Below, piece after piece: positions 1 to 64,000 of a stretch of DNA of 64,000 nt; the first letter of the stretch is position 1; every line of letters begins with the position of its first letter. The position numbers and the translations under genes are program-made. The DNA comes from Bacteroidota bacterium. GTDB taxonomy: Bacteria > Bacteroidota > Bacteroidia > Flavobacteriales_E > Vicingaceae. The notes beneath the pieces were generated by a model. It was not told where the DNA came from. It did not search any database and worked only from the letters and a program-made list of their open reading frames with translations. The stretch covers positions 1 to 64,000 of the forward strand of contig JACPDX010000065.1 of NCBI GenBank assembly GCA_016183805.1, written 5' to 3'.

Positions 1-1925
1 GTAATTGTCCTAAATGAATTGCTTAGCAATGCTACAGTAGTAAGAGCAACATCTTTTGATGATAATTGAATCTTCAATATATTATTGGTTTTATATTCTT
101 CAACTGTTAAACCATAATTTTTTGCTCTACCTTTTAATATTTCATCCGTCCAAATTCCAGTATCATAAACCAAATGTGGATGTAGCGTATTTACTCTAAT
201 TCCTTTTTCACCAAATTCTAGTGCAGCAATTCTACCCAACTGAGCCAAACCTGCTTTGGCTACCGAATAAGCCGCAGCTCCAGGTCCGGGAGCCGGAACA
301 TTTTTAGAACAAATAATTACAATTGCAGGGTCGATACCCAAAGAGAGGTAAGGATAACATAGTTTAAACAATTGTTGGTAGCTGGTCAAATTTATAGCTA
401 TGCTTTTATTCCAAGTATCCATGTTCATGTTGGCAATTGAATTACTTTCCGGGAATATCCCGGCATTGGCAACCAACATGTCCAAACCTCCAAAATGAGT
501 TACTGTTTGTTTGATAGCATTTTCTAATTCAGCTGTATTGGTTACATCACAAACTAACCCTAAAACATTCTTCGTATTAAAAATAGTGCTAATAGATGGA
601 TTAATATCGATTGCGGCAACAACAGCCCCTTCTTCAACTAATTTTTCAACACATGCTTTACCAATACCACTGGCAGCTCCGGTAACTAAAGCCACTTTTC
701 CTTGCATCTGTTTAGCATTACTGTTTTTTTTCAATTTCATTTGCTCCAATTCCCAATATTCCATTTCAAACAAATCACGTTTAGGAAGTGCAACAAATCC
801 TCCAAGTTGTTCTGCCTGAAAAATTGCTTTTATGGTATGTTGAGCAATGTCATTAATAATGTTACCATCTTTTACTGTTGTACCAAAAGATAGAGTTCCA
901 AATCCAGCCCACACAGCCCATCGAGGAGCCAAATCCAAACACGTTAGGTTTCCTGTATTGAATTCGTTAAAATAATTTTGGTACTCTTTAGCGTAATTTT
1001 GAATTGCATCATCAAAATTTCCTTTTATGATTGCCGGAGTTCTTTTTGTTCTGATGATGTGGTCTGGGGTTAAAGTTCCTTTATTACTAATGTCTGCAAC
1101 ATTAGGCAGTTTACTGAATGCTATGCTTCTCTCAGAGTTATCAAAGTGTGATAATACAGGTTTATTCATCAGTTTAGAAACGCTTAATCTAATCTTTGCA
1201 ATCTCAATAGGATCAACGGCTATTATATTCTTTTCAACCAATTGCTTAGAAGCATTTTTAGCAAGATATTCTTCTGCTTTGGTAACAATATCTATCATTT
1301 TGTCATAACTTACCTTAGCATCATCATGAAAAGTAAAAACACCATGATTTAACAAAATCATACCTTCTAATTTACCCCAATCCACACCTCTGGTTAAGTT
1401 GTAAATTTCTTTGGCTAAAATAAAGCCAGGCATCACGTAAGGAACGATGAGCATATTTTCCCCATAAAGTTCTTTGATAATTTCTTCTCCTTTTGGAGTA
1501 TTGGTAATTGTTACCACTGCATCAGCATGTGTATGATCAACAAACTTAAACGGGATAACAGCATGTAAAATAGCTTCAATTGATGCGTTTGGTGCTGAGG
1601 GATTGGTCATTGCCATTCGTTGGTATTTTACCATCTCCACGTCGCTCAACTCATCCAGTTCTGCCAATTGCAATAAGTTGTTCAACTTAACGGGAGCAAA
1701 TCCTGCTGCTTCAATTGTACCCAAATCCCATCCACTACCTTTTACATAAATAATATCTTCTTCTTCGCCAAATATGTTAGTTTCCTTTACTTTAACGGAG
1801 GTATTTCCTCCACCATGCAAAACTAAATCTTCTTCCTGCCCTAATAACCGAGAAGTATAAACCCTTAATTTTACCAAGTCATTACCTGATTGATTGGCAT
1901 CTTCTTCGTTCCATAAATTCTTCAT
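1..1925 (-). CDS. Class II aldolase / short-chain dehydrogenase fusion (partial, C-terminus outside window)
   Basis: The gene reads right to left from an ATG at 1923-1925 and is still open at base 1, so the last part of the protein is missing. The N-terminal ~400 residues look like a class II (zinc-type) sugar-phosphate aldolase: a glycine-rich GGGNTS phosphate-binding stretch, VKGSGWDL, and VDHTHADAV with metal-binding histidines, later LLNHGVFTFH. After a linker comes a short-chain dehydrogenase: TGAASGIG nucleotide-binding motif, VANAG, a catalytic serine in IICSKN and YSVAK as the Tyr-x3-Lys pair. The fusion is the family often annotated as rhamnulose-1-phosphate aldolase/dehydrogenase, in which the aldehyde released by the aldolase is handled by the second domain. 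It follows mtnA by 44 bases, so a role in cleaving a methylthioribulose or 5-deoxyribulose 1-phosphate is as plausible as rhamnose catabolism. No rhamnose gene is visible in the window. Confidence 0.85.
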   Translation of the reverse strand, partial: MKNLWNEEDANQSGNDLVKLRVYTSRLLGQEEDLVLHGGGNTSVKVKETNIFGEEEDIIYVKGSGWDLGTIEAAGFAPVKLNNLLQLAELDELSDVEMVKYQRMAMTNPSAPNASIEAILHAVIPFKFVDHTHADAVVTITNTPKGEEIIKELYGENMLIVPYVMPGFILAKEIYNLTRGVDWGKLEGMILLNHGVFTFHDDAKVSYDKMIDIVTKAEEYLAKNASKQLVEKNIIAVDPIEIAKIRLSVSKLMNKPVLSHFDNSERSIAFSKLPNVADISNKGTLTPDHIIRTKRTPAIIKGNFDDAIQNYAKEYQNYFNEFNTGNLTCLDLAPRWAVWAGFGTLSFGTTVKDGNIINDIAQHTIKAIFQAEQLGGFVALPKRDLFEMEYWELEQMKLKKNSNAKQMQGKVALVTGAASGIGKACVEKLVEEGAVVAAIDINPSISTIFNTKNVLGLVCDVTNTAELENAIKQTVTHFGGLDMLVANAGIFPESNSIANMNMDTWNKSIAINLTSYQQLFKLCYPYLSLGIDPAIVIICSKNVPAPGPGAAAYSVAKAGLAQLGRIAALEFGEKGIRVNTLHPHLVYDTGIWTDEILKGRAKNYGLTVEEYKTNNILKIQLSSKDVALTTVALLSNSFRTI

Positions 1926-1969
1926 GTGGTGTTCAAATTTTGTGATGATTCAAAAGTAATTCTTTTATT

Positions 1970-3076
1970 CTAAAATTTTTCGGGGAACCATTTTCTAATT
2001 CCTTCTTCCGAGGCATCACAAACACCTCTTTCGGTAATCAAACCTGTAACCAAACGTGCTGGAGTTACATCAAAACCGTAATTCATGGCAGGAGTAGTTT
2101 CAGGGCAAATTAATACCGATTTTATTTCACCATTTTCTAATCCTTGAATATATTTTACTTCATTTTCATCACGAGTTTCAATAGGTATATTTTTGATACC
2201 GTCAACCATAGTAAAATCTAATGTTGAAGAAGGTAATGCTACATAAAATGGGACGTTATTATCGTATGCAGCTAACGCTTTTAGGTACGTTCCAATTTTG
2301 TTTGCCACATCCCCATTTCGTGTTGTTCTGTCTGAACCAACTATTACTAAATCAACCATTCCATGCTGCATTAAATGTCCACCGGTGTTGTCGTTTATTA
2401 AAGTATGCGGTACTCCTTGTTGATTCAACTCAAAAGCAGTCAGGTTAGCTCCTTGATTTCTTGGTCGAGTTTCATCCACCCAAACATGCACTTTAATTCC
2501 AGCTTGATTTGCTTGATAAATTGCTGAAGTTGCTGTTCCCCAATCAACAGTAGCTAACCAACCAGCATTACAATGGGTTAAGATATTAACCGTTTTACCT
2601 TTTTTATTTTTTGCAATTTCTTGAATCAATTTTAGCCCATGTTGACCGATATGGTAACAAATGTCAATATCTTCTTGCTTTATCTCTTCTGCTCTTTTTA
2701 AAGCAATTTTTATTTTCTCTTCTGCATCATCTGTTTTATTAATCACCATTAACATTTCAGAAATTGCCCAAGCTAAATTAACTGCTGTTGGGCGAGTTGC
2801 GTTTAATTTTTGAGCAACTTCATTTAGATAGGTTTTAGCATCCAATTTATCTTTTGCTTCAACACATCCCAAATACATCCCATAAGCTGCTGTAACACCA
2901 ATTAAAGGAGCTCCACGAACCACCATTTCTTTTATTGCATAGACTACTTCATCCGTAGTTTTAATCGAAACTATTTCAATTTTATGAGGCAGAACCCTTT
3001 GGTCGATAACATCAACAACAAAAGGATTTTGTATATTTAACCAAATGGCATGATGATGTTTTCCGTTAATATTCAT
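1970..3076 (-). CDS. mtnA: S-methyl-5-thioribose-1-phosphate isomerase
   Basis: This 368-residue protein matches MtnA along its length. It converts S-methyl-5-thioribose 1-phosphate (and in relatives 5-deoxyribose 1-phosphate) to the ribulose 1-phosphate in the cytosol. Visible hallmarks are VVRGAPLIGVTAAYG near residue 52, the catalytic-cysteine region LTHCNAGWLAT near residue 166, the WVDETRPRNQGANLTAFEL stretch and GSDRTTRNGDVANKIGTY with the catalytic aspartate. eIF2B-like regulatory subunits share the fold but not this combination. The start overlaps the end of the upstream HAD gene by 11 bases, and the aldolase fusion follows, giving a three-gene operon of phosphatase, isomerase and aldolase. 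No mtnB, mtnC or mtnD of the classical methionine salvage pathway is seen here. Confidence 0.93.
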   Translation of the reverse strand: MNINGKHHHAIWLNIQNPFVVDVIDQRVLPHKIEIVSIKTTDEVVYAIKEMVVRGAPLIGVTAAYGMYLGCVEAKDKLDAKTYLNEVAQKLNATRPTAVNLAWAISEMLMVINKTDDAEEKIKIALKRAEEIKQEDIDICYHIGQHGLKLIQEIAKNKKGKTVNILTHCNAGWLATVDWGTATSAIYQANQAGIKVHVWVDETRPRNQGANLTAFELNQQGVPHTLINDNTGGHLMQHGMVDLVIVGSDRTTRNGDVANKIGTYLKALAAYDNNVPFYVALPSSTLDFTMVDGIKNIPIETRDENEVKYIQGLENGEIKSVLICPETTPAMNYGFDVTPARLVTGLITERGVCDASEEGIRKWFPEKF

Positions 3077-3692
3077 TAAATAAGGTTGTTAGTGTTTCAT
3101 TATTATTTGAATCTAAATGATAAGTTCTAATACCAAGTGTTGATGCTGCATTGATATGCTCTAATGAATCATCAATAAACAATGTATTTTCCGGTTTTAA
3201 ATGAGCATCAAGTAAAAGATTTTCAAAAATTTCTTGATTTGGTTTTCTTAAACCAATTCGATAGGAAAGATATGCTTTTTTAAACAATGATTCAAATGTT
3301 CCGTTTTTCGATACTTTTTGGTACTGATTTTCAATAGTCAGATAATGTAACTCGTTGGTGTTACTTAATAAAAACACATTATACTTTTTAGAAAGATTCT
3401 TAATTAAATCTATTCTTTCCAAAGGAATGTCAAGCAACATTTTGTTCCATGCTTCTATAATTTGATTTTCATTGATGAATGGATTAAAGGCTTTGAAAAA
3501 CTGAAGAAATTCAGCAGTTGAAATCTGGTTTGTTTCGTATTTCTCGAAGAGTTGTTGGGTTTGTGATTTTTCTAGAATTTCGTTGTGATTGATTGGAAAT
3601 AATTGTTGAAAAGCTTTAGTTGTTAATTCTTGATTTAGGTTAATGATTACACCTCCCAAATCTAAAATAATATTTTCTATTCCTTTTAACAT
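3066..3692 (-). CDS. HAD-superfamily phosphatase (YihX-like, subfamily IA)
   Basis: This 208-residue protein has the HAD motifs in order: DLGGVI near residue 11 (nucleophile Asp), LLSNTNE near residue 109 (motif II), a lysine in LRKPNQEIF (motif III) and FIDDSLEHINAA (motif IV). The pattern DLGGVI and the LSNTN motif resemble E. coli YihX, a sugar-phosphate phosphatase. It is the first gene of the HAD-mtnA-aldolase operon and overlaps mtnA by 11 bases. A sugar 1-phosphate phosphatase role is inferred from family and context; the substrate is not readable from the sequence. Confidence 0.8.
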   Translation of the reverse strand: MLKGIENIILDLGGVIINLNQELTTKAFQQLFPINHNEILEKSQTQQLFEKYETNQISTAEFLQFFKAFNPFINENQIIEAWNKMLLDIPLERIDLIKNLSKKYNVFLLSNTNELHYLTIENQYQKVSKNGTFESLFKKAYLSYRIGLRKPNQEIFENLLLDAHLKPENTLFIDDSLEHINAASTLGIRTYHLDSNNNETLTTLFNEY

Positions 3693-3718
3693 TTATAAAA
3701 ATGTAATGAAATTAAAAA

Positions 3719-3739
3719 AGTCTTGTGTATTACAAGACT
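3719..3739 (-). terminator. Intrinsic terminator after the CAT tRNA
   Basis: An 8-bp perfect stem (AGTCTTGT / ACAAGACT) with a 5-base loop is flanked by T-runs on both sides. It can end the minus-strand tRNA transcript, and possibly plus-strand transcription as well. Confidence 0.75.
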
Positions 3740-3746
3740 TTTTTTG

Positions 3747-3820
3747 TGGGCCCACTTGGAATCGAACCAAGCACCTACTGATTATGAGTCAGTTGCTCTA
3801 ACCGAATGAGCTATAGGCCC
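3747..3820 (-). tRNA. tRNA with CAT anticodon (tRNA-Ile2 likely, tRNA-Met possible)
   Basis: The 74-base cloverleaf reads right to left, with a 7-bp acceptor stem starting GGGCCTA, a normal D-arm, the anticodon loop CTCATAA with anticodon CAT, and a T-arm containing GGTTCGATTCC. CCA is not encoded; the discriminator is A. A CAT anticodon can belong to elongator Met or to the Ile tRNA whose C34 is changed to lysidine by TilS. Positions 4 and 5 form C-G pairs, a feature of the E. coli TilS substrate and not of its elongator tRNA-Met, so I favour tRNA-Ile2. It is not the initiator, because base 1 is paired. Confidence 0.9.
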
Positions 3821-3846
3821 TTTTATCCGTCAGCTGACGGATAAAA
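3821..3846. repeat. 26-bp perfect palindrome abutting the tRNA 5' end
   Basis: A perfect 26-base palindrome centred on the PvuII-like CAGCTG, with core TCCGTCAGCTGACGGA. It begins exactly at the base before the tRNA. With the promoter proposed at 3856-3886 it would lie in the 5' leader of the pre-tRNA. The same 16-base core occurs at 27221-27236 and 27687-27702, both inside initiator-tRNA fragments. Confidence 0.85.
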
Positions 3847-3855
3847 TTAAGGTTG

Positions 3856-3886
3856 CAATTTTACGTATTTGTTAGTTAATTACCAA
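3856..3886 (-). promoter_or_regulatory. Bacteroidota-type promoter for the CAT tRNA
   Basis: On the minus strand TTG (3884-3886) and TAAAATTG (3856-3863) are separated by 20 bases. This fits TTG-N20-TAnnTTTG with one mismatch. Transcription would start near 3850 and run into the tRNA. Confidence 0.5.
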
Positions 3887-3898
3887 TAAATAGCAATA

Positions 3899-4480
3899 CT
3901 ATTTTACTATTTTTAAAAACTGAATCAACTTTTTTGTAGATACTGCCCGATGGCTCATAGTGTTTTTAACTTCTAAATTCATTTCAGAATAAGTGCTGTC
4001 ATAACCCTTTGGTTTAAAAATAGGGTCGTAGCCAAAACCTTCCGAACCACTTTTCTCTCTTGTAATTTCTCCCTTAACAATGCCTTCAAAACAGGTTAGC
4101 TTTCCATCAATAATTAAGGCGATAACCGTTTTAAATTGTGCTTTTCTATTTGATTTTTCTTTCAGTTTTTCTAATACTTTGTTCATATTGTCTTCAGGAT
4201 TTTTTTGTTCACCAGCATACCGAGCAGAATAAACTCCCGGTTCTCCGTTTAAGGCTTCAATTTCTAGACCTGTATCGTCAGCAAAACAGTCGTAGCCGTA
4301 TTTTTTATAGATATATTCTGCCTTCTGAATGGCATTACCCTTAATGGTATCGGCTGTTTCAGGAATTTCTTCTAAACATCCAATATCCTCTAAATTCAAT
4401 AATTCAATAGAATTACCTATTAAATGCTTTATTTCTTTAATTTTATTTTTGTTATTTGTAGCGAAAATCAGTTTTAACAT
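3899..4480 (-). CDS. rdgB: dITP/XTP pyrophosphatase (RdgB/HAM1 family)
   Basis: This 193-residue protein is a full-length non-canonical purine nucleoside triphosphate pyrophosphatase that removes dITP and XTP from the nucleotide pool. Diagnostic stretches are FATNNKNKIKEI at the N-terminus (substrate and phosphate binding), ADDTGLEIEALNGEPGVYSARYAG near residue 67 with the metal-binding aspartates, SGSEGFGYDPIF near residue 143, and a C-terminal SHR motif. The ATG at 4478-4480 lies back to back with the proposed TTG start of wecE at 4482. The two genes therefore diverge with essentially no space between them, and their promoters must sit inside each other's coding region. Confidence 0.95.
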   Translation of the reverse strand: MLKLIFATNNKNKIKEIKHLIGNSIELLNLEDIGCLEEIPETADTIKGNAIQKAEYIYKKYGYDCFADDTGLEIEALNGEPGVYSARYAGEQKNPEDNMNKVLEKLKEKSNRKAQFKTVIALIIDGKLTCFEGIVKGEITREKSGSEGFGYDPIFKPKGYDSTYSEMNLEVKNTMSHRAVSTKKLIQFLKIVK

Positions 4481-4481
4481 T

Positions 4482-5612
4482 TTGAAAATTCCTTTTAATA
4501 TACCTTTTATTTCTGGAAACGAAGTTACTTACTTAAATGAAGTAATTGGTGAAAAAGTCTTTTCATCACCAGGTAAATTTGCAAAAAAATGTGAAAAAGA
4601 ATTGTCAAAAATCACTCATTGTACTGACATTCGACTTACCACAAGTTGTACTTCAGCCCTTGAATTAGCTGCATTGGCTATCGAAATAAAGCCTAAAGAT
4701 GAAGTTATCTTACCCTCATTTACCTTTGTTTCCTCTGCAAATGCTTTTGCCCTTAGAGGAGCTAAATTGGTTTTTGTAGATATTAATCCAAAAACCATGT
4801 GTTTGGACGAAAGTTTATTGGAAAAAGCAATTACGCCAAAAACCAAAGCTATCGTTTTAGTGCATTATGCCGGATTAACCGAAAATATTGAAAAAGTTGT
4901 TGAAGTTTGTAAAAAGAACAATCTCTTTTTAATTGAAGATGCGGCTCAAAGTATTGATTCCTATTATAAAAATCAGCACCTAGGAACATTTGGAGATTTG
5001 GGTTGTTTCAGTTTTCACGACACCAAAAATATTCATTGCGGAGAGGGTGGTTCAATTTTAATCAACAACAAAAATTTGGTTAAAAAAGTGGATGTTATTC
5101 TTGAAAAAGGCACCAATCGTGCTGCTTTTTTAGCAGGAAAAACAGACAACTACACTTGGCAAAGTTTAGGTTCTAGCTATGGGTTGAGTGAAATCAATGC
5201 TGCTTTTTTATATGCTCAACTTCAAGAACTAAAATTGGTAACTAAAAAAAGAAAAGAGCTTTATAAATTATACCAGAAAAATCTTCTGCCTCTAAAACAA
5301 AAAGGATTCATTGATTTTCCGGAATCCCAAAACAACCATAATGCCCATATCTTTTTCATTAAAGTCGAAAATAAAATAGTAAGAGACCAATTGATTCATC
5401 ACTTGAAAGAATCAGGAATTAGTGCTTATTTTCACTATTCGCCATTACATTTGAGTGAAATGGGAAAACAATATCCATTTATTAGTTCTGGAAAGGATTT
5501 TAGTAAGGAAGAAAGTGAAAAGGTTGTGAGGTTGCCTTTGTTTTATGGGTTAACGGAAAATGAAATTGAATTGGTTAGTAAAGGAATTAAACAATTTTTT
5601 GAAATTAGATGA
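4482..5612 (+). CDS. wecE: dTDP-4-amino-4,6-dideoxygalactose transaminase (DegT/DnrJ family)
   Basis: This PLP enzyme of the sugar aminotransferase class makes dTDP-Fuc4N-type sugars for surface polysaccharide. I start it at the TTG at 4482, giving 376 residues beginning MKIPFNIPFISGNE, which matches the usual WecE/RffA N-terminus and length; the upstream open frame overlaps rdgB on the other strand. Visible features are TTSCTSALELAAL, the internal aldimine lysine in SFHDTKNIHCGEGG near residue 181, and GTNRAAFLAG followed by YTWQSLGSSYGLSEINAA, a stretch characteristic of RffA. The stop overlaps the start of the next gene by four bases (ATGA), so the two are translationally coupled. Confidence 0.88.
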   Translation: MKIPFNIPFISGNEVTYLNEVIGEKVFSSPGKFAKKCEKELSKITHCTDIRLTTSCTSALELAALAIEIKPKDEVILPSFTFVSSANAFALRGAKLVFVDINPKTMCLDESLLEKAITPKTKAIVLVHYAGLTENIEKVVEVCKKNNLFLIEDAAQSIDSYYKNQHLGTFGDLGCFSFHDTKNIHCGEGGSILINNKNLVKKVDVILEKGTNRAAFLAGKTDNYTWQSLGSSYGLSEINAAFLYAQLQELKLVTKKRKELYKLYQKNLLPLKQKGFIDFPESQNNHNAHIFFIKVENKIVRDQLIHHLKESGISAYFHYSPLHLSEMGKQYPFISSGKDFSKEESEKVVRLPLFYGLTENEIELVSKGIKQFFEIR

Positions 5613-6931
5613 TTCCACAACTAGGTTTATATGATTTTGTTTTAGCATTCCTTTACTTGTTTGTTATTTACGTTTTTGCTTTGTTTTATGTTCGAGTAAA
5701 AAAACAAGAAAATCCGGAATACAAATACTTTCTATGGGCATTGTCGACAAAACTTTTTGGAGGAATTTTTTTTGCTTTGTTTTCCATTTATTATTATAAA
5801 GGTGGTGATTCTATATTTTATTTTTTAGCTTCCATTGGGAGAGTGGATCGTGTTTTATACGGTTCTTTAGATAATATTAAAATACTTTTTACTCCAGGAC
5901 AAATATTAGATGAACTTAGTTATGGATATAATTATATTTTTGATACCTCCGATGGTTTTACTATGGCAGTTAACACTATTTTGATGGTAATTTTAGGGAT
6001 GGGAAATTACCTATTAACTTCTATTTTATTTGCGTTTGTTTCGTTTTTTGGGCTTTGGTTTGGTTACTCAAACATGACTAAAATATATCCTTATGCATCA
6101 AAGTCAATGCTTATTGGATTTTTTTTTATACCTACGGCTATCTTATGGAGCTCCGGCATATTAAAAGATACTATAACACAAGGAATTATTGGATGGTTAT
6201 TATATTCCGTTTCCAATATTGTAATTTTTAATCGAAAAAAGATATTAAGTATAATTATTATCATACTTGGTGCTTTCATTTTATTTAAATTAAAACCATA
6301 TATACTTTATGTGTTAATTCCTTGTTTTTTTATATGGATACAATCCAGCTCTAAAGAGTTGATAAAAGGATCTTTTATTAGAATAATTATATTACCTGTG
6401 TTAATGTCTGTACTTTTGATTTCGGGCTATTTTTTGACCACTTCTTTATCACAAGATGCGGGAAAATATAGTTTAGAAAATGTAGATCAAACTCTTCAAG
6501 GGTTTCGTGGTTGGCATACCTATTTAGCGGAAACTAGAGACCAATCAGGATATACCTTAAGTGAATTTGATTTGACTCCTACAGGTTTACTTAAAATCGC
6601 TCCAGAAGCTTTAAATGTAACCTTTTTTAGACCCTATTTGTGGGAGGCAAGAAATCTACCCACTTTATTAGGTGCATTTGAAGGGTTGGTTCTTTTTATT
6701 TTTTTTATTTATTTGATTTTTAAACTTCGACTTCTATTTTTTAAGTTGCTTTTTAAAAGCAATGAAGCTTTCTTTATGATGCTCTTTGCGATTATTTTTG
6801 GAGTTGTGGTTGGCATCAGCTCCTACAATTTTGGGGCATTATCAAGGTACAAAATACCTGCGGAGATGTTTTTTGTTCTAAGTTTGACTATTATCTATTC
6901 CAGATATAAAGAAGGTAATAGGCATAATTAG
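5609..6931 (+). CDS. Polytopic membrane protein, possible O-antigen polymerase (Wzy-like)
   Basis: This 440-residue protein is dominated by hydrophobic helices, roughly ten or more, with short polar loops and a larger extracytoplasmic loop around residues 285-345 (GKYSLENVDQTLQGFRGWHTY region). No enzyme motif is recognisable. Its position, size and topology fit the highly divergent Wzy polysaccharide polymerases, and no other Wzy candidate is present in the locus. It is coupled to wecE by a 4-base overlap and converges on the glycosyltransferase operon with a 4-base overlap at the far end. The polymerase role is inferred from context only. Confidence 0.55.
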   Translation: MIPQLGLYDFVLAFLYLFVIYVFALFYVRVKKQENPEYKYFLWALSTKLFGGIFFALFSIYYYKGGDSIFYFLASIGRVDRVLYGSLDNIKILFTPGQILDELSYGYNYIFDTSDGFTMAVNTILMVILGMGNYLLTSILFAFVSFFGLWFGYSNMTKIYPYASKSMLIGFFFIPTAILWSSGILKDTITQGIIGWLLYSVSNIVIFNRKKILSIIIIILGAFILFKLKPYILYVLIPCFFIWIQSSSKELIKGSFIRIIILPVLMSVLLISGYFLTTSLSQDAGKYSLENVDQTLQGFRGWHTYLAETRDQSGYTLSEFDLTPTGLLKIAPEALNVTFFRPYLWEARNLPTLLGAFEGLVLFIFFIYLIFKLRLLFFKLLFKSNEAFFMMLFAIIFGVVVGISSYNFGALSRYKIPAEMFFVLSLTIIYSRYKEGNRHN

Positions 6932-8010
6932 TTGCCTTGAAGAACGCTTAGATATTTCCCTTTATTAGCTTCTAATGAATATTTTTCAACTATAGATTTT
7001 CTTGCAGCAAAACCTAATTCTTTACGGAGAATCTCAGAAGTTATTAGCTTTTCTATTTTATCTTTCCATTCATTATAATCATACGGCTTAATCAAGAATC
7101 CGTTCTCTTCATTTTTGATTACTCTAAAATTTGCCCCTAAAGCCGTCGCAACTGTTGGTATTCCTAATGCCATGTATTGAATAGCTTTAAGTCCACTTTT
7201 CCCATACACCCATTCTTCATCAGGAAGTGGATACAATCCTATATCAAATTTTTGCAAAATATTAATTTCTATATTTTCAGCCCAATCGTACGCTTCTACA
7301 TTTACCCCTGAAATTTGAAAGGAAGCATCACCCATCACAATTAATTTATAATCATATTTTTCTGCCAAATCTTTTAACACATCTTGGATTAAGTATAAAT
7401 ATTTTGAAGTGCTATGGCTACCACTCCACCCTAAAATAATTTGATGGTCATTCTTATAGGTATTTACAGGTATGTATTTATTTGTGGTATCAACAGTACT
7501 AGAAATATCTGTAGTATTAATATTATATTGTTTAACAAATTCGTCAAGTTTGGGAGTACAGGTAATCACATGATTTGCTGATTTCATTAAATAAATCATC
7601 TTTTCTTTTCCTTTCAAAACCTGCCAAAACTTATTAGCATCACTTGAATGTCCCAAAAAAACCATGTCATCGATATCGTAAATTAACCTTTTAGAAAGCA
7701 GTTTAACCATTTTTTCATAAAGAGGCGAACCAAAAGGTGTCCCCCATAAAAAAACGTATGTAACATCATAAAAAGGCAACTGAAATAAATTAACAATTCT
7801 TTGTAAGTATCCAACAATAGTCCAAAATACTTTTTCCAGAATGTAGCCCTTTTTATACACTATATTCCAAAATCTGAGCGTCATAAAAGGTGATACCGTA
7901 ATTTCGTAGCCATTCTCTTTCCAATTACTAAAATACTGCTCGTATTTTAATCGTTGTCCAGGGGCGACACTTTCCGGATGAGGACAAAGTATTATAATTT
8001 TTTTACCCAT
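6928..8010 (-). CDS. Glycosyltransferase family 4
   Basis: A 360-residue GT-B fold glycosyltransferase. The N-terminal domain starts IIILCPHPESVAPGQR. The C-terminal domain has LGWSGSHSTSKYL near residue 193 and the family 4 donor-site region YGKSGLKAIQYMALGIPTVAT near residue 266, including the conserved small residues before the acidic position. It presumably transfers one sugar of the repeat unit on the cytoplasmic face of the inner membrane. It is the last gene of the 12-gene minus-strand operon, overlapping the methyltransferase upstream of it by 8 bases. Confidence 0.85.
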   Translation of the reverse strand: MGKKIIILCPHPESVAPGQRLKYEQYFSNWKENGYEITVSPFMTLRFWNIVYKKGYILEKVFWTIVGYLQRIVNLFQLPFYDVTYVFLWGTPFGSPLYEKMVKLLSKRLIYDIDDMVFLGHSSDANKFWQVLKGKEKMIYLMKSANHVITCTPKLDEFVKQYNINTTDISSTVDTTNKYIPVNTYKNDHQIILGWSGSHSTSKYLYLIQDVLKDLAEKYDYKLIVMGDASFQISGVNVEAYDWAENIEINILQKFDIGLYPLPDEEWVYGKSGLKAIQYMALGIPTVATALGANFRVIKNEENGFLIKPYDYNEWKDKIEKLITSEILRKELGFAARKSIVEKYSLEANKGKYLSVLQGN

Positions 8011-8923
8011 TTATTTTTTTACCTACTACGTGCCAATAAGGTGCATTTTCCGAAAATTTAAGTTCCGATAAACCGCAACTTTGCATCATTTTTTCTATAT
8101 CTATTTTACTAAACCGTTGCTCTAATGGTGTTCCAAATCTATCTAAAGCATCATTTCTAATAATGTTGAAAGACTTATCAGCATAATAAGACAATGGAAT
8201 CTTTTTTATCCAATTTTTAGTCCCAAATATTTTATACAAACCTCTAGTTACAATAACCAAAGGAAGATAGACCATTACGGCAATACAATCACAACAAAAT
8301 TTCTTTAATTGATGAGGTAATTTACTAATGACTAATCTAAAAACAGTTGATATTCTAAAAATCATCTTGTATAATATCCCTCTATTATCCAGATTGTAAT
8401 ATAAATACAATAATATGGCTCCTCCTTTTTTTATTTTTTTTACTACATCAATCAATGCTTGCTGAGTATTTGGTATATGATGTAATACTCCTAAACAGAT
8501 TACAAAATCAAAGGTTTCATCATCAAATGGAATATTGCTAACGCTAGCCTGGGTTATCCTAACATTGGTTTCATTTTCATTAAGACTTGCTGCTGAAAAA
8601 ATAGCTGTACTTGGATCAATAGCCTCTACTAATTTTACTTTGCTTGCAACAAACTTTGTCCATCTTCCACTTCCACAACCCAAATCTAAAACAACAGAAG
8701 TTGCATTCAATAATTTATTGTCAATAATATCAAAATATTGACTCCCCGCAACGTTAATTTCTTTTGGACTAAATGAATTAAATTTCAACCATTCTTCACC
8801 AAATGATTTTACCGTTTTTTCATCAAAATTACTATCTGAATCAGTAATAAAAGAAGCTATTGTTTTTTCATTGTATAGCTTCACCTCTTTGATTGGTATT
8901 TGATTGTATTCCAAAAAATTCAT
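8003..8923 (-). CDS. Class I SAM-dependent methyltransferase
   Basis: A 306-residue protein with the SAM-binding motif VLDLGCGSGRWTKFV near residue 78, an acidic motif II at VEAIDPS, and FDFVICLGVLHHIPNTQQAL, typical of class I methyltransferases acting on small molecules or sugars. After the Rossmann domain is a hydrophobic stretch near residues 195-225 (IAVMVYLPLVIVTRGLY), which may anchor it to the membrane. Within a polysaccharide operon, methylation of a sugar or lipid-linked intermediate is the likely job. The 15-base gap to the preceding gene and the overlap with the following one place it in the operon. Confidence 0.8.
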   Translation of the reverse strand: MNFLEYNQIPIKEVKLYNEKTIASFITDSDSNFDEKTVKSFGEEWLKFNSFSPKEINVAGSQYFDIIDNKLLNATSVVLDLGCGSGRWTKFVASKVKLVEAIDPSTAIFSAASLNENETNVRITQASVSNIPFDDETFDFVICLGVLHHIPNTQQALIDVVKKIKKGGAILLYLYYNLDNRGILYKMIFRISTVFRLVISKLPHQLKKFCCDCIAVMVYLPLVIVTRGLYKIFGTKNWIKKIPLSYYADKSFNIIRNDALDRFGTPLEQRFSKIDIEKMMQSCGLSELKFSENAPYWHVVGKKING

Positions 8924-8938
8924 GGTGGCAAAGGTATC

Positions 8939-10165
8939 TTAAAATAATTGATTATATACCGCCAAATATAATTTTACGCCATTTGCTAAATCATAAAATT
9001 GTTTAGAAAATTCTCTTCTAGTTTCCGGAGAGCTTTCCTTCCAATTGTTTAGTTTATTTGTAACTTCCACAAATTTAGTTTCATTAAACGTATCTATACA
9101 AAAACCTGCTTTTGTTTTTATTGTAATTTCCTCGACATCACCTACATTATTGTTACAAATAATTGGAATCCCCATAGCCAAAAGTTCTCCCATTTTAGTA
9201 GGAGAGCTTGATTTTTTTGAGTAGGATGGTTTTATAAAAAAAATACTATAATCTGAAGCATGGGCAATTTTGGGTATATCTTTTCTTTGAGCAAATTGAA
9301 TTATAAAATCTTCTTTTGTCAAATTGTACTTTTTTGCTGTTTCTAAAATGAAATCTTCACTATCGGGAGTTAGAAATAAGAATTTTGCAGTTGTTTTTTG
9401 TTTCTTTAATAAACTAAAAAACAATACCATTTCATCTAATAAATACCAAGTACCAATAGAACCGATATATGACAGCACAAAATCTTGTTGATTTATACCC
9501 AATAATTTTTTAGCTTCCTTTTGTGTTTCATCTGTTTTAAGCTCAAACAGCTTGTAATCTGCAGCACACGGAATAACTACAATTTTTTCTTCTGACAATC
9601 CTTCAATGTTCCAAGCTAACATTTCATTTTTTCCACTTTGGGTTAATGAAACAATGCTGTCAGCATAAGTTAAAAATAATCTTTCTTTTTTCTTAAAGAA
9701 ATTATAAATTATCTTATAAAAAGGATTTTTCAAGTTCCAGATATTACCATCTACTCGTTCATCAGCCCAAAAACCACGCATATCAAAGATGAATTTTGTG
9801 CCGTATTTTTTCTTAAACCCTAATCCTATTAATGATGAAATATAACTTCGACAATGTATCAGTTGAAAATTTTTCTTTTGATGCAATATTTTGCTTTTTT
9901 TATTCATCTGAAAAATATCCCAAATGGTAGATAAAATAGGCGGTTTTTTGGTATAAAAAACAGGTTGCCAATCAATTTGGTGATTTTTACAAATCTCTAA
10001 AATGGTTGCTTTATATTGAAAATACCTTTCTTTTTTCTCACATGAAATAAGTGTAAATGAATAACCATGTTTTGATAATCCAATGATATAAGGAAGCACC
10101 TGACTTTGTCCAAGAGGATCTGTCATGCCATCATAAGAAAGATATAAGATTTGTTTATTATCCAT
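8939..10165 (-). CDS. Glycosyltransferase family 4
   Basis: A GT-B glycosyltransferase of about 408 residues, started at the ATG at 10163-10165 (MDNKQILYLSYDGMTDPLGQSQ), since the further upstream codon is only a TTG. FIFDMRGFWADERVDG near residue 155 and the C-terminal SYIGSIGTWYLLDEM, followed by SSSPTKMGELLAMGIPIICN near residue 335, are typical family 4 features. It sits 23 bases after the GT2 gene and 15 bases before the methyltransferase. Acceptor and donor sugars cannot be told from the sequence. Confidence 0.83.
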   Translation of the reverse strand: MDNKQILYLSYDGMTDPLGQSQVLPYIIGLSKHGYSFTLISCEKKERYFQYKATILEICKNHQIDWQPVFYTKKPPILSTIWDIFQMNKKSKILHQKKNFQLIHCRSYISSLIGLGFKKKYGTKFIFDMRGFWADERVDGNIWNLKNPFYKIIYNFFKKKERLFLTYADSIVSLTQSGKNEMLAWNIEGLSEEKIVVIPCAADYKLFELKTDETQKEAKKLLGINQQDFVLSYIGSIGTWYLLDEMVLFFSLLKKQKTTAKFLFLTPDSEDFILETAKKYNLTKEDFIIQFAQRKDIPKIAHASDYSIFFIKPSYSKKSSSPTKMGELLAMGIPIICNNNVGDVEEITIKTKAGFCIDTFNETKFVEVTNKLNNWKESSPETRREFSKQFYDLANGVKLYLAVYNQLF

Positions 10166-10203
10166 TTTTTTATACGGCAAACATCGTTTATCTATAATTC
10201 ATT

Positions 10204-11103
10204 TCATCGAAATAATGAAAGTATGTTGTGTTTTACAATTGCAAAAAAACGTTTTTTAAATATAAAAGAAGGTGAATTTGTAATACTTTTAATTAAATAG
10301 ATAATACTCTCTTTTTTATAATTAGCCATAGCTAAATGCAATGATATATAAGAGTATGTGTTGGACAAGATATTTTTTTTATAAGGTAATATATGGTTTT
10401 TTATTCTAGAGTTAGTAAATAATATCTCTAACATTTTTAACTTTCTTTTAATTAACTTATTAGGATTAATGTTTTGTACACTCCTATTACTATGTTCTAT
10501 TAAGGCTGAAGTTACAACTGGGTTAATCAATATTTCATAATTACAAGCAATTCTTAACCATAATTCATAATCTTCTGATGCAGCAATATCTCTGTCTTCA
10601 ATAAAAGAATACTCTAAAGCAAAGTTTTTTTCTAAGAACATGCCTTGACAAGCCATAAAATTTCCTTCGAAAACTAAGGATTTAAAAATATTTTTTTTTA
10701 TACTAATGTTTCTTTGTAATAAATTACCTTCGACATCCTTAATTTCAAACAATTGATGAAATATTTTAGCATTTAGATTGTTGTTAATGAACATGTTAGC
10801 TTGTTCTAAATAATTATTGTAAACAATGTCATCTGAGTCAACGAATGTGATAAAGTCTCCCTTGGCTTTTTTCGTTCCAAAATTTCGTGCTGCTCCTCGT
10901 TCTGCATTTTCTTTTTTATAGTATTTTATTCGTTCGTCTTTAATAGATTTTACTACTTCTTCGGTATTGTCTGTGCTGCCATCATCAACTACAATTATTT
11001 CAAAATTTGAATATGTTTGGTTTATAATTGATTGTATAGTTTTAACAATAAAACTGGCTCTGTTGTATGTTGGGATAATTATGGAAAAGAAAATATCAGG
11101 CAT
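10204..11103 (-). CDS. Glycosyltransferase family 2
   Basis: A 299-residue GT-A fold glycosyltransferase. It begins with SIIIPTYNRASFI and VVDDGSTDNTEE (nucleotide-sugar binding), has the DXD-type metal site in FVDSDD near residue 93, and EDYELWLRIA near residue 182 with the catalytic base. The C-terminal third is lysine-rich and without a recognisable domain. It overlaps the upstream family 4 transferase by 8 bases, so it is co-expressed with the rest of the polysaccharide operon. Confidence 0.87.
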   Translation of the reverse strand: MPDIFFSIIIPTYNRASFIVKTIQSIINQTYSNFEIIVVDDGSTDNTEEVVKSIKDERIKYYKKENAERGAARNFGTKKAKGDFITFVDSDDIVYNNYLEQANMFINNNLNAKIFHQLFEIKDVEGNLLQRNISIKKNIFKSLVFEGNFMACQGMFLEKNFALEYSFIEDRDIAASEDYELWLRIACNYEILINPVVTSALIEHSNRSVQNINPNKLIKRKLKMLEILFTNSRIKNHILPYKKNILSNTYSYISLHLAMANYKKESIIYLIKSITNSPSFIFKKRFFAIVKHNILSLFR

Positions 11104-12199
11104 AAAGGGTTTCTAATTTCTGCACAAAGTTGTCTAAATTAAATTTTTTTATAGACTCAAGGCCTTCTTTTTTTAGGTTTTCACAAAGTGCTTTATCGTT
11201 CAACAGCAATAAAACAGCTTTGCGAATAGATTCGCTGTTGCAATAATCAACAACTAAAGCATTTTGTTGATGAACAACGAACTCATTAGCAACTCCAGAA
11301 AGTGTAAAAACGGAAGGAATTCCTGCTGCTAAAGCTTCTACATAAGTTTGACCAAAGGCTTCAATTTCTTTATTTATAGGAACATGAACATAAACATCAA
11401 ACAATTGATAAAGTGCAAATAGATTGGATTCAAATGGAATTTCGATATATTGAGAAATTGCTAATTCTTTTTTAAGCAATGAAGTAATATATTCTTTATC
11501 CGGTCCAAAGGCATTTGCCAATACTAATTTTGCATTTGGATAATCCATTAATAAATTTTTAAATGCTGAAATAATGTATGCTATTCCTTTCCATTTTATA
11601 TACCTAGAGATAACTCCAACTACAGGATAGTCACCATTAATTAGTTGGTATTTGTTTTTTAATAACTCAACTTCATTACTATTCACTTCTTTAAATTTTG
11701 ACAAATCAAATCCATGATGTATTAAATGAATTTTAGAAATACTTACTTGTTCTTTTTGAATTAAAACATTTTTTACATTTTCTGATATAGCAACAATATC
11801 GGTAGCTAAGGCATTTGCAAGTTTATCCCATTTAACTGCTTTTGGGCAATATTCATGATGATATGTGGAGTGATGTCGGGTATAAATTCGTTTTTTAACA
11901 CCTATTAATTTTGCAGCAAATAAACCAAATAAATTAGCATCGAACAAATGAGTATGTACAACATCAGGGTTTATTTTTTTTAACAAAAAAAATGTTTTGA
12001 AAAAAGATTTTTTTCCAACATGAGGAACATGAAAACAAGTAATATTTCTTTCCTTTAACCAATTGTATAAGTAAGGTTCTTTTTGGTGCAGCAAAATAAA
12101 AGAAAACTCATACTTGTTGTGATTTATCTTCTCGATAATCCACTCAAAAGCAATGGCTTTGTCGATATTTGATAATATGTAGGTTATTTTGGTTTTCAA
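11096..12199 (-). CDS. Glycosyltransferase family 4
   Basis: A 367-residue GT-B enzyme with HTHLFDANLFGLFAAKLIGVKKRIYTRH in the N-terminal domain (read as two adjoining motifs, HTHLFDANL and GVKKRIYTRH), GVISRYIKWKGIAY near residue 198 and the donor-site region EAFGQTYVEALAAGIPSVFT near residue 285, where the E-x7-E pattern is intact. It follows the class I methyltransferase after one base and overlaps the GT2 gene by 8 bases. A sugar transferase for the polysaccharide repeat unit is a safe call; the linkage is unknown. Confidence 0.87.
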   Translation of the reverse strand: MKTKITYILSNIDKAIAFEWIIEKINHNKYEFSFILLHQKEPYLYNWLKERNITCFHVPHVGKKSFFKTFFLLKKINPDVVHTHLFDANLFGLFAAKLIGVKKRIYTRHHSTYHHEYCPKAVKWDKLANALATDIVAISENVKNVLIQKEQVSISKIHLIHHGFDLSKFKEVNSNEVELLKNKYQLINGDYPVVGVISRYIKWKGIAYIISAFKNLLMDYPNAKLVLANAFGPDKEYITSLLKKELAISQYIEIPFESNLFALYQLFDVYVHVPINKEIEAFGQTYVEALAAGIPSVFTLSGVANEFVVHQQNALVVDYCNSESIRKAVLLLLNDKALCENLKKEGLESIKKFNLDNFVQKLETLYA

Positions 12200-12200
12200 A

Positions 12201-12965
12201 TTATTTTATAATTATACCTACGTACTTTCCAAAATGTTCAATAATAACAGGTTTTCTGTTTACTTGTTCGCAAAAATGTTTAAAAGCTATATTATCATTT
12301 ATATCATCTGACACAAAAAAACCTCCTGTTTTTAAAGCACTCCATAACAATGGGGAAGCCCACATTCTACCAGTATAACTTTTATCGCTATCGTAATGAC
12401 ATAAATCAATTTCGTGATTAAGTTTTTTGAGTGCTAAAGGTATTCCTTTAACATCAGGCAATCGTTGCAATTCCCATTTAGCCTTCAAATTTTCAGGAAT
12501 TACACAACCTACAAAATCATCATTGTTCATTTTTATATAAGGCATGTCATTACTAATTAATTTAGCATCATGTTGGTTTTGTATGGCCAATAAAATTGCC
12601 AATGACGACCATCCATACGCCACGCCTGTTTCAATAATTTTTTTAGAGTGGTTCGCCTTTACTAAATGGTATAAAAAAGAAATAGCTCCCTCTCCACCCA
12701 TTTCTACCGGGCAATTAGCAACTTGTTGGCGAGCGAAAGCAAAGGCTTCTGGAAATAGCTCTTTAAACTCAGTGAAAGTACCTTTTCCGATTAAAAATTT
12801 TAGGGCTTCTTGCTGTGAAATAGAATTTTCTTTACACCATTTGGTTGCTTCGTCCCTTGTATTTTCATGTGTGGCATTTTTTCTTCTTTTTAATACCTGA
12901 ACTATTTGAGGTATGTATTGTGGTTTTTTTAAAAACCAAAGTATGGTTTGAAGTTTATTTATCAT
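12201..12965 (-). CDS. SAM-dependent methyltransferase-like protein (Methyltransf_24 type)
   Basis: A 254-residue protein with IIETGVAYGWSSLAIL near residue 97 as the glycine-rich SAM loop, and CHYDSDKSYTGRMWASPLLWSALKTGGFFVSDDIND near residue 190 (read as CHYDSDKSY followed by GGFFVSDD). This resembles the class I family that includes cephalosporin hydroxylase-like and MacroCIN-like methyltransferases found in polysaccharide clusters. It overlaps the acetyltransferase gene by a single base and precedes a glycosyltransferase by one base. The methylated group is not known. Confidence 0.72.
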   Translation of the reverse strand: MINKLQTILWFLKKPQYIPQIVQVLKRRKNATHENTRDEATKWCKENSISQQEALKFLIGKGTFTEFKELFPEAFAFARQQVANCPVEMGGEGAISFLYHLVKANHSKKIIETGVAYGWSSLAILLAIQNQHDAKLISNDMPYIKMNNDDFVGCVIPENLKAKWELQRLPDVKGIPLALKKLNHEIDLCHYDSDKSYTGRMWASPLLWSALKTGGFFVSDDINDNIAFKHFCEQVNRKPVIIEHFGKYVGIIIK

Positions 12966-13525
12966 TAATTAATTTTTTTTGCCGGGATACCAACTATTAT
13001 TGCACTTTGTTCAAATGATTTATTCACTACACTGTGTGCCCCAACTACTGAATTTTTCCCAATTTCAACACCTTTTAAAACAGTCGCTTTTGCTCCTATC
13101 CAAACATTTTCGTTTATTAAAATGGAGGCTGAATTATACCCTTGTTGTTTTATAGGGGTATCGGACAAATCATACCTATGGTCTTGGTCTCTGATTACAA
13201 CCATTTCTGCTATTTCGCAATTATCTTTTATGACAATGGAAGATAACGAAACTACTACGCAATTTCTTCCTAAAAAACAGTTAGACATTTCAATTTTAGC
13301 TTTGTTCTGGCAAACAATATAAGTACCATCACTAATACTTACATTGTTTAAGGTTAAATCTCCTCCATCAACACATACTATGCTACAATTTTTTCCAATG
13401 TATGTGTTTGCTCCAATAATAATTTTCATATTTGGATATTGAACTTTTAAGTGTAAAATCCTTAATTTAGATTTTAACATCCTAAATACATCAAAAAACT
13501 TTCTATAGATTTTGTTAAATATCAT
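12965..13525 (-). CDS. Hexapeptide-repeat O-acetyltransferase
   Basis: A 186-residue left-handed beta-helix acyltransferase. Imperfect hexapeptide repeats ([LIV]-G-x4) run from about residue 35 to the end, with INENVWIGAKATVLKGVEIGKNSVVGAHSVV (read as INENVWIGAKATV then IGKNSVVGA) and the terminal IIVGIPAKKI typical of the CysE/LacA/NodL superfamily. The probable catalytic histidine is in RDQDHRYD near residue 116. It probably O-acetylates a sugar of the surface polysaccharide using acetyl-CoA. It overlaps both its neighbours (11 bases upstream, 1 base downstream). Confidence 0.85.
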   Translation of the reverse strand: MIFNKIYRKFFDVFRMLKSKLRILHLKVQYPNMKIIIGANTYIGKNCSIVCVDGGDLTLNNVSISDGTYIVCQNKAKIEMSNCFLGRNCVVVSLSSIVIKDNCEIAEMVVIRDQDHRYDLSDTPIKQQGYNSASILINENVWIGAKATVLKGVEIGKNSVVGAHSVVNKSFEQSAIIVGIPAKKIN

Positions 13526-14783
13526 TTTCGATGAACGAAATTAAGTTCTTAGTTTGGTTTTCGAAAGAATATTTTTCTATTTCGTCATGATTTGGATGAA
13601 ATGGAATTCTCTCTCCTTTTTGCCAATAACTATAACATTTAATAATGGTATCAGCTATTTCTTGAGGGGTTTTACAAATAAAACCTGAATTAGTTTCTCT
13701 GACTATTTTTTCCATACAATCTTCAGTATTAGAAACTAAAAGTATGGGGGTTCTGACACCAATGTATTGCAGTAATTTACTTGACATAATGCCTTTTTTA
13801 TCCTGGTAACTTAGTTGTAACAATATGTTCGCAGTTTGATACAGTTCTAAAAATTGGTCTTTTTGAATAAAATCTGTTACCCTTATTTTTTCCCCATAGT
13901 TTAAAAGGTCTTTGATTGCCTCCTGATGTGAGATTAAACTCCCTAAGAATTGAAACTCAATATTATTGTATGTTAGAATGCTTTTGATTTTAATTATATC
14001 CAAGGCTTGACAAATTTTTTTAACATTTTGTTCTACCCTTAATTGTCCCCCGTAAAATATTATAAACTTATCGGATTGATTCACATTTCTATTTTTTATT
14101 TCTTCTTCATCAAAGCCATTATAAACAACTTCAATAGGTGTACGTGAAGATATAGAACTAATGTTTTGTTTAATTGCAGAAGAAACAGCAATAACATAAT
14201 CAGCATTTCCAAGACATTTTTTTTCTTTATTTAAGTATTTTTTTTCTATTAATTTACCGTAAAACGAAGATCCGAAGTTATTCAAACTGTCAATTCCAAC
14301 TTCTTTATTTAATGCGTTCCATACATCTCGATAATCTAACACCAACCTACAACCTAATTTCTCCTTTAATTTTGCCGCTTCTTCAAAAATATACCAAGGT
14401 CCACCAGTAGCAATGATTAAATCAACGTTGGATAACTTATTTATCGCGGATGAAATATCTATAGTGTAATTATAGTCTTGTGCAAATAATAATCTGCCTA
14501 ATCGGGTAAAATTTCGGCTGATGAAAGGTATTTTAGCATTACTAAGAGTTGAGCATAAGTTTTGCCAAAAACGAAGTTGTTTATAGTTGGTCCTATAGAT
14601 TTCAAATTTACTCATATCAACATCCCACTCCCATTGTTTTTTTGGGATTTGATTTGAAGTTATGATGATAACATTATAATTCATCTTACTAAGATATTTA
14701 GCAAAGAAGTACGCTCTTCTTCCTCCTACATGAGCATGAGGAGGAAAGATATGAGACAACATGACTATGTTTTTATACTTCAT
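13515..14783 (-). CDS. Glycosyltransferase family 4
   Basis: A 422-residue GT-B enzyme. The N-terminus MLSHIFPPHAHVGGRRAYFFAK carries the usual PP-x-GG acceptor loop of family 4. LVLDYRDVWN near residue 147, IIFYGGQLRVEQNV near residue 243 and the C-terminal SSKLLQYIGVRTPILLV region near residue 343 complete the fold. It begins 10 bases after the sugar amidotransferase and overlaps the acetyltransferase. Similar proteins act on amino sugars in O-antigen clusters, but nothing in the sequence fixes the substrate. Confidence 0.83.
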   Translation of the reverse strand: MKYKNIVMLSHIFPPHAHVGGRRAYFFAKYLSKMNYNVIIITSNQIPKKQWEWDVDMSKFEIYRTNYKQLRFWQNLCSTLSNAKIPFISRNFTRLGRLLFAQDYNYTIDISSAINKLSNVDLIIATGGPWYIFEEAAKLKEKLGCRLVLDYRDVWNALNKEVGIDSLNNFGSSFYGKLIEKKYLNKEKKCLGNADYVIAVSSAIKQNISSISSRTPIEVVYNGFDEEEIKNRNVNQSDKFIIFYGGQLRVEQNVKKICQALDIIKIKSILTYNNIEFQFLGSLISHQEAIKDLLNYGEKIRVTDFIQKDQFLELYQTANILLQLSYQDKKGIMSSKLLQYIGVRTPILLVSNTEDCMEKIVRETNSGFICKTPQEIADTIIKCYSYWQKGERIPFHPNHDEIEKYSFENQTKNLISFIENDI

Positions 14784-14793
14784 TGGTGTTTCA

Positions 14794-15969
14794 TCAAGAA
14801 CTAATGGGCGTTTTCAATATTTTTAATAGTCGTAATATTTTTACTAAAGGATATACTGAAAATCTATAACAGTTAAATAAGAATCTATTCCACCCTATCA
14901 TTTCTGAACCATAGAATGCATGAGGAATAACAGGTAATTTTAATATCTCGTCAAATTCAGTTTCGTTAAATCCGAGTTTTTTACTTACATAAATTTTATC
15001 TTCCTCTTGCAGTTTACTATCATAGGGAGGTTGTTTTAGTATTTCTATAGCTTGTAATTTAGAAAGTTGATTTGAATTGATTAATGTTGACAGATGAGCT
15101 TTTCTTTTGTCAATGCCGAACTTTACTGGCAAAATAAACCCTTGATAAAAACGGGTGAAAAGCGATTCGTAATGTTTTTCTCCATAATCTTTCCATTCTA
15201 ACTCCTCCTGTAATAATTTTTTTGCTTCCATTTTATTATAATCAACATAATTTAATAATTTAACGGTTGAGATTCCTTTAAAATTGTAATAATAATGTTG
15301 TTGATATAAACCAAATTTGGGTAATCTTTCTAGCTTTTTTAAGTTTCCGAATTTTCTATGTATATTCTTTAAATTGACTAAATCAAATTTGTAAGGGTAC
15401 ATCCAAGTGTGTGGCATAATTCCTTCTGAAGAAAAATTATACCCACTTAAGATGTATTTAATGTTATATTTTGCAGCAATTTTGTTTAACGAAGCAAATA
15501 TGAATTGATCTGTGGGAACTTCAATATCAATTACGGATGCCTTGAAATACGCACGTTGAATGTCTCTAAATGCTTCCCAATCCATAACATAAGTAACTAG
15601 TTCAAAATTATATTTTTTTACAATTTTCTCGATGTTACTAACCGATTGTTCAGTATTCCAGCCATTGTCGAAATGCACTAAAAGTGGCGACAATTCATAT
15701 TTATTACAAAGATAAGCCAAGTAAGAACTATCAACTCCTCCACTTATTCCCAAAACGCAATCAAATTTATTATTACCCTTGTTCGAGTTTTTTATTTCAC
15801 TAATAAGATAATTAAATTTTTGATGAACGTATTCTTGATTATCCAAGTTCATTCTTTTATAACTTTGTTCATAATTTAAACAATGCGAACAAACCCCAAA
15901 TTCATCAAAAGAAATGGCTGGGTCAGACGTATCCATTACGCACTTTATGCACTGCTTAAATTCTTTCAC
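14794..15969 (-). CDS. N-acetyl sugar amidotransferase (WbpG/PseA family)
   Basis: This 391-residue ATP-dependent amidotransferase has two N-terminal CxxC pairs (C7/C10 and C27/C30) likely to bind zinc, followed by the PP-loop SGGVDS at residues 76-81. The family uses ammonia to turn an N-acetyl group of a UDP-sugar into an acetamidino group in O-antigen or flagellin sugars. WbpG normally works with HisH- and HisF-like partners that supply ammonia. Neither is present in this window, while two asparagine synthase-type proteins with glutaminase domains lie in the same operon. It overlaps the flippase gene by 14 bases. Confidence 0.85.
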   Translation of the reverse strand: MKEFKQCIKCVMDTSDPAISFDEFGVCSHCLNYEQSYKRMNLDNQEYVHQKFNYLISEIKNSNKGNNKFDCVLGISGGVDSSYLAYLCNKYELSPLLVHFDNGWNTEQSVSNIEKIVKKYNFELVTYVMDWEAFRDIQRAYFKASVIDIEVPTDQFIFASLNKIAAKYNIKYILSGYNFSSEGIMPHTWMYPYKFDLVNLKNIHRKFGNLKKLERLPKFGLYQQHYYYNFKGISTVKLLNYVDYNKMEAKKLLQEELEWKDYGEKHYESLFTRFYQGFILPVKFGIDKRKAHLSTLINSNQLSKLQAIEILKQPPYDSKLQEEDKIYVSKKLGFNETEFDEILKLPVIPHAFYGSEMIGWNRFLFNCYRFSVYPLVKILRLLKILKTPISS

Positions 15970-17422
15970 CTGTTTTAGATTTTAGAAACGACAATTTTGA
16001 AACAAAATAGTGAATAATCTTTTTATCAATGAGTTTCATTTTAATAATCAGGATATATACAATAATGCAAGAAACAAGTGTAAGAAATAAAACTAAATTG
16101 CTATTCAGATAGATTCCACTGATCCACTTAGAGAATGGAATAATGGCCCCAACTATAGCAATTAGAAATAATTTTCTTAAATCAAAGAAACTAAAAAATG
16201 TAATATTCATCATTTTAGTTGTAATTAAATTTAACACAAATAATATAACTAAACAAGAAACTAGTGTTGATATAGCAGCTCCTATTAATCCAATATGTTT
16301 TGTAAGCAAAATACATAGCAACAAGTTAATGATAAAACCCAATATATATACTCTTAAGAGCGTATAAGTTTTATTTTTAAACGTTAAAATATCTTCATAA
16401 TCGTTTATTGAAAAGAAAAGAGCAATATTTATAGTTGCGAAAATTATCGCACTATTGATATATTTTTCCGATAAATACCATACGATAATTTCTTGACTCA
16501 AGGTAATAGTAAGAATTATTAATGGAAATGTTAACGCAGCAACTTGGGTCGATATCTTTCTTTTTATATCAATAACGTCAGAGATAAGATTCTTTTGTAA
16601 AAGTTTAGTAATGTTTGGTAATAAAACCATTGTTACCGCACCAAAAAAAGTTGGAATAAGCGGAATTTGAATGGCTCCGTTACGGTAATAAGCATAGTCA
16701 GATACACTAAGATATTTACTGACAATGAACCCATCAGTAATAATTAATGCATAACCTGTAGCTGAAATCAAACCTAATGGTATTCCTGTTTTTAATAGAT
16801 TTAACATCGTATTTAAATTTATTAAGCGAAACTGAAAGAGTTCTTTTTTTTTTTTTAATATAACAACAAAATGTAGCACTGAAGTAAGGGTTATCCCTAA
16901 ATATAAAAGTTGTAGATTTGATATTACGTTTATTGAAACAAACATTAACGATATTTTAAGTAAATTAAAAAATACCGACAATACAGCTATTTTTTTTACT
17001 TCATCAAAATACATTAGTGTAGTGGTGCTAACCATTACTAATAAATCAAATAAAACGGAAAGGCTTATAAGGTTAATAAATATTACCAATTTAGGATTGT
17101 TAAATAGTTGAGAAATTTGGTAAGACGAGAGAAGGAGGGAAATACAACCTATAAAACCGACTATGAAAATAACAAATATGGCATTTGAAAAAATTATTTT
17201 ATTGTTTGTAATAGAATCATTAAAAAATCTATAAAGTATCTGGCTAAATCCCAATGTCAGAATGGATTTAATGGTTTCAACAATAAGAATTACCTGTCCA
17301 TAAGTACCATAATCTTCTACTGATAATGATCTCGATAGATAGGGAAGTAGTACTATTCCTAGACCAACGCTAAATAGTTTACTATAAAATACAATGGCAA
17401 CTTTTTCCTTTATAGAAAGCAT
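15956..17422 (-). CDS. Polysaccharide flippase (Wzx/PST family)
   Basis: A 488-residue membrane protein with about 12-14 hydrophobic helices and the start typical of Wzx-like exporters (FYSKLFSVGLGIVLLPYLSRSL, then VEDYGTYGQV). It would flip lipid-linked repeat units across the inner membrane. The central helices contain GIPLGLISATGYALIITDGF and an AYYRNGAIQIPLIP loop, usual for this family. Its start overlaps the last base of an asparagine synthase gene and its end overlaps the amidotransferase, so it lies in the core of the operon. Confidence 0.85.
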   Translation of the reverse strand: MLSIKEKVAIVFYSKLFSVGLGIVLLPYLSRSLSVEDYGTYGQVILIVETIKSILTLGFSQILYRFFNDSITNNKIIFSNAIFVIFIVGFIGCISLLLSSYQISQLFNNPKLVIFINLISLSVLFDLLVMVSTTTLMYFDEVKKIAVLSVFFNLLKISLMFVSINVISNLQLLYLGITLTSVLHFVVILKKKKELFQFRLINLNTMLNLLKTGIPLGLISATGYALIITDGFIVSKYLSVSDYAYYRNGAIQIPLIPTFFGAVTMVLLPNITKLLQKNLISDVIDIKRKISTQVAALTFPLIILTITLSQEIIVWYLSEKYINSAIIFATINIALFFSINDYEDILTFKNKTYTLLRVYILGFIINLLLCILLTKHIGLIGAAISTLVSCLVILFVLNLITTKMMNITFFSFFDLRKLFLIAIVGAIIPFSKWISGIYLNSNLVLFLTLVSCIIVYILIIKMKLIDKKIIHYFVSKLSFLKSKTGERI

Positions 17423-19254
17423 TAAAGTTTATTTTTAGCGTTAAGAATGAATAGAGCACTCATCAGATATTCCCAATTTTTATTCTTATCAGGTTTTTCT
17501 ATAAGATATTCCTTTTGTAAAATATCAATGGATTCAAGAATCATCTTTTTCATAGTTGGTGATTCCAGCCATTTTTCCTGTGGAGTCACATATCCTGTTT
17601 TATCCTTTCTCCAACCAATTTCAGAAGGCAATAAGTTTTTATAGGTGTCTCTCAAAATAAATTTCGTCCATCCTTCATTTATTTTTAAATTAGAAGGTAA
17701 GTCAAGAGCATATTCTACCAATGATGTGTTTAAAAAAGGATGTCTTACTTCAACATGATGTGCCATAGCATTCCTATCTCCTCTTATTAACATTTGTTCT
17801 AGTCCATGATCAAAAGTTAAATATTGTAGAAAATTATTCACGCTATCAAATGACACGAAGGGATTTGCGGTTGTATTTAAAAAGGTTTTTCTGATTTCTT
17901 TTGGAATGTCTGAATGATTACTGTTGGGATAAAGATGGTTTTTGAATTTTGATAATTCTGAAAATAACGAAGGAAAAATGGCTCTCAGAAAATCGAAAAG
18001 TTCATATTGATAGTTCTTTCCATATAGTTTTTGATAAGCCTTTTTTTCTTTACAAAATTTCTTAAAAGATAATTGTTTAAGTAATTCTGAATAGTAAGTT
18101 TTATAGGTTGAATTGTAACCTCCAAAAATTTCATCTGCCCCTTGACCATCCAATATAACCTTATATCCAGATTGTTTAGCCAATTCACATACTTTCCATT
18201 CGGCAAAATAGCTTGAGGAATATACAGGTTCTTCCTGATGTTTAAAAAAATTAATTATGTCTTTTTCAAAATCAGTACTTTCTATCCAAACATGGTTGGA
18301 ATTAAATGAAATTTTGTCTACTACTTTTTCTATAAACCTTCCCTCATCTTGGCTAAAATTTTTATACCTTGCAGAAAAGGTTGATAAGGTAGGTACAGTT
18401 TTAAATTCATTTTGTAATAGCAAAGTCAATATAGATGAATCAATGCCTCCAGAAAGGCATGCTCCAACCGGCACATCAGATCTTAATGTAAATTTTAAAG
18501 CATTTGTTAGTTTTTCACTTAACAACTCACGGTATTCTTCATTAGTTTTTACCTGGTCTTTTTTGGAGGAATAATTCCAGTATTTTTCTTTTTTTAACTC
18601 ATGATTCCGAAAAATTAAAAAATGAGAAGGAGGAAGCAATTTTATTTTTTCATAAAATGTATCTTCTCTTTTTTTTGGATTTGTATGAGAGTATGCTAAA
18701 TAGTAAACTAATTGTTGGTAATTTATTGATGAAGATACTATTTTGTTTGATAAAATTGATTTCATTTCGCTTGCAAACACGAATATGCCTTCGTTGTGAT
18801 AATAGTAAAAAGGTTTTTCACCAAATCGATCTCTAGCACAAAAAAGTTCTTGTTCTTTTTCATCCCATAAAGCAAACGCAAACATACCTTCAAACTGATG
18901 TAAACAATCTTTCCCCCAATAATCATAAGCAGCTAAAATTACTTCTGTATCGGTATTTGATTTAAAGGTATATCCCTTTCCTTGTAATTCCTTTCTAATT
19001 TCTAAATAATTATAGATTTCTCCATTATAGGTTATCGTATATCGGTTTTCAGCATAAAACATGGGTTGTTTGCCTGCATCTGACAAATCAATAATTGACA
19101 ACCTTCTATGTCCTAACCCAACATTCTTAGTAGCATTTATCCAATGACCTTCTCCGTCCGGACCTCGATGTACTAAAACATCTGTCATCTGTTTCAATTC
19201 CAAGAATTGAACAGGTCTTTGATTAAAATGTATTATTCCGGCAATTCCACACAT
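17422..19254 (-). CDS. asnB: Asparagine synthase (glutamine-hydrolysing), copy 1
   Basis: A 610-residue AsnB-type protein. Cys2 after the initiator Met is the glutaminase nucleophile (MCGIAG); RHxGPDG-like HRGPDGEG and NGEIYN complete the class II glutaminase domain up to about residue 190. The synthetase domain has the PP-loop SGGIDSS near residue 264 and LDGQGADEIFGGY near residue 365. In polysaccharide loci such proteins often amidate sugar acids rather than make free asparagine. The first ~150 residues are nearly identical to the adjacent paralogue, while the rest is strongly diverged. It lies 13 bases after copy 2 and overlaps the flippase by one base. Confidence 0.92.
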   Translation of the reverse strand: MCGIAGIIHFNQRPVQFLELKQMTDVLVHRGPDGEGHWINATKNVGLGHRRLSIIDLSDAGKQPMFYAENRYTITYNGEIYNYLEIRKELQGKGYTFKSNTDTEVILAAYDYWGKDCLHQFEGMFAFALWDEKEQELFCARDRFGEKPFYYYHNEGIFVFASEMKSILSNKIVSSSINYQQLVYYLAYSHTNPKKREDTFYEKIKLLPPSHFLIFRNHELKKEKYWNYSSKKDQVKTNEEYRELLSEKLTNALKFTLRSDVPVGACLSGGIDSSILTLLLQNEFKTVPTLSTFSARYKNFSQDEGRFIEKVVDKISFNSNHVWIESTDFEKDIINFFKHQEEPVYSSSYFAEWKVCELAKQSGYKVILDGQGADEIFGGYNSTYKTYYSELLKQLSFKKFCKEKKAYQKLYGKNYQYELFDFLRAIFPSLFSELSKFKNHLYPNSNHSDIPKEIRKTFLNTTANPFVSFDSVNNFLQYLTFDHGLEQMLIRGDRNAMAHHVEVRHPFLNTSLVEYALDLPSNLKINEGWTKFILRDTYKNLLPSEIGWRKDKTGYVTPQEKWLESPTMKKMILESIDILQKEYLIEKPDKNKNWEYLMSALFILNAKNKL

Positions 19255-19267
19255 TGGTTAATCATTT

Positions 19268-21100
19268 TTACTCATAAAGCATTCCTAACATTAAATGTTG
19301 CCAGGTTACATCTATATTTTTTTTGTTGGATAATATTTTATCGTTGATTAATTGTTGTTGAGCATTTCTCGACATTTCAACAAGTTGCTTATTTTTCATC
19401 CATTTTGCTTGGGGCGGCTCATAACCAATTTTATCTTTTCTCCATTGAATACTGGTAGGTAAAACACCTTCCATTCCAATTCTTAACAAATATTTTGTCC
19501 AACCGTTCCGAATAAAATAATGTTCTGGTAAAGAAAAAACAAATTCCACCAATTTATGATTTAAAAAGGGCAATCTTACTTCAACTGAATGAGCCATTGA
19601 ATTCCTATCGGCATACCTTAGCAATTCATTTAACCCTCGATCTACTAACATAAACTTTAAATGACTTTTTAAGTCAGGCGGGGCATAAACGGGATTAGGA
19701 GATGATCTATACTCTTCAACTAATTCAGTATTCATTCCAAGAAAAAATTCATCACTACTATTAATTTTTTGTCTTCTTTTATTTCCAAACTTTTTGTATT
19801 GAGTATAAAAAAAAGTCAATAACAATCCTTCTACACCTTTGACAGAAAAATGATTTTGCGTTATTTGGTTTATTTGTTTTTTTTCGCTAAAGTACTTAAT
19901 GGGATTACTTTTATATAACTGTCTTAAATACGCATCAAAAGATGAAGAATACCCTGCTAATAATTCATCTGCTCCTTGCCCATCTAACAGTACTTTTACA
20001 TTGGTATCAGAAGCCAATTTCATAACCTCAAATTGAGCTGCAATACTTGCGCTAACAAATGGCTGCCCTTGATGATACATGATTTTTCTGAGATTCTTCA
20101 ACATGGAGTCTTCTGTTGGAAAAACTTCGTGTTGTATAATTCTAGCATGGTTACAAAAATTGACAACCTCAGCAATATGTTTTCCTTCATCTTTTTTAAA
20201 TCCGGGAAAGCGTGCTGAAAAAATATGCTGTTCATTATTCTTATCAATTAATTCATTCATAACACAAACAATGGAGGAGGAGTCTAATCCACCCGACAAA
20301 CTACTCCCAACAGAAACATCGCTTCTCAAACGTGTTTGAACGGACTCTCGAAATAAATTTTTAAATGTTTCCACGGCTTGTTGTTCGGAGCCAGTAAATG
20401 TTGTAGTTGTTGCTAAATCCCAATATTTTTGTTTTTTGATTTCACCATTTTTATTTAACACCATACTGGTAGAAGGTTCGAGTTGGAGTATGTTATTAAA
20501 AAAAGTTTCTGAGTGTGAATAAGGGTTTTCGACGGTAAGAAACAATAGGTATTCGTAAGTTTTTTTTCTGTTAATTTCTTTTTTAATTTTCAAAGAAAAA
20601 ATGGCTTTCATCTCTGATGCAAAAACAAATTTTTCATTGTCTTTGAAGTAATAAAAAGGTTTTTCGCCAAATCGGTCTCGGGCACAAAAAAGTTCTTGTT
20701 CTTTTTCATCCCATAAAGCAAATGCAAACATACCTTCAAACTGATGTAAACAGTCTTTTCCCCAATAATGGTAAGCAGCTAAAATTACTTCGGTATCGGT
20801 GTTTGATTTAAAAGTATATCCTTTGCCTTGTAATTCTTTTCTAATTTCTAAGTAATTGTAAATTTCTCCGTTGTAGGTTATTGTATAGCGATTTTCAGCA
20901 TAAAACATGGGTTGTTTACCGGCATCCGACAAATCAATAATGGCTAATCTCCTATGCCCTAACCCTACATTTTTTGCAGGGTTTATCCAATGTCCTTCAC
21001 CATCTGGACCTCGATGTGCTAAAACATCTGTCATCTGTTTTAGTTCGGATAATTGAACAGGTGTTTGATTAAAATGTATTATTCCGGCAATTCCACACAT
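19268..21100 (-). CDS. asnB: Asparagine synthase (glutamine-hydrolysing), copy 2
   Basis: The first gene of the 12-gene polysaccharide operon, also 610 residues. It has the Cys2 glutaminase nucleophile, GLGHRRLAIIDLS, NGEIYN, the PP-loop SGGLDSSS near residue 267 and LDGQGADELLAGYSSS near residue 369. Of the first 151 residues only eight differ from copy 1, and only one of those lies after residue 53. From residue 152 on, similarity falls to that of distant paralogues. The abrupt change suggests gene conversion or mosaic duplication of the glutaminase half. Different synthetase halves suggest two different acceptor substrates. Confidence 0.92.
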   Translation of the reverse strand: MCGIAGIIHFNQTPVQLSELKQMTDVLAHRGPDGEGHWINPAKNVGLGHRRLAIIDLSDAGKQPMFYAENRYTITYNGEIYNYLEIRKELQGKGYTFKSNTDTEVILAAYHYWGKDCLHQFEGMFAFALWDEKEQELFCARDRFGEKPFYYFKDNEKFVFASEMKAIFSLKIKKEINRKKTYEYLLFLTVENPYSHSETFFNNILQLEPSTSMVLNKNGEIKKQKYWDLATTTTFTGSEQQAVETFKNLFRESVQTRLRSDVSVGSSLSGGLDSSSIVCVMNELIDKNNEQHIFSARFPGFKKDEGKHIAEVVNFCNHARIIQHEVFPTEDSMLKNLRKIMYHQGQPFVSASIAAQFEVMKLASDTNVKVLLDGQGADELLAGYSSSFDAYLRQLYKSNPIKYFSEKKQINQITQNHFSVKGVEGLLLTFFYTQYKKFGNKRRQKINSSDEFFLGMNTELVEEYRSSPNPVYAPPDLKSHLKFMLVDRGLNELLRYADRNSMAHSVEVRLPFLNHKLVEFVFSLPEHYFIRNGWTKYLLRIGMEGVLPTSIQWRKDKIGYEPPQAKWMKNKQLVEMSRNAQQQLINDKILSNKKNIDVTWQHLMLGMLYE

Positions 21101-21245
21101 TAACTTAATCTCATTTAGTAAATTTTAAAGGTAATATTTGATAAACAAAAACAACTGACAATACTTTTGTTCTTATTAAGTAGGAGTATATTATGGGAAA
21201 TAAATTATCTTCATTGGTAATTAACATCTTACTATAAAATGAATA

Positions 21246-21277
21246 TTGAATCATAAAAGCAATATTACATAAATTTA
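21246..21277 (+). promoter_or_regulatory. Possible promoter for wecB
   Basis: TTG at 21246-21248 and TAAATTTA at 21270-21277, spaced by 21 bases, fit the Bacteroidota consensus with one mismatch. The 215-base region 21101-21315 separates the divergent asnB and wecB starts and must also hold the operon promoter on the minus strand, for which I see no good match. Confidence 0.35.
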
Positions 21278-21315
21278 AACTTCTCTTATTAATTTATACC
21301 TTTACATATCATTTT

Positions 21316-22401
21316 ATGAAACCAATGAAAATTCTAACCATACTTGGTGCCCGGCCACAATTTATAAAAGCTGCCGCTTTAAGTAGAGTATTTAGAAATT
21401 ATGCTGAGATAAAGGAAGTGATTGTTCATACTGGTCAACATTTTGACAAAAATATGTCTGACATTTTTTTTGAGGAAATGGAAATTCCAAAACCTGATTA
21501 TTTTTTAGACATCAACTCACTTAATCATGGAGCAATGACTGGAAGAATGATGGAAAAAATTGAAGTCATTATTGAAAGTGAAAATCCTGACTATATGTTG
21601 GTTTATGGAGATACCAATTCAACATTAGCTGGAGCAATAACAGCAAAAAAAAAGCACATAAAACTAATACATGTTGAAGCTGGATTAAGAAGTTTTAACA
21701 TGAATATGCCCGAAGAAATAAATCGAATATTAACCGATAGAATTTCTGACTATTTGTTCTGCCCCACTCTTCAAGCACAAAAAAATTTAATAGAGGAGGG
21801 ATTTGCAAACTTCGATTGTAAAATTGAGGTGGTTGGTGATGTAATGGAAGATGCTGTTCGTTTTTATAGTGAAAAAGCAAGTCAACAATCTAAAATTTTA
21901 TTCGAAAACAATTTGAAAGCGTATGTTTTATGCACCATTCACCGACAAGAAAACACCGATGATTTAGCTAGATTAAATCAAATCATTAATGCAATCAACG
22001 AAATCAGTTCAACCATTCAAGTTGTTCTTCCTTTACATCCAAGAACCAACGCCATTATTTCAAAAAACAACATAAAATTAAATGCAAAAATAATAGACCC
22101 TGTGGGTTATTTAGACATGCTAAACCTAACAAAAAATGCCCAATTGGTATTAACTGATAGTGGAGGCTTACAAAAAGAAGCTTTTATGTTAAAAAAATTC
22201 TGCATCACCTTACGGGATGAAACCGAATGGGTAGAATTAGTAGAAAATGATGTGAACTTCCTTGCTGGAGCTGATACTAAAAAGATTGTATCATTAGCAT
22301 TAAATAAATTAAAAACACCTTTTACTTGCAATAAAAACCTTTACGGTGGCGGAAAAGCATCAGAAAAAATTGTAGATTACTTATTAAAATCTAAGAAATG
22401 A
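21316..22401 (+). CDS. wecB: UDP-N-acetylglucosamine 2-epimerase (non-hydrolysing)
   Basis: A 361-residue enzyme interconverting UDP-GlcNAc and UDP-ManNAc in the cytosol for polysaccharide synthesis. It shows LGARPQFIKAAALSR at the N-terminus, VHTGQHFDKNMSDIFF, VYGDTNSTLAGA near residue 95, HVEAGLRSFNMNMPEEINR near residue 117, HRQEN near residue 211 and LTDSGGLQKEAF near residue 276, all conserved in WecB. A second ATG three codons in is an equally good start. The stop overlaps, by ATGA, the start of a decayed galE copy, which suggests that wecB and galE were once adjacent and coupled. Confidence 0.93.
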   Translation: MKPMKILTILGARPQFIKAAALSRVFRNYAEIKEVIVHTGQHFDKNMSDIFFEEMEIPKPDYFLDINSLNHGAMTGRMMEKIEVIIESENPDYMLVYGDTNSTLAGAITAKKKHIKLIHVEAGLRSFNMNMPEEINRILTDRISDYLFCPTLQAQKNLIEEGFANFDCKIEVVGDVMEDAVRFYSEKASQQSKILFENNLKAYVLCTIHRQENTDDLARLNQIINAINEISSTIQVVLPLHPRTNAIISKNNIKLNAKIIDPVGYLDMLNLTKNAQLVLTDSGGLQKEAFMLKKFCITLRDETEWVELVENDVNFLAGADTKKIVSLALNKLKTPFTCNKNLYGGGKASEKIVDYLLKSKK

Positions 22402-22526
22402 AAATACTCATTACAGGAGAAGCTAGTTATATTAGCTCACATACTATTATAGAAATTCTAGAAAACACCCCTTAGGAAATTATTTCTAATGACCCCAACT
22501 ACCATAATTTTAGTAGCTTAAAACTA
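22398..22526 (+). pseudogene. Decayed 5' fragment of galE
   Basis: From the ATG at 22398, about 100-130 bases align with the start of the intact galE at 26135: the first 20 bases are identical (ATGAAAATACTCATTACAGG) and similarity continues through the codons for SHTIIEILENT. Here glycines of the Rossmann motif are changed and a TAG stop interrupts after about 25 codons. Beyond 22530 I see no further match. It is a non-functional remnant. Confidence 0.85.
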
Positions 22527-22685
22527 TTGCCATGTGGGGTTAAAATAAAAAATTGATAATTATATTAATATCTTGCCCAAAACTGAGAGTAGTTACTTTT
22601 TTAATCTTTACGTTACTGCAAATTAAATTAATAATATGATTATTTTCGTATATTCATACTTGATAACAAACTATCAAATAGATAA

Positions 22686-25600
22686 ATGCAAAAAAAAATA
22701 AGTCTAATAATACTTTTTTTGTTGAGCGAATATTTTGCCTTTTCACAGGGAGACATTCATGTTTATCCAAAAAATGATTATTGGATAAGTAAAGATACTA
22801 CAATATTTATATGGGATAAAGTTATAGATGGAATTAGTTTTGAACTTTTTATTTCCTCAACAAATACATTTACAGACACCGTTTATTATTCTGGAGTATT
22901 AACAATAAATACTGACACTGTTGTTGGCATATCAAAAGGTACTTATTATTGGAGGATTAAAACTAATTTAATTGGAGGAGGCATTGATGAGAGCAGTAGT
23001 TTTAAGTTTAATGTGTTTGAGCCAAATAGTATTTCTAATTTAGGTTTGTGGCTTAAACCTAACGAAGGGTTTAGTTTTTCTGTCAATAAAATTACTGGGT
23101 GGGCGGATCAATCGGGGAGTTTAAATAACGCAAGTCAAATAGATACTAATTTTAGCCCAGAATTATCTAATGTTGATTTAAATGGTTACAATCCATTGCA
23201 ATTTGATGGAGTTAATGATTATTTATTATTAGATGATTCATTAGAAAACCCATTTAATTTGTTTTTTTTGGTAGATTTAGATTCTGTAGGGGTTACTGGA
23301 AGTCTTTTTTCAGATGTTATACATGATGATGGACTAATCTATTATTTCTACCCTGAACAAATAGCACTATGGAGAGGAGGGCAGAGAGTGTATTCGCCCT
23401 TCAAATCAGGTGATAATTTTTATAATATTTCTCATCAAACTACAGCATTAGATTTTTATAAGAATTCAGTACCAATGTCATTGGCAGGAACTGGAACTAT
23501 TTATGATATTAAAATTAAACGCATTGGAGCATCAACATTTAAACCTTTTGAAGGCAGGATTTATGAAATTATTGGTTTTAATGGAAATATAACAGCAGCA
23601 GAAACCGACAGTGTAAATAATTACCTTCGCTACAAATACGCACCCCCTGCAAACTTAGGAGCAAATATCTTTACTTCAAATTTTTGTGACACGGTTTTAT
23701 ATGCAGGAAAAAGGTTTACAAATTATCAGTGGCAAGATAGTAGTAATTCCGATTCTTTGATTGTAACAGAGACAGGTTGGTACTCTGTAACTGTAACCGA
23801 TATTTTTGGTTTTCAATCAACAGATTCTGTTTATGTTCAATTCCCAACAATTAACCAATTGACCAACGACACCATCTGCCAAGGAAATTCATTACTTTGG
23901 AACATTAATCTAAGCGACTCTATTTTTAACTTTGAATGGAGTAATGCTTCTACCGATTCTTTATTAAATATTACCCAATCTGGAGATTATTGGGTAAAAG
24001 TTACCGATTCATTAGGTTGTTTTCGGTATTCAGATACTATTATTATCACGCTTGATTCTTTTCCCACACAAACCACTTTAGGTATGGATAAAACAGTATG
24101 CCAAGGAGAAAACATTGGTTTAGAAACAGGATTTGGAGCAATAAGTTATTTATGGAATACCAACGACACCACTGCCCAAATAACCATTGATACCGCAGGA
24201 ATGTATTGGGTACAAGTAGAAAACAACAATGGTTGTGTAGCCAACGATACTGTACAAATAGCATTAAATGGTATTGCTCCAACTGTTTTATTCAATTCCG
24301 TAAATGCGTGTAATAATTCGCCGACTTTATTTAATAACACTTCTTTTGCTACTGATGGCAGTAATATTATCAGCTCGTTTTGGACTTTTGGAACAGGTGA
24401 TACCAGTAATTTACAAAATCCTACCTACAACTATTTAGCAACAGGAAATTACAATGTTACGCTACAAATACAAACAGACTCAGGATGTAGCAATTCCATT
24501 ACTCAACAAATACAAGTACACAAAAAACCAACAGCAGGGTTTTTCCCGACAAATAGTTTAATGTGTTCTTCACAAAATTCATTTTTTACGGAAAATTCTT
24601 TTTCTACTGACGGAATTATTAACAACTGGCTTTGGGATTTTGGTACTACTTCAATTTCTGATACTTCATCTCTTCAAAATGGAAGTTATGATTATGTTAT
24701 TGCTGGAAATTATTCGGTTCAATTAATTGTTTCTACTGAATTTGGATGTAGTGATACCGTTGTAAATTTGATAAATGTAAAACCATCTCCAATTGCTAAT
24801 TTTATGTTTCAAGACAGTTGTTTGACCAACCAAACCAAGTTTACGAATTTATCGACAGGAACTATTTCAATGACCAATTGGGATTTTGGCGACGCAAATT
24901 CAAGTGCTTTGTTAAACCCTTCTCACGTTTATGCAAACTCAGGTAGTTATAATGTTATATTAGCCATAAAAGCTACCAATGGATGCTGGGATACTTTAAT
25001 AAAATCCGTCGGTATTTACGATACTCCAATTGCTAATTTTGTTGCCGATGATTATTGTGTGCTTTCCAATAATCAATTATTTGATAGCAGCTTAACAAAT
25101 GCAGGTATTTTGACCAATTGGTTATGGGACATTTCAAGTCTTTCTTTCCAATCTACCAATCAAAACCCGATGATTAATTTCAACTTTGGAGATTCAGGTT
25201 TATTTCAATTAAAACTCAAGGTTACAAATAATTATGGCTGTATAGATTCTATAACAAAAACAATTGGCGTTTATCCTTTACCTATTGCTAATTTTAATTT
25301 TTCTCCGGAAATTGGGCTACCTCCATTGCAAGTTAATTTCAATAATCAAACATACGGAGGTAACTCATACCTTTGGGATTTTGGTAATGGTAACTCTTCC
25401 ATAGCCATTTCTCCAACCTATACTTTTCAAGATTCAGGTATTTTTAATGTTACTTTATTTACTACAAGTCTTTATGGGTGTGTTGACAGTATTTCAAAAG
25501 CAATACAAATTATTGAACCTATTATTGACTTGGCTGTTAAAAATATTTTTTATGAATTTATGCCTAATTCTAATTTCATGAAAATAAGTGTTCAGTTTGC

Positions 25601-26099
25601 CAACGAAGGTAGGGTAATTATTCAAAATATGGATTTACTTTTACAAAACTCAAGTACCGGAACTATTTTAGAATCGTGGAGTGGAAGTTTAGCTCCAAAC
25701 ATGCAAAATATTTATACCTTCTCTTCAATGATAGAAATGCCAAACGGCGAAATCCCCAGTTTAATCTGTGTTAATGCAACAAACATTAATCATGGAATTG
25801 ATGCTGATTTATCAAACAATGAATTCTGCAGGGCATTAAACAAGTTTGAGTTGATTAATTTATACCCAAATCCAACTTCAAAAAATTTATTTTTAGAATT
25901 CATTTCTCCTCAACAAAGTGAATTGGAAATTAATTTGTTTAACAATGTAGGAAAATTAGTCTCAACTCTTTATAAAGGTCAATCATCAAAAGGAATTAAT
26001 CGATTAAATTTTTTAATGAGCATCTATGCTCAAGGTGTTTATGTGATTGAAATAAAAAATCAAGACGAAATTATTCGGAAAAAATTTATGGTTAATTAA
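22686..26099 (+). CDS. Secreted PKD-repeat protein with T9SS type A sorting domain
   Basis: A 1137-residue exported protein. It has a signal peptide (ISLIILFLLSEYFAFSQ). Next is an N-terminal domain with a concanavalin-like look (NLGLWLKPNEGFSF, WADQSGSLNNASQ, QFDGVNDYLLLDDS), near residues 115-320. Two cysteine-containing Ig-like segments follow, with GNSLLWN and GENIGLETG turns. About five PKD-type repeats come next, from residue 540 to 940, marked by WDFG, WLWDFG and NWDFGD. The C-terminus (NLYPNPTSKNLFLEF to GVYVIEI and MVN) is a type IX secretion sorting domain. It would be an outer-surface or secreted adhesin-like protein. It sits between wecB and galE, where a galE remnant marks its upstream side. 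Confidence 0.85.
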   Translation: MQKKISLIILFLLSEYFAFSQGDIHVYPKNDYWISKDTTIFIWDKVIDGISFELFISSTNTFTDTVYYSGVLTINTDTVVGISKGTYYWRIKTNLIGGGIDESSSFKFNVFEPNSISNLGLWLKPNEGFSFSVNKITGWADQSGSLNNASQIDTNFSPELSNVDLNGYNPLQFDGVNDYLLLDDSLENPFNLFFLVDLDSVGVTGSLFSDVIHDDGLIYYFYPEQIALWRGGQRVYSPFKSGDNFYNISHQTTALDFYKNSVPMSLAGTGTIYDIKIKRIGASTFKPFEGRIYEIIGFNGNITAAETDSVNNYLRYKYAPPANLGANIFTSNFCDTVLYAGKRFTNYQWQDSSNSDSLIVTETGWYSVTVTDIFGFQSTDSVYVQFPTINQLTNDTICQGNSLLWNINLSDSIFNFEWSNASTDSLLNITQSGDYWVKVTDSLGCFRYSDTIIITLDSFPTQTTLGMDKTVCQGENIGLETGFGAISYLWNTNDTTAQITIDTAGMYWVQVENNNGCVANDTVQIALNGIAPTVLFNSVNACNNSPTLFNNTSFATDGSNIISSFWTFGTGDTSNLQNPTYNYLATGNYNVTLQIQTDSGCSNSITQQIQVHKKPTAGFFPTNSLMCSSQNSFFTENSFSTDGIINNWLWDFGTTSISDTSSLQNGSYDYVIAGNYSVQLIVSTEFGCSDTVVNLINVKPSPIANFMFQDSCLTNQTKFTNLSTGTISMTNWDFGDANSSALLNPSHVYANSGSYNVILAIKATNGCWDTLIKSVGIYDTPIANFVADDYCVLSNNQLFDSSLTNAGILTNWLWDISSLSFQSTNQNPMINFNFGDSGLFQLKLKVTNNYGCIDSITKTIGVYPLPIANFNFSPEIGLPPLQVNFNNQTYGGNSYLWDFGNGNSSIAISPTYTFQDSGIFNVTLFTTSLYGCVDSISKAIQIIEPIIDLAVKNIFYEFMPNSNFMKISVQFANEGRVIIQNMDLLLQNSSTGTILESWSGSLAPNMQNIYTFSSMIEMPNGEIPSLICVNATNINHGIDADLSNNEFCRALNKFELINLYPNPTSKNLFLEFISPQQSELEINLFNNVGKLVSTLYKGQSSKGINRLNFLMSIYAQGVYVIEIKNQDEIIRKKFMVN

Positions 26100-26134
26100 T
26101 TTTAACTTGTATTTTCGAACTCAAAGTAAATTAA

Positions 26135-27160
26135 ATGAAAATACTCATTACAGGCGGAGCAGGTTACATAGGCTCACACACCATTATAGAAATTTTAGAA
26201 AACACCAATTGGGAAGTTATTGCTGTTGATAATTATTCTAATTCATCTGAAAAAACCTATCGACGAATCGAAAAAATTACTGGAAAAAAAATCAACTATT
26301 ATAACATCGATTTAACCAATTTATCACTTACAGAAAAGGTTTTTTATGAAAATAAAGACATCATCGGAATCATTCACTTTGCGGCTTTTAAATCAGTTCC
26401 AGAATCGGTTGAAAAACCCTTATTGTATTACCACAACAACCTCAACTCATTGATTAACATCTTAAAATGCCAAGCAAAATATAACATTCCAAACCTTATT
26501 TTCTCCTCTTCTTGTTCGGTTTATGGTAATCTCGACGAATTACCTGTTACTGAAAATACTCCATTAAATACGCCCGAATCGCCGTATGCTTACACCAAAC
26601 AAATTGGCGAAAAAATAGTGGACGATTTCATTAAGATAAATCCTACGTTAAAAGCTATTTCATTACGCTATTTTAATCCCGTTGGTGCTCACAAAAGTGG
26701 ATTAAATGGCGAAGTTCCTATTGCCCGACCAAACAACTTAGTGCCTTACATCACCCAAACTGCTATAGGAAAATTAGAACAATTAACCGTTTTTGGTGGA
26801 GATTACGCTACCAACGATGGTACTTGTATTCGAGATTATGTGCATGTATGCGATATTGCAGCTGCTCATGTACAAGCTTTACAAAAATTAATTTCTGATA
26901 AAAATTTCCCGAAACATAGCATTATTAATTTAGGTACCGGTGTTGGGGTTAGCGTATTAGAAGCTATCCATGCATTCGAAAAAGTAAGCAATCAAAAACT
27001 CAATTATTTTATAGGGAATAGAAGAGACGGTGATGTTGCTGCCATCTATGCCAATAACGATTTAGCTAAAAAAATGTTAGGTTGGACTCCAAAATATGAC
27101 ATTGATGAAATGATGAATTCCGCTTGGCTTTGGGAGCAGAACTTAAATAAAAAGCAATAA
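26135..27160 (+). CDS. galE: UDP-glucose 4-epimerase
   Basis: A 341-residue extended short-chain dehydrogenase converting UDP-glucose to UDP-galactose (or the N-acetyl forms). It has the NAD-binding GGAGYIGSH at residues 7-15, VAVDNYSNSS-like IAVDNYSNSS, the catalytic SSSCSVYG near residue 125 and YAYTKQIGE (Tyr-x3-Lys) near residue 151, and the GalE signatures RYFNPVGAH and NDGTCIRDYVHVCD. Length is normal. A terminator-like hairpin follows immediately at 27161. Confidence 0.95.
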   Translation: MKILITGGAGYIGSHTIIEILENTNWEVIAVDNYSNSSEKTYRRIEKITGKKINYYNIDLTNLSLTEKVFYENKDIIGIIHFAAFKSVPESVEKPLLYYHNNLNSLINILKCQAKYNIPNLIFSSSCSVYGNLDELPVTENTPLNTPESPYAYTKQIGEKIVDDFIKINPTLKAISLRYFNPVGAHKSGLNGEVPIARPNNLVPYITQTAIGKLEQLTVFGGDYATNDGTCIRDYVHVCDIAAAHVQALQKLISDKNFPKHSIINLGTGVGVSVLEAIHAFEKVSNQKLNYFIGNRRDGDVAAIYANNDLAKKMLGWTPKYDIDEMMNSAWLWEQNLNKKQ

Positions 27161-27188
27161 AAAAGCTCCAGATTTCTCTGAAGCTTTT
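27161..27188. terminator. Terminator hairpin after galE, homologous to the tRNA-fMet terminator
   Basis: A 7-bp stem AAAAGCT/AGCTTTT continues through one mismatch into CAGA/TCTG, with a 4-base loop. It resembles the hairpin at 27527-27550 in sequence and in position relative to tRNA-fMet sequence, so it is likely the original terminator of the broken tRNA copy. It can also end galE transcription. Confidence 0.7.
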
Positions 27189-27194
27189 CTCTAG

Positions 27195-27220
27195 TAGCGG
27201 GGGTCCGACACAAATGGACG
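27195..27220 (-). pseudogene. 3' fragment of a tRNA-fMet gene
   Basis: These 26 bases match the 3' end of the intact initiator tRNA (27555-27580) at 22 positions, covering the acceptor strand and T-arm. The four mismatches lie in and next to the T-arm and would weaken it. The homology stops at the 23-base repeat. Confidence 0.75.
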
Positions 27221-27238
27221 TCCGTCAGCTGACGGATA
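27216..27238. repeat. 23-bp direct repeat, left copy (contains 16-bp palindrome)
   Basis: The 23 bases are identical to 27682-27704 and in the same orientation; both contain the palindrome TCCGTCAGCTGACGGA. The copies bound a unit of about 0.47 kb that holds the GIY-YIG gene and the intact tRNA-fMet. Confidence 0.85.
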
Positions 27239-27247
27239 CTTGTCCGA

Positions 27248-27511
27248 CTACTGGCGGATGAGCCCTTTTGATTTTAAATAATCCCAAACAAATGTTCGAC
27301 CTCTGCTTGTTTTTAATTCCTTTTCTCGTTTCATAGCATTTGGTTTAGTCTCAAATTCTTCAAAAAAAGCAATCTCCCATGGTCTATATTTTACAGTAAA
27401 ACCTTTGGTTGCTTTTTCATTGTGAGAAAGGAATCTATCTTCTAAATCGGAGGTATAGCCAATATAGATTTTATTGAATTCTTTTGAATATAAAACGTAA
27501 ACTTTATACAT
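27248..27511 (-). CDS. GIY-YIG domain protein (small, UPF0213/COG2827-like)
   Basis: An 87-residue single-domain protein with YVLYSKEFNKIYIGYTSDL (the GIY-YIG pair appears as YVL and YIG), RFLSHNEK with the usual Arg and His, and RPWEIAFFEEFETKPNAMKREKELK, containing the EFxxxxxAMKREKELK-type helix with the conserved glutamate. Such proteins share the nuclease fold of UvrC and homing endonucleases; activity of the small family is mostly unproven. It lies on the same strand as the intact tRNA-fMet, just after the tRNA's terminator and inside the two direct repeats. The last codons (GLIRQ) run close to the left repeat. Confidence 0.85.
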   Translation of the reverse strand: MYKVYVLYSKEFNKIYIGYTSDLEDRFLSHNEKATKGFTVKYRPWEIAFFEEFETKPNAMKREKELKTSRGRTFVWDYLKSKGLIRQ

Positions 27512-27526
27512 TTTTTAAAAACAAAA

Positions 27527-27550
27527 AAGCCTCAGATTTCTCTAAGGCTT
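27527..27550 (-). terminator. Terminator of the intact tRNA-fMet
   Basis: The stem AAGCCT/AGGCTT plus three further pairs after one mismatch is followed on the minus strand by a T-run. It lies four bases after the tRNA's last base. Confidence 0.75.
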
Positions 27551-27554
27551 CTAG

Positions 27555-27627
27555 TAGCGGGGGCCCGACTCGAACGGACGACCTTCGGGTTATGAGCCCG
27601 ATGAGCTACCAACTGCTCTACCCCGCG
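27555..27627 (-). tRNA. tRNA-fMet (initiator, CAT), intact copy
   Basis: The 73-base cloverleaf starts CGCGGGG and ends CCCCGCTA. Base 1 (C) cannot pair with base 72 (T), a hallmark of bacterial initiators, and the anticodon stem contains the GGG/CCC pairs around loop CTCATAA. The T-arm is intact. CCA is not encoded. No convincing promoter lies directly upstream; the nearest one, at 27777-27807, would first transcribe the broken 5' half at 27703-27739. Confidence 0.93.
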
Positions 27628-27681
27628 ATATATTTTGAGGATTACCGCTAATCCCTTTTCTTTCATTCTTCATTCTCCAAC

Positions 27682-27704
27682 GGACGTCCGTCAGCTGACG
27701 GATA
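27682..27704. repeat. 23-bp direct repeat, right copy (contains 16-bp palindrome)
   Basis: Identical to 27216-27238. It directly joins the 5' half of the broken tRNA-fMet. Together the two repeats stand in for the anticodon 3' stem and variable loop of the broken tRNA. Confidence 0.85.
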
Positions 27705-27739
27705 TGAGCCCGATGAGCTACCAACTGCTCTACCCCGCG
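27703..27739 (-). pseudogene. 5' half of a tRNA-fMet gene
   Basis: Thirty-seven bases are identical to positions 1-37 of the intact tRNA-fMet, from the acceptor 5' strand to the anticodon loop. About 12 bases of 5' flank (ATATATTTT-type) are also shared with the intact copy. The sequence then breaks into the palindromic repeat, so no mature tRNA can form. Confidence 0.85.
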
Positions 27740-27776
27740 ATATATTTTAAGAAGTATACTTTCTTTTATTGGGCTG

Positions 27777-27807
27777 CAAATATAATATTTAGTTTCTTTG
27801 TAATCAA
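27777..27807 (-). promoter_or_regulatory. Consensus promoter upstream of the split tRNA-fMet
   Basis: On the minus strand TTG (27805-27807), 20 bases, then TATATTTG (27777-27784) is an exact match to TTG-N20-TAnnTTTG. Transcription would start near 27770, pass through the 5' tRNA fragment and the repeat, and reach the intact tRNA-fMet. Confidence 0.7.
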
Positions 27808-27824
27808 ATTTATTCCCATAAATA

Positions 27825-28659
27825 ATGCATAAATCAGGCTTTGTAAACATTATTGGCAATCCAAACGTAGGTAAATCAACCCTTATGAACGTTTTAGTGG
27901 GCGAACGGTTGTCTATTATTACTTCTAAAGCACAAACTACTCGTCATCGAATTTTAGGTATTGTGAACGACGAAAACCACCAAATTGTATTTTCTGACAC
28001 TCCCGGAGTTTTAGAACCTGCCTATAAAATGCACGAAAGCATGATGACTTTTGTAAAATCTGCACTTTCGGATGCCGATGTGATTTTATTTATGGTGGAG
28101 GTAAAAGAAAATCGTTTTAGAGATGCCGATATTTTAAACAGTCTTAAAAAAACTGATACACCTATACTATTGTTAATCAATAAGATTGATGAAGTTGACC
28201 AACTATTTTTAGAAGAAAAAGTTGCCTTTTGGAAAAAGGAAATACCTAAAGCTGAAATCTATCCTCTTTCTGCTCTACATAATTTTAATATCGATAATAT
28301 ATTTGAACGTGTCAAAGAGTTATTGCCTGAAGGTGAACCTTATTACGATAAAGATGCTTTAACGGACAAACCAGAAAAGTTTTTTGTTGCTGAAATTATT
28401 CGTGAAAAAATCTTGATGAATTACCAAAAGGAAATTCCCTACTCTTGCGAAGTGGAAGTTGAAGAGTACAAAAAAAAAGAAAAAATTGTAAATCATCATT
28501 GGGCATCAAGGAAAAGAATTGAAAAAAATTGGAACCGAAGCCCGAAAAGACATCGAAACATTTGTCCAAAACAAAGTATTTCTTGACTTGTATGTAAAAG
28601 TGAGCAAAGACTGGAGAGACAACGACAATCAATTGAAACGATTTGGATATAACCAGTAG
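27825..28659 (+). pseudogene. era: GTPase Era, broken by a deletion/frameshift in the KH domain
   Basis: The GTPase domain is normal: GNPNVGKST, DTPGVLEP, NKID and SALHNFN. Era binds 16S rRNA and acts in 30S assembly. The reading frame from 27825 runs to a stop at 28586 (253 residues) and its last ~25 residues are unlike Era. The true KH core ([20 protein letters not shown], later [16 protein letters not shown] and FGYNQ) is present but in another frame from about 28491 to the stop at 28657-28659. About 14 codons expected between EKIVN and IIIGHQG are missing, with a remainder that changes frame. In that second frame a TAA directly precedes IIIGHQG, so a slip at the nearby A9 run cannot repair it. 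It is either a real deletion in a normally important gene or an assembly error. Confidence 0.85.
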
Positions 28660-28735
28660 TTAGTTCTCAGTCGTCAGTTCACAGTTATCAGTCTTCAGTT
28701 ATCAGTCAACAAGAAACTGGTAACAAGAAACTAGC
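28660..28735 (+). repeat. Dispersed intergenic repeat (CAGT/CAGTT-rich)
   Basis: Short tandem-like units (CAGTTATCAGTC, CAGTTCACAG) are followed by CAACAAGAAACTGGTAAC. The same arrangement occurs inverted at 36603-36655. It fills the era-der gap and has no coding potential. Confidence 0.7.
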
Positions 28736-28786
28736 AACTAAAAAATCCTTAATTTTGTTGCCTTAAATAAATTCCCTTATCAAAAA

Positions 28787-30097
28787 ATGAGCAACATTGT
28801 AGCAATAGTAGGACGTCCAAACGTTGGAAAATCTACCCTATTTAACAGATTAACCGAAAGCAGACAAGCCATTGTTGATGAAGCCAGTGGTGTAACCCGT
28901 GATAGACATTACGGAAAAGTAGAGTGGGCAGGTAAAGAATTTACCCTTATTGATACTGGAGGTTACGTAAAAGGTTCGGGTGATATTTTTGAAGAAGAAA
29001 TAAGAAAACAAGTTATCATTGCAATTGAAGAATCCGATTTATTGGTTTTTGTTGTCGATGTAACCAGCGGATTAACTGACTTAGATGAACAGGTTGCCAA
29101 TGTGCTTAGAAGAAGTAAGAAAAAAATTATTTTAGTTTCTAACAAAGTAGATAATAACAATAGAATACCCGATTCAAGTGTATTTTATGGAATGGGTATT
29201 TCTGATGATATTTTTAATGTGTCGTCGGTTAGCGGAAGCGGAACAGGTGAATTGTTGGATGAAATCGTAAAAAATTTAGAAGAAAAACCTGAGGAAATAG
29301 ATGATGATGGTTTATTAAAATTAGCCATAGTGGGTCGTCCAAATGTTGGAAAATCATCGTTAACCAATGCACTATTAGGCAATGAAAGAAATATTGTTAC
29401 CAGCATTGCAGGGACAACTAGAGATGCTATTTCTACCCGATTTAGTGCTTTTGGTTTCGACATGAAATTAATAGATACCGCCGGTTTAAGAAAAAGAGGT
29501 AAAGTAGAAGAAGATTTAGAGTTTTACTCCGTAATGCGTTCCATAAGAGCTATTGAAAACTCAGACATCTGTTTGTTAATGATTGAAGCCAGCGAAGGTA
29601 TTATGGCTCAGGATTTAAACATCTTAAACCTTATTGTAAAGAACAAAAAAGGGGTTGTAATTGTGGTAAACAAATGGGACATCGTAGAAAAAGAAAGCAA
29701 CACCGCTAAAGAATACGAAGAAGCCATTCGACACCGACTTGCACCATTTAATGATATTCCAATTGTTTTTACATCGGTAACCAAAAAACAGCGTGTAATT
29801 AAAGCTCTTGAAGAAGTAGTAAAAGTTTACGAAAATAGGACTAGAAAAGTAGTAACTTCAAAGCTTAACGATTTAATGCTCCCTATTATTTTAAAATATC
29901 CACCACCGGCAATTAAAGGAAAATACATCAAAATAAAGTTTGTAAGTATGCTTCCTACCCTTGCTCCTACTTTTGTGTTTTATTGCAATTTACCACAATA
30001 TGTTAAAGAGCCATACAAACGATTTTTAGAAAATAAAATACGTGAGAACTACCGATATTCTGGGGTTCCCATTCAAATTTTTATGAGAAAAAAATAA
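28787..30097 (+). CDS. der: Ribosome-associated GTPase Der (EngA)
   Basis: A 436-residue protein with two tandem GTPase domains and a C-terminal KH-like domain, needed for 50S subunit assembly. Domain 1: [14 protein letters not shown] at residue 8, [14 protein letters not shown]. Domain 2: [16 protein letters not shown] near residue 183, [24 protein letters not shown]. The C-terminal [15 protein letters not shown] and [16 protein letters not shown] are typical. TAATTTTG at 28750-28757 could be its -7 element, although no TTG lies at the right distance. Confidence 0.96.
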
Positions 30098-30109
30098 TCT
30101 ATTAACTTT

Positions 30110-30158
30110 CCCCTCTTGAGAAGCCTGTCCCGACTTCTCGGGAGGGTTAGGGGTGTGT
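30110..30158 (+). repeat. REP-like intergenic repeat, possible der terminator
   Basis: Begins CCCTCTTGAGA, holds the hairpin TCCCGActtcTCGGGA and ends AGGGGTGTGT. The same end sequences bracket a different hairpin at 38238-38309, and a related C/G-rich hairpin follows recJ. Bacteroidota genomes commonly carry such repeats. Confidence 0.65.
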
Positions 30159-30184
30159 ATTTATAAAAAATCTTCAATATACTC

Positions 30185-30535
30185 ATGAAAATTTTTGCTA
30201 CTGTTTCGATGCTCATTGTTTCAAACATTTTTATGACCATTGCTTGGTACGGTCATTTAAAATGGTTTAACAAATGGAATTTATTGTGGGTAATTTTAAT
30301 CAGCTGGAGTTTTGCGTTGGTTGAATACATGTTTCAGGTTCCGGCAAATAAAATTGGCTTCGAAGGCAATAGTGGTCCTTTTAGTTTAGTGCAATTAAAA
30401 GTTATTCAAGAGGTGATTACATTGGTGGTTTTTTCTGCTTTTTCAGTAATTGTATTCAACTCTAAACTGACAACCAATCATATTATTGGTTTTTGTTTTT
30501 TAATTCTTGCCGTTTATTTTATCTTTAAAAAATAA
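30185..30535 (+). CDS. DUF486 / DMT-family membrane protein
   Basis: A 116-residue integral membrane protein with four hydrophobic helices and the DUF486 signature: AWYGHLKW near residue 22, ILISWSFALVEYMFQVPANKIG and a central FSLVQLKVIQEVITL. It belongs to the small drug/metabolite transporter-like superfamily; its substrate is unknown. It stands alone, separated by the repeat from der and by about 120 bases from the next gene. Confidence 0.85.
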   Translation: MKIFATVSMLIVSNIFMTIAWYGHLKWFNKWNLLWVILISWSFALVEYMFQVPANKIGFEGNSGPFSLVQLKVIQEVITLVVFSAFSVIVFNSKLTTNHIIGFCFLILAVYFIFKK

Positions 30536-30653
30536 ACAAATTTTTACTCTCAACATTGCATTCTTAAACAATCACAGTATTTTTTATTCTTGTTAAATAA
30601 TAGAATTACTACATTTTTCTACACAGAGTTTGATTACATTTGGTGAGGTTGAT

Positions 30654-31070
30654 ATGAAAACAATACTTAAAACAAATTATTTCTTTGGATTAATCATCCT
30701 TTTGAACATTGTATTCTCATGCACTTCTTCAAAAAACAAAAGTGTAAGCGAAAACATAGAAAACTGTAATCTCGACAAAATAAAATTTAAGTTGTCGGTT
30801 TTTGATAAAAATGGTTTAACAGGTGATGAAAACAATAAAGTTGCTTTAGATTATGAATTTTGCGTACCTAATAAGCCTGAAATATTAAATACAATAATAA
30901 ATGAAATTGATTCCAGCATTAAACCTATAAAAGGAAAAGGGCGAACAAAATGTGCTGATAATGCTATTTTACTTACTGGAAACAGCTACAACAAAGACAT
31001 CAAAAAAATATTATGCAAATTATCTCAATTGGAATACATTACAGAAATTAATCAAGTTTATTGGGAATAA
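30654..31070 (+). CDS. Small predicted lipoprotein of unknown function
   Basis: I start at the ATG at 30654, giving 138 residues with a lipoprotein signal (LIILLNIVFSC, lipobox cysteine near residue 24). An upstream in-frame start would put eight unlikely residues before the signal. The mature part is hydrophilic, with PIKGKGRTKCADNAILLTG and a closing LEYITEINQVYWE. No family is recognised. It may be anchored in the outer membrane, and the carboxypeptidase gene follows 11 bases later, so the two may be cotranscribed. Confidence 0.7.
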   Translation: MKTILKTNYFFGLIILLNIVFSCTSSKNKSVSENIENCNLDKIKFKLSVFDKNGLTGDENNKVALDYEFCVPNKPEILNTIINEIDSSIKPIKGKGRTKCADNAILLTGNSYNKDIKKILCKLSQLEYITEINQVYWE

Positions 31071-31081
31071 ATCTTAAAATT

Positions 31082-33487
31082 ATGAAATCAACATTACTAT
31101 TTACACTAATTTTTATCTCAGCCATTTTAACTGCACAACAATCCGAAGTTTACAGCAAAGCTAGAATTTATTATAATTCTGCTGAAGAATTTCAAAAATT
31201 AGTGCAAAGTGGAATTGCTATGGATCATGGAAAACACAAAAAAGGAGTGTTTTTTGAAAGTGATTTTTCTGCAACAGAAATTAGCATTGCTCAAAATCTT
31301 GGTGCAACCGTTGAAATTATTATTGAAGATGTTCAACAATATTATATTGAGAGAAACCAAAATACCAAAACCCCTACTTTTAAAAATACTACTTGTTCTA
31401 ATTCTGGTAGTGGCACTCCTGCCTATACCAACCCTACCAATTATAATCACGGTTCTATGGGAGGATTTTTAAACTATGTTGAAGTGATGCGAGAAATCGA
31501 CAGTATGGCGTTATTGTATCCAAACCTAATAACAACAAGAGTTCCAATTGATACGTTTACCACACATGAAGGAAGAAATTTGTTTTGGGTAAGAATGTCG
31601 GATAACGCAAATATCAATGAAAGTGAACCTGAGATTTTGTACGATGCAGTTCACCATGCCAGAGAAGCCATTTCTATTCACCAAATGATTTATTACATGT
31701 GGTATTTATTGGAAAATTATGCTACCAATCCTCAAGTTCAAGCTATCATTGACAATACTGAATTGTATTTTGTGCCTTTTGTAAATCCTGATGGATTTTT
31801 GTACAACGAATCTACCAGCCCTAATGGTGGAGGTATGTGGCGTAAAAACAGAAGAGTACATGGAGATGGAAATTTTGGTGTAGATAACAACAGAAATTAC
31901 GATTATACCGATAGCACATTAGGTGCTACATGGGGAACAGTGGGTATTTCAACAAATACCAACAGTGATGTACATTGCGGTCCTTATGCTTTTTCTGAGC
32001 CGGAAAACAATGCCATGAGATGGTTTGTAGAACAGCACGATTTTAAGTTAGCTTTAAATTTCCATTCTTATAGTAATTTATTGTTGTATCCTTTTGGGTT
32101 TCAAACGGGACTTTACTGCCCAGATGATGCTACATTTTATGCTATTTCCGAAGAAATGGTGGCTGAAAACAATTTTGCAAATCAACCGGGTTGGGCATTA
32201 TACGAAACCTCTGGTGGCTCTGACGACTGGATGTATGGTGAAACGCTGAATCACAACAAAATTTACTCATTTACCCCGGAAATAGGTTCCGGTGCTCAAG
32301 GTTTTTGGCCCATAGAAGCAGATATCGACCCTTTATGCCAAGGCATGATGCACCTTGATTTAACAGCAGCACACTTGGTTAATAATTATGCTAAAGCTAC
32401 TGACTTACAACCATTAATGATGCAAAATCAAAATGGATTTTTATATTATGATATTCAACGTTTAGGATTAAATGGTTCAGGTGATTTCACGGTTTCAATA
32501 TCTCCGGTTTCAGCAAATATTTTAAGTTTAGGAAGTTCAAATACTTATTTGGGAATGAGTTTAATCCAAACCATTACCGATTCCATTAGTTATTCTCTAA
32601 GCCCATCAATTGTTTCTGGCGATTTAATTACTTACGTGATTACGGTTGACAATGGATTATTTACCATAAATGACACCATTACAAAGACCTTTGGAACTCA
32701 ACAAACCATTTTTTCTGACAACGCAAACAATTTAACCAATTGGGTAGTTTCACAAACTTGGGGTACAACCAACTCCACCTTTTATTCTCCTTCAAGCTCA
32801 ATTACTGATTCACCTACCGGAAACTATAGTGATGGTGTTAATAAAACCATAACGCTCTCAAATCCTATAGACTTAACCAATGTTATTTCTGCAAACCTAT
32901 CGTTTTATGCAAAATGGGCAATTGAAGCAGGTTGGGATTATGTTCAGGTAGAGGTTTCTACCGACAATGGTGCTACATGGGAACCTCAATGTGGAAAGTA
33001 CACACATGCAGGTAGTGCCGATCAAGATTTTAATAAACCTCTTTATGATGGATTCCAAAGCAGTTGGGTACTCGAAGAAATTGATTTGAGTCAATATTTA
33101 GGACAAAACATTAAAATTCGCTTTCAAATAGTTTCTGATGGAGGAGTAACCGAAGACGGTTTCTATTTTGATGACTTTCAAATCAATGTGGTTTATGGTT
33201 CAACTGGAATAGAAAACTTAACAGAAAATGGAGCTTTTCTTGGAGAAAGTTATCCGAATCCTACAAAAAATAGGGCAACAATAAATTATCTGTTACCTAA
33301 AAATAGCCATGCTGCAAATTTTGTTGTGACCAATACTGTGGGACAAGAAATTTATAGAACAACCGTTTATCCAAATAATAATAAAATTGATATTTCAACA
33401 CTTGGATGGGCTCAAGGAGTTTATTACTATTTTATAGAAAGTGAAAACAAAAAAACAACAAGTAAAAAAATGGTGGTATTAAATTAA
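31082..33487 (+). CDS. Secreted M14 zinc carboxypeptidase with T9SS sorting domain
   Basis: With the start at 31082 the protein has 801 residues and a clean signal peptide (STLLFTLIFISAILTAQQ). The peptidase M14 domain shows DAVHHAREAISIHQ (zinc-binding His and Glu), FVPFVNPDGF, WRKNRRVHG, NFHSYSNLLLYPFG (third zinc histidine) and YSFTPEIGSGAQGFWP with the catalytic glutamate. Then come a beta-rich segment and a jelly-roll/MAM-like domain (NLSFYAKWAIEAGWDYVQVE, DDGFYFDDFQI-like EDGFYFDDF). The C-terminus GESYPNPTKNRATI to GVYYYFIES and KMVVLN is a type IX sorting domain. It is a secreted or surface protease for peptide breakdown. Confidence 0.92.
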   Translation: MKSTLLFTLIFISAILTAQQSEVYSKARIYYNSAEEFQKLVQSGIAMDHGKHKKGVFFESDFSATEISIAQNLGATVEIIIEDVQQYYIERNQNTKTPTFKNTTCSNSGSGTPAYTNPTNYNHGSMGGFLNYVEVMREIDSMALLYPNLITTRVPIDTFTTHEGRNLFWVRMSDNANINESEPEILYDAVHHAREAISIHQMIYYMWYLLENYATNPQVQAIIDNTELYFVPFVNPDGFLYNESTSPNGGGMWRKNRRVHGDGNFGVDNNRNYDYTDSTLGATWGTVGISTNTNSDVHCGPYAFSEPENNAMRWFVEQHDFKLALNFHSYSNLLLYPFGFQTGLYCPDDATFYAISEEMVAENNFANQPGWALYETSGGSDDWMYGETLNHNKIYSFTPEIGSGAQGFWPIEADIDPLCQGMMHLDLTAAHLVNNYAKATDLQPLMMQNQNGFLYYDIQRLGLNGSGDFTVSISPVSANILSLGSSNTYLGMSLIQTITDSISYSLSPSIVSGDLITYVITVDNGLFTINDTITKTFGTQQTIFSDNANNLTNWVVSQTWGTTNSTFYSPSSSITDSPTGNYSDGVNKTITLSNPIDLTNVISANLSFYAKWAIEAGWDYVQVEVSTDNGATWEPQCGKYTHAGSADQDFNKPLYDGFQSSWVLEEIDLSQYLGQNIKIRFQIVSDGGVTEDGFYFDDFQINVVYGSTGIENLTENGAFLGESYPNPTKNRATINYLLPKNSHAANFVVTNTVGQEIYRTTVYPNNNKIDISTLGWAQGVYYYFIESENKKTTSKKMVVLN

Positions 33488-33533
33488 TATCTATGAGTAA
33501 TACATCTTTCAATTTTTTTTATACTTTTAAAAA

Positions 33534-35693
33534 ATGAAGAAATGTATTGCTTTAGTCTTCTTTGTTTCATTTTTTAATTTTTCTTTTGCCCAGTTAACAG
33601 CAGACCAGCAAAAGATTATAGACTCGTTATACCACGAAGTTAAAACCTCCAAATACGACACAACAATTGCAGCTTCGTTGGTATCAATGTCTGAAGCCAT
33701 GTATATTTATCATGTGGATACCCTTATACCGCTTTGTACTAAAGCAATAAATATCTGCGAAAAAAACCTAAAAAATAAAAAACTTAGTAAAAAAGAAATT
33801 AAGTCGTTTAAAATAACCCAATCGGCTGCCATCAACAATATAGGATATGTTTACGGTAACTATGGCGACATGCAGAAACAACTTGAATATTTCGAAAAAA
33901 GTTTAAAAATTAAAGAAGAAATAGACGACAAAAAAGGATTAGCTTCCACATTAAACAACGTTGGATATGCCTATAAACTTTTAGGAAATCTAAAAAAAGC
34001 AATTGAATGCTACGATAGGAGTTTAAAAATTAAGGATGAAATTGGTGATAAAAAAGGAGCTGCATCATCCTATTTAAACATTGGTTCGTTGTACGAAGGT
34101 CAAGGTGAAGTTGATAAAGCATTAGAGTACTACCAAAAAGCATTAAAAAACGCAGAAGAACTAAACGACTCATTTTTAAAAGCAATAGCGTTTAACAATA
34201 TGGCATTGGCATACTCATTAAAGAAAGATTTTGAAAAATCATTTGATTATAACTTTAAAAGTTTAAAAATCCGGCAAGAAATCCAAGACCAAAAAGGTAT
34301 TGCTAATTCATATCACAATATTGCCTTAGCTTTTAAGGAAACTGGTAAACTTGATTCTGCATTAAAATATTACCAACTAAGTATAGTAATTAAAGAGAAA
34401 CAGCGTGATGTATTTGGGATTCCTCCAACATTAACCGGTATTGGGTTTGTTTGGTATGAATTAGGTAACCTTCAAAAAGCAAAGCAATTTGGTTTACGAA
34501 GTTTTGAACTTGCAAAAAAAACCAACATAACCAACAATATATTACAAGCTGCCCTATTACTTCAAAAAACTTATGCTAAAGAAAAAAATTACGAAAAAGC
34601 CTATGAGTTATTTACAGTCTTTTATAAATTAAGAGATAGTCTTGTAAACGAAGACAACAAAAAAGCTGCCCTTAAACAAAATATACAATACGAATACGAT
34701 AAAAAATCTGCCACCGACAGTATCGCTTTTGCTAAAGAAAAAGAAATAAAAGAGGTTGAAATAGCAAAACAAAAAGCTGAATTAAAGGCAAAACGAAACC
34801 AACAATTTGGATTATATGGTGGATTATTGTTGATGCTTCTTTTTGCTGGTTTCATGTACAACCGATTTAAAGTAACACAGAAACAAAAGTACATCATTGA
34901 GGAACAAAAAGCTGTGGTAGAATCTTCTCATAATTTATTAGAAGAAAAAAACAAAGAAATTACTGATAGTATCAGATACGCCAAACGAATACAAAGTGCT
35001 ATTTTACCTCCAACAAAATTAGTTAAAGAATACTTGCCACAATCCTTTATTTTATATAAACCCAAAGACATTGTTGCCGGTGATTTTTACTGGATGGAAC
35101 ATAAAAATGGCAAAATACTTTTTGCTGCTGCCGATTGTACCGGACATGGTGTACCTGGAGCAATGGTTAGTGTGGTTTGTAATAACGGGTTAAATCGTTC
35201 GGTACGTGAACATGGTTTAACCGACCCTGCAGAAATTTTAAATAAAACACGTGAGATAGTAATTGAAGAATTTGAAAAAAGCGATGAAGAGGTAAAAGAC
35301 GGAATGGACATTGCTATTTGTTCTCTTTCTGAAAACCAACTGCAATATGCAGGTGCTAATAATCCGCTATGGATAATAAGAAATGGCGAACTGCTCGAAA
35401 CCAAAGCCGACAAACAACCTATTGGAAAATATGCCAATTTAACCCCTTTTACTACTCATAACATTGAGTTACAACCCAACGATAGCATTTACATTTTTAC
35501 TGATGGTTTTCACGACCAATTTGGTGGAGATAAAGGCAAAAAATTTAAAGCTTCACAAATGAAAGAGTTGATTCTTTCGATACAAGATAAAACTATGGAT
35601 GAACAAAAGTTCATCATAAATAACACCTTTGAAACTTGGAAAGGAACTTTGGAGCAAGTAGATGATGTTTGTGTTATTGGGGTTCGGGTTTAA
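33534..35693 (+). CDS. TPR-repeat, membrane-anchored SpoIIE-type (PP2C) phosphatase
   Basis: A 719-residue signalling protein. A signal peptide ([17 protein letters not shown]) is followed by about seven tetratricopeptide repeats up to residue 370 ([39 protein letters not shown] and similar). One membrane helix ([17 protein letters not shown]) near residue 425, a coiled coil, and a cytoplasmic PP2C/SpoIIE domain from about residue 480 follow. The phosphatase metal sites are visible as [33 protein letters not shown] (read as GDFYWME and [11 protein letters not shown]) and [15 protein letters not shown]. Such proteins probably dephosphorylate an anti-sigma antagonist in response to a periplasmic signal. 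The 3' end overlaps the convergent moaC-mogA gene by four bases. Confidence 0.9.
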
Positions 35694-36601
35694 TCGTGCT
35701 GAGCTCCTTTTAATATCCTAAAAACGTGCAAAACTGCGGGAAAAACTGCATCCATACTTTCTTTAGCACCATTGGTTGATCCCGGTAATGCCAATACTAA
35801 ACTTTCTCCAATAACTCCAGCAACACTTCTGCTTAACATCGAATATGGGGTACGATCCTGCCCGTAACTTCTTATAGCTTCGTCTATTCCAGGAATTTCG
35901 CGTTCAATCAACGGCTTTAAAGCTTCAGGAGTAACATCCCTATTCGATAATCCTGTTCCACCTGTATAAATAATTAAATTGGCTCCTAACGAAACATAGT
36001 CTTTTGCCTTTTCTTGTATAATACTTACTTCGTCAGGAATAATAATGTAATCCATAATTCCAACCCCACATTCTTCTAATTTTTTTATGATGGCTTTCCC
36101 TGCTTTGTCTTCTTTTTGTCCCGCCGAAATGGTATCCGAACAAACAATTACTGCCGCTTTTAAATCTTTACGGAACTTATCTTTAAAATCTGATTTTCCG
36201 CCTTTTTTCTCAACCAACTTAATGTGATGAATTTCAATTCCTTTGTCGATGGGTTTTAACATATCGTACATATTCAGAGCCACAACACTTGCTCCGTGCA
36301 TGGCTTCTACCTCAACACCAGTTTTATAAATGGTTTTTACAGTTATCGTAACAGTTATTTCCAAACCATTTATTTCATAGTCTATTCCAGTATATTCGAT
36401 GGGCATGGGGTGGCAATCGGCTAAAATTAAAGCGGTTTGTTTTACTCCCAATAATCCCACAGCTTTGCTCATGGCGAAAACATCTCCTTTTGGAACAGTT
36501 TTATTTATAATTGCATCTATCGTTTCTTGTTTGCTCACTTTTACAACGGCTTGTGCGGTTGCAATTCTTAGTGTTGAAGTTTTTGTTGTTATATCTACCA
36601 T
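35690..36601 (-). CDS. moaCB: Bifunctional MoaC / MogA-MoaB molybdenum cofactor protein
   Basis: A 303-residue fusion. Residues 1-155 match MoaC, which forms cyclic pyranopterin monophosphate from the MoaA product: [42 protein letters not shown] and [18 protein letters not shown]. Residues 160-303 match MogA/MoaB, which adenylylates molybdopterin: [32 protein letters not shown] and [18 protein letters not shown]. It is the last gene of the molybdenum cofactor cluster read leftwards. MoaA itself is not in the window. Confidence 0.94.
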
Positions 36602-36602
36602 G

Positions 36603-36655
36603 TTTTAGTTGTTACTGGTTTCTTGTTGACTGAGAACTGAAGACTGAGAATTATT
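36603..36655 (-). repeat. Dispersed intergenic repeat, inverted copy
   Basis: On the minus strand this reads CTCAGTCTTCAGTTCTCAG, then CAACAAGAAACCAGTAAC, matching the repeat at 28660-28735. It fills the gap between moaCB and moaE and overlaps the last codon of moaE. Confidence 0.7.
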
Positions 36656-37094
36656 TGTTAACTTTCCAAGTATGAGTTTCGTCTTCAAATATTTCTTTAC
36701 CAAAAACGGGTGCTTTTGCTTTAATTTCTTCTGTAATGTATCGACAAGCATCAAAAGCCATTGTTCTGTGTTTCGACGAAGTAAAAACAAACAGACAAAG
36801 TTCACCAGTTTTTACTATTCCTTTACTGTGATAAATGTGAGCACACGTTAATTCATATTTATCAAACGCCGATTCCCGAATTTCATCAAACACTTTATTA
36901 GCCATTTCTTCATAAGCCGAATATTCAATAGCCGCAACTATTTTTCCGTCAATTTCATCGGCTCTAACCTGACCTAAAAAAATATCGTGTGCACCAATGT
37001 TGGTTTTTACTTGATGATGTGATATGGCATCGGCAATTTTTAAAGGAGTTATCGGTCCTTCAACAAATACATTTTTAATTTTCTTTTCACTCAT
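36651..37094 (-). CDS. moaE: Molybdopterin synthase catalytic subunit
   Basis: A 147-residue MoaE, which with thiocarboxylated MoaD puts sulfur into cyclic pyranopterin monophosphate. Visible features are GAHDIFLGQVRADEIDG (usually GAHVxFxGxVR), AIEYSAYEEMANK, HIYHSKGIVKTGE (substrate-binding His and Lys) and SSKHRTMAFDACRYITEEIKAKAPVFGKE, where the catalytic lysines lie. Length is normal. It is followed by the repeat and the moaCB fusion. Confidence 0.94.
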   Translation of the reverse strand: MSEKKIKNVFVEGPITPLKIADAISHHQVKTNIGAHDIFLGQVRADEIDGKIVAAIEYSAYEEMANKVFDEIRESAFDKYELTCAHIYHSKGIVKTGELCLFVFTSSKHRTMAFDACRYITEEIKAKAPVFGKEIFEDETHTWKVNK

Positions 37095-37105
37095 TTTTAT
37101 ATTTT

Positions 37106-38206
37106 TTAATAGGCAGCCATGCCACCTGTTAGGTTTATCAAATTAGTATAACCATTATTTTTTAAAAATTCGATGGCTTTTAAACTTCTTACGCCATGCT
37201 GACAAATAACCACCGTTTTTTTTGTTTTGTCGATTTGTTCTAAGCTAAACGGTATTTTTTGAAGAGGAATATTCAACACCTCATAATTTTCAATTTTTGG
37301 TTGTTCCCATTCTTCTCTAACATCAAGCAGTTGAAGTATTTCGTGTTGCATCAGTTTTTTTAATTCGGTTGATGATATTTCATCCTTCACTTGAATCGGC
37401 TTTATTCCACAAAACAAATCGTAATTGTTGTTTTCAAAATCGTTTTTTGTAGCCAACACTTTTTGTACTTGTTCCTCACAACGGTTTATTTTTATTATTG
37501 TTGAACTACTTTGTAATGCATCATATATTAATAACTTACCAGATAATGGAATTCCTATTTCTAAAATAATTTTAAGCATTTCGTTGGCTTGTTGTGTACC
37601 AATTAATCCGGGCAAAACACCAATTACCCCGACATCAGAACAATTTGGAACACTACCTGCTTTTGGTGGCTCAGGAAATAGGCAACGGTAAGTTGGTCCG
37701 CCTTGATAATTAAACACTGACACTTGTCCTTCAAATTTATAAATTGCCCCGTAAACCAATGGTTTTTGAGTAATCACACAAGCATCGTTTACCAAATAGC
37801 GAGTCGAAAAATTGTCGGTTCCATCCACAACTACATCGTAATGTTTAAAAATTTCTAATGCGTTTTTTGAAGTTAGTTTTTGAGGATAAACCTCAAATTT
37901 TACACAAGGGTTGAGTTGTTCCAATCTTTCTTTTGCAGTAATGGCTTTGTTTTTACCAATATCGTTAATAGTAAATAAAATTTGTCGTTGCAAATTGGTT
38001 TCATCTACCACATCAAAATCTATTATCCCGATAGTACCAACCCCAGCAGCAGTTAAATATTGCAACACAGGACAGCCCAAACCTCCAGCTCCAATTACCA
38101 AAACTTTAGCAGCTTTTAACTTTTCTTGTCCAACTTCGCCTACTTTGTCAAGTAGCAAGTGGCGACTGTATCTGTATTTTTCTTTATCGGTTAATTTTTG
38201 ATTCAT
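37106..38206 (-). CDS. moeB: MoeB-like E1 enzyme with C-terminal rhodanese domain
   Basis: A 366-residue protein. The ThiF/MoeB/HesA adenylation domain has VLVIGAGGLGCPVLQYL near residue 36, GIIDFDVVDETNLQRQ, GTDNFSTRYLVND near residue 131 and the catalytic cysteine in VPNCSDVGVIG. A rhodanese domain from about residue 270 (LLDVREEWEQP, VICQHGVRS with its active cysteine) probably supplies sulfur. It would adenylate and sulfurate MoaD and possibly related proteins. The zinc-binding CxxC pairs of E. coli MoeB are incomplete here: YRC in place of CYRC, and RCEEQ in place of CEVC. Confidence 0.9.
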   Translation of the reverse strand: MNQKLTDKEKYRYSRHLLLDKVGEVGQEKLKAAKVLVIGAGGLGCPVLQYLTAAGVGTIGIIDFDVVDETNLQRQILFTINDIGKNKAITAKERLEQLNPCVKFEVYPQKLTSKNALEIFKHYDVVVDGTDNFSTRYLVNDACVITQKPLVYGAIYKFEGQVSVFNYQGGPTYRCLFPEPPKAGSVPNCSDVGVIGVLPGLIGTQQANEMLKIILEIGIPLSGKLLIYDALQSSSTIIKINRCEEQVQKVLATKNDFENNNYDLFCGIKPIQVKDEISSTELKKLMQHEILQLLDVREEWEQPKIENYEVLNIPLQKIPFSLEQIDKTKKTVVICQHGVRSLKAIEFLKNNGYTNLINLTGGMAAY

Positions 38207-38237
38207 AACTATTTTATGTTCAATTCAAATTAAATGA

Positions 38238-38309
38238 CACACCCCTGATTTTGTAATCTATCCGTTAAAAAACGGATAAAAACAAAATCTTCCCCTCTCA
38301 AGAGGGAAA
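38238..38309 (-). repeat. REP-like repeat with nested hairpins between moaD and moeB
   Basis: The outer arms GATTTTGT (38247-38254) and ACAAAATC (38282-38289) enclose an inner hairpin TATCCGTT/AACGGATA. A second hairpin CCTCTcaAGAGG follows. On the minus strand it begins CCCTCTTGAGA and ends AGGGGTGTGT, as the repeat at 30110-30158 does. It may attenuate transcription inside the operon. Confidence 0.65.
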
Positions 38310-38310
38310 T

Positions 38311-38553
38311 TTATCCTCCGGCAAAAGGTGGTAATAAAGCTATTTCATCATTTTCATTTATTAATGCAGCGTTTTCAGCAACTGACTGATTAACTGCAAT
38401 TTTAAAACTCTTCAAATTTAAGTTTGGATATTTTTTTAATAATAATTCAACTAAAAGAGCAACAGAAATTTGTTGGCTAAAAATTTCTACCTTTTCCTCT
38501 TGTTTGCCAATGGTTTCAGCAATCATTCCAAAATATTTTATACTAAGTGTCAT
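38311..38553 (-). CDS. moaD: Molybdopterin synthase sulfur carrier subunit
   Basis: An 80-residue ubiquitin-like protein ending in the required Gly-Gly (LLPPFAGG), whose terminal carboxylate is turned into a thiocarboxylate. SIKYFGMIAETIGKQEE and the acidic IALLPPFAGG tail are typical of MoaD. Its start overlaps the mobA stop by four bases, so the two are coupled. The REP-like repeat separates it from moeB, its activating enzyme. Confidence 0.93.
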   Translation of the reverse strand: MTLSIKYFGMIAETIGKQEEKVEIFSQQISVALLVELLLKKYPNLNLKSFKIAVNQSVAENAALINENDEIALLPPFAGG

Positions 38554-39104
38554 TGTATTTCTTTAAATTCTGCTGGCGTGTTTACGTTTGTAAATTCTTT
38601 ATCATCAAATTCGTTGGCATCTACAATCTTCAAATTTACTTTTTCAAGAGCAATTTTAACTTTTCGTTGATTTTGGTCTAATTCTCTTTTAAAAATGGCA
38701 CTGCATTTTTTATTATAAACACCTATTATTTGGTGTGTTTTATTGTTTTTACTTGCGATGGCTACATCATAGCCATTGCTTGATGCTACTATAAATTGTA
38801 ACAATTGTTGACTCACAAAAGGAACATCGCAGCTCAACACAATATTTTTATTGTACGTTGCATAGTTAAGTCCGGTATAAATTCCTGCTAACGGGCCGGA
38901 ATCCTTGATTAAATCAGCATATACTTTGCACCCGAAAATTTTATATTCGTCTTGGTTAGAAATGATGATTATCTCATCAGTTATGTTTTTCAGCGTTTCA
39001 ATCAGATAAACAATCATAGGTTTTCCATTCAGCTCCAACAACCCTTTGTCAGTACCCATTCTGGAGCTTTTGCCACCGGCTAATATAATTGCACCTACTT
39101 TCAC
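38550..39104 (-). CDS. mobA: Molybdenum cofactor guanylyltransferase
   Basis: A 184-residue MobA-like nucleotidyltransferase that attaches GMP to molybdopterin. It has the signature LAGGKSSRMGTDKGLLELNGKP near residue 9 (GTP and Mg binding), the IKDSGPLAGIYTGL loop near residue 64 and LSCDVPFV near residue 90. The overlap with moaD and the 0-base join to the ModE-like gene show it is part of the same transcript. Its presence suggests the organism uses the guanine dinucleotide form of the cofactor, as in DMSO reductase-family enzymes. Confidence 0.92.
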   Translation of the reverse strand: MKVGAIILAGGKSSRMGTDKGLLELNGKPMIVYLIETLKNITDEIIIISNQDEYKIFGCKVYADLIKDSGPLAGIYTGLNYATYNKNIVLSCDVPFVSQQLLQFIVASSNGYDVAIASKNNKTHQIIGVYNKKCSAIFKRELDQNQRKVKIALEKVNLKIVDANEFDDKEFTNVNTPAEFKEIQ

Positions 39105-39461
39105 TTAGCCAAATATTTTTTCTAATTCTTTGTCGAGATACACCTGACATTTTTTATTCAACTTTTCAAACAATTGAATCATTTTTAAACCTTCATCAGT
39201 TACCTGAGTTCCTCCACCTCCTGCACCGCCAGAAACTCTCACCACCAAAGGCTGTTCCGCAGACTTATTCATGGTGTTTATCATTTCCCAAGCTTTTTTG
39301 TAACTCATGTTCATTTGTTTGGCAGCAGCACTGATTGAACCTGAAACAATAATTTCTTTAAGCAAAGCAATTCTGCCTTCCGCCAAAAAAGTTCCCTGTT
39401 TACCATCAATCCAAATTCTACTTTTTATTTTATAATCTTTAAAAACCATTCGTTGTATCAT
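39105..39461 (-). CDS. ModE-like winged-helix regulator (N-terminal domain only)
   Basis: A 118-residue protein matching the DNA-binding half of ModE: GRIALLKEIIVSGSISAAAKQMNMSYKKAWEMI (helix-turn-helix, read as GSISAAAKQMNMSYKKAW) and the RVSGGAGGGGTQVTDEG wing. The molybdate-binding MOP domains are absent, as in the widespread short ModE-like proteins. It probably regulates molybdenum genes, but what it senses is unclear. A second ATG four codons in is possible. A perfect ATGAT-N4-ATCAT palindrome lies about 50 bases upstream. Confidence 0.88.
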   Translation of the reverse strand: MIQRMVFKDYKIKSRIWIDGKQGTFLAEGRIALLKEIIVSGSISAAAKQMNMSYKKAWEMINTMNKSAEQPLVVRVSGGAGGGGTQVTDEGLKMIQLFEKLNKKCQVYLDKELEKIFG

Positions 39462-39509
39462 TTAAAAAATAACGATGAGTAAAAGTAAGCTGTAAATTGA
39501 CATTTTTTT

Positions 39510-39523
39510 ATGATTAAAATCAT
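39510..39523. promoter_or_regulatory. FNR/CRP-like palindrome upstream of the modE-like gene
   Basis: ATGATTAAAATCAT, a perfect inverted repeat of the FNR form (TTGAT-N4-ATCAA with A/T exchanged at the outer base). It lies between moeA and the modE-like gene, 49 bases upstream of the latter's start. The same pattern occurs at 41574-41587. Confidence 0.5.
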
Positions 39524-39530
39524 TAAAAAA

Positions 39531-40709
39531 CTAATTTGGTAACAAATAAACATCCACCAACTCATGTTGTTCGATAGTTATTTTTTCGGCAGGGATATAC
39601 ACTAATGCATTGGCTAAAGCAAACGACTGTAGAGCATCCGAGTCCTGTCCTTCAAGAAGTTTAACTGTATTACCCCATAATTTCGCTTTTAAAAAGTGAG
39701 ACCTACCTTCCTTTTTTACAAACTTGTTTTCCAAAGGGAGTTTTATCATGGGTAAAAAAGGTTCGCTAGCACCAAGCATAAGTTGAATGGCAGGATAAAC
39801 ATACATGTAAAAACAATTTAAAGCTGCAGCTGGGTTCCCGGGTAAAGCAAAAATATTTTTTTCTCCTTTTTGTCCATAAAACAAAGGCTTTCCGGGTTTT
39901 TGTTTGATTTTATAAAATACTTCTTTTACCTGATTTTTTACCAACGACTCTTTTACAAAATCGTAGTCGCCTACCGAAATTCCGCCAGACAGAATTAATA
40001 AGTCACCTTTTGTAAGTGCTTCCTTTATCAATTGTTCGGTTTCTTGTTGGTTATCTTTTACTGTATAAATAATAGGTTGAATGGCTAATTTTTCTAAAGC
40101 TGAACACAACATGTGAGTATTGGATTCAAAAATCTGACCTTCTTTTAACTTACTTCCGAGTGGCATCAACTCACTTCCTGTTGCAATAATATACACTTTT
40201 GGTAATTCATAAACATTAACCTCCTGAATACCAAGTGTAGCCATAAAGCCAATAGCGGCAGGAGTAATAAGTGTGCCTTTTTTTAACGCTACATCTCCTT
40301 TTTTTAATTGATATCCTTTTTTACGGATGTTGCCGCCAGATTTTAACCCGTCATCTTTTACTATTAACTGGTTATTAATTATTTCTGTAAGCTCCTGCAT
40401 TACAACAGTATCACACGAATCGGGTACTTTTGAACCTGTAAAAATCCGAATTGCCTCACCTTGTTTTATTTTAACAACTCTAACATCGCCCGCAGCCACT
40501 TCATCAACAATATTTAAAGATTTATTTACATCCTGAAATTTAAAAGCATATCCATCCATTGCCGATTGGTTAAATAATGGAACAGAAAATCCGGCAATAA
40601 TATCATCAGCCAAAAAAAAATTTAATGCCGATTGAATGTTTACCAACACTTTTTGTTGCTTAAAGACACCTGTTAATACAAGATTTTTCGCTTCTTCTAC
40701 ACTTATCAT
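39531..40709 (-). CDS. moeA: Molybdopterin molybdenumtransferase
   Basis: A 392-residue MoeA, which inserts molybdate into adenylylated molybdopterin. Features in order: FSVPLFNQSAMDGYAF near residue 41, AGDVRVVKIKQGEAIRIFTGSKVP, VYIIATGSELMPLG near residue 169, LSGGISVGDYDFVKESL near residue 238 and KPGKPLFYGQKGEKNIFALPGNPAAAL near residue 274 (read as KPGKPLFYG and ALPGNPAA). It is the first gene of the leftward molybdenum cofactor cluster. The 112-base gap to the divergent FNR-like gene holds a TGAC-N4-GTCA palindrome. Confidence 0.95.
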   Translation of the reverse strand: MISVEEAKNLVLTGVFKQQKVLVNIQSALNFFLADDIIAGFSVPLFNQSAMDGYAFKFQDVNKSLNIVDEVAAGDVRVVKIKQGEAIRIFTGSKVPDSCDTVVMQELTEIINNQLIVKDDGLKSGGNIRKKGYQLKKGDVALKKGTLITPAAIGFMATLGIQEVNVYELPKVYIIATGSELMPLGSKLKEGQIFESNTHMLCSALEKLAIQPIIYTVKDNQQETEQLIKEALTKGDLLILSGGISVGDYDFVKESLVKNQVKEVFYKIKQKPGKPLFYGQKGEKNIFALPGNPAAALNCFYMYVYPAIQLMLGASEPFLPMIKLPLENKFVKKEGRSHFLKAKLWGNTVKLLEGQDSDALQSFALANALVYIPAEKITIEQHELVDVYLLPN

Positions 40710-40757
40710 TTCATAATTTTTTAGGTAAAGTTATTTATTTTATGACAATAAAAAATC

Positions 40758-40769
40758 TGACTTATGTCA
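40758..40769. promoter_or_regulatory. TGAC-N4-GTCA palindrome between moeA and the FNR-like gene
   Basis: TGACTTATGTCA lies in the shared upstream region of moeA (minus) and the FNR-like regulator (plus). Its half-sites resemble those of the CRP/FNR superfamily. It could mediate autoregulation and control of moeA. Confidence 0.4.
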
Positions 40770-40821
40770 CGTTTTATTTGAATTCAATGTTCGAATTTTG
40801 GGTAAATGAGTAAAAGTAAAT

Positions 40822-41541
40822 ATGTCTTTAAATAAAAACCATGCTCCGTCGTGTTCTTTGTGTCAGAACAAACAAAACGGTACGTCCATATTTTGTTGTT
40901 TAAACAACGATGAGCTAGAAGCTTTATCACTCGGTAAAAGAAACATGACCTTTAAACGAGGGCAAGTTATTTTTAGCGAAGGCAACCAACCTCATGGCGT
41001 ATATTGTATTCATTCAGGAAAGGTAAAAATACATAAAATGGGTGATGAAGGCAAGGAACAAATTGTTCGTTTAGCCAACACTGCCAACATTATTGGTTAT
41101 CGTTCGGTATTAAACAGCAATAGTTATTATGCTTCCGCCACAGCTATTGAAGATACTGAGGTTTGTTTTATTTCAAAACTTACTATTGTTAATCTCATTA
41201 AAACGAACAGTAATTTTTCTTTTTCATTGTTAGATTTATTGTCTGACGACCTAAAAAGAGCTGAAGAAAAAATTACCCACATGGCTCAAAAGCATGTAAG
41301 AGAGCGAATTGCAGAAGCCATACTTTTATTACATGAGGCATATGGGTTAAAAGCTGATAATCAAACCATTGATTCAAATTTAACCAGAAAAGAAATTGCA
41401 AATATTGCGGGAACAACTACCGAAACTTCCATTCGAATTTTATCGGAATTTCAGAAAGATCATATTATTGAATTGGTGGGGAAGGAAATTAGAATTTTAG
41501 ATATTAAAAAACTTTTTAAAACAGCTAATATTTTTGACTAA
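40822..41541 (+). CDS. CRP/FNR-family transcriptional regulator, FNR-like
   Basis: A 239-residue regulator. A cyclic-nucleotide-binding fold spans residues 30-145 (RGQVIFSEGNQPHGVYCIHSGKVKI), followed by a dimerisation helix and a Crp-type helix-turn-helix (LTRKEIANIAGTTTETSIRILSEF) near residue 190. Four cysteines match the FNR iron-sulfur pattern: C11 and C14 (CSLC), C25/C26, and C115 in DTEVCFIS, aligned with E. coli FNR C20/C23/C29 and C122. An oxygen-labile [4Fe-4S] sensor is therefore plausible but unproven. Its place beside the molybdenum cofactor genes suggests control of anaerobic respiration. Confidence 0.85.
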   Translation: MSLNKNHAPSCSLCQNKQNGTSIFCCLNNDELEALSLGKRNMTFKRGQVIFSEGNQPHGVYCIHSGKVKIHKMGDEGKEQIVRLANTANIIGYRSVLNSNSYYASATAIEDTEVCFISKLTIVNLIKTNSNFSFSLLDLLSDDLKRAEEKITHMAQKHVRERIAEAILLLHEAYGLKADNQTIDSNLTRKEIANIAGTTTETSIRILSEFQKDHIIELVGKEIRILDIKKLFKTANIFD

Positions 41542-41573
41542 AACTCTTGACGTGAATTTTATCATACCCAAAT

Positions 41574-41587
41574 ATGATTCTAATCAT
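41574..41587. promoter_or_regulatory. FNR/CRP-like palindrome upstream of the cNMP-domain gene
   Basis: ATGATTCTAATCAT, a perfect ATGAT-N4-ATCAT inverted repeat 53 bases before the ATG at 41641. Same half-sites as at 39510-39523. Confidence 0.5.
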
Positions 41588-41640
41588 TTTTAATTGTTTT
41601 TGATGGGATTAGCTTTATCAAACTAAATTGAACCAACAAC

Positions 41641-42069
41641 ATGTCACCTTTGAGCAAATCAAATAAACTATATACATTGTCAAACGATTTGATTAATCGA
41701 ATCAAATCAATGGCAAATAATGGCATTTCTTTTACAAAAGGCGACATTTTATTTAGAGAAGGTGACCATAAGGAATTTATCTATTTGATTGAAAAAGGTA
41801 TGGTTTCCTTAGTTAAGGATAACAACGATATCAGTAACAAAAAAATAGAAATCATGAATCAAAATGATGGCGACATTGTTGGTGTTGATTTGGTTTTTAA
41901 TGACAACGATTGTGAATATTCGGCTTTGGTTACCGAACCTTCTGTTTTATATAAAGTTCTTATTGCCGATTTTAAGGAACTCTTGTCCAAGAATAGTGAT
42001 TCATCCTTAGAATTGATAAAATATTTAAGCTCATTAGATACTAAGCTTGAAAAAAAAAAGTTAGCTTAA
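41641..42069 (+). CDS. Single cyclic-nucleotide-binding-fold protein without DNA-binding domain
   Basis: A 142-residue protein with one beta-roll like those in CRP/FNR proteins: FTKGDILFREGDHKEFIYLIEKGMVSLV (read as KGDILFREGDHKEFIYLIEKG), later NQNDGDIVGVDLVFND and EYSALVTEPSVLYKV. After residue 120 there is only a lysine-rich tail (LDTKLEKKKLA) instead of a helix-turn-helix. The arginine and glutamate of a true cAMP-binding cassette are not evident. It may be a degenerate FNR paralogue or a partner that modulates the neighbouring regulator. It overlaps the 3' end of ddl by nine bases. Confidence 0.75.
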   Translation: MSPLSKSNKLYTLSNDLINRIKSMANNGISFTKGDILFREGDHKEFIYLIEKGMVSLVKDNNDISNKKIEIMNQNDGDIVGVDLVFNDNDCEYSALVTEPSVLYKVLIADFKELLSKNSDSSLELIKYLSSLDTKLEKKKLA

Positions 42070-43032
42070 CGCAACTGCAATCACATCATTAAACAATTCT
42101 TTTAATGAAATACCTTCGTGTGCAGCCATTTGTGGAATTATACTTTGAGCGGATTGTCCGGGTACAGTATTGATTTCAATTAAAGTGGGCACATCATTTA
42201 CCACAATATAATCCACCCTGCAAATGCCACTTAATCCCAAAATTTCATACACTTTTTGAGTAGTATTTTTCAGTTGGTTTTCTATGTTTTTCGGTAAATC
42301 GGCAGGCGTTATTTCTTTCGATTCGCCCGAATATTTTGCATTAAAATCAAAAAACTCGTTATCGGAAACAATTTCTGTAATTGGTAAAACCTTAATTCCG
42401 TTTTTGCCTTTGTAAATTCCGTTAGTAAATTCTCTTCCTTGTAAAAAAGATTCGATAATGACCTGTGTTCCATGACTCAATGCTAAATCAACGGCTTCTT
42501 TTAATTGTTTAGTTTCTTTTACTTTGGTTACCCCAAAACTACTACCTCCATCGGCTGGTTTTACAAAACAAGGTAGTCCCACTTTATCAATAATTTTTTG
42601 TTCATTAACCGTTTCATTTTTACGAATCAATACGGCTTCTGCAACTGGAATATCAAAGTTTTTTAGAAACTGATTACAAATAAATTTATTAAAAGTAACC
42701 GTTGATGCCAACTGGCTACAGGTTGAATAGGGCAGATTAAGCATATCAAAATATGCTTGTAATTTTCCATCTTCCCCTGGTGTTCCATGAATAACAATAA
42801 AAGCAAGTTCGAAGGTCATCTTTTTTCCATCATGTAAAACCGAAAAATCATTTCGATTGACTTCAATTCTATTTCCGTCTAAATATGCAAACCAACCTTC
42901 TTCATCAATTCTAATTTTGATGGGATTAAATTTTTCTCTATCAATATTTTGATAAACGGTTTCAGCACTTTTTAACGAAATCACTTTTTCGTGACTGTAA
43001 CCTCCTTCAAGAATGGCAATATTTTTTATCAT
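42061..43032 (-). CDS. ddl: D-alanine--D-alanine ligase
   Basis: A 323-residue ATP-grasp ligase that makes D-Ala-D-Ala for peptidoglycan. It has GGYSHEKVISLKSAE at the N-terminus, VIHGTPGEDGKLQAYFDMLNLPYS near residue 79 (read as HGTPGEDG), CFVKPADGGSSFGVTKV near residue 150, the GICRVDYIV metal-site aspartate and EINTVPGQSAQSIIPQMA near residue 287. Length is normal. A consensus promoter lies 20 bases upstream at 43053-43081. Confidence 0.95.
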   Translation of the reverse strand: MIKNIAILEGGYSHEKVISLKSAETVYQNIDREKFNPIKIRIDEEGWFAYLDGNRIEVNRNDFSVLHDGKKMTFELAFIVIHGTPGEDGKLQAYFDMLNLPYSTCSQLASTVTFNKFICNQFLKNFDIPVAEAVLIRKNETVNEQKIIDKVGLPCFVKPADGGSSFGVTKVKETKQLKEAVDLALSHGTQVIIESFLQGREFTNGIYKGKNGIKVLPITEIVSDNEFFDFNAKYSGESKEITPADLPKNIENQLKNTTQKVYEILGLSGICRVDYIVVNDVPTLIEINTVPGQSAQSIIPQMAAHEGISLKELFNDVIAVALS

Positions 43033-43052
43033 GGATGTAAAAATTAATCCTT

Positions 43053-43081
43053 CAAATGTATCGAGATAATTTATCTTTCAA
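43053..43081 (-). promoter_or_regulatory. Promoter for ddl
   Basis: On the minus strand TTG (43079-43081), 18 bases, then TACATTTG (43053-43060), an exact match to the Bacteroidota consensus elements. Confidence 0.6.
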
Positions 43082-43115
43082 TACCATCTTCACAATAAAT
43101 ATTCATAGTGCAATG

Positions 43116-43146
43116 TTGATAGATTTATGATAAACCATTAGCTTTA
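43116..43146 (+). promoter_or_regulatory. Possible promoter for the GT4 gene at 43154
   Basis: TTG (43116-43118), 20 bases, TAGCTTTA (43139-43146), one mismatch to consensus. The predicted start would be within a few bases of the ATG at 43154, implying a very short or absent leader. Confidence 0.35.
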
Positions 43147-43153
43147 CCATAAA

Positions 43154-44260
43154 ATGAGCAAACAAAAAATTATACTATCTGTTACCAACGATTTAGTTAC
43201 CGACCAGCGGGTGCATCGTATTTGTTGTTCGTTATTAAAATTAAACTATGAGGTTTTATTAGTAGGAAGAACGCAAAAAACCTCGCTTCCTATCGACAGA
43301 AAATACCAAACCAAACGATTTAATTTGTGGTTTAATAAAGGTTTTTTGTTTTACGCCAATTACAATGTCCGATTGTTTTGGTTTTTACTATTTTCAAAAT
43401 CAACATTGCTTTGGAGTAACGATTTAGATACGTTACCTGCCAATTACTTAGCTTCAAAATTGAAAGGAATAAAATTGGTTTATGATAGTCACGAATATTT
43501 TACCGAAGTTCCTGAGTTGGTAAACCGACCAAAAATTCAAAAAATATGGCTATCCATAGAACAATGGATTTTTCCGAAATTGAAAAACATAGCAACAGTA
43601 AGTCCACAAATTGCTAATGAATACAAAGCCAAATATGGTATTAATATTACTGTTATACGAAACTTACCCATAAAATTAAAAGAATATTACGAAGTGAAAA
43701 ATATTAAGCTAGATCGTAAAAAAATCATTATTTATCAAGGCTGGGTAAATGTAAATAGAGGGTTAGAACCATTAATTGAAGCTATGCAAGATATTGAAAA
43801 TGCTCATTTGTACATTATTGGTGATGGGGACATTTTCGATAAAATTGTTCAACAAATTTTGGACTTAAATCTACAAGATAAAATAACCCTATTGGGTAAA
43901 ATACCTTTCGAATTTTTACCACATTATACGCACCAAGCAGATTTAGGGGTAAGTTTAGAAGAAAATGTTGGATTGAATTATACATATGCCCTTCCTAATA
44001 AACTATTTGATTACATCAATTCCGGAGTTCCAGTTTTAACTTCTAATTTACCAGAAATGGAAGCTATTGTTACTAAATATGATGTTGGAGAAACCATTTC
44101 AACCATTACACCAACTGCAATTGCAGAAAAAATAAACCAACTGTTAAATGACACGGAGAAATTAGCTAGATATTCCACGAATTGCATAAAAGCAAAAGAA
44201 GAATTATGTTGGGAAAATGAAGAGCAAAAACTTTACGCTTTCATTAAAGAAATTAAATAA
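43154..44260 (+). CDS. Glycosyltransferase family 4
   Basis: A 368-residue GT-B glycosyltransferase outside the main polysaccharide locus. It has SVTNDLVTDQRVHRICCSLLK at the N-terminus (read as SVTNDLVTDQRVHR), LVYDSHEYFTEVPELVNRP near residue 112, YQGWVNVNRGLEPLIEAM near residue 196 and GLNYTYALPNKLFDYINSGVPVL near residue 277 (the E-to-N donor-site region). Close relatives occur as single genes in many Bacteroidota and act in cell-surface glycan synthesis. It converges with the GT2 gene, overlapping it by 28 bases. Confidence 0.85.
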   Translation: MSKQKIILSVTNDLVTDQRVHRICCSLLKLNYEVLLVGRTQKTSLPIDRKYQTKRFNLWFNKGFLFYANYNVRLFWFLLFSKSTLLWSNDLDTLPANYLASKLKGIKLVYDSHEYFTEVPELVNRPKIQKIWLSIEQWIFPKLKNIATVSPQIANEYKAKYGINITVIRNLPIKLKEYYEVKNIKLDRKKIIIYQGWVNVNRGLEPLIEAMQDIENAHLYIIGDGDIFDKIVQQILDLNLQDKITLLGKIPFEFLPHYTHQADLGVSLEENVGLNYTYALPNKLFDYINSGVPVLTSNLPEMEAIVTKYDVGETISTITPTAIAEKINQLLNDTEKLARYSTNCIKAKEELCWENEEQKLYAFIKEIK

Positions 44261-45120
44261 CCCAACTTGTAAATATCAAACCACCTTAAATTTGGTTTTT
44301 CTCCCTTAAGTTTTTGTTCTATTTTGATTTTATTCTTGATGTAATACTCCAACACTTTGTTTTCCACCCCTATTTTTCTTACTAAGCCGTAATAACGGTA
44401 AAGCTTGATGCTATTATCCACTTGCTCTGATTGAATAAGCAAAACCAAATTTTGAATCCCTTCCCTTGTTTTTTGTAAAAATTCATCTACACTTTCTAAA
44501 CCAATGTGGCAAAGAGGGTTGTTGATATGTAAAATAGGGATTTGTTTTGTTTTTAACGCTATGCCCAACAAAGTATCTTCATGTCCATAACCTTGTAACG
44601 TTTCATCTAATTTTATGGATAAAAAAAGCGATTTTGGGATCAAAAAATTATTGGTCATGAACGAATGGTAAGGTTGTTTTACCCTTTCTGTTACCGATAT
44701 TGTTTCTCGATTTACACCGTACCACCACCGAAAGTGTGTTTCCTTTTCTTGAGGCGACTTTACGTCATAATTTCTACCTCCGTAAACCACTGTATTTGGT
44801 TTGGCACTGGAAATATAGTTTTTGATAAACGCAGAAGTATTGGTTTTTGAATCACAATCTAAAAAAAGTAAATAGTCGTATTTGGCATTTTCGGCGAGCA
44901 GGTTTCTAATTTTAGAGCGACCTACATTTTGAGGTAATTCGTTATAAACAACTCCTTGAATAGTTGTTATTTGTCTGTTTTTAACTTTAAATTCTTCTGT
45001 TGAACTATCATCGTAACACAAAATCTCATAATCAATACCACACGTTGTTGCTTGCTGAGACAAATCAGTAACAAAATCAACTACATCAAAGTTGTATATG
45101 GGAATTAATATGGACAACAT
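44233..45120 (-). CDS. Glycosyltransferase family 2
   Basis: A 295-residue GT-A enzyme with LSILIPIYNFDVVDFV at the N-terminus, CYDDSSTEEFK (usually VDDGST), LLFLDCDSKTNTSAFI as the DxD site near residue 92 and GYGHEDTLLGIALKTK near residue 178 with the catalytic acid. It is commonly found next to the preceding family 4 enzyme. The 3' ends of the two genes overlap by 28 bases in opposite directions. Confidence 0.85.
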   Translation of the reverse strand: MLSILIPIYNFDVVDFVTDLSQQATTCGIDYEILCYDDSSTEEFKVKNRQITTIQGVVYNELPQNVGRSKIRNLLAENAKYDYLLFLDCDSKTNTSAFIKNYISSAKPNTVVYGGRNYDVKSPQEKETHFRWWYGVNRETISVTERVKQPYHSFMTNNFLIPKSLFLSIKLDETLQGYGHEDTLLGIALKTKQIPILHINNPLCHIGLESVDEFLQKTREGIQNLVLLIQSEQVDNSIKLYRYYGLVRKIGVENKVLEYYIKNKIKIEQKLKGEKPNLRWFDIYKLGYLISLMKA

Positions 45121-45130
45121 CTAAAATCAA

Positions 45131-45200
45131 GCTAAATAGTTCTCGCTGATTTCACAGATTTTCGCAGAAAACATCGGCGATAATTTGCGGTATCTGCGAG
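45131..45200. repeat. Imperfect inverted repeat downstream of ftsE
   Basis: TCTCGCTGATTTCACAG near 45140 and ATCTGCGAGAGA near 45191, with TTTTCGCAGAAAA between, form an imperfect palindromic, non-coding block. Similar TCTCGC/GCGAGA repeats are scattered through Bacteroidota genomes. It may act as a transcript end for ftsE. Confidence 0.45.
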
Positions 45201-45211
45201 AGAAAACAATT

Positions 45212-45949
45212 TTACAAATTCTCTCCACCTGCTCTTTCCCCATCTTGAGCCAAATCGGCTCTTACAGCAGCTCGTTTTAAGTGTGCATTAGGTGTATCAC
45301 TAACCGTTCCGTCTTCACATTTTAAAGTACGAGAAGGAAATTTTTCCATCAAATGAAAATCATGGGTAGCCATTAAAACGGCTTTACCTTTGTTGCTAAT
45401 TTCAATCAGTAATTTCATAATTTCTTCAGATGTTCCTGGATCAAGATTTCCGGTTGGTTCATCGGCTAAAATTAAATCAGGTTCGTTTAACATCGCTCTG
45501 GCAATAACTACACGTTGCTGTTCTCCACCCGATAATTCATTAGGAAATTTATATACTTTGTTTGACAAACCAACGCTTGCTAAAACTTCATTGATTCGTT
45601 CATCCATTTTAATTTTGTCGCTCCAGCCGGTAGCAGTCAACACAAATTTTAAATTATCAAAAACATTTCTATCGGTTAACAATTGAAAATCCTGAAAAAC
45701 AATGCCCAATTTTCTTCTTAAAAACGGGATTTTACCTCGTTTTATCGTTTTTAAATCAAACCCTACAACGGTTGCATTTCCTTCTTTTAAAGGAAGTTCG
45801 CCGTATAACGTTTTTAACAAACTACTTTTACCCGAGCCTGTTTTTCCAATTAAATAAACAAATTCCCCGGCATCAATGTTAATGTTAGTGTTATATAAAA
45901 TAAGGTTTTCTTGTTGATAAATGGATGCTGATGAAATATCTACTATCAT
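45212..45949 (-). CDS. ftsE: Cell-division ATP-binding protein FtsE-like
   Basis: A 245-residue ABC ATPase. Walker A GKTGSGKSSLLKTLYG near residue 35, Q-loop VFQDFQLL, signature LSGGEQQRVVIARAML near residue 138, Walker B DLILADEPTGNLDPG and the H-loop ATHDFHL are intact. FtsE works with the membrane protein FtsX to control peptidoglycan hydrolases at the septum. FtsX is not adjacent. The C-terminal ~30 residues (NAHLKRAAVRADLAQDGERAG) are a polar tail outside the ATPase fold. Confidence 0.88.
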   Translation of the reverse strand: MIVDISSASIYQQENLILYNTNINIDAGEFVYLIGKTGSGKSSLLKTLYGELPLKEGNATVVGFDLKTIKRGKIPFLRRKLGIVFQDFQLLTDRNVFDNLKFVLTATGWSDKIKMDERINEVLASVGLSNKVYKFPNELSGGEQQRVVIARAMLNEPDLILADEPTGNLDPGTSEEIMKLLIEISNKGKAVLMATHDFHLMEKFPSRTLKCEDGTVSDTPNAHLKRAAVRADLAQDGERAGGENL

Positions 45950-46143
45950 GGTTGCGTTGTTTACTTACGATTTAATATAGGTCAAACAAAAATAACATAT
46001 TTTATTGCTCTTCTGGTGTTTACAATTGTTGTAATCTAAAATAATTTCAACATTGTAACGTTGAAAACTTGACATTATATTAATAGGACGATGGTTATAA
46101 CGTTCTAATTTTATCCAAATAATTAAATTACCTAAATTTTACA

Positions 46144-49100
46144 TTGAATTTTAGAAACACCATAACAACCCTTGTTTTAATAGTAGTTTTTAGCTTTTCA
46201 TTAAAAGCTCAAAAAACCACCATTTATACCCATCCAAACATTAATTACAACAGTGCTTTAGAGTTATTCGATAAAGAAAAATACAGTGCTGCTCAAGACC
46301 AATTTGAACAGGTGTATAAATCAACACTTGATAAAAAATCGGAAGTTGCTCTTAATGCAAAATACTACATGGCGTTGTGTGGATTAAACTTGTTTAACAT
46401 CGATGCCGAAAATTTATTTGTTGAATTTGTTAACGATTATCCTGACAGCCCTAAAATAAAACAAGCCTATTTTTATTTAGGTTCGTACCATTTTAGAGGT
46501 AAAAAATACGAAGAAGCCATTGCCTATTACAACAAAATTGATGCAAACGATTTGTCTGCCGATGATTTAGCCGAATACCGTTTTAAAATAGGTTATTCCT
46601 ATTTTTCGTTGGAAAATTATGACGAAGCATCAAAATACTTTTACGAAATAAAAGACTACGATAACGCTTATACCTCTCCTGCTCGTTATTATTACGGACA
46701 TATCGCATATTTGCAAAAGAAATATGAATCGGCTTTGCAAACTTTTTTATTGTTAAACAACGACGAAAAATTTTCGCCCATCACACCTTATTACATTTCA
46801 CAAATCTATTATTTGCAAGGCAAATACGATAAAGTGATTGAATACGCTCCTGCACTTTTAGATACCGTTGTTCCTGCCAGAAGTGCCGAAATTGCCCGGA
46901 TAATTGGCGAATCGTACTACAGAACCAATAAATTTAAAGAGGCTCTTCCCTATCTAAACCGTTTTCATAAAGAAAAAGCTGCTCTAGCCAATCGTGCCGA
47001 TTATTATCAATTGGGTTATGCTTATTTTAAAACCGATAGTTGCGAAAATGCCATCAATTGGTTTAAAAAATCTATTGATAAAGCAGACAGTATTTCGCAA
47101 GCAGCACACTACCATTTGGCAGAATGTTACCTTAAACTCAATAAAAAAGAATATGCACGCAGTTCGTTTAGAGAGGCTTACAAACAAGATTTTGATGCTC
47201 AAATTAAAGAAGACGCCTTGTTTAACTTTGCCAAAATTTCGTACGAATTATCGTTGCATCCGTTTAACGATGCTATTGTTGCCTTCGAAGAATTTATCAA
47301 TACCTATCCAAATTCTACTAAATTAAGTACTGCTTACGAATATTTGGTGGGTGTTTACTACACCACCAAAAATTATGAAGCAGCTTTAAAATCACTCGGT
47401 AATATTAAAGTGTTGGATGCACAACTTCAGGAGGCTTATCAAAAAATTGCTCATTACAGAGCGTTAGAATTGTTTAACAATCAAAAATATAACGAAGCAA
47501 TTACCCACTTTAACAAAAGTGATGAATACATCATTGATGCAGCTATTAAAATTGAAAATACCTACTGGAGAGCAGAGGCTTATTATAATTTAGATGAGTA
47601 TTCCAAAGCAGTTGGCGAATTTAAAAAATTTATTTTCGAACCTCGTGCAATAGCTTCTGCAAACATCAACAAAGCCAACTACAATTTGGGATATTCTTAT
47701 TTTAAATTAAAAGAATACGAAGAAGCAAAAACGTGGTTTAGAAAATACATTCAAAATGCCCCCGACGAAAATTCAAAAATTGCATCCGATGCGTTAAACC
47801 GCATTGGCGACTGTTTTTTTATTACCAAAAGCTACAAAGGAGCTATTGAATTTTACGATAAAGCAGCCATGATGGGTCTGTACCAAACTGACTATTCACT
47901 TTTTCAAAGTGCAGTTTGTAACGGAGTAAATGGAAATTATATTGATAAAATCAATTTACTGAACACCTTTATTGCCCGTAAAGAAAAATCACATTTGTTA
48001 GACGATGCTTATTTTGAATTGGGTCAAACTTATCTTATCCAAAACGATAACGATAAAGCCCTGAAAAGCTTCAAACAATTAAATTCTGAATTTCCAAACA
48101 GCCCTTACATTAGCCGGGCAATGGTTAAAGAAGGATTGATTTATTACAATCAAAAACATGACAACGATGCCTTAGCCATTTTTAAACAAGTGGTTTCAAC
48201 TTATCCAAAAACCGACGAAGCCAAAGAATCGTTAGAAAAAATCAAGAAAATTTATATTGACAAAGGCGATTTAACTGCTTATGAAAGTTATTTGAATACC
48301 GTTGGAGGAGCAGATTCATCTGCTTTAATTTTAGATACCGATTATTACGAAGTAGCCGAAAACAGTTACATGGATGGGAACTGCGACAAAGCAGTAAACG
48401 AATTTTCGAAATATTTAGAGAAATATCCCAACGGTGCTTACCTGATTAATGCCCATTTTTATAAAGCCATTTGCGAACAAAAATCCGGTTACGTTAACGA
48501 AGCTTTACTAAGTTTTAACAAAGTAATAGAGCAAACCAAAAACAAGTTTACCGAAACCGCTTTGTTAAACGCAGCCAAAATAAACAACGATTTGGGTCAT
48601 GCAGCCGAAGCCTTAAACCATTACAACCAATTAGAATATTTGGCTGACGTTCAGGAAAATGTGTTTAAAGCTCAAATTGAACAAATGCGTTTAAACTTTC
48701 AATTGAACAACGTTGATAACGCTATAAAATATTGCGAAATCATCATCAATAAAAGCAGCGACGATGCAAAATTAATTGCCGAAGCTCACCTTATTTATGG
48801 TAAATGTTTATTAACCAAAGATGACTACAATGTTGCTTTAAAGGAATTTAGAACCGCTTCCACCTCAGCCAGTAAATTTGGTGCAGAAGCCAAATACCAA
48901 GTGGCTTATATATTGTACATCAGAGGTGAGTATGTTAATTGTGAAGCTGAAGTGTTCGGATTGATTAAAAAATTCTCGGCTTACGATTATTGGATGGGAA
49001 AATCGTTGATTTTATTGAGCGATAATTATTTGGCTAAAGAAGATTTGTTTCAAGCAAAAGTTACCTTGAAAAATGTAATCGACAACAGTAAATATCCCGA

Positions 49101-49302
49101 ACTAGTTGCTGCTGCACAAGACAAATTACGCATTATTGAAGAACAAGAAGCTGCAAAAAGAGTTGCTCCTGTATCAGAAGAATTAGGCATTGATTTGAAT
49201 CCTGAGTTAGATGTAGATAAACTATTTGCAGAACCTGAAAAAGTGATTGACGAACCTCTTCCAACAAGTATAAAAGAAGATAAACCGAATGAAGAAGAAT
49301 AA
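46144..49302 (+). CDS. Large tetratricopeptide-repeat periplasmic/outer-membrane protein
   Basis: A 1052-residue protein, started at the TTG at 46144 because no ATG precedes the signal peptide (TLVLIVVFSFSLKAQ). Nearly the whole chain is made of TPR units, more than 20 of them, with the recurrent forms AIAYYNKID, ALKSFKQLNSEFPNSPY and AIEFYDKAAMMGLYQ. The last ~60 residues are acidic and non-repetitive. Proteins of this type in Bacteroidota act as periplasmic scaffolds. The gene overlaps the following barrel gene by 14 bases, so the two products probably work together. The 194 bases upstream (45950-46143) show no clear promoter. Confidence 0.82.
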   Translation: MNFRNTITTLVLIVVFSFSLKAQKTTIYTHPNINYNSALELFDKEKYSAAQDQFEQVYKSTLDKKSEVALNAKYYMALCGLNLFNIDAENLFVEFVNDYPDSPKIKQAYFYLGSYHFRGKKYEEAIAYYNKIDANDLSADDLAEYRFKIGYSYFSLENYDEASKYFYEIKDYDNAYTSPARYYYGHIAYLQKKYESALQTFLLLNNDEKFSPITPYYISQIYYLQGKYDKVIEYAPALLDTVVPARSAEIARIIGESYYRTNKFKEALPYLNRFHKEKAALANRADYYQLGYAYFKTDSCENAINWFKKSIDKADSISQAAHYHLAECYLKLNKKEYARSSFREAYKQDFDAQIKEDALFNFAKISYELSLHPFNDAIVAFEEFINTYPNSTKLSTAYEYLVGVYYTTKNYEAALKSLGNIKVLDAQLQEAYQKIAHYRALELFNNQKYNEAITHFNKSDEYIIDAAIKIENTYWRAEAYYNLDEYSKAVGEFKKFIFEPRAIASANINKANYNLGYSYFKLKEYEEAKTWFRKYIQNAPDENSKIASDALNRIGDCFFITKSYKGAIEFYDKAAMMGLYQTDYSLFQSAVCNGVNGNYIDKINLLNTFIARKEKSHLLDDAYFELGQTYLIQNDNDKALKSFKQLNSEFPNSPYISRAMVKEGLIYYNQKHDNDALAIFKQVVSTYPKTDEAKESLEKIKKIYIDKGDLTAYESYLNTVGGADSSALILDTDYYEVAENSYMDGNCDKAVNEFSKYLEKYPNGAYLINAHFYKAICEQKSGYVNEALLSFNKVIEQTKNKFTETALLNAAKINNDLGHAAEALNHYNQLEYLADVQENVFKAQIEQMRLNFQLNNVDNAIKYCEIIINKSSDDAKLIAEAHLIYGKCLLTKDDYNVALKEFRTASTSASKFGAEAKYQVAYILYIRGEYVNCEAEVFGLIKKFSAYDYWMGKSLILLSDNYLAKEDLFQAKVTLKNVIDNSKYPELVAAAQDKLRIIEEQEAAKRVAPVSEELGIDLNPELDVDKLFAEPEKVIDEPLPTSIKEDKPNEEE

Positions 49303-50977
49303 AAAACACTCCATATTTATACGCATGTTTGCTACATTTTTATTAGCAAGCACTTCTTCGTTTGCTCAAAAACTGGATACTACAACTATTGTAACCATTA
49401 AACCTTACGACCCGGTTTTGTCTGATGCTTTTAAAATTAAAGAACATCCAAGCATACAAGATACCGATAAAGTAATTCCTAAACTATCCTATACTTTTAT
49501 CAACAAACAAGTTCCTGTCGATTTTCAGGTGGAAAACATACTACCAGCAAAAATTAAAGGAGAACCTTTGGTAAAATTGTATCGAGGTTATGCAAAAGTT
49601 GGTTTTGGCTCTCAAACTACACCTTTGGCAGAATTGTATTTTAATTCGCAACGTTCAAAAAATTATTCATACGGATTTTTTGGAAAACATCAAAGTTCAA
49701 CCGGTATAAAAAACATTGATTATAGTGGCTACAGCGATAATCATTTAAGTTTATTTGGCAAACGATTTTTAAAAGATTTTACCCTTTCAACCAAACTAAA
49801 TTTCGATAGAAACGTGGTACATTATTATGGTTTTCCGGAGCAAGTTCAACCCGAAATTACCAACGAAAAAGCATTGCGTCAACGTTTAACCAAATTTGGT
49901 GCAAATGCTGCATTTACCCGAAACTTTACCGATTCGGCTCAATTCGATTATAATGTAGATGTTAATTATCATCATATTTTTGATATTAATAATGCCGAAG
50001 AAAATAACTTGCGTGTGGATGGTAGTTTAAGCAAATACCACAAACGTGAATTGTACGCCATTGATGCTGAAGTAAATTACAACAACCTCAACAATGTGGT
50101 TGATTTTGGAAACACCTTAATTGTTGGTTTACGCCCACACATCAGTACTACTGCTAAACACTGGCAATTTAAAGTTGGTTTAGGATTGTATATCAACCAA
50201 TCCGATAGCGTTTCGAAATTCCATTTTTACCCCGAAGCCGAGTTTAAATTGAATGTAGTAGAAAACATTCTAATCCCTTATGTGGGCATAAAAGGTGGTA
50301 TTTTGGCAAACAACCTCAACTCGTATTTTTACGAAAACCCTTTTATCAACACCAAAACATTGGCGGTTGCCAACACCAATCAAAAATACAACATTTACAT
50401 TGGTATTAGAGGTAGTTTGAGCAAACACATCACCTTTAACACCAGCTTTAGCCGACAAAAATTAGAAACTCTACCGCTTTATACCAAAGACTTTAGTAAT
50501 GTATTGGAAAACCAATTTACGGTGCTTTACGATACCGTTAGCTTAAACCAAATAAGTGGCGAATTGGCGTACCAAAAGCTGGAAAAATTTAAACTACTGT
50601 TACGAGGCGATTATTTTGGTTACGACCCTAAAAACGAGCTGAAAGCATGGCACAAACCCGACATGAAAATTTCGCTTTCCGGAATTTATGATTTGGGCGA
50701 TAAAATAATTGTTCGTGCCGATTTCTTTTTCATCAGCAAACAATACGCAAAAGCATTTAAAACCGTTACCGATGCAAGTGGCGTGATAGTTACCACCGAA
50801 GAAGCAAAAGAACTAAAAGGTGTTTTTGATGCCAACCTTGGTTTGGAATACCGCTACACCAAAAAGCTTTCTGCTTTTATCAACTTCAACAACATTGGTG
50901 CAGTTCGTTACCAAAAATTCCAGGATTATCCAACCCAACGTTTTAATGTTTTGGGTGGGTTGACGTATTCTTTTTAA
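49289..50977 (+). CDS. Outer-membrane beta-barrel protein (TonB-receptor-like)
   Basis: A 562-residue protein with a signal peptide (MFATFLLASTSSFAQ) and alternating hydrophobic/aromatic strands throughout, such as YSYGFFGKHQSS, LSLFGKRFLKDFTLST and FNTSFSRQKLETLPLY. It ends in an aromatic residue after FNVLGGLTYSF, as expected for BAM-inserted barrels. No plug domain is apparent. The 14-base overlap with the TPR gene suggests an outer-membrane/periplasm pair. Function is unknown. Confidence 0.78.
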   Translation: MKKNKKHSIFIRMFATFLLASTSSFAQKLDTTTIVTIKPYDPVLSDAFKIKEHPSIQDTDKVIPKLSYTFINKQVPVDFQVENILPAKIKGEPLVKLYRGYAKVGFGSQTTPLAELYFNSQRSKNYSYGFFGKHQSSTGIKNIDYSGYSDNHLSLFGKRFLKDFTLSTKLNFDRNVVHYYGFPEQVQPEITNEKALRQRLTKFGANAAFTRNFTDSAQFDYNVDVNYHHIFDINNAEENNLRVDGSLSKYHKRELYAIDAEVNYNNLNNVVDFGNTLIVGLRPHISTTAKHWQFKVGLGLYINQSDSVSKFHFYPEAEFKLNVVENILIPYVGIKGGILANNLNSYFYENPFINTKTLAVANTNQKYNIYIGIRGSLSKHITFNTSFSRQKLETLPLYTKDFSNVLENQFTVLYDTVSLNQISGELAYQKLEKFKLLLRGDYFGYDPKNELKAWHKPDMKISLSGIYDLGDKIIVRADFFFISKQYAKAFKTVTDASGVIVTTEEAKELKGVFDANLGLEYRYTKKLSAFINFNNIGAVRYQKFQDYPTQRFNVLGGLTYSF

Positions 50978-51063
50978 AGTTTCCAACTAAAAGTAAAATT
51001 TAGTATTTTTAAGCCTAACTATTTTATAGTTTTTTTCCATGAAAAATAAAATCTCAATTAAAT

Positions 51064-51392
51064 TACAACTATTGGAAAGTGTTAAAACATAGACTAAATA
51101 AAGAAGGTAGTCAGTTGGTTACAAATTGTAACCAACTGAAAAATAAAATACTTGAGAATATTGAAAAGTAAAAATAGTAGGATGAAAAAACAATCTGAAA
51201 GTGGAAGAAAGTGAGTTATCCCAAAATATGGGACAACTGAAAATGCATTCAGAAGATGAAAAATATTATAACACAGATGTCGCTGATACCGAGCAACTGT
51301 TTCGTTTAATTCAATCGGTGCCATCGCCAAAAGCTGAACCATTTAAACTTTGGATAGCACAAGTAGGTCTTGTATTTTTAAATTATAATTAA
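51064..51392 (+). pseudogene. Remnants of dinD/BRO-type DNA-damage or antirepressor genes
   Basis: Two broken pieces are visible in different frames. From 51064 a frame reads YNYWKVLKHRLNKEGSQLV then TNCNQLK before a stop. From 51201 another reads GQLKMHSEDEKYYNTDVADT, EQLFRLIQSVPSPKAEPFKL and WIAQVG. Both match the N-terminal domain of DinD/BRO-family proteins common on mobile elements. The NxxQLK segment occurs in both pieces, so they probably come from two gene copies joined by deletion. Neither can encode a full protein. Confidence 0.75.
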
Positions 51393-51507
51393 GGCTTGTG
51401 TTTTGGAAACATCAATAATCAACATGCTAATCAACAATACTTTGCCAATTTATTAACGCCTGAAGAAACAATAATCAAACCTTTTATTAACTGACAGTAA
51501 TATTTAT
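51393..51507 (+). other. Gap between the dinD remnants and the retron promoter
   Basis: One frame stays open to a TGA near 51494 (NINNQHANQQYFANLLTPEE), which may be another gene remnant, but I recognise no family. Nothing else is apparent. Confidence 0.35.
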
Positions 51508-51538
51508 TTGGTTTATTCGAAAACTTGTTTTATCTTTG
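51508..51538 (+). promoter_or_regulatory. Consensus promoter of the retron
   Basis: TTG (51508-51510), exactly 20 bases, then TATCTTTG (51531-51538), a full match to the Bacteroidota consensus. A transcript starting near 51545 would enter the inverted repeat at 51570 about 25 bases later. Confidence 0.7.
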
Positions 51539-51569
51539 TCGGAGATTAGTTCTTTGAAAAGTGATTTGA

Positions 51570-51785
51570 TGTCTATTTGCTAAATGGAGTTCCTTTGACT
51601 GTCTGAAAAGACAACCTTAACGGGTAAACTAACAGCACACAATCATTATCTCCCTGACAGTCATAACCCAGACGAGTCTTGAAGATGATAATTGTTTAAG
51701 TTGTTATTATGCTATTTTATTTAATTAAGCAGGAATTTTAAGCGAGTGTATGAGAACATTGTTTTACGCATTTAGGAAATAGACA
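51570..51785 (+). ncRNA. Retron non-coding RNA (putative msr-msd)
   Basis: Bounded by a 17-base inverted repeat: TGTCTATTTGCTAAATG at 51570-51586 and CATTTAGGAAATAGACA at 51769-51785, complementary at 16 of 17 positions, as the a1/a2 arms of retron RNAs are. Inside are a small hairpin TGTCT-GAAA-AGACA (51600-51613), expected of the msr part, and a 12-bp imperfect stem between 51640-51651 and 51683-51694, a candidate msd stem. GACTGTC (51597-51603) and GACAGTC (51656-51662) could also pair. The region has no reading frame of note, begins just after a consensus promoter, and precedes the reverse transcriptase operon. The msr/msd boundary and the branching guanosine are not assigned. Confidence 0.7.
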
Positions 51786-51808
51786 CCTAGCTACACATTT
51801 TTACTTTG

Positions 51809-51838
51809 ACATTGTTGAAAAAAGCAGGACAACAATGT
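51809..51838 (+). other. Hairpin between the retron RNA and the 74-residue gene
   Basis: A 9-bp perfect stem ACATTGTTG/CAACAATGT with a 12-base A-rich loop. It may stop or slow transcription after the RNA, setting the ratio of RNA to mRNA, or protect the RNA 3' end. No long U-run follows, so it is not a classic terminator. Confidence 0.5.
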
Positions 51839-51862
51839 TGTTGTCTTTAAAAACAAGTAAAA

Positions 51863-52087
51863 ATGAGTAGATTAAAACAAAATCAAATCATTGATAGTGC
51901 AATACAAAGTGTTGCATCTATCACAGAGAGCCAGTGTTCTCTTTCGGAAAAGGACTTAATTGTCTTTAATGAAGCATTAGAAAGACTTCAATTCTTGAAG
52001 CGGAAAAAAGGTAAGACTAACGAGCAAATTTGTCAAGAAATTGCTAAAGTAGTTGAACTTCTTATTGAATTTTTCGCTAAAAACTAA
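51863..52087 (+). CDS. Small retron-associated protein of unknown function
   Basis: A 74-residue protein with a clear ATG, between the retron RNA and the HTH gene. It is charged and mainly helical (SLSEKDLIVFNEALERLQFLKRKKGKT is the central helix, here abbreviated by its ends SLSEK and KRKKGKT), ending in KVVELLIEFFAKN. I do not recognise the family. The amphipathic C-terminus could pack in an oligomer or touch a membrane. It is preceded by the hairpin at 51809 and followed 66 bases later by the HTH gene, in the same direction as the reverse transcriptase. A role as effector, adaptor or regulator of the retron is inferred from position alone. Confidence 0.65.
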   Translation: MSRLKQNQIIDSAIQSVASITESQCSLSEKDLIVFNEALERLQFLKRKKGKTNEQICQEIAKVVELLIEFFAKN

Positions 52088-52153
52088 AATTGATGAAACC
52101 AAGATGTAGAATTGAAAATCCGAACACTCCTTAAATTACTCCAACAACAAAAA

Positions 52154-52444
52154 ATGGATTTAGGCAACATAATAAAAAACATTAGAAAGCAAAAAGGACA
52201 AACCCAAGGCGAGTTTGCCCTTTCTTGTGGTATTACTCAGACCTATTTATCGCAAATTGAAGGTAATTTGAAAGAACCAAATCTTTCTACATTAAAATCT
52301 ATTAGCGAAAATTTAAATATCCCTTTACCAATTCTTTTCTTTCTATCAATGACAGAAGATGATGTTCAGCCGAATAAAAGGAAAGCATTTCAAATTGTAA
52401 GCCCTTCTGTAAAATCATTGGTAAATGAATTCTTCGCAGTTTAA
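52154..52444 (+). CDS. XRE/Cro-CI helix-turn-helix protein of the retron
   Basis: Started at the ATG at 52154 (96 residues); a TTG at 52112 would add 14 residues. Residues 2-62 form a Cro/CI-type helix-turn-helix: IRKQKGQTQGEFALSCGITQTYLSQIEGNLKEPNLSTL (read as TQGEFALSCGITQTYLSQIE). The C-terminal ~35 residues (FFLSMTEDDVQPNKRKAFQIV) form a short tail. The last 20 bases overlap the start of the reverse transcriptase, so the two proteins are translationally coupled. In retrons an HTH partner can be the accessory (effector) protein; it could equally be a repressor of the operon. Confidence 0.82.
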   Translation: MDLGNIIKNIRKQKGQTQGEFALSCGITQTYLSQIEGNLKEPNLSTLKSISENLNIPLPILFFLSMTEDDVQPNKRKAFQIVSPSVKSLVNEFFAV

Positions 52445-53285
52445 AATAAATGAATTTAAAAAATTCTGTGCAATCGTATGTTTCAAACCAGACGAAGTAG
52501 AAAAAATTGCGAATAATTTAGAAAAATATTATAAAGAATGGATAGAGATAAAGCTTGATAAAAAAACAGGGCTTCCAAAGAAATACTTAGATGGAACTGT
52601 AAAGCAAAGAACTATAAGACCTTCTCAAAAGGAACTAAAATTAATTCAATCAAGAATAAAGAATAAAATATTAATTCCAATTCAATTACCTAAAGTTGTT
52701 CATGGTGGCGTTAAAGGTTGTAGTAATATAACCAATGCAAAACCACATCAAGGTAATAAATATGTTTTCACGACAGACTTACAAGAATTTTATCCAAACA
52801 TTTCCTCCCAAAGAGTTTATGACACTTTTTGCAGTTTGAAATTTTCGCCACATTTTTCACATTGGTTGACGAATTTGACAACTTGGAAATACGAATTGCC
52901 ACAGGGGACACCAACAAGCACACACATCGCCAATTTAGTTTTTTTGGAGGTCGACCTTTTATTTATAGCCCTTTGTAACAAAAACAATATTACTTACACA
53001 AGGTATGTTGATGATTTAACTTTTTCATCTCAACAGGACTTCCAACATTTACTTTCAGGTATTCTTAAAATTGTCACTGAAAATAATTTCAAACTTAGTT
53101 ACAGAAAGACTCAATACAAAGGAAAACAAACTATTACAGGAGTAAATGTTTTCTTAAATAAAATTGACGCACCAGACAAAATAATTGAAAAATCTAAAGT
53201 GGAAATAGCAGAGAAAAAAGAAATTAAATCTTATACGAACTATTTAAACAACATTAGAAAAACTAATAAAAACAAAAAATATTAG
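52425..53285 (+). CDS. Retron-type reverse transcriptase
   Basis: A 286-residue reverse transcriptase. Motif A is TTDLQEFYPNI (catalytic Asp at about 118), LPQGTPTSTHIANL carries the QGxxxS motif at 160-165, and the active site is YVDD at 194-197 followed by LTFSS. Two retron hallmarks are present: NAKPH at 104-108, matching the NAxxH motif, and TITGVNV near 236-242, matching the VTG motif that recognises the msr. Group II intron maturase and X domains are absent. It would copy the msd of the upstream RNA to make multicopy single-stranded DNA. It is the last gene of the retron and is followed by about 120 non-coding bases before the methyltransferase. Confidence 0.9.
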   Translation: MNSSQFKINEFKKFCAIVCFKPDEVEKIANNLEKYYKEWIEIKLDKKTGLPKKYLDGTVKQRTIRPSQKELKLIQSRIKNKILIPIQLPKVVHGGVKGCSNITNAKPHQGNKYVFTTDLQEFYPNISSQRVYDTFCSLKFSPHFSHWLTNLTTWKYELPQGTPTSTHIANLVFLEVDLLFIALCNKNNITYTRYVDDLTFSSQQDFQHLLSGILKIVTENNFKLSYRKTQYKGKQTITGVNVFLNKIDAPDKIIEKSKVEIAEKKEIKSYTNYLNNIRKTNKNKKY

Positions 53286-53404
53286 TTATTATACTGTGAT
53301 AACAAATTATTTGTTGGCAGCACTTTTTTAATCATTTTATACACATAAAAAGAACTTGTTAATTTTTTCAACATACTCCTCTAAAAAATAGTATCTTCGT
53401 AATA

Positions 53405-54448
53405 ATGGTGGAAACTGATAAAAATATATTTTCAAATTTTACTTTTATTGACCTATTTGCAGGTATTGGTGGATTTCATCTTGCATTATCTACTTTAGGT
53501 GCAAAATGTGTGTTTGCTTCCGAATGGGATAAATATGCCGCCGAAACCTACCTAACAAATTTTCAGCTAAAGCCATTTGGAGATATTACTAAAATTGACG
53601 AAAAGGTTATTCCAAAACACGATATACTTTGTGGTGGGTTTCCTTGTCAATCATTCTCTATTGCTGGAAAACAAAAAGGTTTTGAAGATACAAGAGGAAC
53701 CTTATTTTTTGATATTGCAAGAATTGTAAATCATCATAAACCAAAAATTTTATTTTTAGAGAATGTTAAAAATCTTGCAAAACACGATAATGGAAAAACG
53801 TTGCAAATTATTATTCAAACTCTCGAAAAATTAGATTACACCGTTTATACAAAAGTATTAAATGCAAGTAATTTTGGACTACCTCAAAATAGAGAGCGAA
53901 TATATATTGTCGCCTTCAACAAACAAATCGACTCCTCAACTTTTAAATTTCCAACCCCTTCAAATAACCCAGTTTGTTTGGAAAACATTTTAGAAAACAA
54001 TCCAACAAATGCTAAAGTTATTGAGCGAACAGATATTGATATTTATAAAGATTACAATTGTTCTAACACCTTATTTGGAGAACTAGAACTCTTAAATAAA
54101 CCCATACAGATTGGTAAAGTAAACAAAGGTGGTCAAGGTGAGCGAATTTATCATCCACTAGGTCATGCTATTACTCTTTCCGCTTACGGTGGTGGTGTTG
54201 GCTCAAAAACCGGGCTTTACTTAATTAATGGGAAAATAAGAAAACTATCGCCAAGAGAATGTGCAAGAGTTCAAGGTTTTCCTGATAGTTTTATTCTAAA
54301 CAACGTTGATACACAATCCTATAAACAATTTGGAAATAGTGTATCAATAAATGTATTGCAACATATACTTTTTGAGATAACTAATGTATTGTCAAACAAT
54401 AAAATAGAACCTAAAAAAGAAAAAACAAAAGAATTAGTTTATGAATAA
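53405..54448 (+). CDS. DNA (cytosine-5) methyltransferase, type II RM
   Basis: A 347-residue C5-methyltransferase. Motif I FIDLFAGIGGFHLAL near residue 14, motif IV GGFPCQSFSIAGKQKGF with catalytic C81, motif VI ENVKNL near residue 119, motif VIII QNRERIYIVAF near residue 158, and motifs IX-X RKLSPRECARVQGFPDSF and YKQFGNSVSINVL are all present. It shares an 8-base overlap with the restriction gene, whose HinP1I likeness suggests the pair recognises GCGC, the same site as M.HhaI. It protects host DNA from the partner nuclease. Confidence 0.93.
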   Translation: MVETDKNIFSNFTFIDLFAGIGGFHLALSTLGAKCVFASEWDKYAAETYLTNFQLKPFGDITKIDEKVIPKHDILCGGFPCQSFSIAGKQKGFEDTRGTLFFDIARIVNHHKPKILFLENVKNLAKHDNGKTLQIIIQTLEKLDYTVYTKVLNASNFGLPQNRERIYIVAFNKQIDSSTFKFPTPSNNPVCLENILENNPTNAKVIERTDIDIYKDYNCSNTLFGELELLNKPIQIGKVNKGGQGERIYHPLGHAITLSAYGGGVGSKTGLYLINGKIRKLSPRECARVQGFPDSFILNNVDTQSYKQFGNSVSINVLQHILFEITNVLSNNKIEPKKEKTKELVYE

Positions 54449-55190
54449 CAACCAATTGTTAGGTTCTCAAACAGCAAAGAACGGTTTTCTTAATGAAGAT
54501 GATATTGTAATTAAATTCAATAATTGGGCTATAGATGAAGATGCAAAAAAATGGCTACTAATTATGCAATACAGCCTTGATAACATTGAATATGTTCACG
54601 CTTTGAAATTAAATGGATTCAAAACAGATGTTCAAGTACAAGTAACAGTAAAGTTGAAAAATGCAATTGACGTTCAAAATCTGCAAGTTAAATTAGTTAG
54701 CAATACCAAAGGATTTAATCAAATTGATAAACGATGGGTTGATAAATATGTAGAAATGTGGAATATTCCAACAGTTATTGTTTCCATCTTCAAACGATAT
54801 ACTGGAGAATTAAACCCAACGATAACTCATCCCAAAGACAAAAGAAGAATGTTTGCTGATGAATTTTCTGAAGTTGAACAAACTCAAATTTTAAAATGGT
54901 TGAACCAAAATAAATCTTTGATAGTATCTGATATTTTAAAAGGTCGAGGACAATTTTCAGCAGAATGGATGCTTGTTGCTCAAAAAACTAAAACCAATTC
55001 GAGATGGATTTTAAAACCAATGAATTTTTGCCTAAACCATTTTGGAAATGGTGAAATAATTATTACAAAAAAGGGTAATTTCAAAATTGGAAATATTGGA
55101 ATGCAAAGAAAAGGTGGGGATGGAGGACGAAAAACAGCAAACATGTTACAGTTTAAAATAAATCCAGCAGAATTATTTGATTGTGATTAA
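54441..55190 (+). CDS. Type II restriction endonuclease, HinP1I-like (predicted GCGC)
   Basis: A 249-residue nuclease that closely matches my memory of R.HinP1I (247 residues, cuts G^CGC) over its length. Shared stretches include LGSQTAKNGF, QVKLVSN, GFNQIDKRWVDKY, YTGELNP, DKRRMFADEFS, GRGQFSAEWMLVAQK and, at the end, IQRKGGDGGR-like MQRKGGDGGRKTANMLQFKI. The catalytic residues correspond to D63 and Q82-x-K84 (D62 and Q81-x-K83 in HinP1I). Its start overlaps the methyltransferase stop, so expression is coupled. The specificity is a prediction from similarity. Confidence 0.9.
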   Translation: MNNNQLLGSQTAKNGFLNEDDIVIKFNNWAIDEDAKKWLLIMQYSLDNIEYVHALKLNGFKTDVQVQVTVKLKNAIDVQNLQVKLVSNTKGFNQIDKRWVDKYVEMWNIPTVIVSIFKRYTGELNPTITHPKDKRRMFADEFSEVEQTQILKWLNQNKSLIVSDILKGRGQFSAEWMLVAQKTKTNSRWILKPMNFCLNHFGNGEIIITKKGNFKIGNIGMQRKGGDGGRKTANMLQFKINPAELFDCD

Positions 55191-55229
55191 TAAAAATGCA
55201 CCATTATAAGAAATTTAAAAACCACATCA

Positions 55230-56936
55230 ATGCGTTGGGAAATAAAAGAAAAATCGAATGCTAAAGCCATAAAAAAACTTTCTGAAGAGTTAAACAACCT
55301 CAACGAATCGTTAACCAATATTTTATTGCAACGAGGAATAAAAACCCTAACCGATGCCAAACATTTTTTTAGACCCGATTTAGCCCATACCCACGACCCT
55401 TTTTTGATGCAAGACATGGGAAAGGCTGTGGAGCGAATTGAAAAAGCAATCACCAACAACGAAAAAATTCTAATTTTTGGCGATTACGATGTGGATGGCA
55501 CTACTTCTGTGGCATTGGTGTTTTCATACCTCAGCAATTTTTACAGCAATTTGGGGTATTACATTCCTGATAGGTATGCCGAAGGTTATGGGATTTCTTA
55601 CCAAGGAATTGATTTTGCAGCAGAAAACAATTTTTCGCTGATTATTGCTTTAGATTGTGGTATAAAAGCCAACGAAAAAATTGATTATGCCAACGAAAAA
55701 GGTGCCGATTTTATTATTTGCGACCACCACCAGCCGGGCAACGAAATCCCGAATGCCATTGCAGTTTTAGACCCCAAACGAACGGATTGTAACTATCCTT
55801 ACAAAGAACTTTCGGGATGTGGCGTAGGTTTTAAGTTAATGCAAGCTTGGAGTAAAAAAACTAAAAAAGACGAACAACTGTTGAACAGTTATTTAGATTT
55901 ATTAGCCATCAGCATTTGTGCCGACATTGTTCCCATAACCGGTGAAAATAGAATTTACACGTACTTCGGTTTGCAAATTATTAATACCAATCCACGACAT
56001 GGTGTAAAAGCCATGATAAATGTTGCCGGCTTAAAAAAAGACAAAACACTTAATGTAATGGACGTGGTGTTTACCATTGCCCCACGAATTAATGCTGCCG
56101 GGCGATTAGAAAGCGGGAACAAAGCCGTTGAATTATTGGTCTCCGAAAATGAAGATGATGCCATCGATTTTGGTGCTTCCATCAACAATTTAAACACCGA
56201 CAGAAAAGATTTAGATAAACAAATAACTATTGAGGCATTACAAATCATTGAAAACGACGCTCTTTTTGCTAAAAAAACAACTACGGTAGTTTATAGCAAA
56301 GACTGGCACAAAGGCGTGGTAGGCATTGTGGCTTCCCGATTAATAGAGACCCATTATCGCCCAACGGTGGTTTTAACCGAATCGAATGGCAAAATTACAG
56401 GTTCGGCTCGTTCAGTAAAAGATTTTGATTTGTACAACGCCATTGATGCTTGTAGCGATTTATTGGAGCAATTTGGCGGTCATAAATATGCTGCCGGATT
56501 AACCTTAAAACCAGAAAATTTAGCCGCATTTTCTACTAAATTTAATGAAGTGGTTACTGCTCAAATAGAGGATTACATGTTGGTACCACAACTCACCATT
56601 GATGATGAATTGCCGTTATCGGAAATCAACCCAAAGTTTGTACGGGTGTTGAATCAATTTGGTCCTTTTGGCCCGGGTAATATGCGACCGGTATTTGTGT
56701 CACATCAAGTTTTTTGCGAAGAAAATATTTGTAAAGTTGGCGAAAATCATCTAAAAATGAGTGTTTTTCAGGAGTCGAATCCCAACCATAAATTAGCTTG
56801 TATCGGCTTCAATTTAGGAAATTACATGGATAAAATCGCTGCCGGAATTCCTTTCAGTATTGTTTACAATATTGAAGAAAATATTTGGAATAACACTACT
56901 ACCATTCAGCTAAATATTAAGGATATTCGGGTTTAA
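55230..56936 (+). CDS. recJ: Single-stranded-DNA-specific exonuclease RecJ
   Basis: A 568-residue RecJ, a 5'-3' single-strand exonuclease of recombination and repair. The DHH-family motifs are clear: FGDYDVDGTTSVALV near residue 83 (motif I), IIALDCGIKANE, CDHHQPGNEIP near residue 166 (DHH), and the DHHA1 domain GKITGSARSVKDFDLYNAI near residue 386 with FGGHKYAAGLTL. An OB-fold C-terminus completes it. It starts 40 bases after the restriction gene but is a core gene, marking the right edge of the accessory island. Confidence 0.95.
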   Translation: MRWEIKEKSNAKAIKKLSEELNNLNESLTNILLQRGIKTLTDAKHFFRPDLAHTHDPFLMQDMGKAVERIEKAITNNEKILIFGDYDVDGTTSVALVFSYLSNFYSNLGYYIPDRYAEGYGISYQGIDFAAENNFSLIIALDCGIKANEKIDYANEKGADFIICDHHQPGNEIPNAIAVLDPKRTDCNYPYKELSGCGVGFKLMQAWSKKTKKDEQLLNSYLDLLAISICADIVPITGENRIYTYFGLQIINTNPRHGVKAMINVAGLKKDKTLNVMDVVFTIAPRINAAGRLESGNKAVELLVSENEDDAIDFGASINNLNTDRKDLDKQITIEALQIIENDALFAKKTTTVVYSKDWHKGVVGIVASRLIETHYRPTVVLTESNGKITGSARSVKDFDLYNAIDACSDLLEQFGGHKYAAGLTLKPENLAAFSTKFNEVVTAQIEDYMLVPQLTIDDELPLSEINPKFVRVLNQFGPFGPGNMRPVFVSHQVFCEENICKVGENHLKMSVFQESNPNHKLACIGFNLGNYMDKIAAGIPFSIVYNIEENIWNNTTTIQLNIKDIRV

Positions 56937-56950
56937 ATTCCCATCTCCAA

Positions 56951-56991
56951 CTCTTCCCAAAGGGAAGAGAGTTTCCCCTCCTTCGGAGGGG
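56951..56991. terminator. Double hairpin between convergent recJ and UPF0104 genes (REP-like)
   Basis: Two adjacent hairpins, CTCTTCCCaaaGGGAAGAG (56951-56969) and CCCCTCCttcGGAGGGG (56975-56991), lie between the converging genes. The second resembles the repeats at 30110 and 38238. It can end transcription from both sides. Confidence 0.7.
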
Positions 56992-57993
56992 TTAGGGGAG
57001 GAACTCACCACTCACCACTCTCTTTTTATTAAATCGAGGCAACAATACAGCAGAAACTAATCCTGCAATTACCAACATGAGCGTTTGACCCGTCCAAACT
57101 GCCCAACCAAAGGCGTAACCCTGGCTTTTGGCAACTCCATATAACAATAAAACACCTGCTATTCCTGCCGGATAAGCACCTATGCCTCCATTGGTTACAG
57201 TAATACTGATTCCTCCAATTACAAAAGCGGTAAATATTCCACTCAACGGTACATTTTGGATGGATGGTAAACTGAAAAAAGTAATGTAAAACATCACAAA
57301 ATACATCAACCAAATAAAAAGGGTATGACCAATAAAAAGCCACTTGTCTTTCATGGTAACAATGGTTTTTATTCCTTCAAAAATTCCTTGTAAAAAAGTA
57401 CGGATTTTCAAAATAATAACATTGTTCGATTTTTTGAGAATGATGTATCCAACAATTCCTCCAACAAGAGCTACAGCACCCAAAATAAGAAGTTTCTGGA
57501 GAGAAAATTTTTCCATGATACCGTTCTCAATCAGGTAATTACTCAATTTATCAAACTGTAGAAAAACAGTTAATAAGATAAATGAAACTAAAATTATTAA
57601 ATCGGCAACTCGCTCGGCAATAACAGTCCCAACTAATTTGTTAAACGGAATATCTTCGTATTTTGCCATTAAACCACAACGCATAATTTCGCCACTTCTG
57701 GGTATGCCCATGTTGGCAAAATAGCCAATCATTACGGTATAAAAGCTGTTTAAAAAATGTGGCGTATAACCCAATTCTTTTAAAGGATACCTCCATCTCC
57801 AAGCTCTGCTTACATGACTTAATACACCAACCATTGCAGATAAGACAATAAATAAATAGTTGGTTTCTTTAAATGCAGTAGTAATGTCTGCGATATCTTT
57901 GGCAGTTAAGTCTTTGTAAACCATCCAAATTAAAAACACACCCAAACCTAGTGGAATGGTCATTTTTAGAAAGGGAACTAAAAACTTTTTCAA
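56992..57993 (-). CDS. UPF0104 / LPG-synthase-like flippase-domain membrane protein
   Basis: A 333-residue membrane protein with about eight helices and the lysylphosphatidylglycerol synthase TM-region signature: VLSHVSRAWRWRYPLKELGY near residue 60, MIGYFANMGIPRSGEIMRCG near residue 88 and AERVADLIIL near residue 126, with SITVTNGGIGAYPAGIAGVLL near residue 264. Relatives are lipid- or polyisoprenoid-handling proteins; no synthase domain is attached. The last residues (VVSGEFLP) are encoded by the edge of the downstream repeat. It is the third gene of a panC-panD-UPF0104 operon. Confidence 0.85.
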   Translation of the reverse strand: MKKFLVPFLKMTIPLGLGVFLIWMVYKDLTAKDIADITTAFKETNYLFIVLSAMVGVLSHVSRAWRWRYPLKELGYTPHFLNSFYTVMIGYFANMGIPRSGEIMRCGLMAKYEDIPFNKLVGTVIAERVADLIILVSFILLTVFLQFDKLSNYLIENGIMEKFSLQKLLILGAVALVGGIVGYIILKKSNNVIILKIRTFLQGIFEGIKTIVTMKDKWLFIGHTLFIWLMYFVMFYITFFSLPSIQNVPLSGIFTAFVIGGISITVTNGGIGAYPAGIAGVLLLYGVAKSQGYAFGWAVWTGQTLMLVIAGLVSAVLLPRFNKKRVVSGEFLP

Positions 57994-58000
57994 CAGTTGG

Positions 58001-58351
58001 TTATTTTAATTTGTTGGTGGTTTCGTCAGGGAAGATAAGGGTAGGTTTAAAGGTTTTGGCTTCCTCAAAATCTAACATACAATAACAAATAATAATAATG
58101 ATATCGTTAACAGAAACCCTACGAGCAGCAGGACCATTTAAGCAAACCCCTCCAGAGCCTCTTTTTCCTTTAATCACATAGGTTTCCAATCGTTCGCCAT
58201 TGTTTACATTTACAATCTGAACTTTTTCTCCTTCAATAATATTGGATGCTTCCATTAAATCTTCATCAATGGTAATACTACCAATATAGTTTAAATCGGC
58301 CTCTGTAACCTTTACCCGGTGTATTTTTGATTTTATAACGTGTACTTGCAT
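58001..58351 (-). CDS. panD: Aspartate 1-decarboxylase precursor
   Basis: A 116-residue PanD that makes beta-alanine for pantothenate. The self-cleavage site is Gly24-Ser25 in NYIGSITID, where the serine becomes the pyruvoyl cofactor. Other conserved parts are Lys-containing [14 protein letters not shown], the [16 protein letters not shown] stretch with Tyr and catalytic neighbours, and [18 protein letters not shown]. It follows panC by 12 bases and precedes the UPF0104 gene by 7 bases. Confidence 0.96.
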
Positions 58352-58363
58352 AACAAGGCAAAA

Positions 58364-59200
58364 TTAATTAAATATTGTTACATTATCTATCAACCTCACT
58401 TTTCCAACATGGACAGCAATAAATACCACGCAATAATCGGTGTCATTAAAATTTTGAATAGGTTGTAGCGTATTACCATCGGCAAATTCGATGTACTCTA
58501 ACTCCATATTTTTTGCTGAAATTGTTTTTGCAAAATAGCTTTTATGCTCGGCGATATTATTTTTTAGATAATTGTTTTTAATAAAACTTAATGCTTCAAA
58601 AATAATAGAAGCGTCTTTTTTTTGCTCAACAGTTAATCGTTCGTTTCTCGAACTCATGGCTAAGCCGCTATCTTCCCTTAAAATTGGACAACCAACAATT
58701 TCTGTTTTTAATCCCAACTGTTTTGTTAATGCTTTTACGATTGCCAATTGCTGAAAATCTTTTTCACCAAAAAAAGCATAATTAGGGAGGATTATCTCAA
58801 AAAATCGTTCTATAACATTTGCAACACCGTTAAAATGACCAGGTCGATGCTCCCCTTCCATTACCTCAGCCAAGCTCCCAAATTCAAAATTTTTATATTT
58901 TTTATTTGGATACATTTCCTCTATACTTGGTAAAAATAACACCTCACAATTTACACTTTCCAGCTTCAGCACATCTGCTCCAACATTTCTAGGGTAATTG
59001 TCCAAATCTTCCTGTTTGTTAAATTGAATAGGATTGACAAAAATACTGCAAATGGTAACATCAGCTTTTTGTTGAGACGCCTGTATTAACGACAAATGTC
59101 CTTGATGTAAAGCCCCCATAGTAGGAACAAAGCCGATAATTTTATGTTTGTTTTCAGTTAAGAATTGTTGTAACTCATTAACACTTTTATAAATAAGCAT
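58364..59200 (-). CDS. panC: Pantothenate synthetase
   Basis: A 278-residue enzyme joining pantoate and beta-alanine with ATP. It has FVPTMGALHQGHLSLI with the HxGH nucleotide motif near residue 31, FVNPIQFNKQEDLDNYPR, GHFNGVANVIERFFEI near residue 127, FGEKDFQQLAIVKAL near residue 145 and the SSRNERLT motif near residue 187. Next to panD, it covers the last two steps of pantothenate synthesis. The next enzyme, panB, is not in the window. Confidence 0.96.
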   Translation of the reverse strand: MLIYKSVNELQQFLTENKHKIIGFVPTMGALHQGHLSLIQASQQKADVTICSIFVNPIQFNKQEDLDNYPRNVGADVLKLESVNCEVLFLPSIEEMYPNKKYKNFEFGSLAEVMEGEHRPGHFNGVANVIERFFEIILPNYAFFGEKDFQQLAIVKALTKQLGLKTEIVGCPILREDSGLAMSSRNERLTVEQKKDASIIFEALSFIKNNYLKNNIAEHKSYFAKTISAKNMELEYIEFADGNTLQPIQNFNDTDYCVVFIAVHVGKVRLIDNVTIFN

Positions 59201-59274
59201 AAGGGCTTGTTTAATTTTTTGGGGTGTAAAATAAATAAATATTTCAATTATTCTATTAAACTATTACAATTTAC

Positions 59275-59305
59275 TTGACTTGCACTTTAAATTTTAGTAA
59301 CTTTG
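59275..59305 (+). promoter_or_regulatory. Consensus promoter for the glycogen-synthase-like/DUF4270/glmS group
   Basis: TTG (59275-59277), 20 bases, TAACTTTG (59298-59305), an exact match. It predicts a leader of about 120 bases before the ATG at 59433, with a small GTGTC/GACAC hairpin near 59341-59358. Confidence 0.65.
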
Positions 59306-59432
59306 CATTCAATTCATATCTTAAGATTATGATAAAACACGTGTCAAACCATCGACACATCTATTCATTACTTATACTCGGAGCTAAACCTGAGGTGAAT
59401 CACATTTAACCAGCAACTTCAATCAAACTATT

Positions 59433-60167
59433 ATGAAAAAGAAAAAAGTTTTATTTATTTCCCAAGAAATTACCCCTTATTTAGAAGAAAGTGAATTATC
59501 GAATGCTGGTAGATTTTTGCCGCAAGGAATACAGGAAGCAGGAAAAGAAATACGAACTTTTATGCCCAAGTTTGGCTGTATAAATGAAAGAAGAAACCAA
59601 TTACACGAAGTTATTCGTTTGTCGGGAATGAATTTAATTATTAACGACACCGATCATCCTTTGATTATTAAAGTTGGTTCTATTCAACCGGCTCGTATGC
59701 AAGTTTATTTTATTGATAGTGAAGATTTTTTTAACAGAAAAGGTACTACTCATTGCCATGAAACCAAAAAGCATTGTCATGGTTGGATGACCAGCTTAGT
59801 CCCATTGTATATTAAAACATCGTACAGTAAAGACCCTATTTTTGAAAATTCAAAAGTAGTTTACTCTATTTACAATAATAATTTTGATAAAACGTTAAAC
59901 CAAAACTTTGCTGATAAAGCAATGATGGACGGAATTTCTGACGAACATGTTGCTGATTACAAAAAAACATCTTTTGTAGATATCAATAAAGCAGCTATGA
60001 ATCTTTCTGATGCGGTTGTTATGGGTTGCGAAAAAATTCATCCTGAATTAGAAGATTATTTTAACACTATTGACAAACCAAAATTAAATTATCACGACGC
60101 TGAGTCTTTCGTTCAAGCTCATTCTGAGTTTTATGACGAAATATTAGAGTCAGTATTACAAGATTAA
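59433..60167 (+). CDS. Glycogen/starch synthase N-terminal-domain protein
   Basis: A 244-residue protein resembling only the first (acceptor) domain of GT5 glycogen synthases. VLFISQEITPYLEESELSNAGRFLPQGIQEAG corresponds to the usual VSxExxPxxKxGGLxDV region, but the KxGGL glucan-binding motif is replaced by EESELSNAGRFLP; VYSIYNNNF fits the VFTIHNxxY motif. The donor-binding C-terminal domain is missing, so it is unlikely to be an active synthase. Such short proteins recur near panC, DUF4270 and glmS in Bacteroidota. The gene lies 6 bases before the DUF4270 gene. Function is unknown. Confidence 0.8.
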   Translation: MKKKKVLFISQEITPYLEESELSNAGRFLPQGIQEAGKEIRTFMPKFGCINERRNQLHEVIRLSGMNLIINDTDHPLIIKVGSIQPARMQVYFIDSEDFFNRKGTTHCHETKKHCHGWMTSLVPLYIKTSYSKDPIFENSKVVYSIYNNNFDKTLNQNFADKAMMDGISDEHVADYKKTSFVDINKAAMNLSDAVVMGCEKIHPELEDYFNTIDKPKLNYHDAESFVQAHSEFYDEILESVLQD

Positions 60168-60173
60168 AAAATA

Positions 60174-61477
60174 ATGAATAATAAATTTGTATTACCTAAT
60201 ATACGGAAAGCTTTTATGCTTTCCGTTCTCTTTTTTGTGGTATTAATGTCTTGTAAAAAAGACGGAGAACTTTACCCCGATTTTAACAACGAAAACTTAT
60301 CGATACATTTTACCGATACGTTAACTATTGTTACCACACTTTTAAAAGACGATTCTATTCCTACATTAGCCGTTAGTGCGAATTTATTAGGAATCTATAA
60401 CGACTCCATTTTTGGGAAAGCTTCTGCAGTGCTAATGTTAATTTTGGAGATAATGCATTAATTGATTCTGTTGTTTTATCCATGAAATACGGAAACACTA
60501 CTTCATTTTATGGAAATATTAGTACTCAACAAACCGTTGATGTTTATCGTTTAACTGAAAAATTAACAAAATCAGAATACTATTCTAACGAATCCTTAAC
60601 TTATAATTCAACACCATTAGGATCTTTAACTTTTTATCCTAACCCTGTAGATACCGTTCAAGTCATTCAAAATGGCGACACCACTACTGAATCGGCACAT
60701 GTGAGGATTAGACTTTCTGATACATTTGGTCAAGAGATTCTAGACGCTGGAACAAATGGCAACATTATTACTAATAATGCAGCTTTTCTTAATTTGGTGA
60801 ATGGGCTTTATATTACACCTTCTTCAACTGTCGACAATACTTTATTATCAACAAACGAAGGAGCTGTTGTTTATTACGATATAAATTCTGCTTTATCCAC
60901 GTTAACCGTATTTTATCGAAATGATTTGGGCACAGAAAAATCGTACAGTTTTCTAATTAATTCAGAAAGTAAAAAGTTTAATCATTTTGAACACAATTAC
61001 ACCAACACAGAAATTGACAAACAATTAAGTGGTTTATCGCACGATTCCACATTAACCTATGTTCAAGCTATGGGTGGTGTAAAAACTAAACTAATAATTC
61101 CCAACTTAAAAAACCTGAGTGCTGAAGGTAAAATCATTATCAATAAAGCAGAACTTATTTTTAATGTAAGTGATACTAGCCTCGCTACTATACCAAAATT
61201 AGTTTTAACTGGTATTAATACTGAAAGTCAGGCAACCTTCTTAATCGATTATTTTGAAGGTGAAACTTATTTTGGTGGAACTTATAATGCAACAGACAAA
61301 ACCTATACGTTTAACATCGCTCGACACCTACAAGATTTGGTAAATAGTGATAAAACAGATTATGGCATGTACTTAATTGCCACAAATTCAGCAATTAGTA
61401 CAAATCGGTCAGTAATTAATTCGTTTAAACACCCTTCCAATAAAATCAAATTAAATATTACCTATTCTAAATTTTAA
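60174..61477 (+). pseudogene. DUF4270 lipoprotein gene, frameshifted
   Basis: The first frame (60174-60461) encodes a lipoprotein signal (LSVLFFVVLMSCKKDGELYP) and the start of a DUF4270 protein, then leaves the family after SIFGKAS and stops. From about 60431 the frame two bases on continues as NVNFGDNALIDSVVLSMKYG and runs to 61477 with family-like content (LSGLSHDSTLTYVQAMGG, VKTKLIIPNL). One base appears lost (or two gained) between roughly 60420 and 60432. With the frame restored the protein would have about 430 residues, normal for DUF4270. It may be a recent mutation or a sequencing error. Confidence 0.8.
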
Positions 61478-61480
61478 AGT

Positions 61481-63325
61481 ATGTGTGGAATTGTTGCATA
61501 TATTGGTCATAAAGAAGCTTATCCAATAATAATTAAAGGTCTTCAACGATTAGAATACAGAGGTTACGATAGTGCCGGAGTAGCATTAATCAGTAAAGGA
61601 GAAATTAACTTGTATAAAAAACAAGGGAAGGTTTCTGAATTGGAGGCTTTTACTGTTGGAAAAAATTTAGCAGGAGCTATTGGAATTGGGCATACTCGTT
61701 GGGCAACACACGGAGCTCCAAACGACAGAAATGCACACCCTCATTTTTCGGGTTCAAGCGACCTTGCCATCATTCACAATGGAATTATTGAAAATTATGC
61801 AGCTTTAAAATCCGAGTTAATTCAACGAGGTCATACTTTTTTAAGCGATACTGATACTGAAGTTCTAATTCACTTGATTGAAGATATACAAGCCAAAACT
61901 GCTGTAAGTTTAGAAGAAGCAGTTCGTGTTGCATTAAACGAAGTAATTGGTGCTTATGCCATTGTAATTATTTCAAAAGAAGACCCTGATTTATTAATTG
62001 CAGCTAAAAAAAGTAGTCCGTTGGTAATTGGTATTGGCGAAAACGACGAGTATTTTATTGCCTCAGATGCTACTCCTATTGTTGAATATACCAAAAACGT
62101 AGTTTATTTAAACGATGAAGAAATTGCTGTAATTAAACGAGGTAAAGAATTACGTTTAATGAACATCAAAAATCAACCTAAAATTCCTTATATCCAAGAG
62201 CTTGAAATGCAGTTGGAAGCCATCGAAAAAGGTGGTTTTGAACACTTTATGTTGAAAGAGATTTTTGAGCAACCCTCCTCTATTCGAAACAGTATGAGAG
62301 GAAGAATTGACTTGAACAAAGGCATTGTTTCGTTGGGTGGAATTAGAGAGTACAAACAAAAAATGATCAATGCCGAACGTATTATTATTGTTGCTTGTGG
62401 TACGTCGTGGCATGCTGGTTTGGTTGGCGAATATTTAATAGAAGATTTGGCAAGAATACCCGTTGAAGTAGAATATGCTTCCGAATTCAGATACCGGAAT
62501 CCAATTATCAACGAAAACGATGTGGTTATTGCCATTTCGCAATCGGGAGAAACTGCTGATACGCTTGCAGCAATTAAATTAGCAAAAGAAAAAGGAGCTA
62601 CTATTATTGGTATTTGTAACGTGGTTGGCTCAACTATTTCGAGAGCGACCGATGCTGGGTCTTACACTCATGCGGGACCGGAAATTGGTGTGGCTTCTAC
62701 AAAGGCATTTACTTCTCAAGTAACGGTGCTTACTTTAATGGCTTTATCTTTAGCACAATCAAAAGGAACGCTTTCCGATTCAAAATTCCGTCAATTGTTG
62801 GTTGAATTGGATTCTATTCCTGATAAAGTAGAAAAAATGCTTCAATCCGATTCAAAAATTGAAGCAATAGCTGCTCTATTTAGAGATGCTCGTAACTTCC
62901 TATATTTAGGAAGGGGATATAATTTTCCTGTGGCTTTAGAAGGTGCTTTAAAATTGAAAGAAATATCATACATACATGCTGAAGGTTATCCTGCGGCAGA
63001 GATGAAACATGGTCCTATTGCTTTGATAGATGAACACATGCCTGTAGTTGTTATTGCCACAAAACATGGCAACTACGAAAAAGTGGTAAGCAACATTGAA
63101 GAAGTGAAAGCACGAAACGGAAAAATTATTGCTATAGTTACCAAAGGTGATACTGCTGTAAAAGCCATTGCCGATTATGTAATTGAAGTTCCGGAATCGG
63201 AAGATGCATTAAGCCCATTGTTGACCTCAATTCCTTTACAATTGTTATCGTACCACATTGCTGTAATGAGAGGTTGTAATGTTGATCAACCAAGAAATTT
63301 GGCGAAATCGGTTACGGTAGAATAG
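61481..63325 (+). CDS. glmS: Glutamine--fructose-6-phosphate aminotransferase (isomerising)
   Basis: A 614-residue GlmS that makes glucosamine 6-phosphate for cell-wall and amino-sugar synthesis. The glutaminase domain starts MCGIVAYIG with nucleophile Cys2 and has RLEYRGYDSAGVAL, GHTRWATHG and HNGIIENY. Two SIS domains follow: ACGTSWHAGLVGEY near residue 305 and ISQSGETADTLAAI near residue 351; then GRGYNFPVALEGALKLKEISYIHAEGYPAAEMKHGPIAL (read as LGRGYNFPVALEGALKLKE). It ends PRNLAKSVTVE as usual. It lies three bases after DUF4270. No glmS ribozyme is present. Confidence 0.97.
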   Translation: MCGIVAYIGHKEAYPIIIKGLQRLEYRGYDSAGVALISKGEINLYKKQGKVSELEAFTVGKNLAGAIGIGHTRWATHGAPNDRNAHPHFSGSSDLAIIHNGIIENYAALKSELIQRGHTFLSDTDTEVLIHLIEDIQAKTAVSLEEAVRVALNEVIGAYAIVIISKEDPDLLIAAKKSSPLVIGIGENDEYFIASDATPIVEYTKNVVYLNDEEIAVIKRGKELRLMNIKNQPKIPYIQELEMQLEAIEKGGFEHFMLKEIFEQPSSIRNSMRGRIDLNKGIVSLGGIREYKQKMINAERIIIVACGTSWHAGLVGEYLIEDLARIPVEVEYASEFRYRNPIINENDVVIAISQSGETADTLAAIKLAKEKGATIIGICNVVGSTISRATDAGSYTHAGPEIGVASTKAFTSQVTVLTLMALSLAQSKGTLSDSKFRQLLVELDSIPDKVEKMLQSDSKIEAIAALFRDARNFLYLGRGYNFPVALEGALKLKEISYIHAEGYPAAEMKHGPIALIDEHMPVVVIATKHGNYEKVVSNIEEVKARNGKIIAIVTKGDTAVKAIADYVIEVPESEDALSPLLTSIPLQLLSYHIAVMRGCNVDQPRNLAKSVTVE

Positions 63326-64000
63326 TTAGTTGCAATACAAACAATACTTTGCATCTTTTTTATGTTCAAAAGGAATTTCAGAGTTTACAATCTCTTGTAG
63401 AATTTGGAGGAGTATTTGCTCAAATTTAACCAAAACTTCAGGAGTAATCTCTCCCAATTTATTCATTAAGAAAGGTAAATAAACCTCGTTCTTTTTTTTG
63501 AGAGCAATGATGCCTGAATTTAATTCGGCAGCCAACACATCTTGTTCTTTTGTATATAAATAGGCATAAAAAAGTACTTGAAAAGCCTTGCTTTTATTTT
63601 TATCCAAAACATTTTCAACATCGCTTATTTTTAAATCCGATTCTTCAACTCGTCCTGTTTTATAATCTAAAATTCTTATGATATTTCCACACCCATCAAT
63701 CCGATCTGCTTTTCCCTTTAATAAAACCGATGTACTAGAAAAATTAAGCTGGTGTTTTAATGGTTTTTCGAGGTGTTTAATCAATAATTGAGGGTTGCCT
63801 TTATTCAAAAATTTGATTTCATTGGTTAAAAACGAATCAATATAACCCAATGCAATGTTAAACGTAATGAAGTTTTTGCCTGAATATAGTTCGTTTTTAC
63901 TAAAACCATTCTCCAAAAATTCTTTTTCGGTTAATGATGGAGCCAGTTCCGCCATTTTTTTCACATCACTTTCAATTAAAATAAGCTGATTGACCTCAAA
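63326..64000 (-). CDS. PD-(D/E)XK nuclease domain protein (partial, N-terminus outside window)
   Basis: The frame stays open to base 64000, so only the C-terminal ~225 residues are seen and the methionine at 63964 is internal. It has the RecB-type nuclease motif: GKADRIDGCGNIIRILDYKTGRVEESDL (read as ADRIDG with the first Asp, ILDYKTG with Asp-x-Lys), QVLFYAYLY with the conserved Gln and Tyr, and a C-terminal CLYC near an upstream histidine and lysines. The layout resembles the C-terminal nuclease of AddB-like proteins of Bacteroidota, acting with a helicase in double-strand break repair. It converges on glmS with no gap. Confidence 0.82.
   Translation of the reverse strand, partial: FEVNQLILIESDVKKMAELAPSLTEKEFLENGFSKNELYSGKNFITFNIALGYIDSFLTNEIKFLNKGNPQLLIKHLEKPLKHQLNFSSTSVLLKGKADRIDGCGNIIRILDYKTGRVEESDLKISDVENVLDKNKSKAFQVLFYAYLYTKEQDVLAAELNSGIIALKKKNEVYLPFLMNKLGEITPEVLVKFEQILLQILQEIVNSEIPFEHKKDAKYCLYCN

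Follow-up and report, generated by a model that had tools for sequence, protein, structure and literature searches.

What has split the initiator tRNA gene of a bacterium, and how has the host come to retain an intact copy? The question is raised by a tRNA-fMet locus between era and galE in the 64,000-nucleotide stretch of Bacteroidota DNA analysed here (the window). Read along the minus strand, the native promoter is followed by the first 37 nucleotides of tRNA-fMet, a 16-bp palindrome, a spacer of about 60 bp and an intact tRNA-fMet; beyond this come a terminator, a GIY-YIG open reading frame (ORF), a decayed palindrome, a second and perfect palindrome, a decayed tRNA 3′ half and a further terminator. 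A preliminary description had read these parts as an inserted element, and each was recovered where it had been placed, from the 37-nucleotide 5′ half and the exact 23-bp repeats to the tRNA and the GIY-YIG domain.

Anatomy of the split tRNA-fMet locus

All of the features are encoded on the minus strand. The native promoter region of tRNA-fMet (27770-27808, with a promoter-like match at 27807-27779) now precedes the broken 5′ half of the gene (27703-27739). This half ends with the bases CATA of the anticodon loop, and its sequence (27739-27703) agrees at 37 of 37 nucleotides with the first part of the intact tRNA-fMet (27627-27591). In place of the 3′ side of the anticodon arm stands the perfect palindrome TCCGTCAGCTGACGGA (27687-27702), which lies within the first copy of the exact 23-bp repeat TATCCGTCAGCTGACGGACGTCC (27704-27682).

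ARAGORN and Rfam agree on one intact tRNA-Met(CAU), located at 27554-27627 and scoring 60 bits. When the whole genome, which is 96% complete, was searched with tRNA-fMet, only three matches were obtained, all of them at the split locus, and this copy is the sole intact initiator tRNA among them. Its terminator (27525-27552) differs in sequence from those of the congeners. The GIY-YIG nuclease gene (27248-27511) encodes 87 amino acids and retains the conserved catalytic Tyr, Gly, Arg, His and Glu residues. The end of the ORF is overlapped by an older, decayed piece of anticodon arm and palindrome (GGGCTCATCCGCCAGTAGTCGGAC, 27242-27265), at the same place as the palindrome of other elements. A second perfect copy of TCCGTCAGCTGACGGA follows (27221-27236), within the other copy of the 23-bp repeat (27238-27216). 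The displaced and decayed 3′ half of tRNA-fMet (27191-27220) matches the intact 3′ half at 22 of 26 nucleotides by eye, as had been described, and gave a BLAST match over 27156-27226; it is followed by its native terminator (27159-27190). The two terminator hairpins, behind the intact tRNA and behind the 3′ remnant, are homologous, again as described.

Two further observations concern the window at large. The neighbouring era gene (27825-28659) is apparently frameshifted in an A-rich run near 28480, with its C-terminal part in another frame (28519-28659), which appears to be either a sequencing error or a real lesion. Exact repeated 23-mers at 18836-21086, in two blocks 1846 bp apart, form a direct repeat unrelated to the tRNA-fMet locus.

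The site is empty in congeners

Relatives had been proposed as the place to look for an uninterrupted tRNA-fMet, and three species of the same genus (G001-G003) indeed carry one, with a single terminator, at the matching era-linked site. The native promoter and leader that precede the broken 5′ half in the window are near-identical to the sequence before the intact tRNA-fMet of G001. The terminator of the displaced remnant is identical at 36 of 40 positions to the tRNA-fMet terminators of G001 and G002. The terminator behind the intact tRNA matches the displaced terminator at 29 of 40 positions and that of G001 at 32 of 40; it differs from the congeners’ terminators, yet is homologous to them.

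Because the congeners are uninterrupted, the remnant keeps the native terminator and the native promoter fronts the broken half, it is the native gene that has been split, and the material between its halves is extra. The insertion site is fixed, being empty in G001-G003 and at an equal position across many loci. In the window the host tRNA is completed by a duplicated 3′ part, and the native 3′ part is displaced past the nuclease gene. No match to the window nuclease was found anywhere in G002; in G001 and G003 the matches are distant only and are located elsewhere in the genome.

The 23-bp repeat carries a dispersed palindrome

The 23-bp repeat could be taken for the footprint of an insertion. 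Its core is the perfect 16-bp palindrome, which, with close variants, is found at 32 sites in the source genome, as against 2 for a reversed control pattern, and the repeat was therefore ruled out as an insertion footprint. It is instead a copy of the anticodon arm in which tRNA sequence has been replaced by the palindrome. About 29 of the copies in the source genome lie away from tRNA genes, and in four cases, against 0.6 expected, such a copy forms the very tip of a longer inverted repeat. Across relatives the counts of dispersed palindromes do not track the presence of the nuclease, leaving a strict tie between the two unsupported; among genomes that carry the nuclease they are very uneven, and zero or near zero in several. 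The sites include 3826-3841 in the window, and one copy lies directly upstream of the other tRNA-Met of the window.

In displaced tRNA copies the palindrome occupies a constant context. The motif TCATA-[TCCG..CGGA]-C occurs more than 110 times (tandem copies counted); 93 of 101 palindrome sites have at least six perfect base pairs, and the arms fall into five covarying types. The palindrome usually stands for the 3′ side of the anticodon arm, and at L015, L147, L205, L217 and L223 it lies in the T arm.

In the viral collection only distant relatives were found, two of them with similar anatomy. On two IMG/VR contigs (L233 and L234) a distant GIY-YIG gene is followed by a tRNA remnant in which the anticodon arm is replaced by TCCGCC..GGCGGA, which is the palindrome type of the window in other tRNAs; in L233 the GIY-YIG gene is also preceded by another 3′ half. 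At L033 (G012:C9:623500-627500) two tandem broken copies of tRNA-Asn, whose anticodon arm contains the palindrome-like CCCGTTCAAACGGG, lie upstream of an intact tRNA-Asn and then a GIY-YIG tandem array.

The arrangement recurs at tRNA genes

A search of other genomes for the repeat beside tRNA genes and small GIY-YIG genes had also been suggested. The arrangement recurs across Bacteroidota and related phyla. Related genes were present in 27 of 31 genomes in a search of relatives; when the search was widened to the class, 69 of 296 genomes contained a close relative (E <= 1e-12). A profile built from genes at CAU tRNAs retrieved 80 loci of named genomes from Bacteroidota, Balneolota, Rhodothermota, Ignavibacteriota and other groups, and these are accordingly a biased sample of GIY-YIG genes. 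An intact tRNA, nearly always with a CAU anticodon, lies upstream of the ORF in 60 of the 80 loci, typically 30-70 bp away. A strong second tRNA 3′ half, usually preceded by a palindrome, lies downstream of the ORF in at least 42 of the 80, and several of the loci without one end at contig edges. In a less biased set taken from relatives, a tRNA or tmRNA is directly upstream in about half of 28 loci. Fourteen control tRNAs at gene-free sites were present as one copy each.

Two or more 5′ copies were found in 18 of 91 loci, which makes the broken 5′ half upstream in the window an addition that only a minority of loci possess. The recurrent unit usually consists of a replacement tRNA half, a terminator and the nuclease gene, without a whole tRNA. 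The proposal that the element brings its own intact tRNA therefore stands in part: the host tRNA is kept intact by element-associated sequence, but what recurs usually carries only the half and the terminator. An assembly artefact is ruled out, since numerous assemblies made independently show like anatomy, among them two that consist of a single contig (G071 as L135 and G241 as L124).

Multiplied and mirror forms were also observed. Tandem arrays are present in G012 (10 units with a 457-bp period) and G016 (8 units with a period of about 377 bp), each with a single intact tRNA at one end, followed by 3′ halves only. Three loci (L222, L228 and L139) show a mirror form, in which a displaced 5′ half with its palindrome comes first, then the ORF and only then the intact tRNA, and the leader before the tRNA is duplicated too; G015 has a similar arrangement. 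In the window a broken tRNA copy stands on both sides of the intact one, and a Chryseolinea locus (L199) combines an upstream broken copy and an intact tRNA with several ORF-less tandem 3′ halves. Tandem duplication, which had been named as the main alternative to an element, is on this evidence not simply an alternative, since arrays of up to 10 units show that duplication is part of the element’s behaviour.

More distant GIY-YIG genes lie behind tRNA-Ala, Arg, Asn, Asp, His and Val and behind a tmRNA. At the tmRNA locus (L018, match 1501-1719) the related gene is downstream of the tmRNA, and a direct repeat of about 105 bp borders it on either side, which suggests the same strategy as at tRNA genes. 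The GIY-YIG genes of L022 and L026 have no tRNA close by, but they too lie between direct repeats, here of about 110-120 bp. Phage and plasmid records contained distant GIY-YIG genes only, and no vector was identified among them.

The GIY-YIG protein and its probable target

The 87-residue protein matches the Pfam GIY-YIG family (PF01541) at 2.6e-17 and 63.3 bits, against a cut-off of 22.6. Y5, Y16, G18, R26, H30 and E63 are invariant in the alignment, and no DNA-binding domain is evident beyond the GIY-YIG fold. The nearest relatives of solved structure are UPF0213 proteins and the structure-specific SLX1. Pairwise comparison of related ORFs (34 pairs, not independent of one another) gave a median dN/dS of 0.08, which indicates that the nuclease gene is under purifying selection. 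This agrees with the earlier view that the GIY-YIG gene belongs to the element, in that it is conserved, selectively maintained and seated with the tRNA. Some copies are broken by stop codons; together with the low dN/dS this would fit an active gene that is gained and lost, a pattern in which selection alone does not distinguish selfish from useful.

In the clade of the window protein nearly all identified host tRNAs have a CAU anticodon, with few exceptions (two tRNA-Val). The initiator and elongator/Ile2 types of CAU tRNA are interleaved on the protein tree, and members from Balneolota, Rhodothermota and Ignavibacteriota fall among those of Bacteroidota; few forks of the tree are well supported. 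Horizontal transfer may be suggested by this weakly resolved tree. One of the longest blocks that both CAU tRNA types have in common is TCATAACCC..AGGTCG, and the position of the palindrome coincides with it. This is the main argument, and an indirect one, that the nuclease may recognise the anticodon arm.

Two well-known kinds of genetic element at tRNA genes bear comparison with the locus. Group I introns with homing endonucleases occur in bacterial tRNA genes, tRNA-fMet included, and share with the window element a position in the anticodon region; in the window, by contrast, it is an intact copy in the DNA, and not splicing, that preserves the tRNA. A scan of the window at Rfam gathering thresholds returned two tRNAs only, with no group I intron core between the halves, and a group I intron was ruled out on this basis. 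Integrative elements at tRNA attachment sites rebuild the tRNA 3′ end on entry, and the fragment that they displace stays behind, as is seen here, whereas the window element has no integrase gene, is about 0.4 kb long and breaks the tRNA in the anticodon arm beside a palindrome. The GIY-YIG ORF stands alone between the halves, the other short ORFs overlapping tRNA sequence, and an integrase-type element was ruled out by the absence of a recombinase gene.

Discussion

The observed anatomy, recurrence, empty sites, clustering by target type, arrays and selection on the nuclease point to what is probably a minimal homing-like selfish element, one that resides in the tRNA gene and replaces the part that it displaces; its cleavage activity, cut position and mobility between cells are putative.

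In the mechanism that we infer, the small GIY-YIG nuclease would probably cut element-free tRNA genes in the anticodon arm (or in the T arm in some lineages), and an occupied copy would then act as the repair template, its tRNA halves serving as homology arms. The nuclease gene would be copied in along with a tRNA 3′ half and terminator that replace the native ones, so that the tRNA would stay whole and the native 3′ half would be shifted downstream. The palindrome that replaces the target arm in displaced copies may confer immunity to cutting, and the element may move between cells. Tandem arrays and mirror forms could result when a cut resident copy is repaired with its halves misaligned, as could killed tRNA copies, of which the upstream 5′ half in the window may be one. 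A weak point is that the presumed target persists in the intact tRNA of an occupied locus; unless the target is somewhere else, the cell must put up with self-cutting. It might do so if the nuclease is poorly expressed behind a terminator and breaks are repaired from sister copies, and the same cutting might drive the arrays. Further points against this reading are the lack of an evident DNA-binding domain beyond the GIY-YIG fold, with UPF0213 proteins and SLX1 as nearest solved relatives, the few well-supported forks of the protein tree, and the palindromes at about 29 places away from tRNA genes.

The locus might instead have arisen by repeated unequal duplication of the tRNA and a resident GIY-YIG gene of unrelated, domesticated role, without any homing. 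Near-identical units are indeed present in the arrays, and single-domain GIY-YIG proteins of the window type occur widely. Moreover, because the internal 3′ half and terminator of the window are homologous to the native ones in the source genome, local duplication could have supplied them. Duplication alone is nevertheless a rather unlikely explanation: the position of the break and the palindrome recur across many lineages and in initiator and elongator CAU tRNAs alike, the gene is absent from congeners at the tRNA-fMet site, related genes are found at other tRNAs in like arrangement, and mirror forms would not be expected from simple duplication.

An altogether different emphasis would make the palindrome the active part, a dispersed repeat that invades hairpin-forming DNA, with an SLX1-like GIY-YIG protein moving or amplifying palindromes at extruded hairpins and the tRNA being one favoured site. 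The excess of palindromes in the source genome (32 against 2), their placement at inverted-repeat tips (4 of 29, with 0.6 expected), the occurrence of TCCGCC..GGCGGA in other tRNAs on two viral-collection contigs, and the kinship with SLX1 would all be accommodated. This explanation is improbable, however, given that palindrome counts vary greatly among nuclease-carrying genomes, several of which have few or none, that most dispersed copies lie away from hairpin tips, and that the fixed TCATA-palindrome-C position speaks for a target defined by tRNA sequence. A device that benefits the host would also suit the strong purifying selection on the protein and the association with essential tRNAs, for example through tRNA-fragment decoys or by regulating the supply of initiator tRNA. 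Against such a role stand the patchy distribution among congeners, the single intact tRNA per array, the decayed ORFs and displaced halves, and the related genes at many tRNA types, and we regard it as highly improbable.

A homing-like element, the reading preferred here, has precedents. Fungal mitochondrial mobile ORFs carry the 3′ end of a host gene, as in atp6 of Allomyces macrogynus and atp6, atp9, cox2 and nad3 of Glomus (PMC3630166). As in the window, an endonuclease gene lies behind a duplicated replacement 3′ end, the host gene is a functional hybrid and the native 3′ end is displaced downstream, outside the gene (PMC3630166). The window element differs in its bacterial tRNA host, its single 87-residue GIY-YIG domain and the palindrome in the displaced part; its type also forms tandem arrays and mirror forms, and its replacement half is homologous to the native one.

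SegB of T-even phages is a free-standing GIY-YIG homing endonuclease that cuts in tRNA genes, and a segment containing a tRNA is amplified in tandem only if its nuclease is active (PMC13096335). The segB gene, like that of the window, lies beside tRNA genes, but it is a phage gene and its product has many cut sites with a loose motif (PMC13096335). A unit with a duplicated tRNA half and a palindrome is a feature of the window element that the sections consulted do not describe for SegB, and cutting is demonstrated for SegB (PMC13096335) but predicted for the window nuclease. The arrangement was not found described in bacterial chromosomes in a literature search that included few subscription journals. 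The best reading is that the window element would home in a manner resembling fungal mobile ORFs and SegB, and yet be a distinct bacterial variant.

Whether the window element stands for a widespread class is a more finely balanced matter. Such a class would comprise selfish elements of 0.35-0.5 kb inside essential bacterial tRNA genes, with anticodon-arm recognition, half replacement, palindrome-marked cut-proof copies and self-driven arrays; the present evidence leaves us evenly divided on it. If the proposal is true, these would be among the smallest selfish elements known, persisting in an indispensable gene and repairing that gene on the way. The homing strategy of replacing a gene end, described for fungal mitochondria (PMC3630166), would be extended to bacterial tRNA genes, and a natural system of nuclease-driven tandem amplification would exist outside phages. 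It would also account for the many tRNA fragments and small GIY-YIG genes that lie beside tRNA genes in Bacteroidota.
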